Shown here: one piece after another, positions 1-49,756 of the stretch
Layout of the letters: every line of letters begins with the position of its first letter
Numbering within the stretch: position 1 is the stretch's first letter
IMG/VR virus record: IMGVR_UViG_3300018082_000011
Location: 1-49,756 of that record
Length of the DNA: 49,756 nt
Origin: a virus
Reading direction: 5' to 3' (one strand)
The notes under the pieces: generated by a model
Databases searched by the model: none
What the model was told of the DNA's origin: nothing
The model's input: only the letters and a program-made list of their open reading frames with translations
Made by a program: the position numbers and the translations under genes

Positions 1-288
1 CAGAACGCATGGAAAGCCCGCCACGGCCCGCACGTGCGCCGCGAGCTGCTCGGCCAGGCCCCGCGCCTCGGCGCGCCGGCAGCGAACGTTCAGCTCGCCG
101 ACGGCCTGCTCCAGCTCCGGCTCCAGCGTCCATTCGACGCGCGCCGGGTGGCCATCAAGCGTGAGCGCCGGCGAGGCACACACCCGGTCGGCGCACGCCG
201 GCGAGATGCCCAACAGCGAGACTTCGACAAAGTAGGCTTCGACTGAATCCGTGGTTGTGCTGGCTTTAATCTGAGACGGCATACTCAT
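1..288 (-). CDS. Hypothetical protein, N-terminal part; gene runs off the left end and continues at the right end of the window
   Basis: Ninety-six codons are open to the window edge, starting at an ATG (288) that overlaps the TGA of the upstream nuclease gene (ATGA), so translation is probably coupled. No family is recognised. The codon phase at position 1 matches the leftward frame open at 49756. Joined, the two pieces give one 212-aa protein whose C-terminal part (49406-49756) carries a CxxC-like motif. The middle is rich in Glu, Ala and Arg and probably helical. It belongs to the leftward early operon driven from about 2054. Existence as a gene is well supported; function is unknown. Confidence 0.75.
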   Translation of the reverse strand, partial: MSMPSQIKASTTTDSVEAYFVEVSLLGISPACADRVCASPALTLDGHPARVEWTLEPELEQAVGELNVRCRRAEARGLAEQLAAHVRAVAGFPCVL

Positions 289-869
289 GCCTCCTCCGTG
301 TAATCCGTGCCCGAATCCGTGCAGAGCTGAATCTCTACCGCGAGTTGAACGAGCGCATCGCGCGCACTGTCGTCGCGAATCGACACCTCGCTCAGCCGGA
401 TGACGGTATAGCCCAGCGCGCGCAGTATTTCGTCCTTGGCGCGATCGCGCGTTTCGCGGTCCTCGCCGTGATGGCCATTGTTCGTGTGCCAGTGCTCGCC
501 GTCCACTTCGACGACGGTGCGCTCGACGAGGAAATCGGCGAAGTACGGCCCGATCCGGACGTCGCGCTGGTAGCTCACGCCGAGCCGGTGCAGCCAGGCC
601 ATGACGCGCAGCTCCAAATCGCTCGGATGGGCGCGCCGATGGATGGCCAGGCACTCCGCCCGGAACTCTTCGCCGTGCCGCTCGAGCAGGCGCTGCTGCC
701 CGCGCCGGCCGGCGGCCTGCAGGCTCTCGCGCTTGACGCGCGCCCGGGCCTGGCGCTGATACTCCGGTGTGAATGCCTTAGCCCGGGCCAGCCCACCCCG
801 CCGGCAGCCTTCGAGCCAGCGCTGGCGCGCTTCGCTGGAACGCACTTTAGTGTCGCTGCGGAAATTCAT
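285..869 (-). CDS. DUF559 family endonuclease-like protein (Vsr/PD-(D/E)XK fold)
   Basis: A 194-aa protein. The C-terminal half (about 85-180) matches the DUF559 pattern: an aromatic-ADFLVE motif followed by VVEVDGEHWH, then RDRAKDEILRALGY and a strand ending VIRLSE. These are the Asp/Glu positions and the helix-strand ending of the very-short-patch-repair nuclease fold. The family is predicted to cut or nick DNA; a role in phage recombination or host DNA attack is inference. Its first codons include a copy of the CACTTTAGTG repeat (843-852), read as SDTKVRS. The start overlaps the stop of the upstream gene (ATGA), and the stop overlaps the next gene, so this is a tightly packed early operon. 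Confidence 0.8.
   Translation of the reverse strand: MNFRSDTKVRSSEARQRWLEGCRRGGLARAKAFTPEYQRQARARVKRESLQAAGRRGQQRLLERHGEEFRAECLAIHRRAHPSDLELRVMAWLHRLGVSYQRDVRIGPYFADFLVERTVVEVDGEHWHTNNGHHGEDRETRDRAKDEILRALGYTVIRLSEVSIRDDSARDALVQLAVEIQLCTDSGTDYTEEA
295..324. repeat. Family 3 cluster of AATCCGTG units
   Basis: Three units at the 3' end of the DUF559 gene; a further unit lies at 245-253 inside the next gene and one at 1161-1170. Confidence 0.7.
843..852. repeat. Family 1 palindromic repeat, CACTTTAGTG form
   Basis: Within GGAACGCACTTTAGTGTC (837-854), in the 5' codons of the DUF559 gene. Confidence 0.85.
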
Positions 870-1087
870 AGCAGCCCCGCCAGCTCGCGCTCGAGCGGAA
901 TGTCAACCGCATTCGCTGGCGTGTGTTCGTCGCAATAGGTATGACCGACATTGCACCAGGAGACACGCTCGTAAGGGCGTTGCACGGTAGCCTTTGTCGC
1001 TGGCTGATTGCACCATCTGGATCCGACTGGTGAGCCATCGCTGCCAAGAAATTTCGCGCAAGTGACGCCGTAATCACCTTGTTTCAT
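866..1087 (-). CDS. Small cysteine-containing, probably zinc-binding protein
   Basis: A 73-aa protein with four cysteines, the last two in WCN-x4-YCDEH, which suggests one structural zinc site. The ATG at 1087 has an AGGAGC ribosome-binding site 5 nt upstream, and the stop overlaps the nuclease start by 4 nt. No known family is recognised. Position in the leftward early operon next to other small zinc-ribbon genes suggests a takeover or regulatory protein, but this is only context. Confidence 0.7.
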   Translation of the reverse strand: MKQGDYGVTCAKFLGSDGSPVGSRWCNQPATKATVQRPYERVSWCNVGHTYCDEHTPANAVDIPLERELAGLL

Positions 1088-1171
1088 GTTTAGCTCCTGT
1101 TCGGTGGGGTGGGTGGGCCGGCTCAGGCGGTGTAAAAATCAGCGCCGAATAAGCCGACCATGAATCCGTGT

Positions 1172-1612
1172 TCATAGCTCGACCCCCGCCAGCTCGCACT
1201 CGAGGCGATCCATCACGCGGATCAGCTCGTCGCGGTACGGCGACCAGCGCGTCGCATCGGAGCCGGTGAACTGCTCGTGCCGCTCGGTCAGGTACGTCAG
1301 CCGCTCAGCCATCTCGTCGAGCGTGGCCCCTTCCCCTGCTGCTCGCGCCCCGCTCTGCGGGGTTGCATGGGGGAGGGCCAGGGTGGGGGCCAGGCTCATT
1401 GCAACGTCGCCCGGGCTGCTCGATGCGAGCGCCCTACCCCACCCTGACGCGCTGCCGGTGGATACGCTCCGCGATGGTCGCCGGCGCGCTGCGCGACGGG
1501 TTGCCTCGCGACCCGTTTTGAAGTTCACGCAATTGCGATTCTTGCAATGCCGGCCACGATACCGCTGGCCACACTTCCGGCACGTGCGCTCGCGCTTCGT
1601 GTGTAGAGTCAT
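1172..1612 (-). CDS. Zinc-ribbon hypothetical protein interrupted by a repeat-derived segment
   Basis: A 146-aa protein. I start it at the ATG at 1612 because it has a perfect TAGGAGGAT ribosome-binding site. The N-terminus carries CRKCGQRYRGRHCKNRNC, a compact four-cysteine ribbon. The C-terminal third is an ordinary helix-rich tail (YLTERHEQF, YRDELIRVMDRLE). The segment between them (bases about 1316-1440) is GC-rich repeat sequence reading LALPHATPQSGARAAGEG, a kind of low-complexity translated repeat. A similar GCTCTGCGGGGTTGC unit occurs in the second integrase (about 46680). The repeat probably invaded a shorter gene without breaking its frame. Function unknown. Confidence 0.65.
   Translation of the reverse strand: MTLHTKRERTCRKCGQRYRGRHCKNRNCVNFKTGREATRRAARRRPSRSVSTGSASGWGRALASSSPGDVAMSLAPTLALPHATPQSGARAAGEGATLDEMAERLTYLTERHEQFTGSDATRWSPYRDELIRVMDRLECELAGVEL
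1316..1440. repeat. GC-rich inserted repeat containing the CCGCTCTGCGGGGTTGC unit
   Basis: The segment includes a CCCCGCTCTGCGGGG hairpin and the unit CGCTCTGCGGGGTTGC. Nearly the same unit recurs at about 46676-46715 in the second integrase gene. It sits in frame in a zinc-ribbon gene and accounts for its low-complexity middle. Confidence 0.5.
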
Positions 1613-1623
1613 CACAGATCCTC

Positions 1624-1845
1624 CTAGCCAGCGGCGTACACGATGTTGCCGCGCGGATCCTCGATCCGGCAGCGTTGCCAATGGCCCAGCTCGGTGCTCG
1701 CCAGCGCGATGAGGTACGACTTGCGGTCACTGGCTTGACGCGGCCAGGTGCGATCGGCTTTGACGTAATACAGCGTATAGGTCTCGGCCTGAGAGCGCGA
1801 TGCATCTGTGGTACGGGACGGGGAAGTATGAAATTGGGAAGACAT
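1624..1845 (-). CDS. Hypothetical protein, first gene of the leftward early operon
   Basis: A 73-aa protein with ATG at 1845 and GGAG 5 nt upstream. It is polar and has a beta-rich C-terminal half (YTLYYVKAD, SYLIALASTEL, CRIEDPRGNIVYAAG). It is the first gene after the structured leader and terminator at 1886-2018. No family is recognised. Confidence 0.65.
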   Translation of the reverse strand: MSSQFHTSPSRTTDASRSQAETYTLYYVKADRTWPRQASDRKSYLIALASTELGHWQRCRIEDPRGNIVYAAG

Positions 1846-1885
1846 GCGTCTCCTGCGGGGAGCCGGCGTCGGGGAGAAACATAAA

Positions 1886-1909
1886 CGGCCAACCGGTGAA
1901 GGTTGGCCG
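1886..1909 (-). terminator. Leader terminator of the leftward early operon
   Basis: A 9-bp perfect stem CGGCCAACC/GGTTGGCCG with a 6-nt loop, followed leftwards by TTTATGTTTCTC. It lies 40 nt before the start of the first gene. Confidence 0.6.
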
Positions 1910-2018
1910 CAAGGGGCGATGTGCTACAATATCGCCAGCCCGGCGCCGCTTACTCCGGCGTTTGGGTTAGGGCTGCGTGGGTGGTGATACACCTGCGCAG
2001 CCCGCTGCGTTGTTAAGG
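1886..2018 (-). ncRNA. Structured leader RNA of the leftward early operon, with four hairpins
   Basis: Read leftwards from the promoter at 2026-2054, the leader can fold into GGGCTGCG/CGCAGCCC (1970-2003, with an inner GGTG/CACC extension), CGCCG/CGGCG (1944-1960), GGCGAT/ATCGCC (1915-1936) and a terminator hairpin (1886-1909). There is no open frame of note, and the first gene begins 40 nt after the terminator. The layout suggests an attenuator or a polymerase-modifying antitermination RNA. This is inference from pairing only. Confidence 0.45.
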
Positions 2019-2025
2019 TGATAGG

Positions 2026-2054
2026 AGTATAGTAGTAGTTACTACATTTGTCAA
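2026..2054 (-). promoter_or_regulatory. Strong sigma70-type leftward promoter with an operator-like palindrome
   Basis: Leftward TTGACA (2054-2049), a 17-nt spacer and TATACT (2031-2026). The spacer contains GTAGT-T-ACTAC (2035-2045). The first bases, TTGACAAATGTAG, are identical to the rightward promoter at 2913, so the two may share a regulator. Confidence 0.75.
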
Positions 2055-2090
2055 TAGGCCGACGAAAACTCTAACCATTCGCTCACATGG

Positions 2091-2618
2091 TTAGCTCTCA
2101 CACCCAATGCCGTCATTGTCACGGTCAAAGCCATGTGGATCGGGTGATAACACTGTGAAATTCTTGTGTGAGATGTCCCCGCAGTCCAGGTCCGGAGGCG
2201 GGGGTGGGATGCAAAAATCCGGGTAGGCCGGGTCGCAATTGGCAGCCGGCGCCGGGGTTGCTGTAGGGAGAATCACGGCCGTAGCGGTTGGCGCCGGCGG
2301 CTGGGTATGGGTCGGCGCCGGCCGGGTCGCGGTCCGCGATAGCTGTGTTGGCGACGGAGTCGAGGTCGCCGTTTTTGTGTTGGTCGGCTTCTTAGTTGAG
2401 GTTGGACGTGGAGTACTGGTGTCAGCCGGCGTGGCTGTGGAAGCCGGAACGCCCTTTAGGGTTCGGGAAGGCTGGACGGTGATCTCGATCGTCGGCCGCT
2501 GGGTCGATTGCGGAATGGAAGCCGGCGCGCTGGCTTGTCGGGAAGGCCGCGATGCGAGTGCGGCGACGATCAGAATGGCGATGCCAATAACAACGACTCT
2601 GCGACGGGTGAGTTTCAT
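2091..2618 (-). CDS. Secreted/anchored Excalibur calcium-binding domain protein with Thr/Pro-rich linker
   Basis: A 175-aa protein. Residues about 5-22 form a signal anchor (VVVIGIAILIVAALA). Residues about 35-125 are a Thr/Pro/Ser linker. The last 50 residues contain an Excalibur-type domain with paired cysteines (NCDPAYPDFC, LDCGDI) and the calcium loop DRDNDGIGCE. The extracellular domain probably faces the outside of the lysogen. The gene is monocistronic, next to the integration region, a common place for lysogenic-conversion genes. A CCCTTTAGGG repeat (2452-2461) lies inside the linker and is read as RTLKGVP. ATG at 2618 has AAGGAG. Linker and domain style fit Chloroflexota proteins. 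Confidence 0.8.
   Translation of the reverse strand: MKLTRRRVVVIGIAILIVAALASRPSRQASAPASIPQSTQRPTIEITVQPSRTLKGVPASTATPADTSTPRPTSTKKPTNTKTATSTPSPTQLSRTATRPAPTHTQPPAPTATAVILPTATPAPAANCDPAYPDFCIPPPPPDLDCGDISHKNFTVLSPDPHGFDRDNDGIGCES
2452..2461. repeat. Family 1 palindromic repeat, CCCTTTAGGG form
   Basis: Lies in GGAACGCCCTTTAGGGTTCG; the same sequence, reversed, is at 11104-11123. It falls inside the Thr/Pro linker of the Excalibur protein. Confidence 0.8.
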
Positions 2619-2647
2619 GACTATTCTCCTTGAAGGGAAACAAAACA

Positions 2648-2674
2648 GGCCGCCCGCGATTGACGCGAACGGCC
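2648..2674 (-). terminator. Terminator-like hairpin before the Excalibur gene
   Basis: GGCCG/CGGCC outer stem and CGCG/CGCG inner stem, followed leftwards by TGTTTTGTTTCC, 30 nt before the gene start. It is weaker than the other leader hairpins but has the same position and tail. Confidence 0.4.
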
Positions 2675-2694
2675 CAAAGTGTTAGACTGTAGCC

Positions 2695-2760
2695 GCTCAG
2701 CGTGTCCCTATCACGCGAGCCGTCGCCCCGGATGATCCAACATCGCGGGGCGTTTTATTT
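2695..2760 (+). ncRNA. Candidate short RNA with its own promoter and terminator
   Basis: TTGACG (2660-2665), a 17-nt spacer and TAGACT (2683-2688) precede a short stretch without a gene. That stretch ends in the hairpin CGCCCCG/CGGGGCG (2724-2752) with TTTTATTT directly after. The predicted transcript is about 65 nt. It could instead be the terminated leader of the rightward genes at 2948. Confidence 0.35.
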
Positions 2761-2820
2761 GGCTGCATTGTACTGCCATCTCTCGCAGCGAGATCAACTC
2801 CATAACGCGCTGACACGATA

Positions 2821-2850
2821 TTGACAGCGACTCGAAACACTCCTTATACT
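2821..2850 (+). promoter_or_regulatory. Upstream rightward promoter of the excisionase-like gene
   Basis: TTGACA (2821-2826), an 18-nt spacer and TATACT (2845-2850). A transcript from here would cover a GTG at 2900 that is in frame with the gene starting at 2948 and would add 16 residues. Confidence 0.6.
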
Positions 2851-2912
2851 TCTTTCTTACATTCTCGCGCTGAAATAGACTCATTCAGTATGCTCAACCG
2901 TGAAATTGCCTC

Positions 2913-2941
2913 TTGACAAATGTAGCAGTTGCGACTATATT
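2913..2941 (+). promoter_or_regulatory. Second rightward promoter; predicted leaderless start
   Basis: TTGACA (2913-2918), a 17-nt spacer and TATATT (2936-2941). The expected start of transcription is at 2948, the A of the ATG, so the mRNA would be leaderless. The sequence TTGACAAATGTAG matches the leftward promoter at 2054. Confidence 0.65.
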
Positions 2942-2947
2942 CTAGGC

Positions 2948-3184
2948 ATGCCATCAAAGAAACAGAAGACCGAGATGATTCCACCCCTTCTGACTGGCCG
3001 GCAAGTCGCTAAAATGCTAGACGTCAATCCGGTAACAATCCAACGCAGATTTGCGGCCGGGAAATATCCTGGTTCTTACAAACCTGGTGGCAAAACCTCC
3101 ACTATCCTCATCCCTTCTTCCCTCTTCCCCGAAGAGCAAGTGAAGGCATTCCTAAAAGTAGAGCGCGTCCAGTCAGGCGACTGA
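2948..3184 (+). CDS. Excisionase/MerR-like helix-turn-helix DNA-binding protein
   Basis: A 78-aa protein with one winged-helix motif of the HTH_17/excisionase type: LLTGRQVAKMLDVNPVTIQ, then RRFAAGKYPGSYKPGGKT and a strand. Small proteins of this kind bend DNA at att sites or repress early promoters. The gene lies beside attP (3295) and the integrase (3564), the usual place for an excisionase or directionality factor. No ribosome-binding site precedes the ATG. Since the TATATT box ends 6 nt before it, translation is probably leaderless; a GTG at 2900 could give a longer form from the upstream promoter. Confidence 0.75.
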   Translation: MPSKKQKTEMIPPLLTGRQVAKMLDVNPVTIQRRFAAGKYPGSYKPGGKTSTILIPSSLFPEEQVKAFLKVERVQSGD

Positions 3185-3205
3185 ACGCGCTCAATCCGCA
3201 CTACT

Positions 3206-3224
3206 CGGTCCCCTTGAGGGACCG
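3206..3224 (+). terminator. Hairpin after the excisionase-like gene
   Basis: CGGTCCC/GGGACCG with a 5-nt loop, 22 nt after the stop codon. It is followed by TGGTTTCTTTGG rather than a clean T run. Confidence 0.5.
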
Positions 3225-3294
3225 GCCGTGTCTGGTTTCTTTGGCGAGAGACAGACAAGCGGCCAGCACATTAAAAACCGAATAGCACGGAAGG

Positions 3295-3336
3295 CGCCCC
3301 CGGCAGGAATCGAACCCACAACCTACTGATCCGAAG
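3295..3336 (-). other. attP core: 3' half of a tRNA-Arg(UCG) gene
   Basis: Read leftwards, this is an anticodon loop CTTCGGA (anticodon TCG), 3' anticodon stem TCAGT, variable loop AGGTT, T arm GTGGG-TTCGATT-CCTGC, acceptor strand CGGGGGC and discriminator G; CCA is not encoded. The bases upstream of the loop cannot form the 5' anticodon stem, so identity begins at the anticodon loop. This is the expected structure when a tyrosine integrase uses a tRNA gene as attB and the phage carries its 3' end. It is not a functional tRNA. Confidence 0.85.
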
Positions 3337-3386
3337 GCTTTGGGAGTCCGGCCGGAGAGCGCTCCGCTGGGAAGTTGCTGCTTGCG

Positions 3387-3396
3387 CACTTTAGTG
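3387..3396. repeat. Family 1 palindromic repeat, CACTTTAGTG form
   Basis: Lies between attP and the integrase gene, with flank TTGCGCACTTTAGTGTC. Confidence 0.8.
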
Positions 3397-3477
3397 TCGA
3401 GATGACGCTGGAGTTGCATTCAGTATAAGCGCATCTCCGGCGAAAATCAAGAGGCCGACTGACGGCGCGCAGGAACG

Positions 3478-3487
3478 CACTTTAGTG
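3478..3487. repeat. Family 1 palindromic repeat, CACTTTAGTG form
   Basis: Full 18-mer GGAACGCACTTTAGTGTC (3472-3489), shared with four other places in the window. Confidence 0.85.
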
Positions 3488-3535
3488 TCAGTCGGCAAAG
3501 CAACCGCAACTGCCTGCGTTTCGCCCCAACCTCAT

Positions 3536-3562
3536 GACCAACTGATTATGAATCAGTTGGTC
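3536..3562 (-). terminator. Perfect inverted repeat directly after the integrase stop
   Basis: GACCAACTGATT/AATCAGTTGGTC with a 3-bp centre, 1 bp from the integrase stop codon. It lacks a T run, so it may be a terminator or mRNA-stabilising hairpin, or a protein-binding site of the att region. Confidence 0.5.
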
Positions 3563-3563
3563 G

Positions 3564-4409
3564 TCACCCTCCACGCTGGAGCACCGCTCGCGCCCGCTGC
3601 GCCAGCCGCGCCCGGCTGTGATAGACGTAGTCTTCCGACGTCTTGAGCTGCTTCCAGCCAAACAGCTGCATCAGCGTGTGCGGGTCCAGTTCCTCGGCAT
3701 ATCTCGTCGCCGCCGTCTTGCGAAATGCATGCGGATGCACGCGAACGCCGGTGATGTGCGCACGCTCAGTCAGCCGGCGCAGCAGCTCGCCGACGCCGTA
3801 ATACCCCAGGTTGAACAGGTTGGCGGCGCTCGACGGCCGCACGGCCAGCCAGGTCTCCAGCGCCTGGCAGGTTCCCTCACTGTAGAACACCCAGCGCTCC
3901 TGGTCCCCCTTCCCAATCACGGTCGCCGAGCAAACGGCCAGGTCCACGTCGGCGGGCTGCAAGCTACACACTTCGCCCAGCCGGACGCCGGTGTCTGACA
4001 GGAACATCAGCAGCGCCTGGTCACGCTGCGGATTCTCCGAGCCGGCGGCGACGTTGATCAGCTGTTGAACGACTTCGGGGGGCAGGGGTTTGGGGATACG
4101 CTTCGGCAGGCCAGGCCGCTCCAAGCGCGCAGTCGGGTCGTCGGCGCGCAAGCCTTCGGCTACGCACCAGCGGAAGAAAGCTCGCGCCGAGCGGTACGCG
4201 CCATCAATCGAGTGCGGCTTCAGGCCCCGCGCGATCAGGCCGCCCAGCCAGGCGCGCAGATCTGCAAGCGAGACTCGCTCTAGCTCGTTGAGCGAGAGCG
4301 ACCGCGCCAGGTCGTTCAACCACATCTCGTACCAGCGAATCGTCTTCTCTGACTTCCTTCGCAGGCGCAACGACGCCGAGCGCCTTCCGACAGCATCTAA
4401 GAGTTTCAC
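3564..4409 (-). CDS. int: Tyrosine integrase (phage site-specific recombinase)
   Basis: A 281-aa protein. I choose the GTG at 4409 because AGGGAGG lies 5 nt upstream. Residues about 15-95 form a SAM-like N-terminal domain (TIRWYEMWLNDLARSL). The catalytic domain follows, with Arg in TGVRLGEV, Lys in GKGDQERWVF, His-x-x-Arg in HPHAFRKTAATR, Trp in FGWKQLKTS in place of the second His, and the nucleophile in EDYVYHSR. Its 3' end faces attP, so it is the likely enzyme for integration into tRNA-Arg. Length is near that of XerC/D-type integrases, with no separate arm-binding domain obvious. Confidence 0.92.
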   Translation of the reverse strand: MKLLDAVGRRSASLRLRRKSEKTIRWYEMWLNDLARSLSLNELERVSLADLRAWLGGLIARGLKPHSIDGAYRSARAFFRWCVAEGLRADDPTARLERPGLPKRIPKPLPPEVVQQLINVAAGSENPQRDQALLMFLSDTGVRLGEVCSLQPADVDLAVCSATVIGKGDQERWVFYSEGTCQALETWLAVRPSSAANLFNLGYYGVGELLRRLTERAHITGVRVHPHAFRKTAATRYAEELDPHTLMQLFGWKQLKTSEDYVYHSRARLAQRARAVLQRGG

Positions 4410-4455
4410 AGCAGCCTCCCTGAGAGATGTAAGCCGCGTCCGCGACAAACGAAAA

Positions 4456-4490
4456 GCGGACGCGAACTCCCGATGAGAGTCCGCGCCGCT
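4456..4490 (-). terminator. Leader terminator-like hairpin before the integrase gene
   Basis: An imperfect stem built from GCGGAC/GTCCGC and ACTC/GAGT, followed leftwards by GCTTTTCGTTTG. It sits about 45 nt before the integrase start, like the other leader hairpins. Confidence 0.5.
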
Positions 4491-4565
4491 CCGGGATTTG
4501 AGGACTTAGTGGCATACCAGGACGGCGCACTCGACCGCTGCGCGCAAGGCGCGCGGCGGGATCCT

Positions 4566-4602
4566 CCGATGGTGGCGCTGCCCCCACACGCGCCACCATC
4601 GG
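4566..4602. other. Long hairpin in the divergent integrase/early-right region
   Basis: A 12-bp perfect stem CCGATGGTGGCG/CGCCACCATCGG with a 13-nt loop, followed rightwards by ATTTATAAG. It separates the leftward integrase from the rightward early genes and may be a terminator or an operator. No convincing promoter is seen on either side. Confidence 0.5.
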
Positions 4603-4623
4603 ATTTATAAGTCATCGTCGTAG

Positions 4624-4645
4624 GGGTAATCCTACGTGATTACCC
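4624..4645. repeat. Family 2 hairpin repeat, GGGTAATC-N6-GATTACCC
   Basis: An 8-bp perfect stem with loop CTACGT, in the intergenic region before the early right genes. The same unit recurs at 31915 and in variant forms at 11995, 13935 and 48124. Confidence 0.85.
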
Positions 4646-4686
4646 TGTTGCAGTGTATCACATTCTACTTCAAGAAAGGAGCACGC

Positions 4687-5034
4687 ATGGATCAAACCTG
4701 GCAGTCCGGGATCGCGACACCTGAGACCCCGACGCCGGCCCAGCGCGCCGAGCAGCTCGTCAACCAGTTCGTCCAGCAGGCCTACGGTACGCCCATCACG
4801 CTCACGCTCAGCAAGCTGGGCGTGCTGGCCACCGCAGCCATCGCCGGCGCCGTCGAAGACGAGCGCTGGGAATGTCTCCGGGACCTAGACCCCAGCAAGT
4901 GGGTCTACCACATCGAAAACGACGACTACATGAAAGGCTTCGCCGAGGGCGTGCGCCAGGCGCAGCAGCGCATCGCGCAGCGTATCGCGCCGAGCAACGA
5001 AGAGGCGTCGCCATCCGATGCGCCATCAATATAA
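4687..5034 (+). CDS. Hypothetical protein, first gene of the rightward early region
   Basis: A 115-aa protein. ATG at 4687 has AAAGGAG 6 nt upstream. It is mostly helical, with a hydrophobic stretch LGVLATAAIAGAV in the middle and a Gln/Arg-rich helix near the end. No family recognised. It is followed closely by the DUF6166-like gene. Confidence 0.65.
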   Translation: MDQTWQSGIATPETPTPAQRAEQLVNQFVQQAYGTPITLTLSKLGVLATAAIAGAVEDERWECLRDLDPSKWVYHIENDDYMKGFAEGVRQAQQRIAQRIAPSNEEASPSDAPSI

Positions 5035-5048
5035 TTGGAGATGCAATC

Positions 5049-5414
5049 ATGGGACGCCACAGCAACGGAAAGCAAAGCAAAGTCTACATCGGCCAGCGAC
5101 CGGCCGACGACGCGATAGGCGATTGCCGCGTCGTCGTCCTGGAGAACGGTAAAGAAAAGCCATTGCATCACGTTAAGCATCACTCCGACGCGTTCGAGTG
5201 GGGCTATGGCGGTAGCGGGCCGGCCGATCTCGCACTCAGCATCTTGGCCGATCACCTCGGCGAGCGACCCACTGAGAAGCAATTGCGCGAAGGCCGCTGC
5301 CTGTGCTGGCAGTTCCACCAGCGCTTCAAGTGGCACTTCATCGTACGGGCCGATCAGGCATCCTTCACCCTCACATCAAGGCAGATTGACAACTGGCTCA
5401 AAAGCGCGCTATAG
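5049..5414 (+). CDS. DUF6166-like protein
   Basis: A 121-aa protein. The central motif FEWGYGGSGPADLALSIL and following DHLG match my memory of the DUF6166 family, small proteins common on phages and plasmids with no known activity. ATG at 5049 has GGAG, 14 nt after the previous stop. It is probably co-transcribed with its neighbours. Confidence 0.7.
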   Translation: MGRHSNGKQSKVYIGQRPADDAIGDCRVVVLENGKEKPLHHVKHHSDAFEWGYGGSGPADLALSILADHLGERPTEKQLREGRCLCWQFHQRFKWHFIVRADQASFTLTSRQIDNWLKSAL

Positions 5415-5432
5415 CCAGCAGGAGTCAACCAC

Positions 5433-5684
5433 ATGAATATTTGGGTGACATACGACACGTGGCTTGCCGTCTGTCGTCCAGATGGACACTGGGAGTGTAT
5501 TACCCTGCGTCTGGAAAATGTCTACGTCGGCGCCAGCAGATGGGATGTGCTGGGCGCGGCTGAAAGGCAGTATCGCGTAGAGCATCCAAAGGAAGACATA
5601 TTCGCCATCGGGCTACGCCGCTGCGAGCGGGTTGTTCAGGAGGCGAAACCCAAGCGCGCGAGGAGCCGGAAAACCAGCCTATAA
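5433..5684 (+). CDS. Hypothetical protein
   Basis: An 83-aa protein with AGGAG before the ATG at 5433. It is beta-rich at the N-terminus (WVTYDTWLAVCRPDGHWECITL) and has a basic C-terminus rich in Lys and Arg, which could contact nucleic acid. No family recognised. Confidence 0.6.
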   Translation: MNIWVTYDTWLAVCRPDGHWECITLRLENVYVGASRWDVLGAAERQYRVEHPKEDIFAIGLRRCERVVQEAKPKRARSRKTSL

Positions 5685-5743
5685 TCGCAGCCGAGGATCG
5701 CAGCCACACTAGGCCGAGAAGCCGTCAAGAAGCCGTCAAGAAA

Positions 5744-6676
5744 ATGCGACCAACGCCAAAACGACCCGTACATCGGAAAGCCGGAATCGTCACGCCTCAG
5801 GACAGCCCAGGAGGCCTGACTTATGGAAGCCTCTTTTCCGGCATCGGCGGCCTCGACCTCGGGCTTGATCGATCAGGCTGGACGTGTCGCTGGCAGGTCG
5901 AGAAGAACTCGTACCGCCGGCGAGTGCTGGAAACGCACTGGCCGGGCATCCGGAGGTACGAAGACATCAGGGAGGTGAACTTTGAAGAAGTCGAGCAAGT
6001 CGATCTCGTCGCCGGTGGGTTCCCCTGCCAGCCCGTCAGCACAGCCGGCAAGCGGCTCGCGCAACAGGACCCGCGTTGGCTCTGGCCGGAGTTCGCCCGG
6101 GCCGTCCGCATATTACGACCGCGATTTGTGCTTGTGGAGAATGTCCCAGGCCTGCTTGTTCGAGGATTTGGAGACGTTCTCGGTGATCTGGCCGCGCTCG
6201 GGTACGATGCGGAATGGGAGGAGTTTCCAGCGGCGGCAGTTGGCGCCCCGCACCTCCGTTATAGAGTCTTTATCGTGGCCTACAGCAATGAGGTATCCAA
6301 CACCAACGGCCATCGACGCGGGCGGAGGTCGAGTCAACACGAGTCAATGGAAGGGAGCGAAGCCACGACCGACACTAGCAAGGATGGCGCACACAGGACT
6401 ATGGCCCACACCAACGGCCGGAGACGCGCGGCAGAGGAAGACCAGCCAGAAAGCGAAAGAGTTGTATTCAGCCGGTCCGAGTTTGACCGAATCTGTGCAC
6501 GCCTCCGGAGAGACTGGCCCGCTGAACCCGAACTGGGAAGAGTGGCTTATGGGGTTCCCAATCGGGTGGAGCGATGTGAGGGCGTCGGAGACGCCGTAGT
6601 GCCGCAGCAAGCGCAGGTGGTCGGCGAATTGCTCAAGGCGCTTGCCCTCGACCGCTTTTGCAGGAACGCACTTTAG
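5744..6676 (+). CDS. DNA C5-cytosine methyltransferase
   Basis: A 310-aa protein with the motifs of the C5 family in order: I FSGIGGLDLGL (about 30), IV with the catalytic Pro-Cys GGFPCQPVSTAGK (about 95), VI ENVPG (about 135), VIII as R..RVFIV (about 175) and X VGDAVVPQ (about 285). The target-recognition stretch (about 180-260) is short and charged. The enzyme probably protects phage DNA from host restriction; no partner nuclease is adjacent. The stop codon is inside the CACTTTAG of a family 1 repeat, so the C-terminus has been rewritten by the repeat. No ribosome-binding site is clear; the tandem GCCGTCAAGAA repeat lies just before the ATG. A second frame overlaps 5982-6599. Confidence 0.88.
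   Translation: MRPTPKRPVHRKAGIVTPQDSPGGLTYGSLFSGIGGLDLGLDRSGWTCRWQVEKNSYRRRVLETHWPGIRRYEDIREVNFEEVEQVDLVAGGFPCQPVSTAGKRLAQQDPRWLWPEFARAVRILRPRFVLVENVPGLLVRGFGDVLGDLAALGYDAEWEEFPAAAVGAPHLRYRVFIVAYSNEVSNTNGHRRGRRSSQHESMEGSEATTDTSKDGAHRTMAHTNGRRRAAEEDQPESERVVFSRSEFDRICARLRRDWPAEPELGRVAYGVPNRVERCEGVGDAVVPQQAQVVGELLKALALDRFCRNAL
5982..6599 (+). CDS. Overlapping second-frame protein inside the methyltransferase gene
   Basis: A 205-aa frame, +1 relative to the methyltransferase, from TTG 5982 (an ATG with an adjacent GGAGA is at 6141). From residue 54 it reads MSQACLFEDLETFSVIWPRSG, then TMRNG, YPTPTA, LWPTPTAGDAR and finally NPNWEEWLMGFPIGWSDV. These strings recall a domain I know from phage proteins annotated as methyltransferase-related. 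The same DNA in the other frame gives the genuine methyltransferase motifs ENVPG to VGDAVVP. Both frames thus look protein-like over 450 bp. Whether this one is translated, alone or through frameshifting, cannot be settled from sequence. Confidence 0.4.
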   Translation: MKKSSKSISSPVGSPASPSAQPASGSRNRTRVGSGRSSPGPSAYYDRDLCLWRMSQACLFEDLETFSVIWPRSGTMRNGRSFQRRQLAPRTSVIESLSWPTAMRYPTPTAIDAGGGRVNTSQWKGAKPRPTLARMAHTGLWPTPTAGDARQRKTSQKAKELYSAGPSLTESVHASGETGPLNPNWEEWLMGFPIGWSDVRASETP

Positions 6677-6678
6677 TG
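6669..6678. repeat. Family 1 palindromic repeat, CACTTTAGTG form
   Basis: Full 18-mer GGAACGCACTTTAGTGTC; its TAG is the stop codon of the methyltransferase. Confidence 0.85.
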
Positions 6679-6694
6679 TCGGGGGTTCGCCGAA

Positions 6695-6704
6695 CCCTAA
6701 AGGG
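6695..6704. repeat. Family 1 palindromic repeat, CCCTAAAGGG form
   Basis: Flanked by GGGCTTCGCAC, the flank also seen beside the CACTAAAGTG copy at 14132. It lies just before the start of the next gene. Confidence 0.85.
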
Positions 6705-6716
6705 GGCTTCGCACAG

Positions 6717-7169
6717 ATGAGCAACATCACGCGCCCTCGCGTGCTGCTGGTGGGGGTCACGCCACAGGCCATCCGGGACATTCGGGCCGAGCGAGGCGAA
6801 TCGCTGCGGGCCTTTGGACTGGTGCTTAAGCGAGTGCTCGAGCCCGCCGCAGAGCGGGGATTCAGCAAAGAATACATCCGCTTATTGGAGGCGGGCAGCC
6901 CAAAAGCGCCCATCCCGCCGGCCATCGAGCGGGCCGTGCTCATCCTGGGCGCGATGCTCGATGGAGTCGATCCGCTGCAGGCAAGGCTAACGCCGGTTAG
7001 TGTGCTCGCCACGGATCCAAGCATCGAGGGCGCCATCGTCACCAGCAAAGCCAGGCTGTGCGCGCTCGCGGGGTGTATAGTCAGATTCATTCCGCGCAGT
7101 CCGCGCCAGAAGTTCCACGACAAGACGTGCCGGAAAGAGCACTACCGGCGAGGATTGAAAAAGAAATGA
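6717..7169 (+). CDS. Helix-turn-helix regulator-like protein with a C-terminal Cys/His motif
   Basis: A 150-aa protein starting at ATG 6717; the frame is open further upstream, but that part is only repeat sequence. Residues about 15-65 resemble an XRE-type helix-turn-helix (IRDIRAERGESLRAFGLVL, FSKEYIRLLEAGSPKAPI). The end has C-x5-PRSPRQKFHDKTCRKEHYRR, like a treble-clef zinc motif. A role as an early transcription regulator is inference. Confidence 0.65.
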   Translation: MSNITRPRVLLVGVTPQAIRDIRAERGESLRAFGLVLKRVLEPAAERGFSKEYIRLLEAGSPKAPIPPAIERAVLILGAMLDGVDPLQARLTPVSVLATDPSIEGAIVTSKARLCALAGCIVRFIPRSPRQKFHDKTCRKEHYRRGLKKK

Positions 7170-7188
7170 TTTGCATCAGGAGGATTGT

Positions 7189-7515
7189 ATGACCGAGCCA
7201 CTCCCTGTCGTTTCGCTTCGTCCCGACAGCCCGCGCGCCGCCGACTGGCTCGCGGTCTTCAGCCGGCTCGACCACATTCCAATCACCGGCTACCTGCCGA
7301 TAGTGGCCGACCTGCCCGACCGGCCCAACAGCGCCATCTACCTGCTCGACCTGCCGCGCGTCACGCCCGACGAGCGCGAGCGGTTGGTGCAGCACATCGC
7401 CGCGCGCTTCAACATCCCGGCCCACGAAGTGGAACGCTACCTGGACCGCGAAGGTTGCCCCCTCCTGGCCGCCGACACTATCGGGCCGGCGATTCCATTT
7501 CGACTGCTAGTTTGA
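7189..7515 (+). CDS. Hypothetical protein
   Basis: A 108-aa protein. CAGGAGG lies 5 nt before the ATG at 7189. It is acidic, with the pattern LPRVTPDERERLVQHIAARF then IPAHEVERYLDREGCPLLA, suggesting a small helical domain. No family recognised. It is part of the same short-spaced rightward run. Confidence 0.65.
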   Translation: MTEPLPVVSLRPDSPRAADWLAVFSRLDHIPITGYLPIVADLPDRPNSAIYLLDLPRVTPDERERLVQHIAARFNIPAHEVERYLDREGCPLLAADTIGPAIPFRLLV

Positions 7516-7534
7516 AGAAAGGAGAAAATCACGC

Positions 7535-7819
7535 ATGAACACGCTACGACCTAACCAGGCCGTCACGCTCGTCGACGACGCCGAGTTTCTCGGCTACGTC
7601 GTCGGGCGCATGGTCGATGGCGACGGCCGGCCGACCGGCCAAGTCATGCTCAGCATCTCGAATCCTGGCAAGACCGGCCTACGCGGAAACCGGGCTATCG
7701 CCATCGAGCGACTCGTCCCGCTGAACGGCGCGCAGCCGAATAGTACGCCCGTCAAGCAGCGCGCCGGCCGCGGACCGCAACGCGCACGCGCCAATCTGCA
7801 CACCGCGCCAGGAGGATGA
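7535..7819 (+). CDS. Hypothetical protein
   Basis: A 94-aa protein with AAAGGAG before the ATG at 7535. A small beta-rich N-terminus (VTLVDDAEFLGYVVGRMVDG) is followed by a basic tail. Spacing of 19 nt from the previous gene and 4 nt to the next suggests one transcript. Confidence 0.6.
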   Translation: MNTLRPNQAVTLVDDAEFLGYVVGRMVDGDGRPTGQVMLSISNPGKTGLRGNRAIAIERLVPLNGAQPNSTPVKQRAGRGPQRARANLHTAPGG

Positions 7820-7823
7820 CACG

Positions 7824-7979
7824 ATGAACGTGCAAAGAAAAAGAGCGCAGCAACCCCCGTCGCCGCGCTCCTCCAGTCGAGACATCCGCCGGTCAGCAGT
7901 GTCCCCCAGCGAGATTGTATCACAAAACAATCTCGCAGGCGTTGGAGGCCACCAACCGGCGCACGAGCGCCGGCCATGA
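7824..7979 (+). CDS. Small basic protein upstream of the replication initiator
   Basis: A 51-aa frame, MNVQRKRAQQPPSPRSSSR at the start, rich in Arg, Ser and Pro. ATG at 7824 follows GGAGG at ideal spacing, and the TGA overlaps the ATG of the initiator (ATGA). The second half of the gene contains the perfect inverted repeat at 7909-7936. It could be a true small DNA-binding protein or a translated leader that controls initiator synthesis. Confidence 0.55.
   Translation: MNVQRKRAQQPPSPRSSSRDIRRSAVSPSEIVSQNNLAGVGGHQPAHERRP
7909..7936. promoter_or_regulatory. Perfect 10-bp inverted repeat upstream of the replication initiator
   Basis: GCGAGATTGT/ACAATCTCGC with an 8-nt spacer ATCACAAA, ending 40 bp before the initiator start. 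It could be an RNA hairpin in the leader or an operator for autoregulation. Confidence 0.55.
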
Positions 7980-9112
7980 CCGAGCGCGAACTCAGAACAT
8001 TTCTCGACCAGGTCAAGCCGGTAGGTCTCACCATTTTATTCGTCATGGCTAACCTGGTCATCCAGCAGGTCGACATCACTCGCGTCGCCCGGGTCATGCG
8101 CACGACTCGCCAGCGACTGGCGCCGCACTTCGACCAGCTGGTCGATCACGGATTCGTCGCCGAAGTGCCCGGCGGCCGGCACCCGCGTTATAGGCTGACC
8201 GAAAAAGTGAAACAGCTCTCGCTGTTCGATCTGACTGCGCTGTCAGGCATGGTCCTCGCAGGCCAACCCGCGCAGTCCGAAAATCCGGCGTTGACAGGCA
8301 TGGTCCTCGCAGACCAACCCGCGCCCGGCGAGAGCAGCGATTGTGACGTTAGTAATTATGACGTTAATAAAATTAACGTCACCCCTGCTTCTGTTGTTGT
8401 TGTTGATCAAGCTATAGATCTAGCTAGATCTCAACAACAACAGCAACAACAGGTGACGTTAAAAAAATTAACGTCAGACTCAGACCGGCGCGCCGGAGTG
8501 CTGCGCGCCTGCGTGGAGGTCGGCATCGGCTATCCGGCGAGCCGCGACCTGGCTACAGACGAGTGGGTCACGCCCGATCGCGTCTTGCGCGCCGTGCGCC
8601 AGTGCGTTTTCGAGGGGCGCTGGGACAATCCGGTCGGGCAGGCCATCCGCCGGCTCGAAGACCATTTCGAGCCGATGACCGACGTCCAGATGGACGCGCT
8701 GGAGGCTGAGGAGCAACGCGAGGAACGTGAACGGCGAGAGGCCATTGCGCGTGAGCAGCCGGATCGTCTGGGTCCGGAGCCGGCGCCCGGACCGGCGGCC
8801 GCGCCGGCCCTGCCCCATCCCAGCCTGGCGCAGCCGATTCACGGCAGCATGAAACCCGGCCAGGTGTGGCAAGCGGCACTCGGCGAGCTGCAGCTGCAGA
8901 TGACCAAGCCCACCTTCGAGACCTGGGTCAAGCCGTGTCAGGTCGTCGCCTACGAATGGTCTGAAGACCACAGGGAGGGCGAGTTCATCGTCGGCGCGCC
9001 GACAGCCCTCCTCAAGGACTGGCTGGAGCGCAAGCTGCTATCGTCCATCCGGCGATCGCTGGCCGGCATCCTGGGCCACAGCGTTGAAGTGACGTTTGTC
9101 GTCACGGAATAG
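7976..9112 (+). CDS. Replication initiator: winged-helix N-terminus, DnaA domain I-like C-terminus
   Basis: A 378-aa protein. Residues about 15-80 form a winged helix (VARVMRTTRQRLAPHFDQLVDHGF, then PRYRLTEKV). Residues about 120-165 come from the AT-rich symmetric DNA element and are low-complexity (DVNKINV, a Gln7 run, VTLKKL). Residues about 290-378 match the DnaA N-terminal domain: WQAALGELQLQMTKPTFETW, then FIVGAPTALLKDWLERK and VEVTFVV. In DnaA this domain recruits helicase and itself, so here it may bring the host DnaB to a phage origin. The plan of an initiator gene with the origin in its own middle is that of lambda gene O. No helicase gene of DnaB type is seen nearby. Confidence 0.8.
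   Translation: MTERELRTFLDQVKPVGLTILFVMANLVIQQVDITRVARVMRTTRQRLAPHFDQLVDHGFVAEVPGGRHPRYRLTEKVKQLSLFDLTALSGMVLAGQPAQSENPALTGMVLADQPAPGESSDCDVSNYDVNKINVTPASVVVVDQAIDLARSQQQQQQQVTLKKLTSDSDRRAGVLRACVEVGIGYPASRDLATDEWVTPDRVLRAVRQCVFEGRWDNPVGQAIRRLEDHFEPMTDVQMDALEAEEQREERERREAIAREQPDRLGPEPAPGPAAAPALPHPSLAQPIHGSMKPGQVWQAALGELQLQMTKPTFETWVKPCQVVAYEWSEDHREGEFIVGAPTALLKDWLERKLLSSIRRSLAGILGHSVEVTFVVTE
8344..8476. other. Candidate replication origin inside the initiator gene
   Basis: Five copies of TGACGTTA: at 8344, 8359 and 8454 forward, and ending at 8381 and 8476 inverted. Four form two nearly identical 23-bp palindromes (8359-8381 and 8454-8476), each with 9-bp arms TGACGTTAA/TTAACGTCA and a 5-bp AT centre. 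Between them lie GTTGTTGTTGTTGA (8393-8406), the perfect palindrome GATCTAGCTAGATC (8417-8430) and TCAACAACAACA (8431-8442). The block is AT-rich in a GC-rich gene and encodes only low-complexity peptide. This is the organisation of an iteron origin. Confidence 0.7.
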
Positions 9113-9120
9113 CGTGCGGC

Positions 9121-9753
9121 ATGAGCGATATTGCGCAACTCGCCGACGAACTCAAAACTATCCTGAAGCCGGCCTGCGAGCGCATCGAGCTCGCCGGCTC
9201 GATCCGGCGCAGTAAGCCCGACCCAAAGGACATCGAAATCTGCGCGATTCCGCGCTTCATCGCCCAATCGCAGGCCGGCCTGTTCGGCGATGAAATGCCC
9301 CTCGGCGCCGTCAACCAGCTCGATGACCTGGTCGAGATGCTGGCGAACGGCGAGGGTGACTGGGAGTTCGACCCGGTGACGCGGCGCAACGGCCACAAAT
9401 ACAAGCGGCTGCGCCACCGCGAGACGCTGATAGCCTGCGACCTGTTCATCACCGACGCGCGGCGCTGGGGAGCAATCCTTGCGATCCGGACCGGGCCAGC
9501 CGATTTCTCGAAAGCGCTTGTTGGTCTGGCGCTCCTGCGTGGGATGTTTGTCGATGAAGGGCTGCTGCACCAGCATCACCGGCAATACAAGATGAAAAAT
9601 GGGGAGAGGGTTCCCCTGCCCTGCTCGCGCGGTGATGCATGCTCGCTGATTGTGCCGACACGGGAGGAAAAGGATTTCTTCCAAACACTCGGCGTGGCGT
9701 GGCTTGAGCCGGCCAAGCGGACTCTGGCGCGGCTCATCAGGAGGCGAACATGA
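9121..9753 (+). CDS. DNA polymerase X-like nucleotidyltransferase
   Basis: A 210-aa protein with the pol beta palm pattern: ELAGSIRRSKPDPKDIEIC gives the GS motif and the Asp-x-Glu metal ligands (about 26-40). A third acidic residue is in ACDLFITDARRWGAIL (about 108), followed by the family-typical RTGPADFSKAL. The C-terminus ends EEKDFFQTLGVAWLEPAKR, as in phage and bacterial PolX-like proteins. It probably adds or fills nucleotides in repair or replication; the fingers/8-kDa lyase domain is absent. It lies 8 nt after the initiator and is probably co-expressed. Confidence 0.85.
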   Translation: MSDIAQLADELKTILKPACERIELAGSIRRSKPDPKDIEICAIPRFIAQSQAGLFGDEMPLGAVNQLDDLVEMLANGEGDWEFDPVTRRNGHKYKRLRHRETLIACDLFITDARRWGAILAIRTGPADFSKALVGLALLRGMFVDEGLLHQHHRQYKMKNGERVPLPCSRGDACSLIVPTREEKDFFQTLGVAWLEPAKRTLARLIRRRT

Positions 9754-9797
9754 ATCCGCGAAGCAGACCACCCAGCGTGATCCGTTCATTCTCCTAA
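9750..9797 (+). pseudogene. Start of a gene cut short by a dispersed repeat
   Basis: An ATG at 9750 overlaps the previous stop (ATGA) and has a strong CAGGAGG ribosome-binding site, yet the frame stops after 15 codons inside a family 4 repeat. I infer a former gene truncated when the repeat arrived or recombined. The alternative is a genuine 15-aa peptide. Confidence 0.4.
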
Positions 9798-9807
9798 TCC
9801 GTTGTTA
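9779..9807. repeat. Family 4 repeat, ATTCTCCTAATCCGTTGTT
   Basis: One of four copies (also 14160, 38064, 46278) of a roughly 29-bp sequence made of ATCCGTT-x-A and ATTCTCCTRATCCGYTGTT. Confidence 0.75.
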
Positions 9808-9813
9808 ATAAGC

Positions 9814-9970
9814 GTGCCGGCCCGAGGTTCTTGGCCTCCGACCGGCACTAAACCGTGCGCCGAGCGGTGATGAGAGGTAGCGGCGCGGGGTCTGCGGCAG
9901 ATGATACACCACCTGCCCGGCCCCCCGCAAGACCCCTCTCAGCCGACGGCGCGACGAGCGCCGTTTTTTT
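9814..9970 (+). ncRNA. Structured leader RNA before the membrane-protein genes
   Basis: Pairing visible: GTGCCGG/CCGGCAC (9814-9848), GCGCCG/CGGCGC (9857-9886), a strong GGGGTCTGCGG/CCGC-A-AGACCCC stem with one bulged A (9887-9936), and a terminator (9946-9970). No open frame of note. The number of hairpins and the final terminator 16 nt before the next gene resemble the leader at 1886-2018. I do not recognise it as a known riboswitch class. Confidence 0.5.
9946..9970 (+). terminator. Intrinsic terminator in the leader of the membrane-protein operon
   Basis: ACGGCGC/GCGCCGT with a 5-nt loop and seven T residues, 15 nt before the ATG at 9986. Confidence 0.8.
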
Positions 9971-9985
9971 ATTTCTGAGGATGCG

Positions 9986-10468
9986 ATGCACGAAGGCGTT
10001 GGCGAAAAACTCCATAGAGTCGCCGAACTGCTCGGCCAACTTCTGGCCGCGATCGCGCGCTTCGTGCTCGACGTGCTGACCGTCGTGCTTCGGCTGCTGG
10101 TCGAGGCCATCGAGGCGCTGGCGCCCTATGTCCCCCTACTCGTCAAGGCCAGCTGTGTGGCCACGCCCATCGCCGCGATTGTCATCGCCTTCCCACTTGC
10201 CCACGTCGCCTACGGCGGCGACGTGCCGGCGCTGCTGGCGGCCGCCGTGCTCACACTGCTACCCGTGCTGGCCGCCCTCCCCTTGCGCTGGGGCGGCCTG
10301 CTCGTGTCGGCGCTGATCGTTGTATTCACCGGCTACGGGGTGAGCGTGCTGCACCCCCTCGTTCGGAGCCTGCTGCTGGTCGCCGTGCTCGCAGGCATCA
10401 GCACCTATCAACTCTTCAACTCACAGGAGGAAGAACATGAAAGCACAACTCTGGAGGATCGTTCTTGA
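9986..10468 (+). CDS. Polytopic membrane protein
   Basis: A 160-aa protein. After an amphipathic N-terminal helix (LLGQLLAAIARFVLDVLTVV) there are about four hydrophobic segments, including ASCVATPIAAIVIAF, LLAAAVLTLLPVLAAL, LLVSALIVVF and SLLLVAVLAG. ATG at 9986 follows TGAGGATGCG. It overlaps the next membrane gene by 32 nt, so the pair is probably made together. It could act in superinfection exclusion or lysis; neither can be shown. Confidence 0.65.
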   Translation: MHEGVGEKLHRVAELLGQLLAAIARFVLDVLTVVLRLLVEAIEALAPYVPLLVKASCVATPIAAIVIAFPLAHVAYGGDVPALLAAAVLTLLPVLAALPLRWGGLLVSALIVVFTGYGVSVLHPLVRSLLLVAVLAGISTYQLFNSQEEEHESTTLEDRS

Positions 10469-11111
10469 GATCGCAGCCACTGGCGTGATTCTGCTCACCG
10501 CCATCCGCACGGTCGACCTGCTCAAGTGGACCACCACCAACGAGCTCGTCGCCTACCTGGGCGTACTCGTGCTCGACGGCGGCATGTACCTCTGGGCGCG
10601 GATCTACATGCACGCCGCGCACGGCGCCACACAGCGCGCCGTCGCGCTGCTGGTGACCGCCATCGACCTCGTCGGCGTCGGCGTCACCTTCACCGCCGAC
10701 ATGGTCATCAACACCGCGCAGCGCGGCCTCATCGGGCAGCTCAGCCCGCAGGACACGCAGACCATCATCGCCGCGATCGCAGTGGTTACCATCGTCAACG
10801 TCGCCGCCTTCATCGTCTACGCCATGGCCTCGCCCGACCTGCAGATGCTCATGGCCGAGGAGTACGCACGCGGCAAAATCGACGCGGCTAAGTTGAAGCG
10901 CATCCGCGAGCGCGCCGACACACTCGCCGCCGAAGTGGCGCCCGAGCTGGAGGAGGCCTGGGTCGACGAAATGCGCGCGCAGTACAAGGCGCAGCGCCGG
11001 CCGCAGCCCTCGGCCAACAGCCACGACGGAGCCAAGCCGGCTGCGCCGATGCACGCCGAGGCAGACGGAGCGGAGCTCCCAAAAGGCGGCCGCCGGCGCG
11101 CCGAACCCTAA
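10437..11111 (+). CDS. Membrane protein with charged cytoplasmic tail
   Basis: A 224-aa protein with AGGAGG before the ATG. There are four predicted membrane segments in the first 140 residues (VILLTAIRTV, AYLGVLVLDGGMYLWA, ALLVTAIDLVGVGVTF, IIAAIAVVTIVNVAAFIVYAM), then a long helical, charged tail (RGKIDAAKLKRIRERAD). Its last codons, ending RRAEP, are written by a CCCTAAAGGG repeat, whose TAA is the stop. No family recognised. Confidence 0.65.
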   Translation: MKAQLWRIVLEIAATGVILLTAIRTVDLLKWTTTNELVAYLGVLVLDGGMYLWARIYMHAAHGATQRAVALLVTAIDLVGVGVTFTADMVINTAQRGLIGQLSPQDTQTIIAAIAVVTIVNVAAFIVYAMASPDLQMLMAEEYARGKIDAAKLKRIRERADTLAAEVAPELEEAWVDEMRAQYKAQRRPQPSANSHDGAKPAAPMHAEADGAELPKGGRRRAEP

Positions 11112-11115
11112 AGGG
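11106..11115. repeat. Family 1 palindromic repeat, CCCTAAAGGG form
   Basis: Provides the stop codon of the membrane-protein gene; flank CGAACCCTAAAGGGCGTTCC is the reverse complement of 2447-2466. Confidence 0.85.
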
Positions 11116-11125
11116 CGTTCCAGAA

Positions 11126-11602
11126 ATGAGCGATACTGGCATGGCGGGCACGCCGGCCAGCCATGCCAGTATCCCAACCGATGCCAGTATCAATCCCTCG
11201 CCGTCTCCCCACTCGCCCGATCCAGCCGGCGGCGATCCGGGAGGCGATGCCAGTAGCGGCGTGCCGGCCGGCATCCTCGACCAGGTCTCGAAGATACTGG
11301 CACGTCTGGATACTGGCACAAGCACCGATACTGGCACTGCTGGCACGTTAGACCACACCGGCTGGAGAATCGAGGTATTCACCAATGGCAAAGGCAGACG
11401 ATACTGGCAACGGCGCACAGGCAGCGGTCGCAACCGGCGCGCCCGTTACGGAGGCACGCTCGACACCATCCCGGGCGGCGAAGCGCGCCAGGCGGAATAC
11501 TGGCAACGACATCACCGTCGCCGAGCGGCTGGAGATTCTCCAGCAGGCGCTGGTCGACCTGGAGCGGCACGGGATCAGCGTCACGGCTATCCGCCATCCT
11601 GA
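11126..11602 (+). CDS. Hypothetical protein spanning the first part of the ATACTGGCA array
   Basis: A 158-aa frame from the ATG at 11126. The first 75 residues are low-complexity and shaped by the DNA repeat (SDTGMAG, HASIPTDASI, LDTGTSTDTGTAG). A plausible small basic domain follows (GWRIEVFTNGKGRRYWQRR). The last 70 residues overlap another frame (11385-11717) and are of doubtful reality. Peptide content seems secondary to the DNA array. Confidence 0.45.
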   Translation: MSDTGMAGTPASHASIPTDASINPSPSPHSPDPAGGDPGGDASSGVPAGILDQVSKILARLDTGTSTDTGTAGTLDHTGWRIEVFTNGKGRRYWQRRTGSGRNRRARYGGTLDTIPGGEARQAEYWQRHHRRRAAGDSPAGAGRPGAARDQRHGYPPS

Positions 11603-11734
11603 GCGCCGGATGGCGATACTGGCACTCAGCGGAGCGGACTATTGCCAGTATTGCCGGCGGCTGCGACTGCGTGAGGAAATTGACGGCGACAAGTGCCAGT
11701 ATTGCGCCGGCAAGTAGATACTGGCATACTGGCA
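11132..11734. repeat. Iteron-like array: 13 perfect copies of ATACTGGCA plus one near copy
   Basis: Forward copies start at 11133, 11294, 11310, 11328, 11401, 11497, 11616, 11718 and 11726. Reverse copies (TGCCAGTAT) start at 11164, 11182, 11643 and 11694; an 8/9 match is at 11248. The first two form a 14-bp-arm inverted repeat, GATACTGGCATGGC/GCCATGCCAGTATC (11132-11173). Copies occur in all reading phases of two overlapping genes and continue past the second stop codon, so the DNA rather than the protein is conserved. No other perfect copy was noticed in the window. Likely roles are a binding site array for partition, replication control or repression. Confidence 0.85.
11385..11717 (+). CDS. 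Zinc-ribbon hypothetical protein
   Basis: A 110-aa protein. A helical part (VAERLEILQQALVDLERHGI) is followed by a strand (RRMAILALSGA) and two CxYC pairs (DYCQYCRR, KCQYCAGK) about 20 residues apart, a clear four-cysteine zinc ribbon. GAGG lies 9 nt before the ATG. Several codons, including both CQYC motifs, are written by TGCCAGTAT copies. It overlaps the gene at 11126 by 218 nt in another frame and looks the more genuine of the two. Confidence 0.6.
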   Translation: MAKADDTGNGAQAAVATGAPVTEARSTPSRAAKRARRNTGNDITVAERLEILQQALVDLERHGISVTAIRHPERRMAILALSGADYCQYCRRLRLREEIDGDKCQYCAGK

Positions 11735-11747
11735 TTCAGAAGGGAGT

Positions 11748-11978
11748 ATGAACATGATCACCCAAGCGCACATCATCAACGTCGACAGCATCCACATCGC
11801 CGAGTGGTCACCTGAGACGCGTCCCGGCCGCAACCCGCCGACACAAGTACACCTGATCTTTAGTGTGCCGTCGATCACGCCAATCCCGATCGTCGTTCGC
11901 TTCAAGTCGCCGGCGACGCTCGATCGCGTCATCGCCGCGCTGCAGGAGCATCGGCGCGGCGTGTGGGGGGACCCGTGA
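11748..11978 (+). CDS. Hypothetical protein
   Basis: A 76-aa protein, or 74 aa from the ATG at 11754, which has better spacing to GGGAG. It is beta-rich (VHLIFSVPSITPIPIVVRFKS) and ends with a helix (RVIAALQEHRR). The stop overlaps the next GTG (GTGA). No family recognised. Confidence 0.6.
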   Translation: MNMITQAHIINVDSIHIAEWSPETRPGRNPPTQVHLIFSVPSITPIPIVVRFKSPATLDRVIAALQEHRRGVWGDP

Positions 11979-12235
11979 AGGCCCACGTCCGTAAGGGCAA
12001 GCCTGTGTGCTTGCCCCATTCCACACCTTACGTAGACCTGATGGACGCCAGCCCGGATGGCGCCCTGGCGCGTTGGCAGGTCAATCTCAAACGCTACGCC
12101 ATCCAGATTCAGCGCGATTATCCAACGGCCGCCGAGACTCTGCGGCTCGTTTGTCGCGAGATGGAGACGGCGCGCAAGGCCCTGAAGAAGAATCAGCGCG
12201 CTGCGCAAGGATCATCCCATGCTGCGCATCGCTGA
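11975..12235 (+). CDS. Hypothetical protein with a repeat-written N-terminus
   Basis: An 86-aa protein starting at GTG 11975 (GGGGGG upstream, stop-start overlap with the previous gene). The N-terminus VRKGKPVCLPHSTPY is encoded by a family 2 hairpin repeat (11995-12016). The rest is a basic helical domain (ALARWQVNLKRYAIQIQRDY, MEMETARKALKK-like end). It overlaps the ATPase gene by 17 nt. Confidence 0.6.
   Translation: MKAHVRKGKPVCLPHSTPYVDLMDASPDGALARWQVNLKRYAIQIQRDYPTAAETLRLVCREMETARKALKKNQRAAQGSSHAAHR
11995..12016. repeat. Family 2 hairpin repeat, GGGCAAGC-N6-GCTTGCCC
   Basis: An 8-bp stem with loop CTGTGT, preceded by CCGTAA as in the copy at 13935. It lies inside a coding region. Confidence 0.85.
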
Positions 12236-13934
12236 CGATCTGACCCTCCCGCCCGAAGCCGTTACGCAGACCTTCGGCATTCTCGCCAAACGGCGCGTCG
12301 GCAAGACCTACACGGCCTCGGTGATGGCCGAGGAATTCTGTAAAGCTAAACTGCCCTTCGTCGCACTCGACCCGACCGGCGCCTGGTGGGGCCTGCGCAG
12401 CTCGGCCGACGGCAAGCGCGAAGGCTACCCGGTGATCATCCTCGGCGGCGAGCACGGCGACGTGCCGCTCGAGGCGAGCGTCGGCAAGGTCGTCGCCGAC
12501 CTGGTCGTCGACCATCCGGGCTTCTATGTCATCGACCTGTCGGCGACGCAGTCCAACGCGGAGCAGGATCGCTTCGTGACCGACTTTGCCGAGCGCCTGT
12601 ACCGGCGCAAGGCGCAGCACAAACATCCGCTGCACCTGTTCGTCGACGAGGCCGACAGCTTCGCACCGCAGCGGCCATTGCCCGGCCAGCAGCGCATGCT
12701 CGGCGCGATCGAGGCCATCGTCCGCCGCGGCGGGATCCGGGGCCTGGGCGCGACGCTGATCACGCAGCGCCCGGCCGTGCTGAACAAGAACGTCCTGACG
12801 CAAATCGAGGTCCTGGTCATCCTGCAGATCACGGCGCCGCAGGACCGCGCCGCGATCGACGAGTGGGTGAGGGGCAACGGCACGAAAGAGCAGCGCGACG
12901 AGCTGGTGGCTTCGCTCGCCTCGCTGGGTAAGGGCGACGCCTGGTTTTGGAGTCCGGCCTGGTTGGACGTCTTCAAGCGCGTGCACGTGCGCCGGCGCGA
13001 AACGTTCAACTCGTCGGCCACGCCGGAGGTGGGGAAGTCGGCCGGCGAGCCGCGCCGGCTGGCGCCGGTCGACCTGGAAGCGCTGCGCTCGCAGATGGCC
13101 GCCACGCTGGAACGCGCGAAGGAAACCGACCCGAAAGAATTGCAGCGGCGCATCGCCGAGCTACAGCGGCAGGCGCTCAAGCAGTCCCAGCCGGCCGCGA
13201 CCCGGGTCGAAATCCAGCGCGTCGAGGTGCCGGTGATCACCCAATCAGATATCGCTCGCTTTGAGAAAATCGGCCGAGAAATAAACGAAGCGATCAAAGA
13301 ATTTCAAGCGGCAGCCGACCAGTTGTCGCGCAACTTGCAGGCTCGCTTAGCCGCATTCCACAAATCGTCGCCGTCGTCGCGAGCGCTTCCGGTTTCCCCG
13401 GCGCGCATTCCCCGGCCGGCTCCAACGCCGGCGCGCGTCGAAATGGACAGCACGGCGGCGCTGCCCAAGGCCGAGCGCAGCATCCTGACCGTGCTCGCGC
13501 AATACCCAAATGGCAAATCAGTGCGCGAGATCGCCGTCATTGCCGGCTATGCCTGGAAGGGCGGGGGATTCAATAACGCGCTGAGCTACCTGCGCAAACG
13601 GGAACTCGTCGCCGGCAGCAAGGAGCGCTATCAGATCACCGACGCCGGCCTGGCGGCGCTCGGGGAGTGGGAGCCGTTGCCGACCGGGCAGGCCCTCATC
13701 GACTACTGGATGCGCCAGCTGCCGAAGGCGGAACGGGCCAGCCTGACCGTCCTGGTGAACCATTATCCCGACTCCCTAGACAGGGAGTCGCTCGCCGCCG
13801 AAGCCGGCTACAAAGCCGATGGCGGCGGCTTCAACAATGCCGTCAGCAAGCTGCGCACGCTGGAACTAATCGAGGGTCGCCAGGAACTCAAAGCCAGCGA
13901 CATCCTGTTCACCCCGGATCCGTCCCCTCCGTAA
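12219..13934 (+). CDS. HerA/FtsK-like ATPase with C-terminal winged-helix repeats
   Basis: A 571-aa protein. Walker A is ILAKRRVGKTYTA (about 24-36), Walker B LHLFVDEAD (about 143-151), and a sensor-like stretch GATLITQRPAVLNKNVLTQ follows, as in HerA/DUF87 ATPases that pump or remodel DNA. A coiled-coil region covers about 280-375. Two related winged-helix units end the protein, each with PKAER-x-LTVL and a GGGFNNA motif (about 412-480 and 505-565). It could be a DNA translocase or a segregation/packaging motor that recognises the nearby ATACTGGCA array; the link is inferred from position only. Confidence 0.8.
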   Translation: MLRIADDLTLPPEAVTQTFGILAKRRVGKTYTASVMAEEFCKAKLPFVALDPTGAWWGLRSSADGKREGYPVIILGGEHGDVPLEASVGKVVADLVVDHPGFYVIDLSATQSNAEQDRFVTDFAERLYRRKAQHKHPLHLFVDEADSFAPQRPLPGQQRMLGAIEAIVRRGGIRGLGATLITQRPAVLNKNVLTQIEVLVILQITAPQDRAAIDEWVRGNGTKEQRDELVASLASLGKGDAWFWSPAWLDVFKRVHVRRRETFNSSATPEVGKSAGEPRRLAPVDLEALRSQMAATLERAKETDPKELQRRIAELQRQALKQSQPAATRVEIQRVEVPVITQSDIARFEKIGREINEAIKEFQAAADQLSRNLQARLAAFHKSSPSSRALPVSPARIPRPAPTPARVEMDSTAALPKAERSILTVLAQYPNGKSVREIAVIAGYAWKGGGFNNALSYLRKRELVAGSKERYQITDAGLAALGEWEPLPTGQALIDYWMRQLPKAERASLTVLVNHYPDSLDRESLAAEAGYKADGGGFNNAVSKLRTLELIEGRQELKASDILFTPDPSPP

Positions 13935-13956
13935 GGGCAAGCCTGTGTGCTTGCCC
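13935..13956. repeat. Family 2 hairpin repeat, GGGCAAGC-N6-GCTTGCCC
   Basis: Immediately after the stop of the ATPase gene, where it could act as its terminator. Confidence 0.85.
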
Positions 13957-13961
13957 TATCT

Positions 13962-13986
13962 GTTTTGTGTCAATTTGACACAAAAC
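13962..13986. promoter_or_regulatory. Operator-like perfect palindrome overlapping a promoter
   Basis: GTTTTGTGTCAA-T-TTGACACAAAAC, 12-bp arms. Its right arm contains the -35 box of the promoter at 13975-14003, the expected place for a repressor site. No second copy noticed. Confidence 0.7.
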
Positions 13987-14003
13987 CGCGTCCGGCCTAT
14001 AAT
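13975..14003 (+). promoter_or_regulatory. Consensus sigma70-type rightward promoter
   Basis: TTGACA (13975-13980), a 17-nt spacer and TATAAT (13998-14003), a perfect match to consensus. It points into the small frame at 14026 and then against the 3' end of the late operon. Confidence 0.8.
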
Positions 14004-14025
14004 CCCCCCCGTCGGAGGCGTCTCT

Positions 14026-14196
14026 ATGACCACCCGAGCACCCGGCCAGGCGGAGCCTAGCGCTCCCCCTGGCCGGCGCGCGTCTGGCTGGATGCACTCA
14101 TCGCACTTTGTTGGCAGGCTTCACATGTCCACACTAAAGTGGGCTTCGCACCGGACATCCATCTGTCGAATTCTCCCGATCCGCTGTTCCTTCTGA
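14026..14196 (+). CDS. Small frame behind the consensus promoter
   Basis: A 56-aa frame, ATG at 14026 after GGAGGCG. The second half is written by family 1 and family 4 repeats (STLKWASHR, ILPIRCS). It overlaps the last gene of the late operon tail to tail. It could be a truncated gene, a small regulator, or simply part of an antisense RNA. Confidence 0.35.
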   Translation: MTTRAPGQAEPSAPPGRRASGWMHSSHFVGRLHMSTLKWASHRTSICRILPIRCSF

Positions 14197-14693
14197 TACC
14201 GGCGCAGGATTCTCTCGGCCAGCGGCATCGCCGACCACAACGCAATCCACAGCGTCGTCCATAGCACGACGTTAAGCAGGAATGCCTCGCGGCCCAGCGT
14301 TCCCCCGCCCCAGCAGATGTGCCAGGCGTCGCACGTCCAGACGAAGTCCGCCGGCAGCCCGCGCCCGTCGAGCCAGTAGTACAGCACATCGACTACACCA
14401 TTAACGCTAAACAGGAACAGCGTGCCCGCGAAGAACACGCGCTCCATCCAGCGACCCGCAAGCAAAAGAACACCGACCAGCGCCATCCCGTCACGCATGA
14501 CACGCCAGCCGTCGTGATAGCGCCCGTCGAATGTCGATAACCAGGCACGCCCCTCAACGAGCCGTTGCCAGATCAGCACGTCTGCCCAGGCGAATAAGCA
14601 CACGGCAGCCAGCGCCGCCACGATAACCCGCTTGCGTACACTCATCCGCGTGTCGATTCCGTAGAATCCGTGCCAGAATCCGTGAGTGCTCAT
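14121..14693 (-). CDS. Membrane protein at the end of the late operon
   Basis: A 190-aa protein with about four membrane segments (VIVAALAAVCLFAWADVLIW, VLLLAGRWMERVFFAGTLFLF, and two more near VVLWTTLWIALW). ATG 14693 overlaps the previous stop (ATGA); a second ATG at 14648 would skip the 15 residues written by AATCCGTG repeats. The C-terminus (GRIRQMDVRCEAHFSVDM) is written by family 4 and family 1 repeats. Function unknown. Confidence 0.6.
   Translation of the reverse strand: MSTHGFWHGFYGIDTRMSVRKRVIVAALAAVCLFAWADVLIWQRLVEGRAWLSTFDGRYHDGWRVMRDGMALVGVLLLAGRWMERVFFAGTLFLFSVNGVVDVLYYWLDGRGLPADFVWTCDAWHICWGGGTLGREAFLLNVVLWTTLWIALWSAMPLAERILRRYQKEQRIGRIRQMDVRCEAHFSVDM
14132..14141. repeat. Family 1 palindromic repeat, CACTAAAGTG form
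   Basis: With the GGGCTTCGCAC flank shared with the copy at 6695. Confidence 0.85.
14160..14189. repeat. Family 4 repeat
   Basis: ATTCTCCCGATCCGCTGTT, near the 3' end of the last late gene. Confidence 0.7.
14644..14685. repeat. Family 3 cluster of AATCCGTG units
   Basis: Three ATTCCGT/AATCCGTG units at the 5' end of the gene ending at 14121. Confidence 0.75.
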
Positions 14694-15466
14694 ACCGTTT
14701 GAAAAATCGGCTTCGTCCGCTCGTAGAAATTGCGCAGCACGATGTCGGTCAGATCGGACGAGCACAGGAAGCATAGGGCTGAGCGACCATCCAAAAACAG
14801 GTCTAATGAGCCGCGTGTCCCGATTGCAAATATTTGATTGCTGTTGAATAGGCTGGCTGGAATGCTCGTCACATTGGTCGCCTTAATCATGTTCACAAAG
14901 ATTGCCAACTCAATCGAAGGCGTGTAGCGCATGACCACGAAATACCAGGTCGAAGCAGACACACTCACGGCACTATTAACTCCCACATTCCCGACACCAT
15001 CGCCACTGACATTGCAGGCAAAGGCTCCTGTTCCGCTATCCCAATACATCTGATACGCCCGTTGGTTGCCTACATTATTCCATTTGCTGGCTAACAATCG
15101 AGTGGTCGCCAGTGCATCCAACCAAAACCAACCCCCCAAGCACAGCGCGCCCGTGATGTCCAGTCCTGCCTCGTCAGCGCGACTGAGATAATCATTCGCG
15201 CCGTCAAAATCCATGTAGGCGATGTTGTTATTGTACGTGGATGAGAACACGCCGCCGTTCATCGTCAGGTCACGGCTCATCCCCGACACGTCGAAGACGG
15301 TCGTATTGTCGTTATTGCCGAACGTCCACCAGCCGTGCAGCCGGTTGAACATGAATGGATCGGCGGCCACCGACTTGAACGCCGGCCCGAACCGTTTCTG
15401 ATCGTCCAGGTAGCGCTCCAGCCGGTCGAGCCGGCGCGTGTTTTCAATCAGCGGGTCTACTGGCAT
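14690..15466 (-). CDS. LamG/concanavalin-like domain protein, probable tail-tip or receptor-binding protein
   Basis: A 258-aa protein. A helical N-terminus (LIENTRRLDRLERYLDDQ) precedes a LamG_3-type jelly roll: LHGWWTFGN, YMDFDGANDYLSRADEA, LCLGGWFWLD, STWYFVVMRY and LFLDGR. This pattern is common in phage adhesins. It follows the Dit-like and Gp37-like tail genes, the usual place for receptor-binding proteins. AGAG precedes the ATG at 15466. Confidence 0.75.
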   Translation of the reverse strand: MPVDPLIENTRRLDRLERYLDDQKRFGPAFKSVAADPFMFNRLHGWWTFGNNDNTTVFDVSGMSRDLTMNGGVFSSTYNNNIAYMDFDGANDYLSRADEAGLDITGALCLGGWFWLDALATTRLLASKWNNVGNQRAYQMYWDSGTGAFACNVSGDGVGNVGVNSAVSVSASTWYFVVMRYTPSIELAIFVNMIKATNVTSIPASLFNSNQIFAIGTRGSLDLFLDGRSALCFLCSSDLTDIVLRNFYERTKPIFQTV

Positions 15467-15482
15467 TGTCTCTCCGATTCCC

Positions 15483-15510
15483 CTTCCGTGGAATCCGTTG
15501 AATCCGTGTT
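15483..15510. repeat. Family 3 cluster of AATCCGTG units
   Basis: Forms most of the spacer between the Gp37-like and LamG genes. Confidence 0.75.
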
Positions 15511-16654
15511 AGACAAACGCCTCTAGGAACGAATTGACGCTCTCGGCTCCGTTGCCGTCCACGCGCACCGTCACACTACGAATCAACGACTCGAACTGCA
15601 ATCCATCAAACGTCGCCGTCACGCGATCGCCGAGCTGCCAATCCAGGCCATACAGCGTCCCGATATTTTGTTGAATCTGCGACACAAAGCGCCGGATGGG
15701 TCGCCGCTCAATCAACTCCGCTTTCGCCGCGTCGCGCAGCGCAACCGGGTCTGGCTCGTTGCGACCATCGTGAAATGCCTCTGATCGGGCAAAGGCATCC
15801 AGCAGCGCCTCGCTCGATGATTCGCTCAACAGCACACGCCGCTCGCCCTCGCCCTGACCCCCTGCATATATCGAATTTGATTCCTCGCTGAAATCCTCGT
15901 CGTATTCCGGCGCGAGTAGATTGCCGCGCTCCACGCTAAATTCGAGCGGACTGGCGCCGGTCGATGTGCGATCCCGCCCGGGCTGATTCAGATACGTGCG
16001 AAATTCCATCTGTGTTTCGGTGACAGGCGCGATGTCAAAGTAAATCTCCGTGCCTTTCTGCCGAGCGACATTCGACAGGTCGAGAAGAACCGCCAGCATA
16101 TTTTTATTCGAGAAACCTTTAGTCACGGTCGGGCCCAGCCCGCCATCGCCGCTCACTGTGAAGAATGTGGACGATAACTGGCGTAGCCCATCCGTCGCCA
16201 ACGATCCGAGGTTCTCGCGCACAATCGCCTTCATCATATCATCGACCTGATCCGTCTTCTCGCTTTGTGATTGCCCTGCCGGATAAGCCACGATACGCTG
16301 ATTCAGCAGGCCATTCAGCGACGACCCGCCAATGCTTCGCACTATGACGCCGTTCACATCCTGGCGATGGATGCGCTTAATCAAGCCCGCGAAGTCGATC
16401 GCCATGTACCCACTGGCCGGCTTGCGCCAGATATTGACGCGGCGATGGCGCGCAATCAACGCCGGGTCGAAGGTATGCGGGAGGACGATCTCGAAATGGC
16501 CCAGGCCATTGACGACTTTCGTATACTCAAAACGCTCGACGTCGACCAGTTGCGCCAGGCGCGTGCCGTCGTCGCGATACAGAAAGATGGCGAATTCTGA
16601 GCCGATGGCTGTGGACTGTGATAAGTCGAATGTTCCGATGCGCTCCTGGCTCAT
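15509..16654 (-). CDS. Siphovirus Gp37-like tail protein (baseplate/tail-tip)
   Basis: A 381-aa protein from ATG 16654. It matches the ReqiPepy6 Gp37-like family pattern: an N-terminal strand pair (FAIFLYRDDGTRLAQLVDVE), FEYTKVVNGLGHFEIVLP, RHRRVNIWRKP and a C-terminal DWQLGDRVTATFDGLQ. Such proteins form the tail-tip hub below the tape measure. There is no ribosome-binding site: the whole spacer before the ATG is AATCCGTG repeat. Positions upstream of 16654 remain open but contain only repeat sequence. Confidence 0.8.
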   Translation of the reverse strand: MSQERIGTFDLSQSTAIGSEFAIFLYRDDGTRLAQLVDVERFEYTKVVNGLGHFEIVLPHTFDPALIARHRRVNIWRKPASGYMAIDFAGLIKRIHRQDVNGVIVRSIGGSSLNGLLNQRIVAYPAGQSQSEKTDQVDDMMKAIVRENLGSLATDGLRQLSSTFFTVSGDGGLGPTVTKGFSNKNMLAVLLDLSNVARQKGTEIYFDIAPVTETQMEFRTYLNQPGRDRTSTGASPLEFSVERGNLLAPEYDEDFSEESNSIYAGGQGEGERRVLLSESSSEALLDAFARSEAFHDGRNEPDPVALRDAAKAELIERRPIRRFVSQIQQNIGTLYGLDWQLGDRVTATFDGLQFESLIRSVTVRVDGNGAESVNSFLEAFV

Positions 16655-16680
16655 CCGTGCAATCCGTTCAGAATCCGTGT
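16652..16680. repeat. Family 3 cluster of AATCCGTG units
   Basis: TCATCCGTGCAATCCGTT and GAATCCGTG fill the gap between the Dit-like and Gp37-like genes. Confidence 0.8.
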
Positions 16681-19091
16681 CACACGGCAACTCCATCAAC
16701 CGACCAGTGACGCGGAATCCAGCGCAGCAGCATCGACACACCGGTAATTGTCCCGGTAACGAAGGCGGCAACAGTATTGGCGCCGGGCAGGAGCTTGAAC
16801 GAGTCCGACCCGCCCAGCGGCTGATCGTAAATGCGACCGCGAAAATCGGAGTCCACTTTTCCTGTCAGCGTATCCAGCGTCACCGTCTCGCCGGTCTGCA
16901 CGACTAGATTGAGATACCATCGCTGCTTCGTTGATTGGTTCTCCAGCCACTGCACGGTGCATGATCCGGAAGATGGCCCGATGATTGTCACGATAGGATA
17001 AATTTCGGTCGTGCCATTGTTGGTGACGGTCGTAAGGCCGGCTGCCGTCGCCGTGCCAGTTGTATCGAATCCGATGTAGATGTCATCGCCCAATGTTGCC
17101 ACAGCTAGGACACCGGGACTACCAGGTAAATCAGCATCCAAATGCACCCACGTTGATCCGTTCCAACCAGCGATACGATCTCCCAGTGCCAATCCACCTG
17201 CACTGGTAAAATTGCCGCCTACAATGAATAAACCATTAGCCGTTTGACGAATGGAAAATACCGCTGCATTGACTCCACTGCCCAACGGTGACCAAGCAGA
17301 GCCATTATATGAGGCGATGTTGTTAGCCGACACGCTGGAGATTGACGTATAGTCTCCTCCGACGTAGATTGTCCCATCGGACGCAACATAAATTGACCAG
17401 ATGTCCACATTCCCGCCAGCAGCAGTACCGATCGTCGACCAAGCCGATCCATTCCATTTCCGCACAATGCCCACTTGAGTTCCGACATAGAGATTATCCG
17501 ATGTGTCGATCGCCATCGCGCCCCGTTGTGGATAATCCGTTGCGCCGAATGGGGATGTGCCCACCGCGCTCCAGATCGAGCCATCAAATTGCACGATGAA
17601 ATCGCTGGCCGGATCGGCATTCCAGTTTATGAAGTTGCCGCCTGCATAGAGCCGGCCCGTCTTGGCAATCACCACCGCATTGAAATCGGCTGGCCCCAAC
17701 GCGAACTGCGTCCAAGTCGAGGCCGATACATTCCAGCGTGCAATACCATGCGAGGCCACTGCGTTAACATTATCGAAGGCGCCGACGATCCAAACGTCTC
17801 CATTCGGCGCAAGCGCAATACCGAGAACTTCAAGATCGGCGCCCGTGCCCATCGCGATGAAAGTCGTGCCATCCCAGTAGGTGACTCGATTGACCGTCAC
17901 ACCATTGGCTGTCGTGAAATCTCCGACGAAATAAATCCGCCCACGCTGAAAATCTACTGCAATGCCATTGACACGAGCGTTGAATCCCGTACCCAGCGCC
18001 TTCCATTGTCCAGCGTGCCGACGCAAACCGCGAGCCGCATTGCTTACGCTATCTTGAAAATCCAATGACGCGACTTCCTGGTTATCTTCCTGCCAAAACG
18101 GATCGACACACAGCAAGCGAATCACAGGCTGCTCGTCGAATCCGGTGTGCTGGCCGAATTCAGCGCCGCCATCGTAGCGCGCCTGGATGGTTGCCTTCTT
18201 CGCGCTGCCCTTGAACACCAGCGTCGCCGGCTGCCCTCCCCGTGTCCGGTCGGGCTTGATCAGGTCGATGAAGTCTTTGCGCTTCTTGTGCATGTTCTCG
18301 TAAGTCGTGCCTTCGACGTCCACGTGCAAATCGAACACACGCGGCCCGACCTTGCTGCTCTGAAATAGCGCGCCGGGCTGGAGCGCCAACGGTTGCACAT
18401 TATTAGTCACAGGCGGCATCCCGACACCGGGATACTGGCGCAAGACGCCAATGCCGAAATCGTCGGTCAAGTCCCGCTCGCGCCCGCCGCTGCGCTCTTG
18501 CGCGTCCAGCGTGCTGGTCGAGGCGTGCCGCAGCCCCGTCCAGCGACAGCCCGGCTGGTCGCCGTCGATGTGTGTCAGCGCATACTCGAGCGCGACGAAA
18601 TTGATGCCGTCACTCCACCAGGTCTTGGCGGTCGCGCTACCCGATTGCTCGACGACCTTCAGCGTGGCGAATGCAGCCGTCGCCGGCGAGAAGGCAGCCG
18701 TCAATGAAAACTTTGCCCATCTCCCAACAACCGTCGTAATGTTTTGCGTGTGAGATGAAATGAATGCGCCGGCTGCCGTATACCAATCAATCTTTAATTG
18801 AAGTGAATTGCTCGCCGCCTCCTGGTAGATCCACACGTAGAAGCTATGCATCATGCTTGCGGAGACGGCAATCCCGTTTGTGCCCGTGCCAGGATAAAGC
18901 CAGCCTTCAACGTTCGTATTCGCCGAGGTCTGCGTGAACAAGCTATAAATCCCGAAACGCGCAAAGCTAGTCAGGCGCGAGAGTGTTTCTGTGCCATTAT
19001 TTGCGGTGTAGCCGGTTGTATTCAGCTCGACGCTCGGATTCGCCACAAGATTCGTACCTGCTTCGGGCACGATGATTCCGAAGAAGGACAT
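16680..19091 (-). CDS. Dit-like distal tail protein with N-terminal carbohydrate-binding-like module and inserted beta-propeller
   Basis: An 803-aa protein, far longer than a usual Dit (200-300 aa). Residues about 13-175 resemble a CBM_4_9 jelly roll (NLVANPSVELNTTGY, WWSDGINFVALEY). About 200-350 is the Dit/siphovirus tail component core ending LLCVDPFWQE. About 360-665 is a propeller of roughly seven blades with the repeated pattern IYVGG-x-FT, IA-WNGS-W and LG-G. About 690-803 is the second half of the tail component (IIGPSSGSCTV, TVTLDTLTGKV, LLPGANTVAAF). The propeller therefore splits the tail domain and probably projects from the tail tip to bind host glycans. It shares TGATG with the tape-measure stop. 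Confidence 0.8.
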   Translation of the reverse strand: MSFFGIIVPEAGTNLVANPSVELNTTGYTANNGTETLSRLTSFARFGIYSLFTQTSANTNVEGWLYPGTGTNGIAVSASMMHSFYVWIYQEAASNSLQLKIDWYTAAGAFISSHTQNITTVVGRWAKFSLTAAFSPATAAFATLKVVEQSGSATAKTWWSDGINFVALEYALTHIDGDQPGCRWTGLRHASTSTLDAQERSGGRERDLTDDFGIGVLRQYPGVGMPPVTNNVQPLALQPGALFQSSKVGPRVFDLHVDVEGTTYENMHKKRKDFIDLIKPDRTRGGQPATLVFKGSAKKATIQARYDGGAEFGQHTGFDEQPVIRLLCVDPFWQEDNQEVASLDFQDSVSNAARGLRRHAGQWKALGTGFNARVNGIAVDFQRGRIYFVGDFTTANGVTVNRVTYWDGTTFIAMGTGADLEVLGIALAPNGDVWIVGAFDNVNAVASHGIARWNVSASTWTQFALGPADFNAVVIAKTGRLYAGGNFINWNADPASDFIVQFDGSIWSAVGTSPFGATDYPQRGAMAIDTSDNLYVGTQVGIVRKWNGSAWSTIGTAAGGNVDIWSIYVASDGTIYVGGDYTSISSVSANNIASYNGSAWSPLGSGVNAAVFSIRQTANGLFIVGGNFTSAGGLALGDRIAGWNGSTWVHLDADLPGSPGVLAVATLGDDIYIGFDTTGTATAAGLTTVTNNGTTEIYPIVTIIGPSSGSCTVQWLENQSTKQRWYLNLVVQTGETVTLDTLTGKVDSDFRGRIYDQPLGGSDSFKLLPGANTVAAFVTGTITGVSMLLRWIPRHWSVDGVAV

Positions 19092-21001
19092 CAGAACGCC
19101 CCCGCCAGCGCCCGGATCGTCGCCGAATCGCGCGTCGCGTTCAAAGGTGCGGTCGTGTTGAAGTTGATGACGCCGGGCCGTGTCACCAGCGTTTGCAGCA
19201 GGCCGAGCAGCTCCCGCGTGTCGGCCTGCGACATGATGAAACCGGACTGTTGCGGGAAGAACAACTCGGGCGGATGCACACGCACCGGCTCGCCGGCGAA
19301 CACCGGCCCGCCGAACTGCCGGCCGCCTGGGCCGCCGACGCCTTCTTCATGTCCTACTGTTTGGAAAATCGTCGTGACCGTTATTTCTTTGCTCTCTAAT
19401 TGCGCGATTCGGTCGCGCAACTGCTCGGCGTGTTGCTCGGCGTCGCCCATCTTTTGCGCGGCATTCCGAGCGCCTTCGCCCAGCTCGTCCATTGACACCC
19501 TGCCATCCTTTGCCGCTTTAGGAATCAGCACCAACGCGCCGGTATAATCTGTCGCGGAAATAAAACCAGCGTTCAGAAGCCTGTTCAATTCCTCCTCAGA
19601 GCTCGCCATAATCAGACCTGCCTCGGTTGTCAAACCGTATTGCAGCATGATTTGTTCTTGCGCCGTACGCCGTTCGCCATCCGTGATGATGCCATTCCGC
19701 TCCGCCTGGTCAATCGCATCCAGCGCGCGCTTGACGGTATCCATCGTCTTCACGCCCTCGGCATAGGTTTGCGCCAATCCGAAGAATCCTTCGGCGGCGG
19801 TGGATGCGCTATCGCGTGCCTTATCCAGTGCTCTGGCATGCTCCTCGGCGGCTTTGGCGGCATCTTTTTCGGCCTGTATCAGCTCCTCTTCGGTAGGTAT
19901 CAATTCCTCCTCGACAACGCCTCTGAGTTCAGCAATAGCGGCCTGATTTGCAAACATCGCCTGAATGTTCTCTGCGCGCTCATCGCCCAATCGCGCCACA
20001 ATCTGCTCTGACCTTAATTCCGCCTCGGTCAGCAAGTCAACGGCGTCGGACATTTCAACGTGCTTTTGTCCTGTCAGGCCAATCGTTTCACTATAATCCC
20101 CGGTGAGCGTGGCCGCGCGTATGATTTCAGCGTTGTACTCTTCGAGAGACACCTTGCCGTCGATCACCTTCTGCTTCATGTCCACCTGATGCTCGACAAA
20201 CGCGGCACGTAACTGGTCGCTTGCCGTTATCAGCGTCACGAATGCGTCTGCTGCGTCGCCGATGATTGGAATAATCTTATTGCCAATCGTCTCCCCAAAG
20301 TTTTCGAGCGCGTTCTGCGCCTTCTGCATCTTGCCGGCCATCGTGTCTCCGGCTGCCGCAGCCGCTCCCCCGAATTCCGATTCCAGCTCGGCCAGAATGA
20401 CCGCCTGCGCGCCGGCGACATCATTCATCCGCACCATCTCTTTGATAGCCTTCTTTTGTTCCTCCGCGAATGTCACCCCGACCTTCTGCAGAGCCGTCAG
20501 GCCTTTCAACGGGTCATTGAGCGCCTTGCCCAGCTGAATCGCCGTTCCTGTTAAATCAATCGCCGATGTGTCACCGCTCGCCATCGCGACGGCCATGTCC
20601 TCCATCGCGCGCGTCGCGCGCGGGAACGTCTCGCCTCCGATTTCCTTGAACGTCAGGAGCATATTCGCGCCAGATTGAATTACCTCGTCGTCAATCGAGG
20701 TCAGGCGCGACTCGGCTTCGGCCAGGTTGGAAATTTCTTCAGCGGTCAGACCTGCGGCGCCGCCCGTGGCTTTTATCACCGCCTCGGTCTGCGCCATGAT
20801 CTTTTCGGCTTCGAGAGCCGCTGCGACCGATGCCGTCAGACCGCCGACGAGCAAACCCACGCCGGCCACGGCCGCTGCTTTGGCGGCAGCGCCCAGGCGC
20901 GTCGTCGCCTTCTCGACGCCGCTCAGTTCCTTCTCAGCGTCTGCGCCGCCTGTGCCGATCTTTTTGGTTCTGAAAATCAAATCGAGCATTGAAGTTGCCA
21001 T
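19091..21001 (-). CDS. Tail tape measure protein
   Basis: A 636-aa, Ala- and Glu-rich, largely helical protein with a hydrophobic stretch near the start (AAAVAGVGLLVGGLTASVAAAL), the TMP-type motif ALNDPLKGLTALQKVGVTF (about 155-175) and long coiled-coil segments (about 360-420). At about 1.5 angstrom per residue this would span a tail near 95 nm. It lies directly after the G/GT chaperone pair and before the Dit-like gene, as in lambda-type tails. Confidence 0.9.
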   Translation of the reverse strand: MATSMLDLIFRTKKIGTGGADAEKELSGVEKATTRLGAAAKAAAVAGVGLLVGGLTASVAAALEAEKIMAQTEAVIKATGGAAGLTAEEISNLAEAESRLTSIDDEVIQSGANMLLTFKEIGGETFPRATRAMEDMAVAMASGDTSAIDLTGTAIQLGKALNDPLKGLTALQKVGVTFAEEQKKAIKEMVRMNDVAGAQAVILAELESEFGGAAAAAGDTMAGKMQKAQNALENFGETIGNKIIPIIGDAADAFVTLITASDQLRAAFVEHQVDMKQKVIDGKVSLEEYNAEIIRAATLTGDYSETIGLTGQKHVEMSDAVDLLTEAELRSEQIVARLGDERAENIQAMFANQAAIAELRGVVEEELIPTEEELIQAEKDAAKAAEEHARALDKARDSASTAAEGFFGLAQTYAEGVKTMDTVKRALDAIDQAERNGIITDGERRTAQEQIMLQYGLTTEAGLIMASSEEELNRLLNAGFISATDYTGALVLIPKAAKDGRVSMDELGEGARNAAQKMGDAEQHAEQLRDRIAQLESKEITVTTIFQTVGHEEGVGGPGGRQFGGPVFAGEPVRVHPPELFFPQQSGFIMSQADTRELLGLLQTLVTRPGVINFNTTAPLNATRDSATIRALAGAF

Positions 21002-21004
21002 TAG

Positions 21005-21274
21005 TTAGTGCAAGTACCCTGGATTGCGCTTCCTAAACTCGATCCGAAAGCGATCCTGAATCGCCGCGACTTTCGCTATGCCTGATTGAATGTGTGGCAT
21101 GTCAAACGCCAGCGCCTTGATCGCGTCGAGCCATACATCGTCTATCTGCTCAATGTCCCACGGCGCGTAGTGAGTCAAGCAAACTCGATTCACCGTCTGC
21201 GCCAGCAGGATGCTGCCGAGCAGCGCGTCCGTTGTAGCGCCCTGCTCGGCCAATTCGAGCAGGGCGCCTGTCAG
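21005..21274 (-). CDS. Tail assembly chaperone T part, made only as a -1 frameshift fusion (GT)
   Basis: Eighty-nine residues in the -1 frame relative to the G gene, continuous with the slippery site and lacking its own ribosome-binding site. The sequence is helical (ALLGSILLAQTVNRVCLTHY, WLDAIKALAFDM). Frameshifting at AAAAAAC (21280-21274) would fuse it to the 143-aa G protein to give a 232-aa GT protein that loads tail tube protein on the tape measure, as in lambda. Confidence 0.85.
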   Translation of the reverse strand: MTGALLELAEQGATTDALLGSILLAQTVNRVCLTHYAPWDIEQIDDVWLDAIKALAFDMPHIQSGIAKVAAIQDRFRIEFRKRNPGYLH

Positions 21275-21280
21275 TTTTTT
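21237..21280 (-). promoter_or_regulatory. Programmed -1 ribosomal frameshift signal
   Basis: Read leftwards, the zero frame is CGA AAA AAC TGA, so A-AAA-AAC is a canonical X-XXY-YYZ heptamer directly before the stop. A 6-nt spacer (TGACAG) separates it from a perfect 12-bp stem GCGCCCTGCTCG/CGAGCAGGGCGC with a 7-nt loop (21267-21237). After slipping, the frame continues LTGALLELAEQGATTD into the T region. Confidence 0.93.
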
Positions 21281-21702
21281 CGCTTGAGCTCCCGGTACTG
21301 TCGAATCGCCTCCAGCGTCTTATCCCGGATCCAATCCCAGGCCATCGGATCGGAATCGGAGAAGTGGGCGATCAGGTTGTTGACCTCCTCCTGCGTCCAC
21401 GTCTCCGCGCCTGGCTTCTGGCTCCAGACCTGCGCGAACCAATCGCACAGGCGATGATTCAATTCAATCACCCGATTGCCCCGCGCCTCGAGAATAGTTT
21501 CATCATCGCTCGGCGACTTCTGACCTTCGGCGACCAATTCAATCCAGCCGCGTTGGATGTCGCGCCACCCGTCCATGACCGAGCGCGGCGGGTTGACCCA
21601 AATGTGAAGCGTGACCGGATTCCCCTGCTCGTCGACGTATTCGGGCTGGTAATCTGACAGGTGAATTTCTCGCGTGATGCGCGGGATGTGGATGGAAGGC
21701 AT
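21271..21702 (-). CDS. Tail assembly chaperone (G-type)
   Basis: A 143-aa protein. The N-terminus is beta-rich (IHIPRITREIHLSDYQPEYV, VTLHIWVNPP), with a helical C-terminus ending LKRKN at the frameshift site. It is placed between the major tail protein and the tape measure, as in all siphoviruses. It ends at TGA 21273-21271 unless ribosomes slip. Confidence 0.88.
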   Translation of the reverse strand: MPSIHIPRITREIHLSDYQPEYVDEQGNPVTLHIWVNPPRSVMDGWRDIQRGWIELVAEGQKSPSDDETILEARGNRVIELNHRLCDWFAQVWSQKPGAETWTQEEVNNLIAHFSDSDPMAWDWIRDKTLEAIRQYRELKRKN

Positions 21703-21705
21703 GGC

Positions 21706-22716
21706 TTACACCGTGTTGTGGTTCGTGATGGTGCTCACGTCGAGCATGTTGCTGCTCGTCGCGTCGCGCAGGCTGTTGAAAATCGCCTTGTGCAGATTGT
21801 TGCCCAGCGAGTTCTCGCCCAGCGGGATGACCTCTGAGAAAAACCCGAACAGGTCGAAGCGCTGCCGGTAGTTGACGCCCGTCCCGATTTGCGGGCCGGT
21901 GATGTCCAGACGCAGCGCGCGGTTCGTGCCGGCCTGGCACAGGTCGAAGATGGCGTCGGCGGTCGCGTTGCCCTCCAGCGTCAGCGTCGCCATCGCCGCA
22001 ATTTCACCTTCGCCGTGCGTGTCGAAATATTTGTTGGCAGAGCCGAGCATCTTCGGGTGATTGCCGACCAAGATCTCCACCTCCGCGCCGCGGAACGTCG
22101 CCGTTTGCTCGGTCGTGCCCAACCCCGCCCAGGTTGCATCCAGGTACATCCGCGACAGCTTGCCGTTCATCGGCACGATGCCGGAATGCAGCGCCTGGCC
22201 GGCCGTGAAGGTCGTCGGCGTCAGCTGCCGGCCGAAGTAGCCAGCCTCGATGGCGACGGGCGACGAGCCGCCGTCCTGGGCGATCGACCAGGCAAACTTG
22301 AGCGAGTCGAACATCACGAACTCGATTTCGTACGCCTGCGTGTTGTCGCCCAGCTCGAGCGTGATGGTGTCCGGGTCGTTGGCGGCGATCAGCGACGGCG
22401 TAATGGCCCACAGGTAATCGCCCTGGCTGACAGTCTGCTCGACAGGCGTGATCGTGCCGTCGAGCGAGCACTGCCCCAGCACGGGGATGGCCTGGAAATA
22501 GCCCTGCGAAATGGTGAGAGAGTCACGCACCAGGAACTCGTCGTTGCGCTTGTTGTTGGCGTTGGCGCGCGAGCCGTCGGCGTACATGACCGCTTCCCAA
22601 ACGCGATCCTTCGGCACAGCTTTGATGTCTGCGCCCAGGATGCGCGTTGCCGGGACCGCAACACCTCGCGTCGTCTCCAAACCGAACTGGTATTTGCTGA
22701 GCTTGAATTCACCCAT
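21706..22716 (-). CDS. Major tail tube protein
   Basis: A 336-aa beta-rich protein with FGLETTRGVAVPATRILGAD at the start, the typical N-terminus of a tail tube protein family. Middle strands include VFMFDSLKF-like and YFGRQLTPTTFTAG, and the end is FFSEVIPLGENSLGNNL. Size and position immediately before the chaperones support the role. Confidence 0.82.
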   Translation of the reverse strand: MGEFKLSKYQFGLETTRGVAVPATRILGADIKAVPKDRVWEAVMYADGSRANANNKRNDEFLVRDSLTISQGYFQAIPVLGQCSLDGTITPVEQTVSQGDYLWAITPSLIAANDPDTITLELGDNTQAYEIEFVMFDSLKFAWSIAQDGGSSPVAIEAGYFGRQLTPTTFTAGQALHSGIVPMNGKLSRMYLDATWAGLGTTEQTATFRGAEVEILVGNHPKMLGSANKYFDTHGEGEIAAMATLTLEGNATADAIFDLCQAGTNRALRLDITGPQIGTGVNYRQRFDLFGFFSEVIPLGENSLGNNLHKAIFNSLRDATSSNMLDVSTITNHNTV

Positions 22717-22723
22717 GTCTCAT

Positions 22724-22954
22724 CTACTCCTTTTCTTCTTCGGCGTACGGATTCGCCTGATTACCCTGTTGGTCAGGCAGGCGGGCCGGCTTCTCAGGCT
22801 CATCCGGCACAACCTCGACGTATCCCCGCGCGGCGTAAGCCTCCGCGCGCCGCTCTCCCGGCTCCAGCCAGGACTCGTCCGTCACCACATCACCGGGCTT
22901 GTAGGTACGCCGGCTGCGCTGCTCGGTGAACTCCTTCAACACGCGAATCGCCAT
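22724..22954 (-). CDS. Small tail-region protein
   Basis: A 76-aa protein with AGGGGGC before the ATG. RVLKEFTEQRSRRTYKPGDVV and AEAYAARGYVEVV resemble small head-tail/tail assembly proteins, and the end is acidic. Context: between the tail terminator-like and major tail genes. Confidence 0.65.
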   Translation of the reverse strand: MAIRVLKEFTEQRSRRTYKPGDVVTDESWLEPGERRAEAYAARGYVEVVPDEPEKPARLPDQQGNQANPYAEEEKE

Positions 22955-22963
22955 GACTGCCCC

Positions 22964-23425
22964 CTATGCCGCGTACGTGTACTCGCTCGACACGTCTTCC
23001 TTGCACTCCCAATACACCACCGCCCCCCAGTGCCACGGCTGGTTCTCGTCCCAGCGCAGCTGCGTCGGGATGAGGATCCGCGGCCGGTCCGGGTCGATGC
23101 GGAACTCGTCCACCTTGCTCGACAGCGACACGCCCGACGCCATCGCGTCGCGGATGCGCCGGGCATATTTCAATATTTCGGGGAGTTTGTCCCAGCCCAC
23201 ATCTTCGAACAGATGAAACTCGACGCGGCCGCGCCAGTAGTCGATTTTGAGGCCGGCGCTGGGCGCGGGCAGAACGTTTTCGGGAATCACGATCGCGCAC
23301 GGGTACTCGTTGATGGCGTCAGGCAGGCCGACGCCGTCGTAGTACCAGTACGCCTTGACCATCCCGCCGCGCCCGTCGGCGATCTGGAACAGCGTCACCA
23401 CGTCGTCGATCCAATCCTCGATCAT
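22964..23425 (-). CDS. Tail terminator-like protein
   Basis: A 153-aa protein. MIEDWIDDVVTLFQIADG at the start, YPCAIVIPENVLPAP and a C-terminal VYWECKED fit the alpha-beta fold of tail terminator/head-tail joining proteins. It precedes the major tail gene as expected. Confidence 0.7.
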   Translation of the reverse strand: MIEDWIDDVVTLFQIADGRGGMVKAYWYYDGVGLPDAINEYPCAIVIPENVLPAPSAGLKIDYWRGRVEFHLFEDVGWDKLPEILKYARRIRDAMASGVSLSSKVDEFRIDPDRPRILIPTQLRWDENQPWHWGAVVYWECKEDVSSEYTYAA

Positions 23426-23431
23426 TTCCTA

Positions 23432-23450
23432 TTTCCGTGGAAATCCGTGT
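23432..23450. repeat. Family 3 pair of ATCCGTG-like units
   Basis: ATTTCCGTGGAAATCCGTG directly before the start of the tail terminator-like gene. Confidence 0.65.
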
Positions 23451-23453
23451 GTG

Positions 23454-23951
23454 CTACCCGCCGATGCTCAGATCTTTGGCGATGTGGTCGAGCGCGTCCT
23501 GAAAGAATCCGGGGATTTGACCCTTGACCCGCTCGTAGCCACGCTTCATAAATTCGCGTCCTTTGATACCCTTGCGATGGATCGCGCGCGCCAGGACGAA
23601 GGCCAGCCGGATGTCGCCCAGCACCAGGTGCGCCCAGCGCTCCAGATGCCCAGATCCCGGCCCGCGCGCGCCGGGCCGCCGACCGAACTCCATCACCGCC
23701 GGATACGCCTCCTGGAGGCTCGACCCGACCGTGCCGATAATCGACCCTGGCCCCTCGCGCTTCACCTGGCTGCCGATGCTCCCGCGCAGCCGGCCCCGGA
23801 AGACGGGCGTGAGCGGCTTGACGGCGGACTCCACGGTCAGGACGGTACGGGTCATCGCCTCGGTCAGCCGGCGGTCGATGACCACGTCGGCCTGCCTGAG
23901 CTTGCGCACCTGCTCGTCGAGGCCCTTAATTTCAATGTCGTAACCGACCAT
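23454..23951 (-). CDS. HK97 gp10-like head-tail joining protein
   Basis: A 165-aa protein from ATG 23951 (VGYDIEIKGLDEQVRKL). The pattern VESAVKPLTPVFRGRLRGSI, then YPAVMEFGRRPG and RAIHRKGIKGREFM is that of the gp10 family (tail completion / neck). Upstream codons in the same frame overlap the connector gene and are not credible. Confidence 0.82.
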   Translation of the reverse strand: MVGYDIEIKGLDEQVRKLRQADVVIDRRLTEAMTRTVLTVESAVKPLTPVFRGRLRGSIGSQVKREGPGSIIGTVGSSLQEAYPAVMEFGRRPGARGPGSGHLERWAHLVLGDIRLAFVLARAIHRKGIKGREFMKRGYERVKGQIPGFFQDALDHIAKDLSIGG

Positions 23952-23953
23952 CT

Positions 23954-24772
23954 TCACAAACTCGCTATCGCGTAGTTTTTGCGCACTTCGTCCACCACGT
24001 CGCGCGGAAACTCTTTGTGGTAGAACACCTCGCCCGTGTCGGGCGCGCCCGTCTTGCCTGCATACCCGCTCTTTGCTTTCTTGTGCATCAACACCGCGAT
24101 TTGCCGGCACAGGTAGCGCACGTCACCAGGTGGCAAGTACTGGTTGATGGTCGCACCACTAGTGTGCGCCGCCGCCGTCGTGCCATTTGTGCCGCGCTTG
24201 AGGGTGAAGACGCGACCGGCAAAATCCGATACGCCTGTCACCAGTGTCTGTTCCGTGTCGATAGACAGCGTCATGCCGGGGAAGATGACCGTCGCATCCG
24301 AGACCGTGACCGTCGTTGCGCCGGCGGTCAAATCCGCGCCCAGCGTCGCGCCCGTTGCCGCTGTTTCCTCGTACTTGCCCCAGCGGCCGGCAACCACAAT
24401 CACGTCGCGCTCGTACGTCCAGGCCGTCAGGCTGGCAGCGTCCGGATCAATCTCGATGCGGCTATACGGGCCGTTGAGCCAGTGCCGGTCACGCGGGTAG
24501 AGCAGGTAATCTGATGTGGCCAGTGTCGTCGTGTCGTCGACGATGCCCGTTACGGCCAAGGCAGGCGGGACGAAGAGAATCCTGCGGTCTTTCGGGCCGT
24601 CGAAGCGCTTCGTCTCGGTGACGGGGATGAAATAGCCGCGCAATCCGTTCTTGCCTTCGAGCCAATCCGACGCCGAGCGGATGCGACCCAGGAACGAAAT
24701 GTCGCCCAGCGGATTTCCGAAGCTCAAATCCTCAACCAGGTCTCCTACGTGGCAGTACAGTCTATCGCTCAC
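23954..24772 (-). CDS. Head-tail connector/adaptor protein
   Basis: A 272-aa protein from GTG 24772. The helical N-terminal part (CHVGDLVEDLSF, IRSASDWLE) and the C-terminus with LCRQIAVLMHKKAKSGYAG fit gp6-like connectors. The middle contains an inserted Ig-like or collar-like beta segment (ATLGADLTAGATTVTVSD, INQYLPPGDVRYL). Position before gp10 supports this. Confidence 0.65.
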   Translation of the reverse strand: MSDRLYCHVGDLVEDLSFGNPLGDISFLGRIRSASDWLEGKNGLRGYFIPVTETKRFDGPKDRRILFVPPALAVTGIVDDTTTLATSDYLLYPRDRHWLNGPYSRIEIDPDAASLTAWTYERDVIVVAGRWGKYEETAATGATLGADLTAGATTVTVSDATVIFPGMTLSIDTEQTLVTGVSDFAGRVFTLKRGTNGTTAAAHTSGATINQYLPPGDVRYLCRQIAVLMHKKAKSGYAGKTGAPDTGEVFYHKEFPRDVVDEVRKNYAIASL

Positions 24773-24793
24773 CGCAATTGCCCTTCAATCGGC

Positions 24794-24868
24794 ACGCACG
24801 GATTATTACGGATGACACGGAGAAAGCATCGCCCATGTTCTCATCCGTGCAATCCGTTGAATCCGTGT
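24794..24868. repeat. Family 3 cluster of AATCCGTG units in both orientations
   Basis: Fills the gap between the 24875 gene and the connector, with units inverted relative to each other (CACGGATT and AATCCGTG). Confidence 0.8.
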
Positions 24869-24874
24869 CGTGCG

Positions 24875-25150
24875 CTAGTGGTCAACTTTGATTACCAGGA
24901 ACGCCTCGACATCCTCGCCGTTGGACAGCGTCGCCAGGATCTCGACGTAGTGCGTGCCGACGGCAGGCGTGTTGAGTGTGACATTGACGAGCGGGCTGCT
25001 GACCGAGCTCGTCGGCGTCTCGCTCGACGGCCCGGTGTGTCTCAGAACGACGGTACTGACGGTCACACCGCTGGGCAGGTCGTTGGCGAATGTGACCGTG
25101 TGCGTCCGCTCTTCGCGTGACGATTGGCGGGCTAGTGCGAATGTCGGCAT
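24875..25150 (-). CDS. Small Ig-like structural protein
   Basis: A 91-aa beta-sandwich-like protein (HTVTFANDLPSGVTVSTVVL, VNVTLNTPAVGTHYVEI, EDVEAFLVIKV). GAGG precedes the ATG. Similar small Ig-like folds decorate phage particles. No precise family. Confidence 0.6.
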   Translation of the reverse strand: MPTFALARQSSREERTHTVTFANDLPSGVTVSTVVLRHTGPSSETPTSSVSSPLVNVTLNTPAVGTHYVEILATLSNGEDVEAFLVIKVDH

Positions 25151-25153
25151 GGC

Positions 25154-26020
25154 TCATCCCTCGGCTTCGTGTGTATCGTCAGGCGTGACCTTGTGCGCTC
25201 GGCGTTGCCCAACAGCTGCGGTCTCTCGCTTCATCGTACGGTGAACCCTGCGCTCACCAGGCTGCATGAAAACCACGGAAATAATCAGTGCTATGTCAGT
25301 TGTCTGCCACGCAAACGCCGCCGCCGCCGTGTCTTCGAGAATGGTCCCGGCGAACACCGTGTCGAAGGTCGGCCAGCCCAACGCTGCGGCAGCGACATCC
25401 GAAAGCGTCACGCTGACCGAGACGCTGTCGACACTCGGCCAACCGTCGGCTAAGGCAGCTGTGTCAACCTGATTGACACTGGTCGAAACTGCATCGACCG
25501 TCGCAAGCCCATCGGCCAGCGCTGCTACATCATTGAGCGTAACGCCCGTCGAGATCGCATCGAGGCTGGCAAATGCGAAGGCAGGCACAGCCGTGTCGGA
25601 CAGATCGACGCTGACTGAAACCGCGTCGGTCCCCACAAACCCATCGGCAAAATCTGCCGTATCCGATAGGCTGAGGCCGGTTGAAACTGCATCGACTGAA
25701 GCGAATCCATCCGCTAGGGCTGCTGTATCGGAGAGCGATAGGCCCGTCGAAACGGCGTCAACCGCCGCGAAACCAAACGCGGGCGTCGCAACGTCTGACA
25801 GGCTGACGCCGACTGAAACCGCGTCAACGGTTTCAAACGCATCGGTCAATGCTGCGACATCGTCGAGCGTGACGCCGACAGATACGGCATCGACGGCCTG
25901 AAAGCCGAAAGCAGGTGTTGCCTCGTCGTCGACCGTGATGTTGACGACACCTGCCGCCGCCGTGAAGATGAACGGTCGGCGCGGTGCTGGTCTAGGCGGA
26001 CGGCGGAAGATACCGGCCAT
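25154..26020 (-). CDS. Tandem-repeat structural protein (ten 22-residue repeats)
   Basis: A 288-aa protein. From about residue 27 there are ten consecutive 22-residue units with consensus V-x-L-S-D-T-A-A-L-A-x-G-F-A-x-V-D-A-V-S, then G or S. The periodic hydrophobics predict a regular beta solenoid or stacked hairpins. A hydrophobic segment (IALIISVVFM) and a basic tail follow. It is probably a fibre or spacer on the particle. The 66-bp DNA unit also keeps the opposite strand open, which explains a long antisense frame there. Confidence 0.7.
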   Translation of the reverse strand: MAGIFRRPPRPAPRRPFIFTAAAGVVNITVDDEATPAFGFQAVDAVSVGVTLDDVAALTDAFETVDAVSVGVSLSDVATPAFGFAAVDAVSTGLSLSDTAALADGFASVDAVSTGLSLSDTADFADGFVGTDAVSVSVDLSDTAVPAFAFASLDAISTGVTLNDVAALADGLATVDAVSTSVNQVDTAALADGWPSVDSVSVSVTLSDVAAAALGWPTFDTVFAGTILEDTAAAAFAWQTTDIALIISVVFMQPGERRVHRTMKRETAAVGQRRAHKVTPDDTHEAEG

Positions 26021-26028
26021 GGCCGTGC

Positions 26029-26667
26029 CTATGCAGTGATGTTAATGAGCGTTCCGAGAACGTCGAACGTGACTTGGAAGGTGCCGTTGTTGGTTGTCTG
26101 ATTGCTGCCGAAATCGAATAGTCCCATCAGCGGTCGCGTCGCATCCGTGGCCGGCGTGCGGTTGTAGAGCACCGCATAGCGGGCCGTGACGGTCGAGGAC
26201 GGCCATGACACATCGGCGGCGTCGAACTGCACGATTGCACGCCCGACATTCGTCCACGTCACCGTGCCATCGACGACCGTAGCGCCGACAGTCGTCGGGA
26301 ATGTCGGCTCGGTTCCCGCGCTTGTGCCCGCGCCCGTTGAGCGGTACAGGAACCCATTACCCGCGGTCGGTCGAATGATGCGCCCGGTCGTGTAAGCCGT
26401 TGTAGCGGCCCAGATCGTGCCCCACGAGTTTGCCGCCGTAATCGTCAGAGTTTTGGACGCCAGCGCATTGCCGCCTGCCGTGTAGCCTGTGCCGCTGGCT
26501 TCGTTGGCCGATACGTCATTCCAGAAATCGTGCAAAGCCAGGTCAGGCGTGTAGACCGACGTAACCAACGCAAGGCGAATGTCATCGCTCAACCAGTCGA
26601 TGTTCGGCGCGTTGCCCGCCGTTACCGAACCGAAAGCATTGCTGAGGGCGTTCGTGTACCATTGCAT
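26029..26667 (-). CDS. Phage structural protein
   Basis: A 212-aa protein, GAAGGAG before the ATG. It begins MQWYTNALSNAFGSV and contains IDWLSDDIRLALVTSVYTP and HDFWNDVSANEASGTGYT, a pattern I associate with particle proteins of unknown role found in many phages, with an inserted low-complexity beta part (TTAYTTGRIIRPTAGNG). Probably a surface protein. Confidence 0.65.
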   Translation of the reverse strand: MQWYTNALSNAFGSVTAGNAPNIDWLSDDIRLALVTSVYTPDLALHDFWNDVSANEASGTGYTAGGNALASKTLTITAANSWGTIWAATTAYTTGRIIRPTAGNGFLYRSTGAGTSAGTEPTFPTTVGATVVDGTVTWTNVGRAIVQFDAADVSWPSSTVTARYAVLYNRTPATDATRPLMGLFDFGSNQTTNNGTFQVTFDVLGTLINITA

Positions 26668-26670
26668 GTT

Positions 26671-26982
26671 CTACTCCTTCTCCGTCCACCAGCAGTTCGC
26701 CGCCCGACCAAAGCGGACGTTGTAGCGGCGCTCGATTTCACCGTTTGGATACGTCACGTCGATCGTCATGCCCGGATCTGGCATTGGTGTAAACATGTGC
26801 TTGCGGCTCAGACGCGCGTGTCCCTCTTCCGCCTCGTGGCAGAGGTGACAGAGCGTCTTGCTTGCCTCGATGACAACCGCCGACATCGGCTCTAACACGA
26901 ATGTGCCCGGTATGCGGTTGCCTTTGTCGTCTTGAAACTTGACCACCTTGCGCCAGAAGACGGCTTGTTTCGACTTTGCCAT
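26671..26982 (-). CDS. Hypothetical protein with a Cys/His cluster
   Basis: A 103-aa protein with LCHLCHEAEEGHARLSRKH in the middle, a possible zinc site. Its start shares TGATG with the previous stop. No family recognised; context is structural. Confidence 0.55.
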   Translation of the reverse strand: MAKSKQAVFWRKVVKFQDDKGNRIPGTFVLEPMSAVVIEASKTLCHLCHEAEEGHARLSRKHMFTPMPDPGMTIDVTYPNGEIERRYNVRFGRAANCWWTEKE

Positions 26983-27458
26983 CAGCCCACCTCCCCCACC
27001 GTGATGCTCCCGCTCATGGTGATGCTGTCCAGCGGCGCAGCAGCCATCCTCAGGATAAGCGTCGTCTGTCCCTGCGATGCCTCCGGCCTGATTTCCGGCG
27101 TGTAGGTGATAGATAGCGGGATGCGGATATTCCAGCCGTGGCGCGGCAGGTTGACCGGCGTGCCGAGTGTCGCCTGCGTCGTGTTGAGAGCCTCAGCCGT
27201 GAAGCCGGCTGCGACGTCGGATGGGTTTTTGGGACGTGGCGTAACAACCACGCCGCCTGCTCCGCTGGTCGTGTGGCCGCGCACCCACACCAGGCCGATG
27301 ATTTCCTCTGCTGCATCACCCACGTCCGTCGTCTGGAGGATGTCGAGGATGGCATGAATCGAGATCGGCTTGTCGTCCGCTGGTGTCAACTCAACAATGT
27401 CAACGGCGACAGTTACCGCAACCGGCGCGATGTCAACGTAGTAGATTCTTTCTTCCAT
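26982..27458 (-). CDS. Beta-rich structural protein
   Basis: A 158-aa protein with GGGAGG before the ATG. It contains IYYVDIAPVAVTVAVDIVEL, IHAILDILQTTDVGDAAEE, HGWNIRIPLSITYTPE and a final ITMSGSITVGEV. It is likely a head or fibre-associated protein; no family recognised. Confidence 0.55.
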   Translation of the reverse strand: MEERIYYVDIAPVAVTVAVDIVELTPADDKPISIHAILDILQTTDVGDAAEEIIGLVWVRGHTTSGAGGVVVTPRPKNPSDVAAGFTAEALNTTQATLGTPVNLPRHGWNIRIPLSITYTPEIRPEASQGQTTLILRMAAAPLDSITMSGSITVGEVG

Positions 27459-27461
27459 CCA

Positions 27462-27659
27462 TTACCTCCCGACCAGGCCCGCCAAAGGCTTAGTCTGCAT
27501 CACCAGCGAGGCGGGCGCAGGATTCTCCAACGTGATAGGCGGATTCGGGTCGTGAACCGTGAGCGTTGGCTGCCACTGCCAACTCTGGCGACTTTGCGTG
27601 TTGACGCCAGCTGAGCCTATCTGACCGAATATGTCTCGCTGAATGTTTGAAGGCAACAT
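27462..27659 (-). CDS. Small structural-region protein
   Basis: A 65-aa protein, tightly spaced between neighbours (3 nt on each side). Ser/Thr/Pro/Gln-rich, with no motif. The ribosome-binding site is weak. Confidence 0.5.
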   Translation of the reverse strand: MLPSNIQRDIFGQIGSAGVNTQSRQSWQWQPTLTVHDPNPPITLENPAPASLVMQTKPLAGLVGR

Positions 27660-27662
27660 GGA

Positions 27663-28784
27663 TTATGGCACGCCCTCGAAGCCAGGCCCGCTTGAACCGC
27701 CCGAAGTATCGTGATCTATTCCGGTGATGATGAGACCCATCCACGGTCGTTCCGTCAAAATATCTTCCCAAGTATTGATCTGAATAGCAAGGCCACGCCG
27801 CATATAAAAGTTCTGTCCCCCGTCTGCGGCATTCATCAAATCCGCGCGGTCTATCTCGAATTTAGATAGAGTAATCTCTGCACCCGCGTCCACACTGTTA
27901 GTCCACAAAATGGCTCCGTAAAACTCATTGCCCCGGAGACGATGATCTTGCCTGAAGCGAATCGTATGATAATGTCTCGTTGTATCCACCTGAACATTTG
28001 TATCCAACGTGACTGTTTCTAATAGCCCTATCCCTGATCCATCCGGGAAACCCTGTGGATCATAAAGTTCCAAAGCAGTGTCCACAGGAAGAGCCGCGTG
28101 GACATAGATACCTCCTAGCAGAACCGGAGTTGGAACAGAGAAAGCCAGCCCAAACCGATTTCTTACGCTGTCATCATTGTAGGATTGGCTCAGCAAATTC
28201 TTGATGGGATAACAGTTACCCCCCATGATTTGCTCGACCACCCCATCATCGTACTTCAAGGCCATGACCAGCCCGTTTTTCTGCTTGGCCCACGATAACG
28301 TAAAGTGGTCGGAGTAAGGCGGGCTGCCCATAAAGGCCGTGCTACTCAAATCTAATGCAGAGACGTTGACGACATCCAGCAAATTGAAAGATTGAAATTC
28401 AATCACACAGGCCAATAGGTCTCCACGCGCCACATTGCGCTTTGTCCCGCCATCCGTTCCATCCGAAGTCATCAGCCCAGGAATAACCCAAGAATTTGCC
28501 GACAATCCAGTGACGACACGATATTGGTCAATCGTTCCATCGGGATCACCAGTCGTCAGACTGACATCTTGAAAAGAACACTTCAGGCCGTTCGTCGGGA
28601 GTTGAATGCTTGACCCGATACGAAACTCAAACTGATCGAGTGTTCCCGTTCTCGGAACTTGGATAATCAAAGCAACCTTTTCTCCCGAAGCATCAATCAA
28701 CATAGATGTGAAGCTGGGCGTTGCGGTGTTGAATGGGACGGGGGCGGGTATCCACAGACCACCGTAAATTCGTTCGATAGCCAT
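27663..28784 (-). CDS. Beta-rich structural protein
   Basis: A 373-aa protein whose strands repeat about every 10-15 residues (VALIIQVPRTGTLDQFEFRI, LLACVIEFQSF, YHTIRFRQDHRL). The C-terminal tail is Gly/Ser-rich (DTSGGSSGPGFEGV). The first part resembles jelly-roll domains of phage surface proteins. The start overlaps the previous stop (TAATG). Confidence 0.55.
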   Translation of the reverse strand: MAIERIYGGLWIPAPVPFNTATPSFTSMLIDASGEKVALIIQVPRTGTLDQFEFRIGSSIQLPTNGLKCSFQDVSLTTGDPDGTIDQYRVVTGLSANSWVIPGLMTSDGTDGGTKRNVARGDLLACVIEFQSFNLLDVVNVSALDLSSTAFMGSPPYSDHFTLSWAKQKNGLVMALKYDDGVVEQIMGGNCYPIKNLLSQSYNDDSVRNRFGLAFSVPTPVLLGGIYVHAALPVDTALELYDPQGFPDGSGIGLLETVTLDTNVQVDTTRHYHTIRFRQDHRLRGNEFYGAILWTNSVDAGAEITLSKFEIDRADLMNAADGGQNFYMRRGLAIQINTWEDILTERPWMGLIITGIDHDTSGGSSGPGFEGVP

Positions 28785-29023
28785 TAGATAACCCTCACTT
28801 TGCTGGTCAAAAGATCGATGGGAACATTCTGCTCAAGCCGATAACGTGTCAGCGCCAAAAGAAGCGCCTGCTTGTAACCGCCAGGGAAGTCATCAAATAA
28901 GATTTGAAGTTGATCCAGTGATGTTTCCACGGTTAGAGTTTGACCATCCGTATCCAGTGTAGCCACATAATGCCTGCATGTTCCTGGATTGAGTTGGGTA
29001 AGAGTCTTCAATCGTAACGCCAT
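28784..29023 (-). CDS. Small structural-region protein
   Basis: A 79-aa protein, beta-rich then helical (LFDDFPGGYKQALLLALTRYR). No family recognised. It is translationally coupled to the following gene. Confidence 0.55.
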   Translation of the reverse strand: MALRLKTLTQLNPGTCRHYVATLDTDGQTLTVETSLDQLQILFDDFPGGYKQALLLALTRYRLEQNVPIDLLTSKVRVI

Positions 29024-29026
29024 ATT

Positions 29027-30022
29027 TCACCCCGAAACCATAATCAGCTGGCCGTTGAAGGTCGTCGCCGTCGCCACGCCTTTCAACTCGATCAATGCGA
29101 GGCAGGCACCGTCGAGAATCTGCACGAAGTTGAAGGCACTGTTGATACCATCCATCACGACCATGCTGTTTGCCGCCGGACAGGGCAGGAAAGCGAGTAC
29201 ATGGCCCATCACGAAATTGCTCACACCCGATGCGCCCGCCGAGATGGTGATTTGAGTGCAAGACCGCAACCCCATATCGCCCCCATTGAGCGGGATGAAA
29301 TAAGGGGCATGATCAATACGGGTCACAGCAGCCTGAACGATACCCGCCAGTCCTGGCGCATTTTCGGCGGCATTGCCATCCTGATCGACGTACTGCATCG
29401 TGATCGTGTGCGCCGTATTGGGCAGCACGGTCGTCACTTCCAAAAAGGCAAAGTTGCCTGGGCTGGTCGTAGTCGCATATCTCGTCGGCACACCCGTTAT
29501 CGTCTGCGCCACCGCTGTATTGTGGTTGATAGCACTGGCATGGAAAATACGGTCATACAGTATCAGTGTGGCCGGGCCGGCACTGCCCTGCTCGAAGGCC
29601 GCCGTGATGTGTAATGTATCGCCCGCGCCCGCGTTCGCCTGTCCGAATGCGCCTGTCGTGGTGCGAGTGGGAGCTTCGCCTCCGGGTCGGGCTGGGGGCG
29701 TTCCGCCCGCACCTGGGCGAGTGCCGACATTCCACAAGCTCGCCTGCGATGCGACCACGGCCAGTGTGCTTGCTTTGCTGAAATAGAAGTCCTGCCGCTT
29801 ACCGCCTGTTGTCGCTTCGCTAATCAGGTCGGACAGCGACGCGAACCCGCCGCCTTGAATGTATCCATGAAACTCGCCATCGTACACGAACACCGCGCCC
29901 GGCACATTGGCGATTGCAACCGGATAGCGAAAGCCGCGTTGCGCCTGGCTGATGCGCTCGACTTGCTCAACGCCGAGCCATCGTTCGAGCCGGGCCGCGT
30001 GGGTGGTGTGGCGATAGGTCAT
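29027..30022 (-). CDS. Structural protein of the accessory head module
   Basis: A 331-aa protein from ATG 30022, overlapping the previous stop. The N-terminus ARLERWLGVEQVERISQAQ is helical, followed by a beta-rich body (FLEVTTVLPNTAHTITMQYV, CTQITISAGASGVSNFVMG). A Gly/Pro-rich linker occurs near residue 100 (PGAGGTPPARPGGEAP). Probably a particle surface protein. Confidence 0.6.
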   Translation of the reverse strand: MTYRHTTHAARLERWLGVEQVERISQAQRGFRYPVAIANVPGAVFVYDGEFHGYIQGGGFASLSDLISEATTGGKRQDFYFSKASTLAVVASQASLWNVGTRPGAGGTPPARPGGEAPTRTTTGAFGQANAGAGDTLHITAAFEQGSAGPATLILYDRIFHASAINHNTAVAQTITGVPTRYATTTSPGNFAFLEVTTVLPNTAHTITMQYVDQDGNAAENAPGLAGIVQAAVTRIDHAPYFIPLNGGDMGLRSCTQITISAGASGVSNFVMGHVLAFLPCPAANSMVVMDGINSAFNFVQILDGACLALIELKGVATATTFNGQLIMVSG

Positions 30023-31029
30023 CGCGTGATGACTCCCGCAGAAATGCGAGGCCGTGTCACAAGCGACGCAGCGGCGGCGATGGCCGCCTCGACCTCGACA
30101 TTCACCGGCCAATCCGATGCCATGTAGACCCGTTTGGGATCATCCACGAACGTCGTGCCGGTGTAGGTGCCGTCGAAGGCATTATCGGTGTAGTCAATGG
30201 CTGTGGTCGGCGTGCCGGCGTCCCACAAAATCCATTGCAACTCCATGTACAGGTCTTGCGGGAGATAGAGTTGGTCGAGCCACTCCACACGCTGGAGCCG
30301 CTCGTTGGCAGTCCAGGCCGCCGCCGCCTTCTTCCAAAAACGCACGTAGGCAATATCGCCGTCCCAAAAATTACCCGGTGTGGCTTCGCTGGCGGCGCCT
30401 ACTCGAAAAGGTCGGTCATTCTCCAAACTGCCCAAGAGCGCCGAATTGGTCGGCCCGTTTACAGTGGAATTCTGATACAGATACCCGTCGTCGTTTGTTA
30501 GAGAGTTAGCAACCAGCACCCCGGTTAGCGCATACCATGTTCCAGCAACCAGAGCTGTTCCTTGCTGCTCAATCTCGTCTACGGCGTCTGCGACGTGAAA
30601 GGTCGGAACTTCGGTGGATCGCATGGCAATCTGATAGCCTGCGGAACCTAGGGCATTGATGTTATTTTCCTTGCCGCAAAGCACACGCCCGACTGTTCCG
30701 ACCGCATCCAGCTTAGCGAGCGTCTGGATCACCAATGAATCGCCGTCGGCTACGTCCAATGTAGCGTCATCACCCGACCGGTCGAGACGATCGTCGACGG
30801 CGTCGAAGTTGCGCGCCCCGCCTGAGATCGGCATGGGCACATCTAGCCGATAGCCCCGGTCGATGAGGTCTGAGACGAGATCCCGACCGCGTTCCGTCCA
30901 GGCCCACCGCCTGAGCCACTTCTTCTTGTCCCCACGCATCATCAGGCGCGCGGTATCCTCGATGTCCAGCTCCCAATGGAGCGAGGGCAAGACCAGTGGC
31001 CTGCCGTTGATCCACTTGACCACGCTCAC
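30019..31029 (-). CDS. LamG-like structural protein
   Basis: A 336-aa protein from GTG 31029 (GTGA overlap with the previous stop). A LamG-like region covers about 70-250: ARNFDAVDDRLDRSGDDATL, TWYALTGVLV, NFWDGDIAYVRFWKKA. The C-terminus is Ala-rich. A second LamG-type protein of this phage is at 14690. Confidence 0.65.
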   Translation of the reverse strand: MSVVKWINGRPLVLPSLHWELDIEDTARLMMRGDKKKWLRRWAWTERGRDLVSDLIDRGYRLDVPMPISGGARNFDAVDDRLDRSGDDATLDVADGDSLVIQTLAKLDAVGTVGRVLCGKENNINALGSAGYQIAMRSTEVPTFHVADAVDEIEQQGTALVAGTWYALTGVLVANSLTNDDGYLYQNSTVNGPTNSALLGSLENDRPFRVGAASEATPGNFWDGDIAYVRFWKKAAAAWTANERLQRVEWLDQLYLPQDLYMELQWILWDAGTPTTAIDYTDNAFDGTYTGTTFVDDPKRVYMASDWPVNVEVEAAIAAAASLVTRPRISAGVITR

Positions 31030-31514
31030 GGCGTCGTGTACTCCAAGACCATGAACATGAGTTGGGCGGCGGCGGCGAACGTGTCCCCGGCGTCCGCGCC
31101 AATGCGGCTCACTCGCAAGTGCAACTGTTCATTGGCAGCCCACCCGGTCGTGGTCAGGACTTGGGTGTCAACATTCACGATATTGGCCGTGGCCGCGCCG
31201 TTGGCAAAGTTGGCAACGTCGGAGTTCGACAGCGCCGCATCGGACGATTCCGTATCCGCCCGTGAAACGTTCTCGAATTGCCAACGCACGGCGTTCGTCG
31301 CGGCTGAGTTTCCGCGCCAATGAAATCGCAATGTTCCACCACTGGCCCAATTCCCAGGAATCGCCAAGAGCCAGTCGTAACTCTCTGTCACGCCGTCGGC
31401 GTACTCGATCGCCGGCTTGTCGAGGTTTGTGTCGTCAGCCCGTTTCCACAGCGCGGGCGAGGCCGATGGCGCAACACCCGCATTGGGTGAGATCAGGAGG
31501 TAGGCCGTTCCCAT
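31026..31514 (-). CDS. Beta-rich structural protein
   Basis: A 162-aa protein: YLLISPNAGVAP, YDWLLAIPGNWASGGTLRFH, ANIVNVDTQVLTTTGWAAN, LHLRVSRIGADAGDTFAA, LMFMVLEYT. This is a complete jelly-roll-like pattern and resembles particle proteins of tailed phages. Its start lies inside the small gene ending at 31493. Confidence 0.6.
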   Translation of the reverse strand: MGTAYLLISPNAGVAPSASPALWKRADDTNLDKPAIEYADGVTESYDWLLAIPGNWASGGTLRFHWRGNSAATNAVRWQFENVSRADTESSDAALSNSDVANFANGAATANIVNVDTQVLTTTGWAANEQLHLRVSRIGADAGDTFAAAAQLMFMVLEYTTP

Positions 31515-31630
31515 TCAAGAGCCTTTAGCCCATACCTGGAATGCCTACTGCTCCACTCGATGCTGTCGTCCAGGTCGACGTCGGCCGTCAGACACTGCGA
31601 CCGGTAAGAATCGAACAATGCGTTTGCCAT
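31493..31630 (-). CDS. Small protein, possibly the start of a formerly longer gene
   Basis: A 45-aa frame, MANALFDSYRSQCLTADVDL at the start. AAGGA lies 8 nt before the ATG, and it overlaps the next gene by 22 nt in another frame. The N-terminus recalls longer phage structural proteins that begin MANALYDK, so this may be a remnant separated by a frameshift. Confidence 0.5.
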   Translation of the reverse strand: MANALFDSYRSQCLTADVDLDDSIEWSSRHSRYGLKALEWERPTS

Positions 31631-31652
31631 TAGCCTTGTCCTTCCTCAACTC

Positions 31653-31898
31653 TCACTTCTTGGCAGCGGGTTCTTTAACCGCCTTGTCCCTTGGCGGCTT
31701 TTCCATCGCCTTCGTCGTGGAATCCACTCGTTGCACTTTAGTGTTAGTGTTCGGCGCTTCGGGCATCTGGGTCGAGAAATTCTCCGGCGCGTCCCTCAGC
31801 AGGAAAAGACCGACAGCCTCGTCGACTTCGATGATCCCCGCCTCAAAGTGCAGCTTCGAGGCTGTGTTGTCGTAAGCGCTTTTGCAATACAGTTTCAT
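31653..31898 (-). CDS. Small basic-tailed protein of the structural module
   Basis: An 81-aa protein, CAGGAGGAG before the ATG. The N-terminus KLYCKSAYDNTASKLHFEAG and EVDEAVGLFLLRDAPENF resembles small head-associated proteins. The Lys-rich end includes residues written by a CACTTTAGTG repeat. It overlaps the glycosyltransferase gene by 56 nt, because the latter has been extended by repeats. Confidence 0.6.
   Translation of the reverse strand: MKLYCKSAYDNTASKLHFEAGIIEVDEAVGLFLLRDAPENFSTQMPEAPNTNTKVQRVDSTTKAMEKPPRDKAVKEPAAKK
31734..31743. repeat. Family 1 palindromic repeat, CACTTTAGTG form
   Basis: Inside the 3' part of the gene at 31653, followed by TTAGTGTT as at 36262. Confidence 0.8.
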
Positions 31899-32733
31899 TT
31901 GTCTCCTCCTGTTGGGGTAATCCTGCGTGATTACCCTGGGGTAATCCTGCGTGATTACCCTGGGGTAATCCTGTGTGATACCCCTCAGGCAGGTCGTGCT
32001 CCAGCTGGCCCCACGCGCCCCAGTTCGGAAACTGCGCGCGGCCGGCGTGCCGTGCCTTGACGGCTCTCGTCGCGAACACGCGCGCGCCGGCCAGGTACGC
32101 CATCCGCGAGAAGAACCAATCCTCCGGCTCGACGTCCACGTCCCACCGACCGGCCTCGTTTTGATAGATCGTGTCGTTGACCTGAAAGCGAACCTGCTCC
32201 ACCCATCGCCCGCGCAGATCGATCAGGACGAGGCCGGTGTTGACCAACAAACAAGGATTGGGCGCATCGAAGTCTCCAAACAACTCGGCCAGGTCGCGCA
32301 CGCCGAACGTTTCGGGTAGCCTGTCCAGTTCATGCAACGTCAGACGGCGGCGACGAACTGGATCAGTCCTCAGACCCGCCCAACGCGTATCGGGCAGAAA
32401 GGCCGTCGAGGTGAGTCCTTTCTCATCCTTAATCGGCAGCACGACCGACAGCACATCGCAGGCTTGCGCTTCCATTTCGGCAAGCAACCTGCCGACGAAG
32501 CCCGATTCACCCGGCAGCACATCGGAATGAATCAACATGAAATGTGTCACGTCCGGTCGCATGTTGAGTGCAGTACACCACAGCACATTACACGTCAGGG
32601 CCAGCAGCGACGAGGTGTGCGTCGCCACTTGAAACGGTGGACTCTCAGGCGCATGGGTCTCATTGAGCAAGGCCGATAGTAGAGATACATGCGCCTGAGC
32701 GTCATAAGAGGGCAAACCAATCAGCACCCTCAC
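31843..32733 (-). CDS. Glycosyltransferase-like protein with repeat-extended C-terminus
   Basis: A 296-aa protein from GTG 32733. RVLIGLPSYDAQAHVSLLSA and FMLIHSDVLPGESGFVG give a GT-A-like N-terminus with a metal-site-like HSD. NPCLLVNTGLVLIDLRGRW and DVEPEDWFFSRMAYLAGARV are typical of GT2-related phage enzymes. The C-terminus is GYHTGLPQ and two GNHAGLPQ units from three tandem family 2 repeats, then about 20 residues in the frame of the next gene. It may glycosylate capsid or tail proteins. Confidence 0.72.
   Translation of the reverse strand: MRVLIGLPSYDAQAHVSLLSALLNETHAPESPPFQVATHTSSLLALTCNVLWCTALNMRPDVTHFMLIHSDVLPGESGFVGRLLAEMEAQACDVLSVVLPIKDEKGLTSTAFLPDTRWAGLRTDPVRRRRLTLHELDRLPETFGVRDLAELFGDFDAPNPCLLVNTGLVLIDLRGRWVEQVRFQVNDTIYQNEAGRWDVDVEPEDWFFSRMAYLAGARVFATRAVKARHAGRAQFPNWGAWGQLEHDLPEGYHTGLPQGNHAGLPQGNHAGLPQQEETNETVLQKRLRQHSLEAAL
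31915..31984. repeat. Three tandem family 2 hairpin repeats, 24-bp period
   Basis: GGGTAATC/GATTACCC at 31915-31936 and 31939-31960, and a decayed third (GATACCCC) at 31963-31984. The 24-bp period keeps frame and adds GNHAGLPQ units to the glycosyltransferase. Confidence 0.9.
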
Positions 32734-32742
32734 GGAACAGCC

Positions 32743-33156
32743 TCACGCCGGCAGCAGCAAGCCAGCCAGCACAACGTCCATGTCTGCCGTGTTCGGCGCA
32801 TAGTTCGCGTCGGTCACGACGTTCACGCCGACGATTATGCCGGCTGCCTGCGGTGCGACGCCCGCCCGCGCGACGCCCGCCGTGCGCTGTACCGTGTCGT
32901 TCAGCACAGCCGTCGGCGTGTTGGCGATGGCCGTGCCGTTGGCGGTCACGTTGAAGGTCGCCGTGCCCGCCGTCAGGTCGGCGTTGGAATGCGCCGCCAA
33001 CAGCATCGGGTGAAATTTGTAGCCGGTTGGCACGACAAAGCCCGTGCCACCCTGAGCCAGCGTCAGGTTGGTGGTCGTGCTCAATAGCATATTGGCCGCG
33101 CCAAGAGCCACGGATACCGGCAGGCCATAAGCGTTGTAGTCGAGTTCGTTAGCCAT
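32743..33156 (-). CDS. Head decoration-like protein
   Basis: A 137-aa beta-rich protein right after the capsid gene, with GGGAGA before the ATG: LPVSVALGAANMLLSTTTNL, TATFNVTANGTAIANTP and VTDANYAPNTADMDVVLAG. Small size, Ala/Thr/Val-rich composition and position fit a decoration or head fibre protein. Confidence 0.65.
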   Translation of the reverse strand: MANELDYNAYGLPVSVALGAANMLLSTTTNLTLAQGGTGFVVPTGYKFHPMLLAAHSNADLTAGTATFNVTANGTAIANTPTAVLNDTVQRTAGVARAGVAPQAAGIIVGVNVVTDANYAPNTADMDVVLAGLLLPA

Positions 33157-33171
33157 GTGATCAATCTCCCT

Positions 33172-33236
33172 TCACGGATTTGGACACGGATACACGGAAA
33201 GGATTTATTCCGTGCAATCCGTGAGTGAATCCGTGT
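33172..33236. repeat. Family 3 cluster of AATCCGTG units in both orientations
   Basis: Six or seven CACGGATT/AATCCGTG units fill the 80-bp gap between the capsid and decoration genes. Confidence 0.85.
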
Positions 33237-33237
33237 G

Positions 33238-34632
33238 TTATGCGCGGACGATGCCGTGCACGCCGGCGGTGTGCGTCGCCGTGCTGCGCGTGCCGCGCGC
33301 GGCAGTCGCAATGCGGAACGAGACGACCATCACGAATTGCCGCTTGCGGATGTCGCGGTCCAGCTCGATGGTCAACTGCCGCTTGAAGCCCACCTTCCAC
33401 ATGTCGCGGTGGTAGATGGCGATCTGACCTTCGTCGTTGAGGGCGGCGGTCACGCTCTGCTTGCCGTCGTCCTCGGCTTCCAGGATTGCGCCTGACACGA
33501 TGATCGGGATGCCACCGTAGGCAGCCAGTTGCCCGGTCAAGACCGTCGCGCTTGGGCCGAACTTGTCAACCGTGACGACGTTGGTCAGTCCCAGCATGCC
33601 GTTGACGTAGGTCTCGGCGTCCACCGCCATCCCCAGGCGCGACACATCGGCGGCATATTTCCCCAGCCGTCCAATGCCGGCGCGCAGCAGCGCGTCGGTG
33701 AGCGTGGTGCTGATGTCGGCGCTCTGCGCGGTGTTGTCCACCAGGTACAGATGGCGGATGCCATCCTGACCGCTGGAGAGATAGTACGAGTCGTCCGCCG
33801 GGTTGCCATCGTCGCTGTTGATGTTGCCCGTCGCGGCGTCCGTCGAGTCGCTGCTGAGCACGAAGCGATCCATCTGCTCAGCGCCGTCCCGACCGACTTC
33901 GCTGCGCAAGGTCGGCAACACGGCGATCACCGCGTCCTCGTCCAGGTCGTACGACCAGTTGAACTCCGTCACCTGTTCGGTGCTGGTCAGCGTGCTCTTG
34001 GCCGTGGCGGGGTCGTTGGCAGTCGTGGCCTGATTGGCCGTCCCTTTTCGCCAGACGATCGTTCCCCAGCCTAGCGGGATCTCGAACGGGTCGCTCGGCA
34101 TCGGCATCGGGCCAATGGTAGCAACCACCTTCGATTGCAGGAACATGTCCTGCCACAGCATGGCCGCCATGCCGGTGGGCACGTATTCGTCGCCGGCGCC
34201 CGCCCCGGTCGCCGACAGCGCCTTGCTCACGATGCCTGACAGCTCGTCGGTCGGCGCTTTGACTCGGTTCGGCTCATACGCCCTGGCCTTCGACAGTATC
34301 CAGTTGACGAACAGCAAATCGTCGACCGGATAGCCGGCGAACTTGCCCGACTCGACGATGCCCTTGCTCGGCACGCCGAAGCCCGGCACGAGGCCGTGTC
34401 CCGGGATGACCACCCGCTCCGGCAGGCCGATGATCTCGCCCCGCCGCATTGGGCGATTGGCCTCGGCCTCGGCCAGCTTCGCGGCAACCTGCTTGTCGAC
34501 AAGACCTTGCACGACCTCGGCCAAAGCTTTCGTATCGAGCGTGGCCTTGTCGCCGTTGGTTTGGTGGTCTTTCACCACCTGAGCGAGTTGCGCGATCTCG
34601 CTCTTGATTTGCTCGAGCACTGTGTCACTCAT
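33238..34632 (-). CDS. HK97-fold major capsid protein
   Basis: A 464-aa protein. Residues 1-60 are a coiled-coil delta-domain-like scaffold (LEQIKSEIAQLAQVVKDHQT). The body has the HK97 pattern: a long E-loop region, MFLQSKVVATIGPMPMPSDP, IPLGWGTIVWRKGTANQ, TLRSEVGRDGAEQMDRFVLS, and the P-domain end IAIYHRDMWKVGFKRQLTIE followed by FVMVVSFRIA. The preceding protease gene overlaps its start by 8 nt. Confidence 0.93.
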   Translation of the reverse strand: MSDTVLEQIKSEIAQLAQVVKDHQTNGDKATLDTKALAEVVQGLVDKQVAAKLAEAEANRPMRRGEIIGLPERVVIPGHGLVPGFGVPSKGIVESGKFAGYPVDDLLFVNWILSKARAYEPNRVKAPTDELSGIVSKALSATGAGAGDEYVPTGMAAMLWQDMFLQSKVVATIGPMPMPSDPFEIPLGWGTIVWRKGTANQATTANDPATAKSTLTSTEQVTEFNWSYDLDEDAVIAVLPTLRSEVGRDGAEQMDRFVLSSDSTDAATGNINSDDGNPADDSYYLSSGQDGIRHLYLVDNTAQSADISTTLTDALLRAGIGRLGKYAADVSRLGMAVDAETYVNGMLGLTNVVTVDKFGPSATVLTGQLAAYGGIPIIVSGAILEAEDDGKQSVTAALNDEGQIAIYHRDMWKVGFKRQLTIELDRDIRKRQFVMVVSFRIATAARGTRSTATHTAGVHGIVRA

Positions 34633-36247
34633 GGTAGACCTCCTGTAAGGTATGGACTAAGACTTGCAGCGAATCAGCGAGATCGCGCTCGCTGTCTGCA
34701 TCAAGTAGGGTAGGGGACTTCTCGTCCTCGAACTGCCGCTGGTGCCGATTCAGGTGCGCTTCGACCCCGGCACGGTCTTCGGCGGGGATATCCGCTTGCG
34801 ACAGGCGCGCCATCGCGTTATTGACACCGCGCAGCACCACGCGGCCATCCGCCAAGTGGTGAGGGAATTTGTACGATTGCTTGGCGTCGGGGTCGCCCTT
34901 CTCGTCCACCCAGGCGTGAACGCGACGCAGGACCTCACGGTCGTTGGGCAGCGAGGCGACGACTGCCGGCCCGTCCCAGGCAGTGTCGGGGTCGGCTTTC
35001 GGGGTTTCGTGTGAGGCGATTGCACCCTTCGCGGGGAAAACCGACCAGATGGGATGGATGTCGTCTTGCGCTTCCTCGCGCGGCGATTCGTCGGGCTGAT
35101 CCTCGACTTCCTTCAGCACTTCGTCGAGATTGTCGCGCGCGTCTCGAATCTTTTCCTCGTTCTTAGCCGACAGCACGCGCCCGCGCTTGGTCAACGCGAA
35201 CTTAGATAGCTTCTGTGAACGCAATATCATGCGGCGCGCTCGCTCAATGCCCCGCTGTGTCAGAGCATCCACGCCGAATCCGAGACCATCTGAGGCTGCC
35301 GATTTTCCGACAGCTTCAGTCGCGCCTTCCACGCTCGCTAAAATATCAGACAGGCTCAACACACTCCATAGGCCATTCTCATTTGAAACCATCTTGTCGT
35401 CGGGTTGGTCGCGGCTGGATAGAACGTATACAGCGTCATTCGGTTCGCCTGAAAATTCGGGCGGCCGAAATTCCAGCGGCGGCACGAACAGCGCATCCTT
35501 GAGCATGACGGTCTTGCCCGCATCGGGGTGCGGGACTTCGGTGCATTCCCCGAACACAGAGTCCATTTGCAACAGCGTGGCATTTTCGGGAACATCGACG
35601 TTGTGACTACGGAACACGACCAATAAGGTTTGTTCGCCCAATTCGCTCTCAATCGATAGCCGGCGCACCCATGCGCGTTGCTGTGCAGCGGGTTCTTTGG
35701 TGTCAGACTGCCTAACGGCTGTCGAAAGGAAATCGTCAAAACTCTTGACCGCCAATCTGAGCGCCGATTGATTGGACGGCACGGGAACGATGCTGAACTC
35801 AAGCAGCTCCCAACGTTTGAACTCAAGCCCGCGCTTCTCACCATCCGCCCCACGCTCGCTCGTCTGTTTGGGAACGAACCCGACGCTTGTTGCATTCAGG
35901 AATTCGCCGGCCCATAGCTGGCGCACCGTCTCAGCCTTCGGATTGACATCGCTACCCGCGAACTGGAAACGCGCTCGGATGCCTTGACCGGAAATAGCGG
36001 TCACTTCAAGCGCCTTGCCCACAACGGCATCCACATCGTTATATCTGTGCCCGAAGAGGACGACGGGATTTCTCATGTAATTGCCCAACTCCGCCCCGTC
36101 GGCACGCAGTACATCGCCGTCTCGGTCGACCTCTTCGGTTGAAATCATCGCCTCGAAGATTCCGGCCTCAGCGTCAATCGTCTTGCGCTCGACCGCAAAC
36201 GTTTTGCGGATAATCGTCGGCGTGATGCTGCTTTTCTTTTTACTCAT
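34625..36247 (-). CDS. Prohead maturation protease with long C-terminal extension
   Basis: A 540-aa protein. Residues about 10-180 are the HK97 (U35) protease: His in NPVVLFGHRYN, catalytic Ser in LNATSVGFVPK, and ELLEFSIVPVPSNQSAL. The rest is far longer than a usual protease. About 190-330 is an unfamiliar alpha/beta region, 330-400 a basic helical region. About 425-510 is a small domain (SYKFPHHLADGRVVLRGVNN, AHLNRHQRQFE) that I recall from phage protease-scaffold fusions. It may act as scaffold and protease together. Confidence 0.85.
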   Translation of the reverse strand: MSKKKSSITPTIIRKTFAVERKTIDAEAGIFEAMISTEEVDRDGDVLRADGAELGNYMRNPVVLFGHRYNDVDAVVGKALEVTAISGQGIRARFQFAGSDVNPKAETVRQLWAGEFLNATSVGFVPKQTSERGADGEKRGLEFKRWELLEFSIVPVPSNQSALRLAVKSFDDFLSTAVRQSDTKEPAAQQRAWVRRLSIESELGEQTLLVVFRSHNVDVPENATLLQMDSVFGECTEVPHPDAGKTVMLKDALFVPPLEFRPPEFSGEPNDAVYVLSSRDQPDDKMVSNENGLWSVLSLSDILASVEGATEAVGKSAASDGLGFGVDALTQRGIERARRMILRSQKLSKFALTKRGRVLSAKNEEKIRDARDNLDEVLKEVEDQPDESPREEAQDDIHPIWSVFPAKGAIASHETPKADPDTAWDGPAVVASLPNDREVLRRVHAWVDEKGDPDAKQSYKFPHHLADGRVVLRGVNNAMARLSQADIPAEDRAGVEAHLNRHQRQFEDEKSPTLLDADSERDLADSLQVLVHTLQEVYHE

Positions 36248-36269
36248 GCCTCACCTCGGCGAGCACTAA

Positions 36270-36279
36270 CACTAAAGTG
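36270..36279. repeat. Family 1 palindromic repeat, CACTAAAGTG form
   Basis: Lies between the leader terminator and the protease start. The flank GCATGGAGTGGGTTCCAC differs from the common GCGTTCC type. Confidence 0.8.
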
Positions 36280-36306
36280 CATGGAGTGGGTTCCACAAAA
36301 CAAAAA

Positions 36307-36339
36307 GCGCCCCGACCTCTCCATGCAGAGGTGGGGCGC
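36307..36339 (-). terminator. Strong leader terminator before the protease/capsid genes
   Basis: GCGCCCC/GGGGCGC and ACCTCT/AGAGGT give a 13-bp stem with one mismatch, then leftward TTTTTGTTTTG. It is 60 nt before the protease start and downstream of the promoter at 36411. Confidence 0.82.
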
Positions 36340-36410
36340 GACAAATCGCGGTATTGGGTTGCTTGCTCAAACGCTTAGACTATATGCGCGCGTCCGGCAA
36401 GATGGACTAG

Positions 36411-36438
36411 ATTATACGCCCTTACGGGCGCAAGTCAA
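36411..36438 (-). promoter_or_regulatory. Leftward promoter for the protease/capsid genes
   Basis: TTGACT (36438-36433), a 16-nt spacer containing the palindrome CGCCC/GGGCG, and TATAAT (36416-36411). It touches the stop codon of the upstream gene. Confidence 0.65.
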
Positions 36439-36696
36439 CTACCCGTCGTTCTCATCCTCGTCGTCCATTGCGCGCCGTCCATTTCGGGCCAGCATCCGGG
36501 GCGCGCTTGCCTCGTGCAGCCGCCAGCGGTCGCCGTCGTAGCGCAGCGTCAGCAGCGCCGGCCGGCCCAACCGCTCGACGGCGCCCATCTCGCGCGCAAC
36601 TTCAATTTGAGCCAGAGTCAGATTCATCGTGCCAGGCACACTGTTGACCTTGAGCAGGAGGCTGGTGGATATATCGCTCATGCCATTATCGCCCAT
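36439..36696 (-). CDS. Hypothetical protein between portal and protease
   Basis: An 85-aa protein from ATG 36696 (AGAGG upstream), overlapping the previous gene by 11 nt. LTLAQIEVAREMGAVERLG and LLTLRYDGDRWRLHEA suggest a small alpha/beta domain; the end is acidic. No family recognised. Confidence 0.6.
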   Translation of the reverse strand: MGDNGMSDISTSLLLKVNSVPGTMNLTLAQIEVAREMGAVERLGRPALLTLRYDGDRWRLHEASAPRMLARNGRRAMDDEDENDG

Positions 36697-36889
36697 CGTC
36701 ATCCTCTTGACCATTCCACACCGACCGCTCCGCCACAGACACCATGTTCGCGATCTTGTCCGCGATACCGAATCCTGGATATTCCTGTCCGAGTTGGTTG
36801 CGCAGCCGCTTCCATCCCGCGAGCGTCATAGTGATAGTCATGGTGAATTCGGTGTTGTCCGGATCTGTCGCCTTGAATGCTGCCTTCAT
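36686..36889 (-). CDS. Small hypothetical protein
   Basis: A 67-aa protein with AGGAGG before the ATG. TEFTMTITMTLAGWKRLRNQ then EYPGFGIADKIANMVSVAER: a strand pair and helices. No family recognised. Confidence 0.6.
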   Translation of the reverse strand: MKAAFKATDPDNTEFTMTITMTLAGWKRLRNQLGQEYPGFGIADKIANMVSVAERSVWNGQEDDDGR

Positions 36890-36907
36890 GCCTTGCCCTC
36901 CTACTGC

Positions 36908-37141
36908 TCATTGCAGCTTCTGCAGGTCCAGCTTCGGAACGACGATGCGATTGGCCGCCTGTGCCGCGGCGTTCTGGTCGAACAGCCGGCGCGCGTACCA
37001 GTCCAGCCAAGCGGCCACTGCCAACACTTGGCCGGGGCTGACGCCTTCTGCGCCCATCTGGAACTCGACCGCTCCGGGCGCTCGAAACTCAATCACCAAT
37101 CGGCTGCGCGGCGCGCCCTCTTCGTTATCGTTTTCGCTCAT
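36908..37141 (-). CDS. Small hypothetical protein
   Basis: A 77-aa protein from ATG 37141, with AAGGAGG upstream and ATGA overlap with the portal gene. LVIEFRAPGAVEFQMGAEGV and VLAVAAWLDWYARRLFDQ: a strand hairpin followed by helices. It resembles the two genes after it in size and beta-alpha plan. No family recognised. Confidence 0.6.
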   Translation of the reverse strand: MSENDNEEGAPRSRLVIEFRAPGAVEFQMGAEGVSPGQVLAVAAWLDWYARRLFDQNAAAQAANRIVVPKLDLQKLQ

Positions 37142-39336
37142 GCGGTGACCTCCTTCAGCTGGCCGTGTCCGTTCCTCGATAGCTGCCGGCCTGACACTAA
37201 AGTGCGTTCCGGTATTTCCACAGACATATGCCGGCGCTCGGCCACCATCACCGCCGCCATGCTGCACAGACAATTGATGTCTTGGTCCGCACAGCCTGTC
37301 TCGCCAGGACCCGGACCGCTGCATCCGCCGACATCAAAATTCTCTTCCAATCCGACCGTCTGGCCATGCGTCGCCGCGTGGTCGTCGCGCGTCCGGCCAG
37401 GAATCAGCGCGCTGATCCATTCCTTGCTCTCGACGATGCCGGATTGCTTCCAGGCTTCTCGTGTTCCCGTCGACGTCGCCCGGACCGTTTCCGTCCGCGC
37501 AATCGTCTCGCTGCTGGAGCGGATGCGGTCGCCCATCACCTCCTCGACACGCTCCATCAGCGCGTTGACGCCCTCGCCGGCCTCCAGGCCGTCGCCGAGC
37601 GAACCGCGCAGGCGCTTCCACGTCTCATCGTCTACCCGCTCGGCGAACGTCTGTGCCTGCCGGCGCATCGCCTCGACGATATGCGGCAGCTCGCCGTCGA
37701 ATGGCGTGTCCAGGCCCAGGTCGTCCAGCGCATCGTCACCGACGTTCGTGAGCACGGCAATCAGCACAGACAGCATCTGGGCCGCCGCAATCTCGTTCCA
37801 GGCGTCGCGGTCGAACGGGTCGCGCGCGATCGCGCGCAAGTCGCCGGCGCCCCCGGCGTCCTCGAGCCGGCCGGCCACCTCGTCGCGCTGGCGCTCGAGC
37901 AAATCGACGACGGCGCGGCGCACGCGGCGCTGATTCGGGTCGAGACGCTGCTTGAATCTTTCGTAGAGCCGCTTGTGCTCCTCGCTGCCATACTCGATCG
38001 CGCGCTCGGCTTTCATAACGCCCGCGACAAGCTGCCTCACGCCCTTGTCTCCGCCCGTGTTCGATCCGCTTAATTCTCCTGATCCGCTGTTCGCTCCGCT
38101 CAGCGGCACCAGCGACAGCGGCAGGTAGCCCACGTCGCCGCCGGCTATCTTCGGGAAACCCATGCCGAGCCGCTCGTTGATGACATCGAACGGCACACCC
38201 AGGCCGAATAGCGTATCCGCCTGAGCAACCTTCGCGCCAAAGTCGGCTTGCAAAACCGAGACGTGGCTGAAATCGGAGACGACCGACTCGTCCGGGCGCA
38301 GCACGCCCACCCGTCTGAAGAATTCCGTCATCTGCACGTCGCGATGCGTCGCCAGCGGGACGATCGTCATCGACCACAGCATGCGCAGCGCGGCGGTTCG
38401 CTTCTCCTCGGTATCGTACGTGTCCGCGCCGTAACCCATCACCATGTCCGGCACGCCAACGATGGCCGCGATCTCGTCTCGGCTCATCGCGCGCAGCGTT
38501 TCCATGTGCAAATCTTTCGGCGGCCAGCTAATGGTTTTGATGTCGCTCACATCCTTTTCGAGGACGATCGGCTCGTGCGCGTTGCCGACACCGCCGTATT
38601 CGCCTTTTAGCTGTTTGCGTACCTCGTCGCGTTCGGCCTTGGTCGAGGCCGTAGAGATGACCGCAAAGTCCGGGCGTGCGCTATTCTTAAAGAACAGCCG
38701 CTCCCAGATCTGCGCCAGCTGGTCGATGACGATGGACAGCTTGACCGCAGTGAAGGGGCTGATACCGCGCCACGGGTTGCGGGGATTGAAGAATTTGAAA
38801 TGGAGGAATTCGTCAGGCGGCAAAGGAAACGGCTGAGCCTGCATATCGTCGATGACGTATTCGGCGACTTTGAAGTATCGCTTGAGCGCCTTGTCAGGAA
38901 CGACCTTGATGGTGTGCGGCTGGCGCGGCCAGATTTCCACGTAGGCTTTGCTGCGTTTTCCGCGCACCAATTCCCAGCCCTCTTCACCACCCAGCATCAT
39001 GTCGATGATGTATTGTTCCCAGAGATTATAGCTGCTCATCTGGTCGTTGACATCCGTGAGCAGAGTCAGCAGGTCGTGCTTATCCGTCAGCGTATTACCG
39101 CGTTGAATCCGCAGCGGAACAGACGCGAAGTTGTCGGCCAGCACCTTGACCGCCTTGCGCACCCAGACGTAGCATTCCCAGTCGCCCAGCGCGTCCAGGT
39201 AGGAGTAGCCGGGGTGCCAGGCTGGCACTTCGTCGGAGCGCAGCGTTAGGATGTGCTGCCGGTCGGTCAGCTCGGGATGCAGGTCGGCGAAGGCTTTGCC
39301 ACCCACGCGGGCCAGGGCGTTATCCAGGACGCTCAT
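37138..39336 (-). CDS. Portal protein fused to MuF-like head morphogenesis domain
   Basis: A 732-aa protein. Residues about 50-400 are an HK97-type portal (YVWVRKAVKVLADNFASVPL, NPWRGISPFTAVKLSIVIDQ, VGVPDMVMGYGADTYDTEEK, LERLGMGFP-like end). After a linker (about 415-440), which contains a family 4 repeat, a MuF domain occupies about 600-700: IARTETVRATSTGTREAWKQ, RTRDDHAATHGQTV and CADQDINCLCSM. In most phages these are two genes. The last residues (IPERTLVSGRQ) are written by a family 1 repeat. Confidence 0.9.
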   Translation of the reverse strand: MSVLDNALARVGGKAFADLHPELTDRQHILTLRSDEVPAWHPGYSYLDALGDWECYVWVRKAVKVLADNFASVPLRIQRGNTLTDKHDLLTLLTDVNDQMSSYNLWEQYIIDMMLGGEEGWELVRGKRSKAYVEIWPRQPHTIKVVPDKALKRYFKVAEYVIDDMQAQPFPLPPDEFLHFKFFNPRNPWRGISPFTAVKLSIVIDQLAQIWERLFFKNSARPDFAVISTASTKAERDEVRKQLKGEYGGVGNAHEPIVLEKDVSDIKTISWPPKDLHMETLRAMSRDEIAAIVGVPDMVMGYGADTYDTEEKRTAALRMLWSMTIVPLATHRDVQMTEFFRRVGVLRPDESVVSDFSHVSVLQADFGAKVAQADTLFGLGVPFDVINERLGMGFPKIAGGDVGYLPLSLVPLSGANSGSGELSGSNTGGDKGVRQLVAGVMKAERAIEYGSEEHKRLYERFKQRLDPNQRRVRRAVVDLLERQRDEVAGRLEDAGGAGDLRAIARDPFDRDAWNEIAAAQMLSVLIAVLTNVGDDALDDLGLDTPFDGELPHIVEAMRRQAQTFAERVDDETWKRLRGSLGDGLEAGEGVNALMERVEEVMGDRIRSSSETIARTETVRATSTGTREAWKQSGIVESKEWISALIPGRTRDDHAATHGQTVGLEENFDVGGCSGPGPGETGCADQDINCLCSMAAVMVAERRHMSVEIPERTLVSGRQLSRNGHGQLKEVTA
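37195..37204. repeat. Family 1 palindromic repeat, CACTAAAGTG form
   Basis: Reverse complement of GGAACGCACTTTAGTGTC, inside the portal-MuF gene near its end. Confidence 0.85.
38064..38092. repeat. Family 4 repeat inside the portal-MuF gene
   Basis: ATCCGCTTAATTCTCCTGAT and CCGCTGTT encode a Gly/Ser linker (NSGSGELSGSNTGG) between portal and MuF parts. Confidence 0.7.
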
Positions 39337-39515
39337 CTAATCTTCGCTCCCCGTGCGTAGCCTTCCAGGAAAAAGCCAACGGCAACCTTGACGACGCGAA
39401 CGACCAGACCGATGACGAAACCGGCCACGAATGGCGCCAGGCCGATGAGCCAATACACTGCGCGCCTCCAGTCGAAAGTCTGGGCGCGTGTGAGGGATTG
39501 GTCGATGACAGTCAT
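39333..39515 (-). CDS. Small membrane protein
   Basis: A 60-aa protein with one or two membrane segments (VYWLIGLAPFVAGFVIGLVV, VAVGFFLEGYA). Overlaps both neighbours (ATGA). Role unknown. Confidence 0.6.
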   Translation of the reverse strand: MTVIDQSLTRAQTFDWRRAVYWLIGLAPFVAGFVIGLVVRVVKVAVGFFLEGYARGAKIR

Positions 39516-40084
39516 TTTATCCGCTCCGCTATGAACATTCTGCCGCCGGCTTCCTCACGCACACGCCAGCAGCCCGCAGGAAAAAACGCTTCCACCGCCT
39601 GGCGAATGGTTCGGTAGTTATTGTCGTCGCCGCACACAACGCCGTTAGAGGCCAGCAGCGGCGTCCAGTTGTTCAAGTCGTCCCAAATCGAATTGTAGGC
39701 GTGATCGGCGTCGATAAACAGCAGGTCGATAGGCGTGTTCGCGAACAGCGCCCAGGCGTCGCGACTGTCGCGAATGATAGGCACGACCTTGTGACAGACG
39801 CCCGCACCCACGATACCCGCCATGAATTGCCGATACAACGCCAACGGATTATCCACCGGCCCAGCCTGTGCCTCGGTGCCGGCGTCACCGCGCCAAGTGT
39901 CCACACAATACACATGACCGGCGCACGTCTGCGCAATCGCGACCGCGCTGCGGACAAGCCACGAGCCGATCTCGACGACGGTCTGTTTGCCGCGCGCCAG
40001 GTCGGCCAGTAGCGCCAGCATGACAAGCGGCGTCCAGCCGGGGATATTTTCAGGCCGAAGAGTAGATGAAGATCTGGCAACCAT
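39512..40084 (-). CDS. Class I SAM-dependent methyltransferase (Methyltransf_24-like)
   Basis: A 190-aa protein. Motif I is VVEIGSWLVRSAVAIA (about 35-50), followed by VYCVDTWRGDAG, and LLFIDADHAYNSIWDDLNNW with the acidic metal/substrate motif (about 118-137), then GVVCGDDN. This is the pattern of sugar- or small-molecule-modifying methyltransferases. With the glycosyltransferase at 31843 it may build a modified glycan on the particle. The ATG at 40084 lacks a clear ribosome-binding site. Confidence 0.8.
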   Translation of the reverse strand: MVARSSSTLRPENIPGWTPLVMLALLADLARGKQTVVEIGSWLVRSAVAIAQTCAGHVYCVDTWRGDAGTEAQAGPVDNPLALYRQFMAGIVGAGVCHKVVPIIRDSRDAWALFANTPIDLLFIDADHAYNSIWDDLNNWTPLLASNGVVCGDDNNYRTIRQAVEAFFPAGCWRVREEAGGRMFIAERIK

Positions 40085-40122
40085 CGTAAAATCAGGCGAT
40101 ACGGACCCAACACTAACACTAA

Positions 40123-40132
40123 CCCTAAAGGG
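40123..40132. repeat. Family 1 palindromic repeat, CCCTAAAGGG form
   Basis: Flank GCGCAAGCAGAGTGC, nearly the same as GCGCAAGCAGCGTGC beside the CACTAAAGTG copy at 47691. It lies between genes. Confidence 0.85.
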
Positions 40133-40224
40133 CGCAAGCAGAGTGCGATGAGTGCGTTCCAGAAATCACCTTGCTCTCCTGTGTGCCCAGTACCTCAATG
40201 CATCGGCTCCATGTTGTTCATCAA

Positions 40225-40608
40225 TCATTGTTCAATCCCCCAAATCGTCCCGTTTAACACGGCCAGTGCTGCGCCCTGAACCGTCAGTGCTTGGTTCGCT
40301 GCACCACTCAGCCGACCACCGGTCAAATTGAACGGGATCACCGTCGCCAGTGATACATGCGGCAACACGAAAATCACTGAGCCACCGAGGCCATCCCGGA
40401 AGCGCACATTCCCCGCCACCGCCGTCACGCTCAGCAATCCGCCCAACAGCTTGAACCGTTTGCCGCTGGCTGGCGTCTATACCGTTATCTCATTCGTGAT
40501 CACCACCACATCGAAAATCGTGTAGACCAAATCAGACGCTGGCGGCTCAAAGCGCAAGAAATGGCCGGCGCGGTCCCAAATGTCGGTTAGGATGTCCTGG
40601 ACGTTCAT
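40225..40608 (-). pseudogene. Structural-region gene interrupted by an in-frame amber codon
   Basis: One frame from ATG 40608 (overlapping the terminase stop, ATGA) to 40225. A TAG at 40479-40477 interrupts it after residue 43 (ITNEITV, stop, TPASGKRFKLLGG). The part after the stop is a well-formed beta domain (NVRFRDGLGGSVIFVLPHVS, LTVQGAALAVLNGTIWGIEQ). YTPASGKRF would be expected, so a single TAC/TAT to TAG change is the simplest reading. Readthrough, a real mutation and a sequencing error are all possible; TAG is used as a normal stop elsewhere here. Confidence 0.65.
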
Positions 40609-41939
40609 CTAGCCCGCCGGAAACACCAATAGCGTAAACCATCCGCCCCGTGGTTATTCGCATCCACAGGCACATCCAGCTTGCTCCGCTTCGATTCTGC
40701 ACTCGGATACTGGTAGCCGTCCGACAGTTCCCCAATCAGGTTCGTGCAGCGCCGGTTGATCTGAATCGTGCAGACTTCGTTCGCGTCGCGAATGAGCCGG
40801 CGCACCACCTCGATGCCTTCCGTCATCGGGCTGTGTGTGCCGCCCCGATACGGGATGCCGGCCAGCCTGAATCGCTCTCCGAGCTCCTTCGATTCCGTGC
40901 CGCCGACGCACAGTTCGGGCAGGATCTGCGGAACGGTCTTCTCTGCGTCGGACCAGCCAAACCGCTCGCCGCAGCGCTGCACGATTTCCTTGACGCACGT
41001 CTCGGCCAGGTGCCGCGTGTGATACAGCTCGTCGAATATCAAAATGCGTGCCGGCGTGCGCTGGATGAATAGGATGGCGCGCGGATCGGGATTGTATCCG
41101 TCGTCGGCGGCCAATTCGATGGGCAGGTCCGGATCAGGCTCGTCGTCAGTCAAGTTATCGCTGCTGAACTCCTGGCCATAGACCGCGCCTTCGGACTGCG
41201 ACCATTTGCCGTAGAAAAGCCGCTGCTTGCGCGCGCCCGTCAGGGACTGGAGCGCTTCGAGCGTGCGCCGGCCTTGCTCGGTCAGGTTGCCATCATCGTC
41301 GTATAGCGCCGGGTTGTCCACGTGCCTGGATTCGAGCAGCTTGAGCCGTGGCCGCTGCAGAATCCAGTGATACGAGCCGGCCGGATTGGCGTCGCCGACG
41401 ACCTGCGCGAAGGGAACGTTGCCGGCGCGCCCCGTCGCGCGCGTGACCAGATACTCCCAATCCGCGAGCGAGAACTGCTCAGCCTGGTTGGGGAAAATGA
41501 TGTCGCGCTCGCCGCCGAGAATCTTGTCCGGGTTGTCCATGCCGCCCAGCCACACGCGCGATCCGTTCGGGTAATCGTACCAGGCTGCCTTCTCGCCGCC
41601 GAAGCGGACGATGGATGAATAGCCCCCCGCAATGACGCGCTTCTCCCAGGTCTGCTGCACGGTGCCGACGACGGTCTCGTACACCTTGCGGGCAATGGTG
41701 ATTTGCGCGCCGGGATATTGGCGGGCGATGCGGTCGAGGCGCGACAAGACCGCAACCGTCTTGCCTGTTTCGGACGGCCCGGAAATGACGACCTCGGGCG
41801 CATCGAGCGTCTGTAGGGCCAGGGCCGCGCCGCGGAAGGTGAATGCGGGCCGCGTCCCGCTATCCCGTTGTGTTCGTTTGATGAGTCTCGCCGCTCTTGC
41901 CTCGGTGTATGCCTGCGGCGAGAGATAGTTCTGTAGCAA
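40605..41939 (-). CDS. terL: Terminase large subunit
   Basis: A 444-aa protein from TTG 41939, with AGGGGACGAAC upstream. Walker A is VVISGPSETGKTVAVL (about 50-60). The Walker B and following region is around GERDIIFPNQAEQFSLADWE (about 143-162). The nuclease domain begins near LAADDGYNPDPRAILFIQR (about 275), with acidic residues in IFDELYHTRHLAE, and ends with GADGLRYWCF. It packages DNA into the prohead. The TerS gene overlaps by 80 nt. Confidence 0.92.
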   Translation of the reverse strand: MLQNYLSPQAYTEARAARLIKRTQRDSGTRPAFTFRGAALALQTLDAPEVVISGPSETGKTVAVLSRLDRIARQYPGAQITIARKVYETVVGTVQQTWEKRVIAGGYSSIVRFGGEKAAWYDYPNGSRVWLGGMDNPDKILGGERDIIFPNQAEQFSLADWEYLVTRATGRAGNVPFAQVVGDANPAGSYHWILQRPRLKLLESRHVDNPALYDDDGNLTEQGRRTLEALQSLTGARKQRLFYGKWSQSEGAVYGQEFSSDNLTDDEPDPDLPIELAADDGYNPDPRAILFIQRTPARILIFDELYHTRHLAETCVKEIVQRCGERFGWSDAEKTVPQILPELCVGGTESKELGERFRLAGIPYRGGTHSPMTEGIEVVRRLIRDANEVCTIQINRRCTNLIGELSDGYQYPSAESKRSKLDVPVDANNHGADGLRYWCFRRAR

Positions 41940-42330
41940 GTTCGTCCCCTAAGTCCTGTGAAACCTGATCCGGTGTGACCTTCCCCTCACGGATCAGGTC
42001 GATCACGTCGTCGCGCCAGGTGCGGATGCGCTCTCCCTCGGTCGCCTTGCGAATCTCGCCCGCTGCGCTGACGTTGCCCTTGAGTGATTCAATCCCCATC
42101 GACCGCGCCAGTAGTTGCGCGTTGGTGAAGTCACCGGCCTGCTCGTCGACTGTCTCCAGCCACTCGCGGTACGCATCGGTGACGCGCTTGGGGCGGCCGC
42201 CTGGATTTCCCGATTGGCCCGGCTTGAACTGGTGTTCCTTTGGCGGCGGCGGCGGGTTTGGGTTGCGCCGCTTCTTGATTTTAAGCCTGTTCTGAGGCTT
42301 AACGCTGCGCTTTGCGGTTCGCTTTGCCAT
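41860..42330 (-). CDS. terS: Terminase small subunit-like protein (DUF5681 N-terminus)
   Basis: A 156-aa protein. The basic N-terminus is followed by FKPGQSGNPGGRPKR, the DUF5681 signature often found in small terminase proteins, then a helical body. ATG 42330 is chosen over the TTG 9 nt upstream. It lies directly before TerL. Confidence 0.8.
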   Translation of the reverse strand: MAKRTAKRSVKPQNRLKIKKRRNPNPPPPPKEHQFKPGQSGNPGGRPKRVTDAYREWLETVDEQAGDFTNAQLLARSMGIESLKGNVSAAGEIRKATEGERIRTWRDDVIDLIREGKVTPDQVSQDLGDELATELSLAAGIHRGKSGETHQTNTTG

Positions 42331-42345
42331 GTGATCCAATCTTAC

Positions 42346-43047
42346 TCATGGCTTGCTTCCGGCTGCGCCAGTGGAACCCACGCCTGCCCTCCCTGCCCTC
42401 TTTAGAGGGTTCAGAGGGTTAGTGTAGGTGATGGCTAGATTCAGCATTGGCCATAATTCCGAGTCGAAGCCTAGCAACTCGCGCCGCACGCCGGCCCCGA
42501 TCGCGCCGACGAGCACGCCGGCCGGCAGGGGCGAATCGTATGCGGACGATACAATCCCCGCTACACATTTCGGCTCGTCCAGAGTGACAAGCCGCTGCCA
42601 ATTTAGATTCTCGTCTGCCGCCTCACCGAACCAGCATACCCGCACCGGCGTCCCCGCGCGAACCGAGCGGTAGCGCATGAACACGCGACGATCCTCATCG
42701 TCACCCGTCTTGCCCCACCAGTTGAACCACCCGGATTCCAGGCGAATCGGTTGCAGTGTTGGCGATGGTGTCACGCTACGTGTCACTGTTGGGCGCGGGG
42801 TCCGGGTAGGGTAGGGGGTTGGCGTCTCATGCACAATGTAAAGCGACGCTTCGGCATTCGTGAACATGATGTGAAATAGAAACATGCCCGTCGCGGCGAT
42901 GCCGACGAGGAAACACACGCCGCTCAGCACATACACCAGCCAGGCAGGAATCCGAAAGCGCCTCGCCGGAGCAATCGCACTCCCGCCGCGCCCGAACGGA
43001 TCGCTGAGTCGCACGGCCCTACGCGGACAATTGCCAGAGATGCTCAT
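42346..43047 (-). CDS. Membrane-anchored protein with Thr/Pro-rich linker
   Basis: A 233-aa protein. One membrane segment (AWLVYVLSGVCFLVGIAATG, about 34-55) is followed by a PT-rich linker (TPTPYPTRTPRPTVTRS, about 75-92) and an extracytoplasmic domain. The linker is like that of the Excalibur protein at 2091 and of Chloroflexota surface proteins. The C-terminus (PLNPLKRAGRAGVGSTGA) is written by a CCCTCTTTAGAGGG repeat. No enzyme motif. Confidence 0.62.
   Translation of the reverse strand: MSISGNCPRRAVRLSDPFGRGGSAIAPARRFRIPAWLVYVLSGVCFLVGIAATGMFLFHIMFTNAEASLYIVHETPTPYPTRTPRPTVTRSVTPSPTLQPIRLESGWFNWWGKTGDDEDRRVFMRYRSVRAGTPVRVCWFGEAADENLNWQRLVTLDEPKCVAGIVSSAYDSPLPAGVLVGAIGAGVRRELLGFDSELWPMLNLAITYTNPLNPLKRAGRAGVGSTGAAGSKP
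42396..42409. repeat. Long variant of the family 1 palindrome, CCCTCTTTAGAGGG
   Basis: Same TTTA centre and GTGGAACCC flank type as other family 1 copies, but with 6-bp arms. Confidence 0.6.
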
Positions 43048-43204
43048 CAGTCACCATCCAGCCATCGGGAGAATGCTCGGCCTGAATGCCCAGCATGGCG
43101 AGTATCTCGATCAGGTTGCGTAATTTTTCATGCTCCTCGTCAACCCGATCGCGCAGGCGTTCGACTTCCTGATACTCCCATTCCTCGACGGACTCGATGC
43201 TCAT
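43019..43204 (-). CDS. Small acidic coiled-coil protein
   Basis: A 61-aa protein, GGGAAGG before the ATG. The first 40 residues form a charged helix (EEWEYQEVERLRDRVDEEHE). It overlaps the next gene by 29 nt. Function unknown. Confidence 0.6.
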   Translation of the reverse strand: MSIESVEEWEYQEVERLRDRVDEEHEKLRNLIEILAMLGIQAEHSPDGWMVTDEHLWQLSA

Positions 43205-43353
43205 GCGACCTTCCCGTTTCTCCGCCCGCGTAAAACCATCTGCAAGATCTCGCGCGCATGCTCCGCTTCTTGCAAGCGAACGACGAAACGGTAAGCAGCG
43301 ACGAAACTGACCAGGAACGATGACGTGAAGAGCAGCGCGTAGACGGCAGGCAT
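43201..43353 (-). CDS. Small single-span membrane protein
   Basis: A 50-aa protein, MPAVYALLFTSSFLVSFVAA as the membrane segment, then a basic helix. AGAGGA upstream; the stop overlaps the next ATG. Its position near the lysis genes suggests a holin or spanin accessory role, but this is only context. Confidence 0.6.
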   Translation of the reverse strand: MPAVYALLFTSSFLVSFVAAYRFVVRLQEAEHAREILQMVLRGRRNGKVA

Positions 43354-43366
43354 CTCAATGATTCCT

Positions 43367-43564
43367 CTACTCAAGCGACTCAGTTGTTTGACTCGGGTGC
43401 GTCGAGGCCGTGCGCAACGCCTTCAGCCGGCTCTCGACGCGACGCTTATACGCCATCGCCAGCGTGAGCGTCCGCTGCCGCCGGCGCAGCGGCTTGTTCT
43501 CGACCCGCGCCTGGTAGGTCTTGCGTCGAGTCGCGTGGTTTTTGTGGATGAGATAGTCCTTCAC
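43367..43564 (-). CDS. Small very basic protein
   Basis: A 65-aa protein from GTG 43564 with GGGAG upstream. It is about one third Lys/Arg (NKPLRRRQRTLTLAMAYKRR). It overlaps the end of the previous gene by 119 nt in another frame. Possibly nucleic-acid binding. Confidence 0.55.
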   Translation of the reverse strand: MKDYLIHKNHATRRKTYQARVENKPLRRRQRTLTLAMAYKRRVESRLKALRTASTHPSQTTESLE

Positions 43565-43865
43565 GAGACGGCTCCCGCTGGATCTGAATCAATTGCCAGG
43601 CATTGACCGCCTGCTGCAGCGCGACGAAGGTTTCCACCATCCGCGCCGAGTTCTCCTGCAGGCACGCCTCCACGTAGGCCACGGCGCTCTGGATCACCGC
43701 CTGGCCGGCCCGCTCATTTCTGCGGACATGGGAACCGGCTGGGCGCTGATCGTGCACCAGGCACTCGAGCGCCACCACCTGCTGCACGGCCTGCGCCAGG
43801 TTCCGGTGCAGCGCGCCGGCCCGGGCGTCGAGCGCCTCCCAAACGGCCGAAGTGGGAGCAGTCAC
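43446..43865 (-). CDS. Hypothetical helical protein in the lysis region
   Basis: A 139-aa protein from GTG 43865 (AAGGGA upstream, GTGA overlap with the endolysin stop). Residues 1-95 are helical (LAQAVQQVVALECLVHDQRP, VEACLQENSARMVETFVALQ). The last 40 residues overlap the basic gene at 43367 and are low-complexity, so they may be less constrained. Confidence 0.55.
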   Translation of the reverse strand: MTAPTSAVWEALDARAGALHRNLAQAVQQVVALECLVHDQRPAGSHVRRNERAGQAVIQSAVAYVEACLQENSARMVETFVALQQAVNAWQLIQIQREPSREGLSHPQKPRDSTQDLPGAGREQAAAPAAADAHAGDGV

Positions 43866-44569
43866 GGCATCCCTTGAGGCGGCAGCAAATCGTTTAGCCG
43901 CTTAAAGAACGGCTCCGGGTCGATGATCTCGCCATAGCCGCCGTTCTTCGCGCCGATTTTCTTGAGCGTCAGATGCACGTGTGGCCCGCTGGAATTGCCG
44001 GTGCTGCCCGCCAATGCGATCGCCTGGCCGGCCTGCACGACGTCGTCCACGGCGACCTTCGGCGAGCCTGCCGTTAGGTGCGCGTAGATCGTCTCGTACT
44101 CGCCCTCGGCAGCTTGGTGCCGGATGCGGATCTGGACGCCGTAGGGGTGAGTAGGGCCTCTCTTGGGATGCCAGCCGGCCATCACCACTTTGCCGTCCGC
44201 GCAGGCGTACACATTCGAGCCGGCCGGCGCTTTGAGATCCACGCCTTCGTGACCGGGCAAGCCGAACTTGGCGTAATACTCCGGGCGCTGGCCGAACTTC
44301 TGCGTATAGACCCTGTGGTCGGTTGGCCAGACGAGCGACAGCGGAAGCCGATCCGGAGCGGCATTCCGCTTCATCAGGCTCAGCAGTTCGTCGGCCAGAC
44401 CGACCAGCTCGACCGCATCCCGCTCCTCGTCGGCGTGCCGGCTGGCGTGCGCCGCCAGTCGCTCGCGGAGATGGGTGGCCAGCGCCAAGACACTAAAGTG
44501 CGTTCCAGCATCACCCGCCACTCGATGCCTCCAGAGCTGTCGAAGGGTACGCGCCGTTCTCAACTTCAC
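43862..44569 (-). CDS. M23 peptidase endolysin
   Basis: A 235-aa protein. The LytM/M23 domain (about 85-215) has HEGVDLKAPAG (zinc His and Asp) and GPHVHLTL (HxH), with intervening ADGKVVMAGW. It cleaves peptide cross-bridges in the host wall. The first 30 residues, RVAGDAGTHFSVLALATHLR, include a family 1 repeat. The start is uncertain: GTG 44569 overlaps the previous gene by 59 nt, and a TTG just after the repeat near 44488 is an alternative. Confidence 0.88.
   Translation of the reverse strand: MKLRTARTLRQLWRHRVAGDAGTHFSVLALATHLRERLAAHASRHADEERDAVELVGLADELLSLMKRNAAPDRLPLSLVWPTDHRVYTQKFGQRPEYYAKFGLPGHEGVDLKAPAGSNVYACADGKVVMAGWHPKRGPTHPYGVQIRIRHQAAEGEYETIYAHLTAGSPKVAVDDVVQAGQAIALAGSTGNSSGPHVHLTLKKIGAKNGGYGEIIDPEPFFKRLNDLLPPQGMP
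44491..44500. repeat. Family 1 palindromic repeat, CACTAAAGTG form
   Basis: Reverse complement of GGAACGCACTTTAGTGTC, in the 5' part of the endolysin gene. Confidence 0.85.
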
Positions 44570-45221
44570 CCAACCGTGTCTTCAACTCTATATTTTCGCT
44601 CTCCAGCTCCTCGACACGTTTCCTCAGCTGGTCGATCTCAGTATGCAGCGCATCACGGGCCCGATCGCGCTCCACCAACTCACGCTGGAGCGCTTCTTTT
44701 TCATCCTGCAAATCGACGATGTGCCGGCTGTGACGCGAGACGATTGTCTTCAACGCCGCAATCTCGCGCAGCATCTCTTCGCGCGCGCGGTCGTGTTCGA
44801 CCAGCTGCTGCTTGAGATCGTCGTTCTCGGCAACGAACGTCTTGCACAACTCTTCGAGGTCGCCGACCCGCTTGCTCAGCGCCGACGCCTGCTGCTCGAT
44901 GACCATCTGGAAGGCGAGCGAGCGCTGCTTGTCCTCGAGCGCCTCGGCCAGGCGTTTGTCCGAGGCGCGCAGCTGGCCAAGCAGCTCGTCGACGACCTGG
45001 TCCTTGTGCGCCAGGTCTTTTTCCTTGGCGTCGATCCGCCGAATGAACTCGTCGGCGATGATCTTCATCGCCTCGGCCAGGCTCTTCGTCGCACTGCCGG
45101 CGCTGGCGGCCGAATCGGCCCGCATCTTCTGCCGCGACAGGCGGGCGATGATGATCGGGGAGACGATGCTGCCGAAAATGGCGCCGATCAGCGCCACGAG
45201 AACAACGTCGGAAACGGGCAT
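44511..45221 (-). CDS. Membrane-anchored coiled-coil protein
   Basis: A 236-aa protein: one N-terminal membrane segment (DVVLVALIGAIFGSIVSPII) then almost continuous coiled coil from about 40 to 222 (LSKRVGDLEELCKTFVAEND, LRKRVEELESENIELKTRLG). It lies between holin-like and endolysin genes, so a spanin-like or lysis-regulating role is possible; a host-membrane anchor is another option. Confidence 0.65.
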   Translation of the reverse strand: MPVSDVVLVALIGAIFGSIVSPIIIARLSRQKMRADSAASAGSATKSLAEAMKIIADEFIRRIDAKEKDLAHKDQVVDELLGQLRASDKRLAEALEDKQRSLAFQMVIEQQASALSKRVGDLEELCKTFVAENDDLKQQLVEHDRAREEMLREIAALKTIVSRHSRHIVDLQDEKEALQRELVERDRARDALHTEIDQLRKRVEELESENIELKTRLGEVENGAYPSTALEASSGG

Positions 45222-45303
45222 ATCTCTCTATTCGTGCAGGAGTGGGCGGGGGAGGAGGATTCGACGCGGAGAAACGTGGGGGACTCTACTATGCGCGCCG
45301 GCG

Positions 45304-45336
45304 GCCAGGCGCCCCCGCCCGGTCTCCGCCTGGCCT
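45304..45336 (-). terminator. Hairpin after the holin-like gene
   Basis: GGCCAGGCG/CGCCTGGCC with a 15-nt loop, overlapping the stop codon of the holin-like gene. It lacks a T run, so it is probably not a full terminator. Confidence 0.35.
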
Positions 45337-45787
45337 AGTGTGGCTGGGTCGCCTTCACCGCCTTCACGGCGGCCGGCTGCGGCGAGAGGCGATGAACCGA
45401 CTGATTGGCGACGAGCGCCGAGACGAGAATCGAAAAGAGCTTGACCGCGCCGCCGGTCGAGCATTCGACAAACACGATGCCCAGCGCCGGCGCGCAGCCG
45501 GCCGCGAACACACCGGCGCTAATCAGGATCAGACCGAGCCCCATCAGCGCTTTCTTGGTATCCTCCGGCAGCGCCGTCCAGCGCGTGTTCAGGCCCGGCA
45601 CGTAGCTGAGCAGCAGCGACAAGAGGCCGGCGTACAGCGACGCGAGCAGCTCGGGCGAAATGGGCGGCAGGTCGGGCAGCTGCGCGAAGAGCGTCGCGGC
45701 GGAGACGACCGGCACGGCGAAGGTGACGCCCAGCAGGGCAAGAATGAGCAGCACAACGTGGCGGGAAAGGCGGAAGCGGAGCATCAT
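45335..45787 (-). CDS. Holin-like membrane protein
   Basis: A 150-aa protein with an N-terminal signal-type segment (VVLLILALLGVTFAVPVVSA) and two further membrane segments (LLASLYAGLLSLLLSYV, ALMGLGLILISAGVFAAG). Strong AGGAGG before the two Met codons at 45787/45784. First gene of the lysis group, followed by the coiled-coil protein and endolysin. Holin identity is inferred from topology and position. Confidence 0.6.
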   Translation of the reverse strand: MMLRFRLSRHVVLLILALLGVTFAVPVVSAATLFAQLPDLPPISPELLASLYAGLLSLLLSYVPGLNTRWTALPEDTKKALMGLGLILISAGVFAAGCAPALGIVFVECSTGGAVKLFSILVSALVANQSVHRLSPQPAAVKAVKATQPH

Positions 45788-45830
45788 GGAAGAACCTCCT
45801 GATCTGGTTTGCGGACAGTCAGAAACAAAA

Positions 45831-45865
45831 AGCGCTCTGACTCCTGTATGGAATCAGAGCGCTTA
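45831..45865 (-). terminator. Strong leader terminator at the head of the late operon
   Basis: An 11-bp perfect stem AAGCGCTCTGA/TCAGAGCGCTT with a 13-nt loop, then leftward TTTTTGTTTC. It lies 44 nt before the holin-like start, so late transcription must pass it. Confidence 0.85.
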
Positions 45866-45918
45866 TTACGCTAACTCCGGGGCCGGTGGGCCGGCCTGTT
45901 CAGTTCAACTGCAATCGC

Positions 45919-46107
45919 CTAGTGTGCGGAACGCTCAAGCGTGCGTTCGATGCGCGGGACAACAGTCTGGCCGGCGCAATCGAATCGAAGCAACAGCTTG
46001 TCGGGCTTGGTGATCTCGTCTTGGTTGTTCAGCAAGATACGGACGATTTCCTCAACGCGTCCGCTCACCACGCGCTGCGGCTGGCCGTTGTCGATGATGG
46101 TGAGCAT
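45919..46107 (-). CDS. Small protein at the head of the late transcript
   Basis: A 62-aa protein, MLTIIDNGQPQRVVSGRVEE then IVRILLNNQDEITKPDKLLL. The ATG is about 6 nt from the predicted transcript start, so translation would be almost leaderless. It lies between the promoter at 46120 and the terminator at 45831, the place of an antiterminator-like gene, but the sequence matches no known one. Confidence 0.55.
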   Translation of the reverse strand: MLTIIDNGQPQRVVSGRVEEIVRILLNNQDEITKPDKLLLRFDCAGQTVVPRIERTLERSAH

Positions 46108-46119
46108 ACCGTGAATCTT

Positions 46120-46148
46120 AATTAAATGCAAATCGCATCCACAGTCAA
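46120..46148 (-). promoter_or_regulatory. Candidate late promoter
   Basis: Leftward TTGACT (46148-46143), a 17-nt spacer and TTAATT (46125-46120). It is the only good promoter seen between the second recombinase and the lysis genes. Confidence 0.5.
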
Positions 46149-46277
46149 GGGTAATTCGGGAAGAAGCGCATAACAATAGGATTAGAGTTCGGTTGCAGCG
46201 CGCAATCTGTATGAGGCCGGTAAGAGAAACGATGGGGTAGGGGGGTGTGGCAGAGTCTATCTTACCAGTTTCTTCCC

Positions 46278-46307
46278 ATCCGTTCAATTCTCCCTATCCG
46301 TTGTTAT
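46278..46307. repeat. Family 4 repeat at the end of the second recombinase gene
   Basis: ATCCGTTCAATTCTCCCTAT followed by CCGTTGTTA; overlaps the recombinase stop codon. Confidence 0.7.
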
Positions 46308-47341
46308 TTCTTCCCAAACGCCGCGCGAACTGCGCTGGCCGCGCCGACCCCGGCATCCTGGATGTAGCCCTGCATCACGCGCTCGCTCTTGTGCCCCGTC
46401 TGCGCCATGATGTCCCGCGATAGCACGCCGGCGCTGGCCGCCTCGGTGATGAAGCCCGAGCGCAGCGAGTGACCGGCGAACTTCTCCGGATCCAGGCCGG
46501 CGCGCCGCGCGGCAGCCTTGACGATGAGCGCGACGGCTTTATCGGTGAGACGCGTCTTGCGCACGTGGCCCCAGCGGTCGATCGCGCGGAAGAGCGGACC
46601 CGACGTGATTCCACTCGCGGCCAGCCAGGCCCGCAGCGCACGCGCCGGGTCGAGTGGGTCGCTGCTGCCTGCTTGCGCTCCGCTCTGCGGGGTTGCGCCC
46701 CGCTCCGCGGGGTCGAGCACGGGGATGGTCTTGGTCAGGCCTTTGCCTTCCGGATCGGTCTTCGAGCGCCGCACGCGGAGCGTGAGCCTGTCTCGCGTAA
46801 CGCGCACGTCGTCGACGTCCAGGCCGACCAGCTCGGAGCGCCGGAACGCGCCGGCCCAGCCGATGAGGATAATCGCTTTGTCGCGAGTGCCGGCTAAAGT
46901 CGGCGGCAGCGCATTGACCATCGCCTCAAGCTGCTCGCGCAGGACCGGCGCTTTCTTGTCCGGCGCCGTCCCCAGCTCGCGCCGGATGCCGGCCATCAGC
47001 AGCTTCACGTCGACGTCCTTGGTTGGATCAGGCGCGTGCGCCACCTGGTGCGCCTCGGCGATCGCGGCGAGCTTGAGCTGGATGGTCGAAACTTTCTGCT
47101 CTTCGGCCAAATGAACCACGTAGGCCGCTACGCCCGCGGAGGTCGCCGGCAGAGGACTGGCCTGGGTCATCTCACAGAACTCGCGGAAGTCGGCCCAGGC
47201 CGCTGTGTATATCTGCTTCGTGCGCTTCGACTTGGAGCGACGCGCGTAGTCGAGTCCTTTGCGCCTGAGCGCTGCAATGCGCTTGTTGCTCGCCGTGACA
47301 GAGTACCCCGCTTTTCTGGGTATCAGCGCCTGGCCGGACAT
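46304..47341 (-). CDS. Second tyrosine recombinase
   Basis: A 345-aa protein from ATG 47341 (AAAGGA upstream). SAM-like core-binding domain at about 35-115 (KRTKQIYTAAWADFREFCEM). Catalytic residues are Arg in GAFRRSELVGL, Lys in RSKTDPEGKG, His-x-x-Arg in GHSLRSGF, His in TGHKSERVMQGY, with that Tyr as nucleophile. An in-frame GC-rich repeat (AERGATPQSGAQAGS, about 205-225) is inserted between strands of the catalytic domain. It is not next to attP, so a role in resolving genome multimers or in another integration or inversion event is possible. Confidence 0.88.
   Translation of the reverse strand: MSGQALIPRKAGYSVTASNKRIAALRRKGLDYARRSKSKRTKQIYTAAWADFREFCEMTQASPLPATSAGVAAYVVHLAEEQKVSTIQLKLAAIAEAHQVAHAPDPTKDVDVKLLMAGIRRELGTAPDKKAPVLREQLEAMVNALPPTLAGTRDKAIILIGWAGAFRRSELVGLDVDDVRVTRDRLTLRVRRSKTDPEGKGLTKTIPVLDPAERGATPQSGAQAGSSDPLDPARALRAWLAASGITSGPLFRAIDRWGHVRKTRLTDKAVALIVKAAARRAGLDPEKFAGHSLRSGFITEAASAGVLSRDIMAQTGHKSERVMQGYIQDAGVGAASAVRAAFGKK
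46676..46716. repeat. GC-rich repeat CGCTCTGCGGGGTTGC inside the recombinase gene
   Basis: Two imperfect copies of CCGCTCYGCGGGG, the same unit as at about 1345. It keeps the reading frame. Confidence 0.55.
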
Positions 47342-47401
47342 TGGCAAATCCTTTCTAGGACTGACAACTTACCATTGTCGGAAGTGAGAAAAGGCCGAAA
47401 A

Positions 47402-47443
47402 CAGGGCCGCCCCGAATTCTGGCTACTCAGCGGGACGGCCCTG
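47402..47443 (-). terminator. Leader terminator before the second recombinase
   Basis: CAGGGCCG/CGGCCCTG and inner CCCG/CGGG, followed leftwards by TGTTTTCGG; 60 nt before the recombinase start. Confidence 0.7.
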
Positions 47444-47462
47444 CACAACGGTGTAGGGCTCG

Positions 47463-47471
47463 ATTATATCA
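47463..47471 (-). promoter_or_regulatory. Extended -10 promoter for the second recombinase
   Basis: Leftward TGATATAAT, with no good -35 box. A transcript from about 47456 would run at once into the terminator at 47402-47443. Confidence 0.5.
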
Positions 47472-47484
47472 CACCCAATCAAGC

Positions 47485-47512
47485 TTCCGTGCATCCGTGA
47501 CCGAATCCGTGC
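47485..47512. repeat. Family 3 cluster of AATCCGTG units
   Basis: TTCCGTGCATCCGTGACC followed by GAATCCGTG, in the non-coding region. Confidence 0.75.
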
Positions 47513-47690
47513 CATACCAACCCGATTCCAATTGACAGCCGTGCTAGAATGACTGCAAGTACCCTTGCTCAATCGTCAACCGTCTTGTGGAGAAGCGCTT
47601 TGAGCCAACACCCGACTCCGGCGCCACGAAGACCCCGAGAACGCTCGCCTCCGCGAGCGAGTCTCGACACGCCTGTAATGGGCCGCGCCA

Positions 47691-47700
47691 CACTAAAGTG
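47691..47700. repeat. Family 1 palindromic repeat, CACTAAAGTG form
   Basis: Flank GCGCAAGCAGCGTGC, as for the CCCTAAAGGG copy at 40123. Confidence 0.85.
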
Positions 47701-47773
47701 CGCAAGCAGCGTGCACAGCGCGGCCCGTCTATTTTTCGCCCGGCGCGATCCGCCCATTCTCGTGATAGTAAGC

Positions 47774-48103
47774 TTATCCGATGTTTTCCTCCGTACGCTC
47801 CTCGTAAGCCGCCTCCAGATGCGCGTCAGGCGCAACCTCGGTGTCCTTGTAGAACACGGAGACGTGGCCATGCTGCTCCGGTGTTTCGTACCAGCATGAT
47901 CTCTCACTCTCGGCGTATTCCCAGCCGGCGCTATTAGCCACATCGGCCAGGTCGACGTTAGACCCGTTGCTTGTGTGGACATGGACAACGACGCTAAACC
48001 AGCGGTTCGGGTCGGCGGCTTGCAGCTCGTCGAGGAGCTGCGCGCGCTTCTGCTGCATCATCTCCAGCAGGCGCGCGGGTGAAACGGCGGGTTGTGCTTT
48101 CAT
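47774..48103 (-). CDS. Hypothetical protein at the end of the leftward early operon
   Basis: A 109-aa protein from ATG 48103, AAAGGAAA upstream and ATGA overlap with the ATPase gene. A helix (ARLLEMMQQKRAQLLDELQA) is followed by a strand-rich part (WFSVVVHVHTSNGSN, HGHVSVFYKDTEV). No family recognised. Confidence 0.65.
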   Translation of the reverse strand: MKAQPAVSPARLLEMMQQKRAQLLDELQAADPNRWFSVVVHVHTSNGSNVDLADVANSAGWEYAESERSCWYETPEQHGHVSVFYKDTEVAPDAHLEAAYEERTEENIG

Positions 48104-49332
48104 CGAACGGTTTCCTTTCGTTGGGGCAATCCTGCGTGATTGCCTGGTTGGGGCAATCCTGCGTGATTGCCCTCTCCTGCCGGCTGGGCCTGCGCCTGGA
48201 ACACCTGCCGCGCTTCCTTCTCGGCGATCGAATCCGGCAGCCACTGGCCACCCGAATCCTTGCGCGGCTTCAACCAGTCATACAGCGCCAGGATCCAGCT
48301 ATCCGGCGTGCTGGCCAGGCTGTCGATACCGACCAGGTAGGCCAGCACATTGCGGCGCGCGGCTTGCGGCCAGCCCTTGTTCGTCCCGGCTTCTGCGTCG
48401 CCGGCAAAGCAGATCTCCAGCGCCGTCGCCACCAGGCCTTTCTGCGCGTTCGCCGCCGTGTGGCTCGCCTGCGCGTGCTCGTCGGCTCGACGCTTCAGGA
48501 AAGCGCGCAGCGTTTCAGGATCGAGCGGCCGCGTGTGACCGTTGCTTGATGGAGCGGCAGCCGTCGCCGTCGCAGCCGTCACCGTCGCCGTCGCATGGCT
48601 CTCCGGCGCCGGGCTTGAGCCAGGTTGCGACTCGACCGGCGCCGCATCGTAGATCGCCGCCTCGATACGCTCGGGCATCCCCTGCCAGGTCCCCGACTCG
48701 TCCCACAGCGTCATGCCGCTGTGCGCGCCGGCCTGGCGTGTCCAGACGACCTTGACCCCGCGTCGCTGCGTGGCCTCGTCGGCGACGAGGTGCAGCTCGA
48801 CGTTGAGCGAGCGGCGCAGGCGCTCCAGCTCGGTCTTGGGCAGCGTCGCCGTGACGACCTTCTCGGCCTTCTCGTTGCGCCCGCGCTGCAGGTGCCAGAT
48901 CCACAGCGTGTGGGTGCCCCAGCGCGTCACCGCATCCTGCAGCAGGCGCATCACCAGCGCCTTGTCGATGAAGCCGGCCATCTTGTTCTTGTTCTCGCCG
49001 GCCTCGTTGTCGAGCATGCCCCGCACGATCAGCGGCGCGATGAGCGTCGTCAGCGAATCGACGACGATCGTGCCCACGTCGCTGCCGGGCATGTGCGCCT
49101 CGAGCAGACGCGCGATCTGAGCGGGCACGACGTTGTCGGCCGGATTCTCGCTCAGCCGGTACACGTCGCCGGCGGCCAGCGCCAGCACCTCGGCGAAGCG
49201 CTGGTCGGCGTCAACCGGCAACAATGGCCCGCGCATCTGCGTGGCGAAAGTCGACTTGCCCGAGCCGGGGAAGCCGACCAGCGCCCAGTGGCGCGGGGGG
49301 TATTTCGGAATGGTCATTTTCTTGAAAGACAT
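48100..49332 (-). CDS. RecA-like ATPase, Sak4/AAA_24-type, with repeat-extended C-terminus
   Basis: A 410-aa protein from ATG 49332 (CAGGAGG upstream). Walker A is ALVGFPGSGKSTFA (about 17-30), Walker B TIVVDSLTTL (about 88-97), followed by THTLWIWHLQRGRNEKAEK. This is the plan of phage Sak4-type single-strand annealing/RecA-like proteins that act with an SSB in recombination-dependent replication. From about 235 the protein is a linker rich in Ala, Thr and Pro, then a helical domain. The last residues, EGNHAGLPQPGNHAGLPQ, come from two family 2 repeats and share GNHAGLPQ with the unrelated glycosyltransferase. Confidence 0.78.
   Translation of the reverse strand: MSFKKMTIPKYPPRHWALVGFPGSGKSTFATQMRGPLLPVDADQRFAEVLALAAGDVYRLSENPADNVVPAQIARLLEAHMPGSDVGTIVVDSLTTLIAPLIVRGMLDNEAGENKNKMAGFIDKALVMRLLQDAVTRWGTHTLWIWHLQRGRNEKAEKVVTATLPKTELERLRRSLNVELHLVADEATQRRGVKVVWTRQAGAHSGMTLWDESGTWQGMPERIEAAIYDAAPVESQPGSSPAPESHATATVTAATATAAAPSSNGHTRPLDPETLRAFLKRRADEHAQASHTAANAQKGLVATALEICFAGDAEAGTNKGWPQAARRNVLAYLVGIDSLASTPDSWILALYDWLKPRKDSGGQWLPDSIAEKEARQVFQAQAQPAGEGNHAGLPQPGNHAGLPQRKETVR
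48124..48172. repeat. Two family 2 hairpin repeats, GGGCAATC-N6-GATTGCCC
   Basis: Copies at 48124-48144 (last base altered) and 48151-48172, 27 bp apart, in frame at the 3' end of the ATPase gene. Confidence 0.9.
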
Positions 49333-49405
49333 GGTAGCCTCCTGATGTCTGTGGAAATGGTCACCGGCACGCTTGCCGGGAATTATAGCTTGAAATCGGC
49401 TGAAT

Positions 49406-49756
49406 TTACGCCGGACATCCGTCCATGTGCACTCCGACGGAGTAGGCATCGGTGTCGGGTTCGAGCTGCCGGCCACAGAGATAGCAATAGCGCGGGAGCG
49501 TGCTCAGCGCATCGACCATCTGCTCTTCGAGCTGCCACTCGTGTTCCATCCGCGCCTGGATCTCGGCCATGTCCAGCGGTGGGATTTGCCGGAAGGCGTC
49601 GGCCAGGTTCGCTATCATCTCCTGCCACTGCTCATCGGTCCAGTGCACAGACGCTTCCATCTCTTCGCGCGGCTCTTTCTCCCCGCGCAGCTCGACGAAG
49701 AACTGCTGCACCTCGTGCAACGTGCCAGCGTAGACGGCCTTCGCCTCACGGTCAAA
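49406..49756 (-). CDS. C-terminal part of the junction-spanning hypothetical protein
   Basis: Open from the right window edge (FDREAKAVYAGTLHEVQQFF) to 49406. The body is helical and acidic, and the end has YCYLCGRQLEPDTDAYSVGV followed by HMDGCPA, a possible zinc-binding treble-clef-like end. It continues in phase from the frame at 1-288. The gap to the ATPase gene (49333-49405) contains its ribosome-binding site and nothing else notable. Confidence 0.8.
   Translation of the reverse strand, partial: FDREAKAVYAGTLHEVQQFFVELRGEKEPREEMEASVHWTDEQWQEMIANLADAFRQIPPLDMAEIQARMEHEWQLEEQMVDALSTLPRYCYLCGRQLEPDTDAYSVGVHMDGCPA

Follow-up and report, generated by a model that had tools for sequence, protein, structure and literature searches.

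Why would a phage carry fourteen almost identical 9-bp sites inside the coding DNA of two small overlapping genes? The window, by which we mean the whole stretch of DNA analysed, is an entire IMG/VR contig of 49,756 bp from an uncultured virus, which is a tailed phage as judged from its portal, capsid-protease, tail and tape-measure genes and a terminase-like gene. Counted over the whole record, the word ATACTGGCA is present as 13 exact copies and one 8/9 copy (CTACTGGCA), all within 11133–11734 and on both strands. Nine exact copies are forward (11133, 11294, 11310, 11328, 11401, 11497, 11616, 11718 and 11726) and four are reverse (11164, 11182, 11643 and 11694); the 8/9 copy at 11248 is also reverse, so that the orientation along the array reads + - - (-) + + + + + + - - + +. 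Successive sites are 31, 18, 66, 46, 16, 18, 73, 96, 119, 27, 51, 24 and 8 bp apart, an irregular series in which some distances are not multiples of three and no helical phasing is found (p = 0.70). No exact copy lies outside the array anywhere in the 49,756-bp record. The recount confirms what the initial annotation had observed, which had also noticed no further perfect copy in the window; the many copies elsewhere that it had named as counter-evidence were not found.

This density is far from chance. Allowing up to one mismatch, we found 23 matches to the word, against 5.0 ± 2.5 in shuffled sequences. Its core 8-mer, TACTGGCA, is seen 14 times, against 0.011 expected per 700 bp under a local Markov model, and the array scores 37.2, against a best of 6.8 in thirty simulated 49.8-kb sequences (Markov, same trinucleotide content). 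The array region holds a single further degenerate copy, with 2 mismatches, at 11337, and the 9-bp word is therefore kept almost all-or-none. The flanks of the copies are unrelated, with G or A favoured before the word and G never found after it, and conservation ends sharply at 9 bp. A literature search for the word returned, among the matches listed, incidental sequence matches only.

The array is co-extensive with two genes taken together. ORF1 (158 amino acids; 11126–11602, + strand) has a low-complexity N-terminal part that holds the array, followed by an Arg-rich segment, GWRIEVFTNGKGRRYWQRRTGSGRNRRARYGG; ORF2 (110 amino acids; 11385–11717, + strand) overlaps it in a different frame. The first site opens within the third codon of ORF1, and the last closes 13 nucleotides 5′ of the next start codon, at 11748. 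The first two copies of the array form an inverted repeat with 14-bp arms (GATACTGGCATGGC / GCCATGCCAGTATC; 11132–11173), as the initial annotation had described, and a second inverted pair, GGCGATACTGGCA ... TGCCAGTATTGCC, lies at 11613–11655. The last three copies span 11694–11734: the reverse copy at 11694 is inside ORF2, and the forward copies at 11718 and 11726, which overlap by 1 bp, lie in the gap between ORF2 and the following gene, p11748. A codon-usage model favours ORF1 to about 11500 and ORF2 from about 11470, and both are therefore plausibly real genes. The C-terminal part of ORF2 reads CQYC...CQYC, with two array copies specifying the QY residues; judged from the protein sequence, this motif could possibly form zinc knuckles.

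The array is supported as being selected as DNA and not as protein, because its copies use all codon phases, continue past a stop codon and are not recovered by back-translation. They occupy phases 0, 1 and 2 of ORF1 and phases 0 and 1 of ORF2, are translated as DTG, ASI, ILA, YWQ and CQYC, and two of them lie beyond the ORF2 stop. In 5,000 trials, back-translation of the two proteins with phage codon usage gave means of 0.36 (ORF1) and 0.42 (ORF2) copies and a maximum of 3, compared with 8 and 5 observed. The initial annotation had proposed DNA-level selection from the codon phases and the copies past the stop, and the proposal holds.

ORF1 and ORF2 belong to a gene run (9986–13934) that is bounded by terminator-like hairpins, one upstream (9945–9965, + strand) and one downstream (13934–13957). 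Two membrane-protein genes (9986–10468 and 10437–11111, both + strand) precede them, and two small ORFs follow on the + strand: p11748 (76 amino acids; 11748–11978), the first gene 3′ of the array, and p11963 (up to 90 amino acids; 11963–12235). The run closes with an ATPase of the HerA/FtsK superfamily (12219–13934, + strand) that has tandem winged-helix-like domains at its C terminus. No sigma-70-type promoter, the one type searched for, is predicted in 9500–13900, and thus none within or immediately 5′ of the array. A perfect sigma-70 promoter match (TTGACA-17-TATAAT, 12/12; 13975–14003) lies in the convergent gap that follows the ATPase gene and is directed antisense into the late genes.

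Other repeats are scattered through the record. A dispersed element, ACACTAAAGTGCGTTCC or AACCCTAAAGGGCGTTCC, occurs in 14 copies both within and between genes (844, 2453, 3388, 3479, 6670, 6696, 11107, 14133, 31735, 36271, 37196, 40124, 44492 and 47692); on either side of a TAAA loop its CAC/GTG and CCC/GGG variants change together, as the arms of a tiny hairpin would, and one AACCCTAAAGGGCGTTCC copy (11104–11121, + strand) lies immediately 5′ of ORF1. When the dispersed repeats were used to look for the host, the genomes sampled from the phylum to which a Chloroflexia MAG (G048) belongs gave nothing. The word CACGGATTC has 11 copies between 245 and 47503 (for example at 14664–14685, 15481–15509 and 24840–24868), 10 of the 11 on the - strand, often with related units following one another in twos or threes at steps of about 9 to 12 bp, near late-gene starts. 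Tandem 24- to 27-bp hairpin repeats, GGGG(T/C)AATCCTGCGTGATT(A/G)CC, are found at 31901–31983 and 48110–48171, with related copies in a sibling phage (L032), and a similar hairpin, GGGCAAGCCTGTGTGCTTGCCC, at 11988 and 13928.

What, then, would the sites do? Their number, strictness and layout suggest that the locus is very probably a binding array: its 14 strict 9-bp sites, which lie mostly within two small early genes that overlap, would be recognised by a sequence-specific DNA-binding protein. We propose that either ORF1 or ORF2 would encode the binder, since the array runs from the third ORF1 codon through both genes and no further than the gap behind them; judged from this arrangement, the chances of the binder being encoded there are about even. 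The product would coat the array as a nucleoprotein patch, the patch may serve stable inheritance of the phage DNA as a centromere-like site that works without ParA, and the same protein would probably autoregulate its own genes. A segregation-like role is speculative, drawn by analogy with plasmids, and we give it about one chance in three. The explanation taken whole, an ORF1 or ORF2 product acting on a ParA-less centromere-like and autoregulatory array, is the one we prefer, and it stays tentative, clearly short of an even chance.

The analogy comes from two plasmid systems. On R388, two sets of five 9-bp repeats are bound by StbA, and the plasmid is stabilised without the StbB ATPase (PMC3098194). 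The likeness lies in a 9-bp word repeated about ten times, a small plasmid protein and stability without an active ParA-type motor; however, the stbDRs surround a promoter and follow one another directly, with two bases between repeats, whereas the sites here are irregular, in both orientations and inside genes. The likeness to StbA is drawn from the sites. On RA3, KfrA binds five 9-nucleotide repeats that are present in both orientations and nowhere else on the plasmid, and that are required for stable maintenance (PMC7783346). The phage array is similar in having repeats both ways and a word absent from the rest of the replicon, but the KfrA repeats are only five and are clustered over a promoter, and KfrA, a long protein, combines a coiled coil with an HTH. 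As in ParA-less maintenance, a word of about 9 bp is present here in multiple copies at one locus only.

Several points weigh against the preferred explanation. Neither ORF1 nor ORF2 has a family match, the predicted fold of ORF2 is poor (pLDDT 57.5) and DNA binding by either product is putative. StbA and KfrA sites are found at promoters, those of the binder's operon, and the array has no predicted promoter of the sigma-70 type. The ParA-type ATPase and ParB_N protein of ParABS-type partition both went unfound: the record, which is possibly incomplete, has no AAA_31 match (the one model that the search for ParA-type motors covered) and no match to the ParB_N domain (PF02195). In addition, two tyrosine recombinases, encoded at 3567–4448 and 46307–47347 and one of them clearly XerC/D-like, suggest an integrating prophage, which would need no centromere. 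Integrase arm-type sites (attP) would be expected beside an integrase gene, together with a core site. The distance from the array to the two integrase genes is 6.7 kb and 35 kb, and ARAGORN found no tRNA, although a partial core would escape it.

The alternative that survives best, while still unlikely, is that the sites are replication-control iterons with the geometry of a DnaA-box cluster, forming a second origin or a titration or copy-control locus for a phage or host initiator. Asymmetric 9-bp sites in irregular, mixed orientation are typical of DnaA-box-type clusters, and the array, with 9-mers in both orientations at irregular spacing, has this geometry; moreover, two related phages (L069 and L143) hold smaller embedded arrays, AAAGGGTGRCA iterons, inside initiator-like genes. 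However, ATACTGGCA agrees with the E. coli DnaA box, TTATCCACA, at just 4/9 positions, and the AT content of the array region is average (0.37), its best 60 bp ranking merely within the top 4.5% of the record, with no outstanding AT-rich stretch. The record also has a candidate replication initiator (7976–9112, + strand), with an N-terminal winged-helix-like region and a C-terminal DnaA domain I (DnaA_N), for which exact peptide patterns found no relative in IMG/VR. Inside this gene, which sits 2.7 kb upstream of the array, a candidate phage origin (8344–8476) carries different, palindromic iterons, TGACGTTA-N7-TAACGTCA, as two palindromes with one additional half site. It also includes the 60 bp that are richest in AT in the whole record (maximum at 8413). 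These iterons flank (GTT)n/(CAA)n inverted arms.

Iterons inside an initiator gene are the architecture of a lambda-type origin, the lambda iterons lying within gene O (PMC7466680). The array resembles such an origin in that its sites lie within an early phage gene, in DNA that also codes for protein; lambda, however, has four to six iterons beside an AT-rich tract in its initiator gene, and the array has the dense repeated sites of an iteron origin with neither an adjacent AT-rich unwinding region nor an adjacent initiator gene. The phage origin is probably at 8344–8476, better placed there than at the array, which therefore probably has a different job. The proposal in the initial annotation that the array is a replication iteron set is thus weakened for a primary origin, because separate, palindromic iterons coincide with the AT-richest 60 bp inside the initiator gene, and keeps a low probability for other roles in replication control.

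It is also unlikely that the array is a multi-operator, at which a regulator would silence or autoregulate the early gene run (9986–13957) by a roadblock inside the transcribed region. The position of the array would suit this role, since it lies in a run bounded by terminator-like hairpins, begins at a start codon and ends before the next, and KfrA uses 9-bp repeats as its operator (PMC7783346). Against it, fourteen sites across 600 bp far exceed what an operator needs, and no promoter-like site is found in or just 5′ of them.

The initial annotation had further suggested a loading site for the neighbouring ATPase, whose C-terminal winged helices would read the sites as loading or orientation signals, comparable to clt/TRS or KOPS. 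KOPS are read by FtsK, and TraB is an FtsK-type ATPase with a C-terminal winged helix that recognises the clt repeats. The adjacency of array and ATPase, its tandem C-terminal winged-helix-like domains and the two membrane proteins upstream would fit such a function, for which the assembly of Streptomyces TraB on the 8-bp TRS repeats of clt is a precedent (PMC4170104). The ATPase matches solved HerA chains by profile (best E 6e-23) and HerA 4d2i by fold, while falling short of the full HerA equivalog cut-offs. Exact peptide patterns of the ATPase alone found no relative in IMG/VR; its homologues were collected from 181 IMG/VR contigs (80 kept) and 56 loci in bacterial genomes. Full-length homologues at 31–44% identity (H22–H33) are encoded on large mycobacterial and other actinobacterial plasmids, and make up a family of HerA-like ATPases whose tails are tandem winged helices.

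These relatives argue against loading. In 47 phage records encoding the ATPase, ATACTGGCA occurs 0, 1 or 2 times, much like a reversed-word control; no comparable array flanks the ATPase homologues, so the sites do not accompany the enzyme; and membrane genes lie 5′ of it in just 4 of 70 loci, the present record counted. The winged-helix motif GGGFxNxLSxLR is conserved among the homologues, a similar DNA target would therefore be expected across them, and we infer that the ATPase does not read ATACTGGCA. In this the case differs from clt/TRS and TraB, as the phage ATPase family shows no link to an array in its relatives. Related phages that keep the proteins and lack the 9-mer, which the initial annotation had named as evidence against its proposal, thus exist for the ATPase; its idea of a multi-site array for a DNA-binding protein stands, and loading by the ATPase is very unlikely.

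Two further explanations are more improbable still. At the RNA level, inverted copies could form mRNA hairpins or copies could pair with a small RNA: both inverted pairs do fold far better than shuffles (11132–11173, a hairpin region of about -39 kcal/mol, z -4.0; 11613–11655, z -4.5), but nine forward and five reverse copies make full pairing impossible, the cluster at 11285–11350 folds worse than shuffles (z +1.4) and there is no Rfam match. Recent functionless spread of a short mobile or slippage-born word, for which the other dispersed short repeats of the record might speak, is just as remote given unrelated copy flanks, mixed orientation, irregular spacing and copies that are nearly all perfect though in coding DNA and in all frames.

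To return to the preferred binding array, is it one of a kind? Among 15 relatives, read whole except for one (G004, first 20 kb only), a single one has a comparable array, of an unrelated word. This phage (G001, IMGVR_UViG_3300044717_000016; ATPase 50% identical) carries a score-30 array of GGTA(C/G)TACC within 31105–31720, dense, in both orientations and embedded in a winged-helix-like gene immediately 3′ of parA; the two genes span 30656–32685 (L220:10656–12685). It is a candidate embedded centromere of another phage, and as such it speaks for the preferred explanation. The two arrays are alike as dense, mixed-orientation 9-bp words inside a gene of phages sharing the ATPase, and differ in that the G001 word is another one, near-palindromic, partly periodic at 18 bp, next to parA and in unrelated genes. 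In L061 (3223–3496), an integrase gene has a tRNA-like core beside it with five GTGGTGACAT-like, arm-type-like sites around the core, an arrangement that is a clear attP candidate. With the arrays of G001, L069, L143 and L061, embedded arrays, of a different word each time, seem from these sequences to be a recurring habit in phages sharing the ATPase. Among the mixed-orientation, non-tandem arrays in about 2.1 Mb of such relatives' DNA, none is as dense as that of ATACTGGCA.

Wider searches covered collections whose scans may omit the record's own genome and near kin. Scanning IMG/VR for three forward copies with gaps of ≤30 bp gave 22 matches, and the inspected clusters were set aside as tandem protein repeats because their spacings are multiples of 3 (9–36 bp); scanning for an inverted pair within 30 bp gave 39 matches, never with more than 2 copies per 600 bp. 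Two siblings (L031 and L032) are 81–94% identical in the late region, as short fragments that do not cover the array region. We found no relatives of ORF1 or ORF2 by tblastn in phages or plasmids, and none of ORF2 by exact peptide patterns in IMG/VR; weak ORF2 matches in three records (E about 0.002–0.006) were judged to be noise, each having a stop codon inside. The searched collections yielded no relative carrying either the array or ORF1 or ORF2, so the pairing of array and genes rests on one sequence.

Short binding-site arrays, also inside genes, are already known. New here are this word and the near-perfect way in which it recurs across a pair of overlapping genes; it has neither a recognisable binder nor, in the searched collections, a described counterpart. 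It is conceivable, though improbable, that ORF1, ORF2 and the array make up a self-contained cassette, in which a new type of sequence-specific DNA-binding protein, encoded by the gene pair, would bind a centromere-like array lying entirely in its own coding DNA and so give ParA-independent inheritance. Arrays hidden in genes are easily missed, because annotation treats such DNA as protein-coding. The present one is extreme: its fourteen 9-bp sites are almost perfect, use every codon phase and extend over two overlapping genes whose products are sequence orphans. If the binder and its role are found, the locus would provide a new protein–DNA pair for phage maintenance or control, and a measure of how far coding sequence bends to hold a second message.
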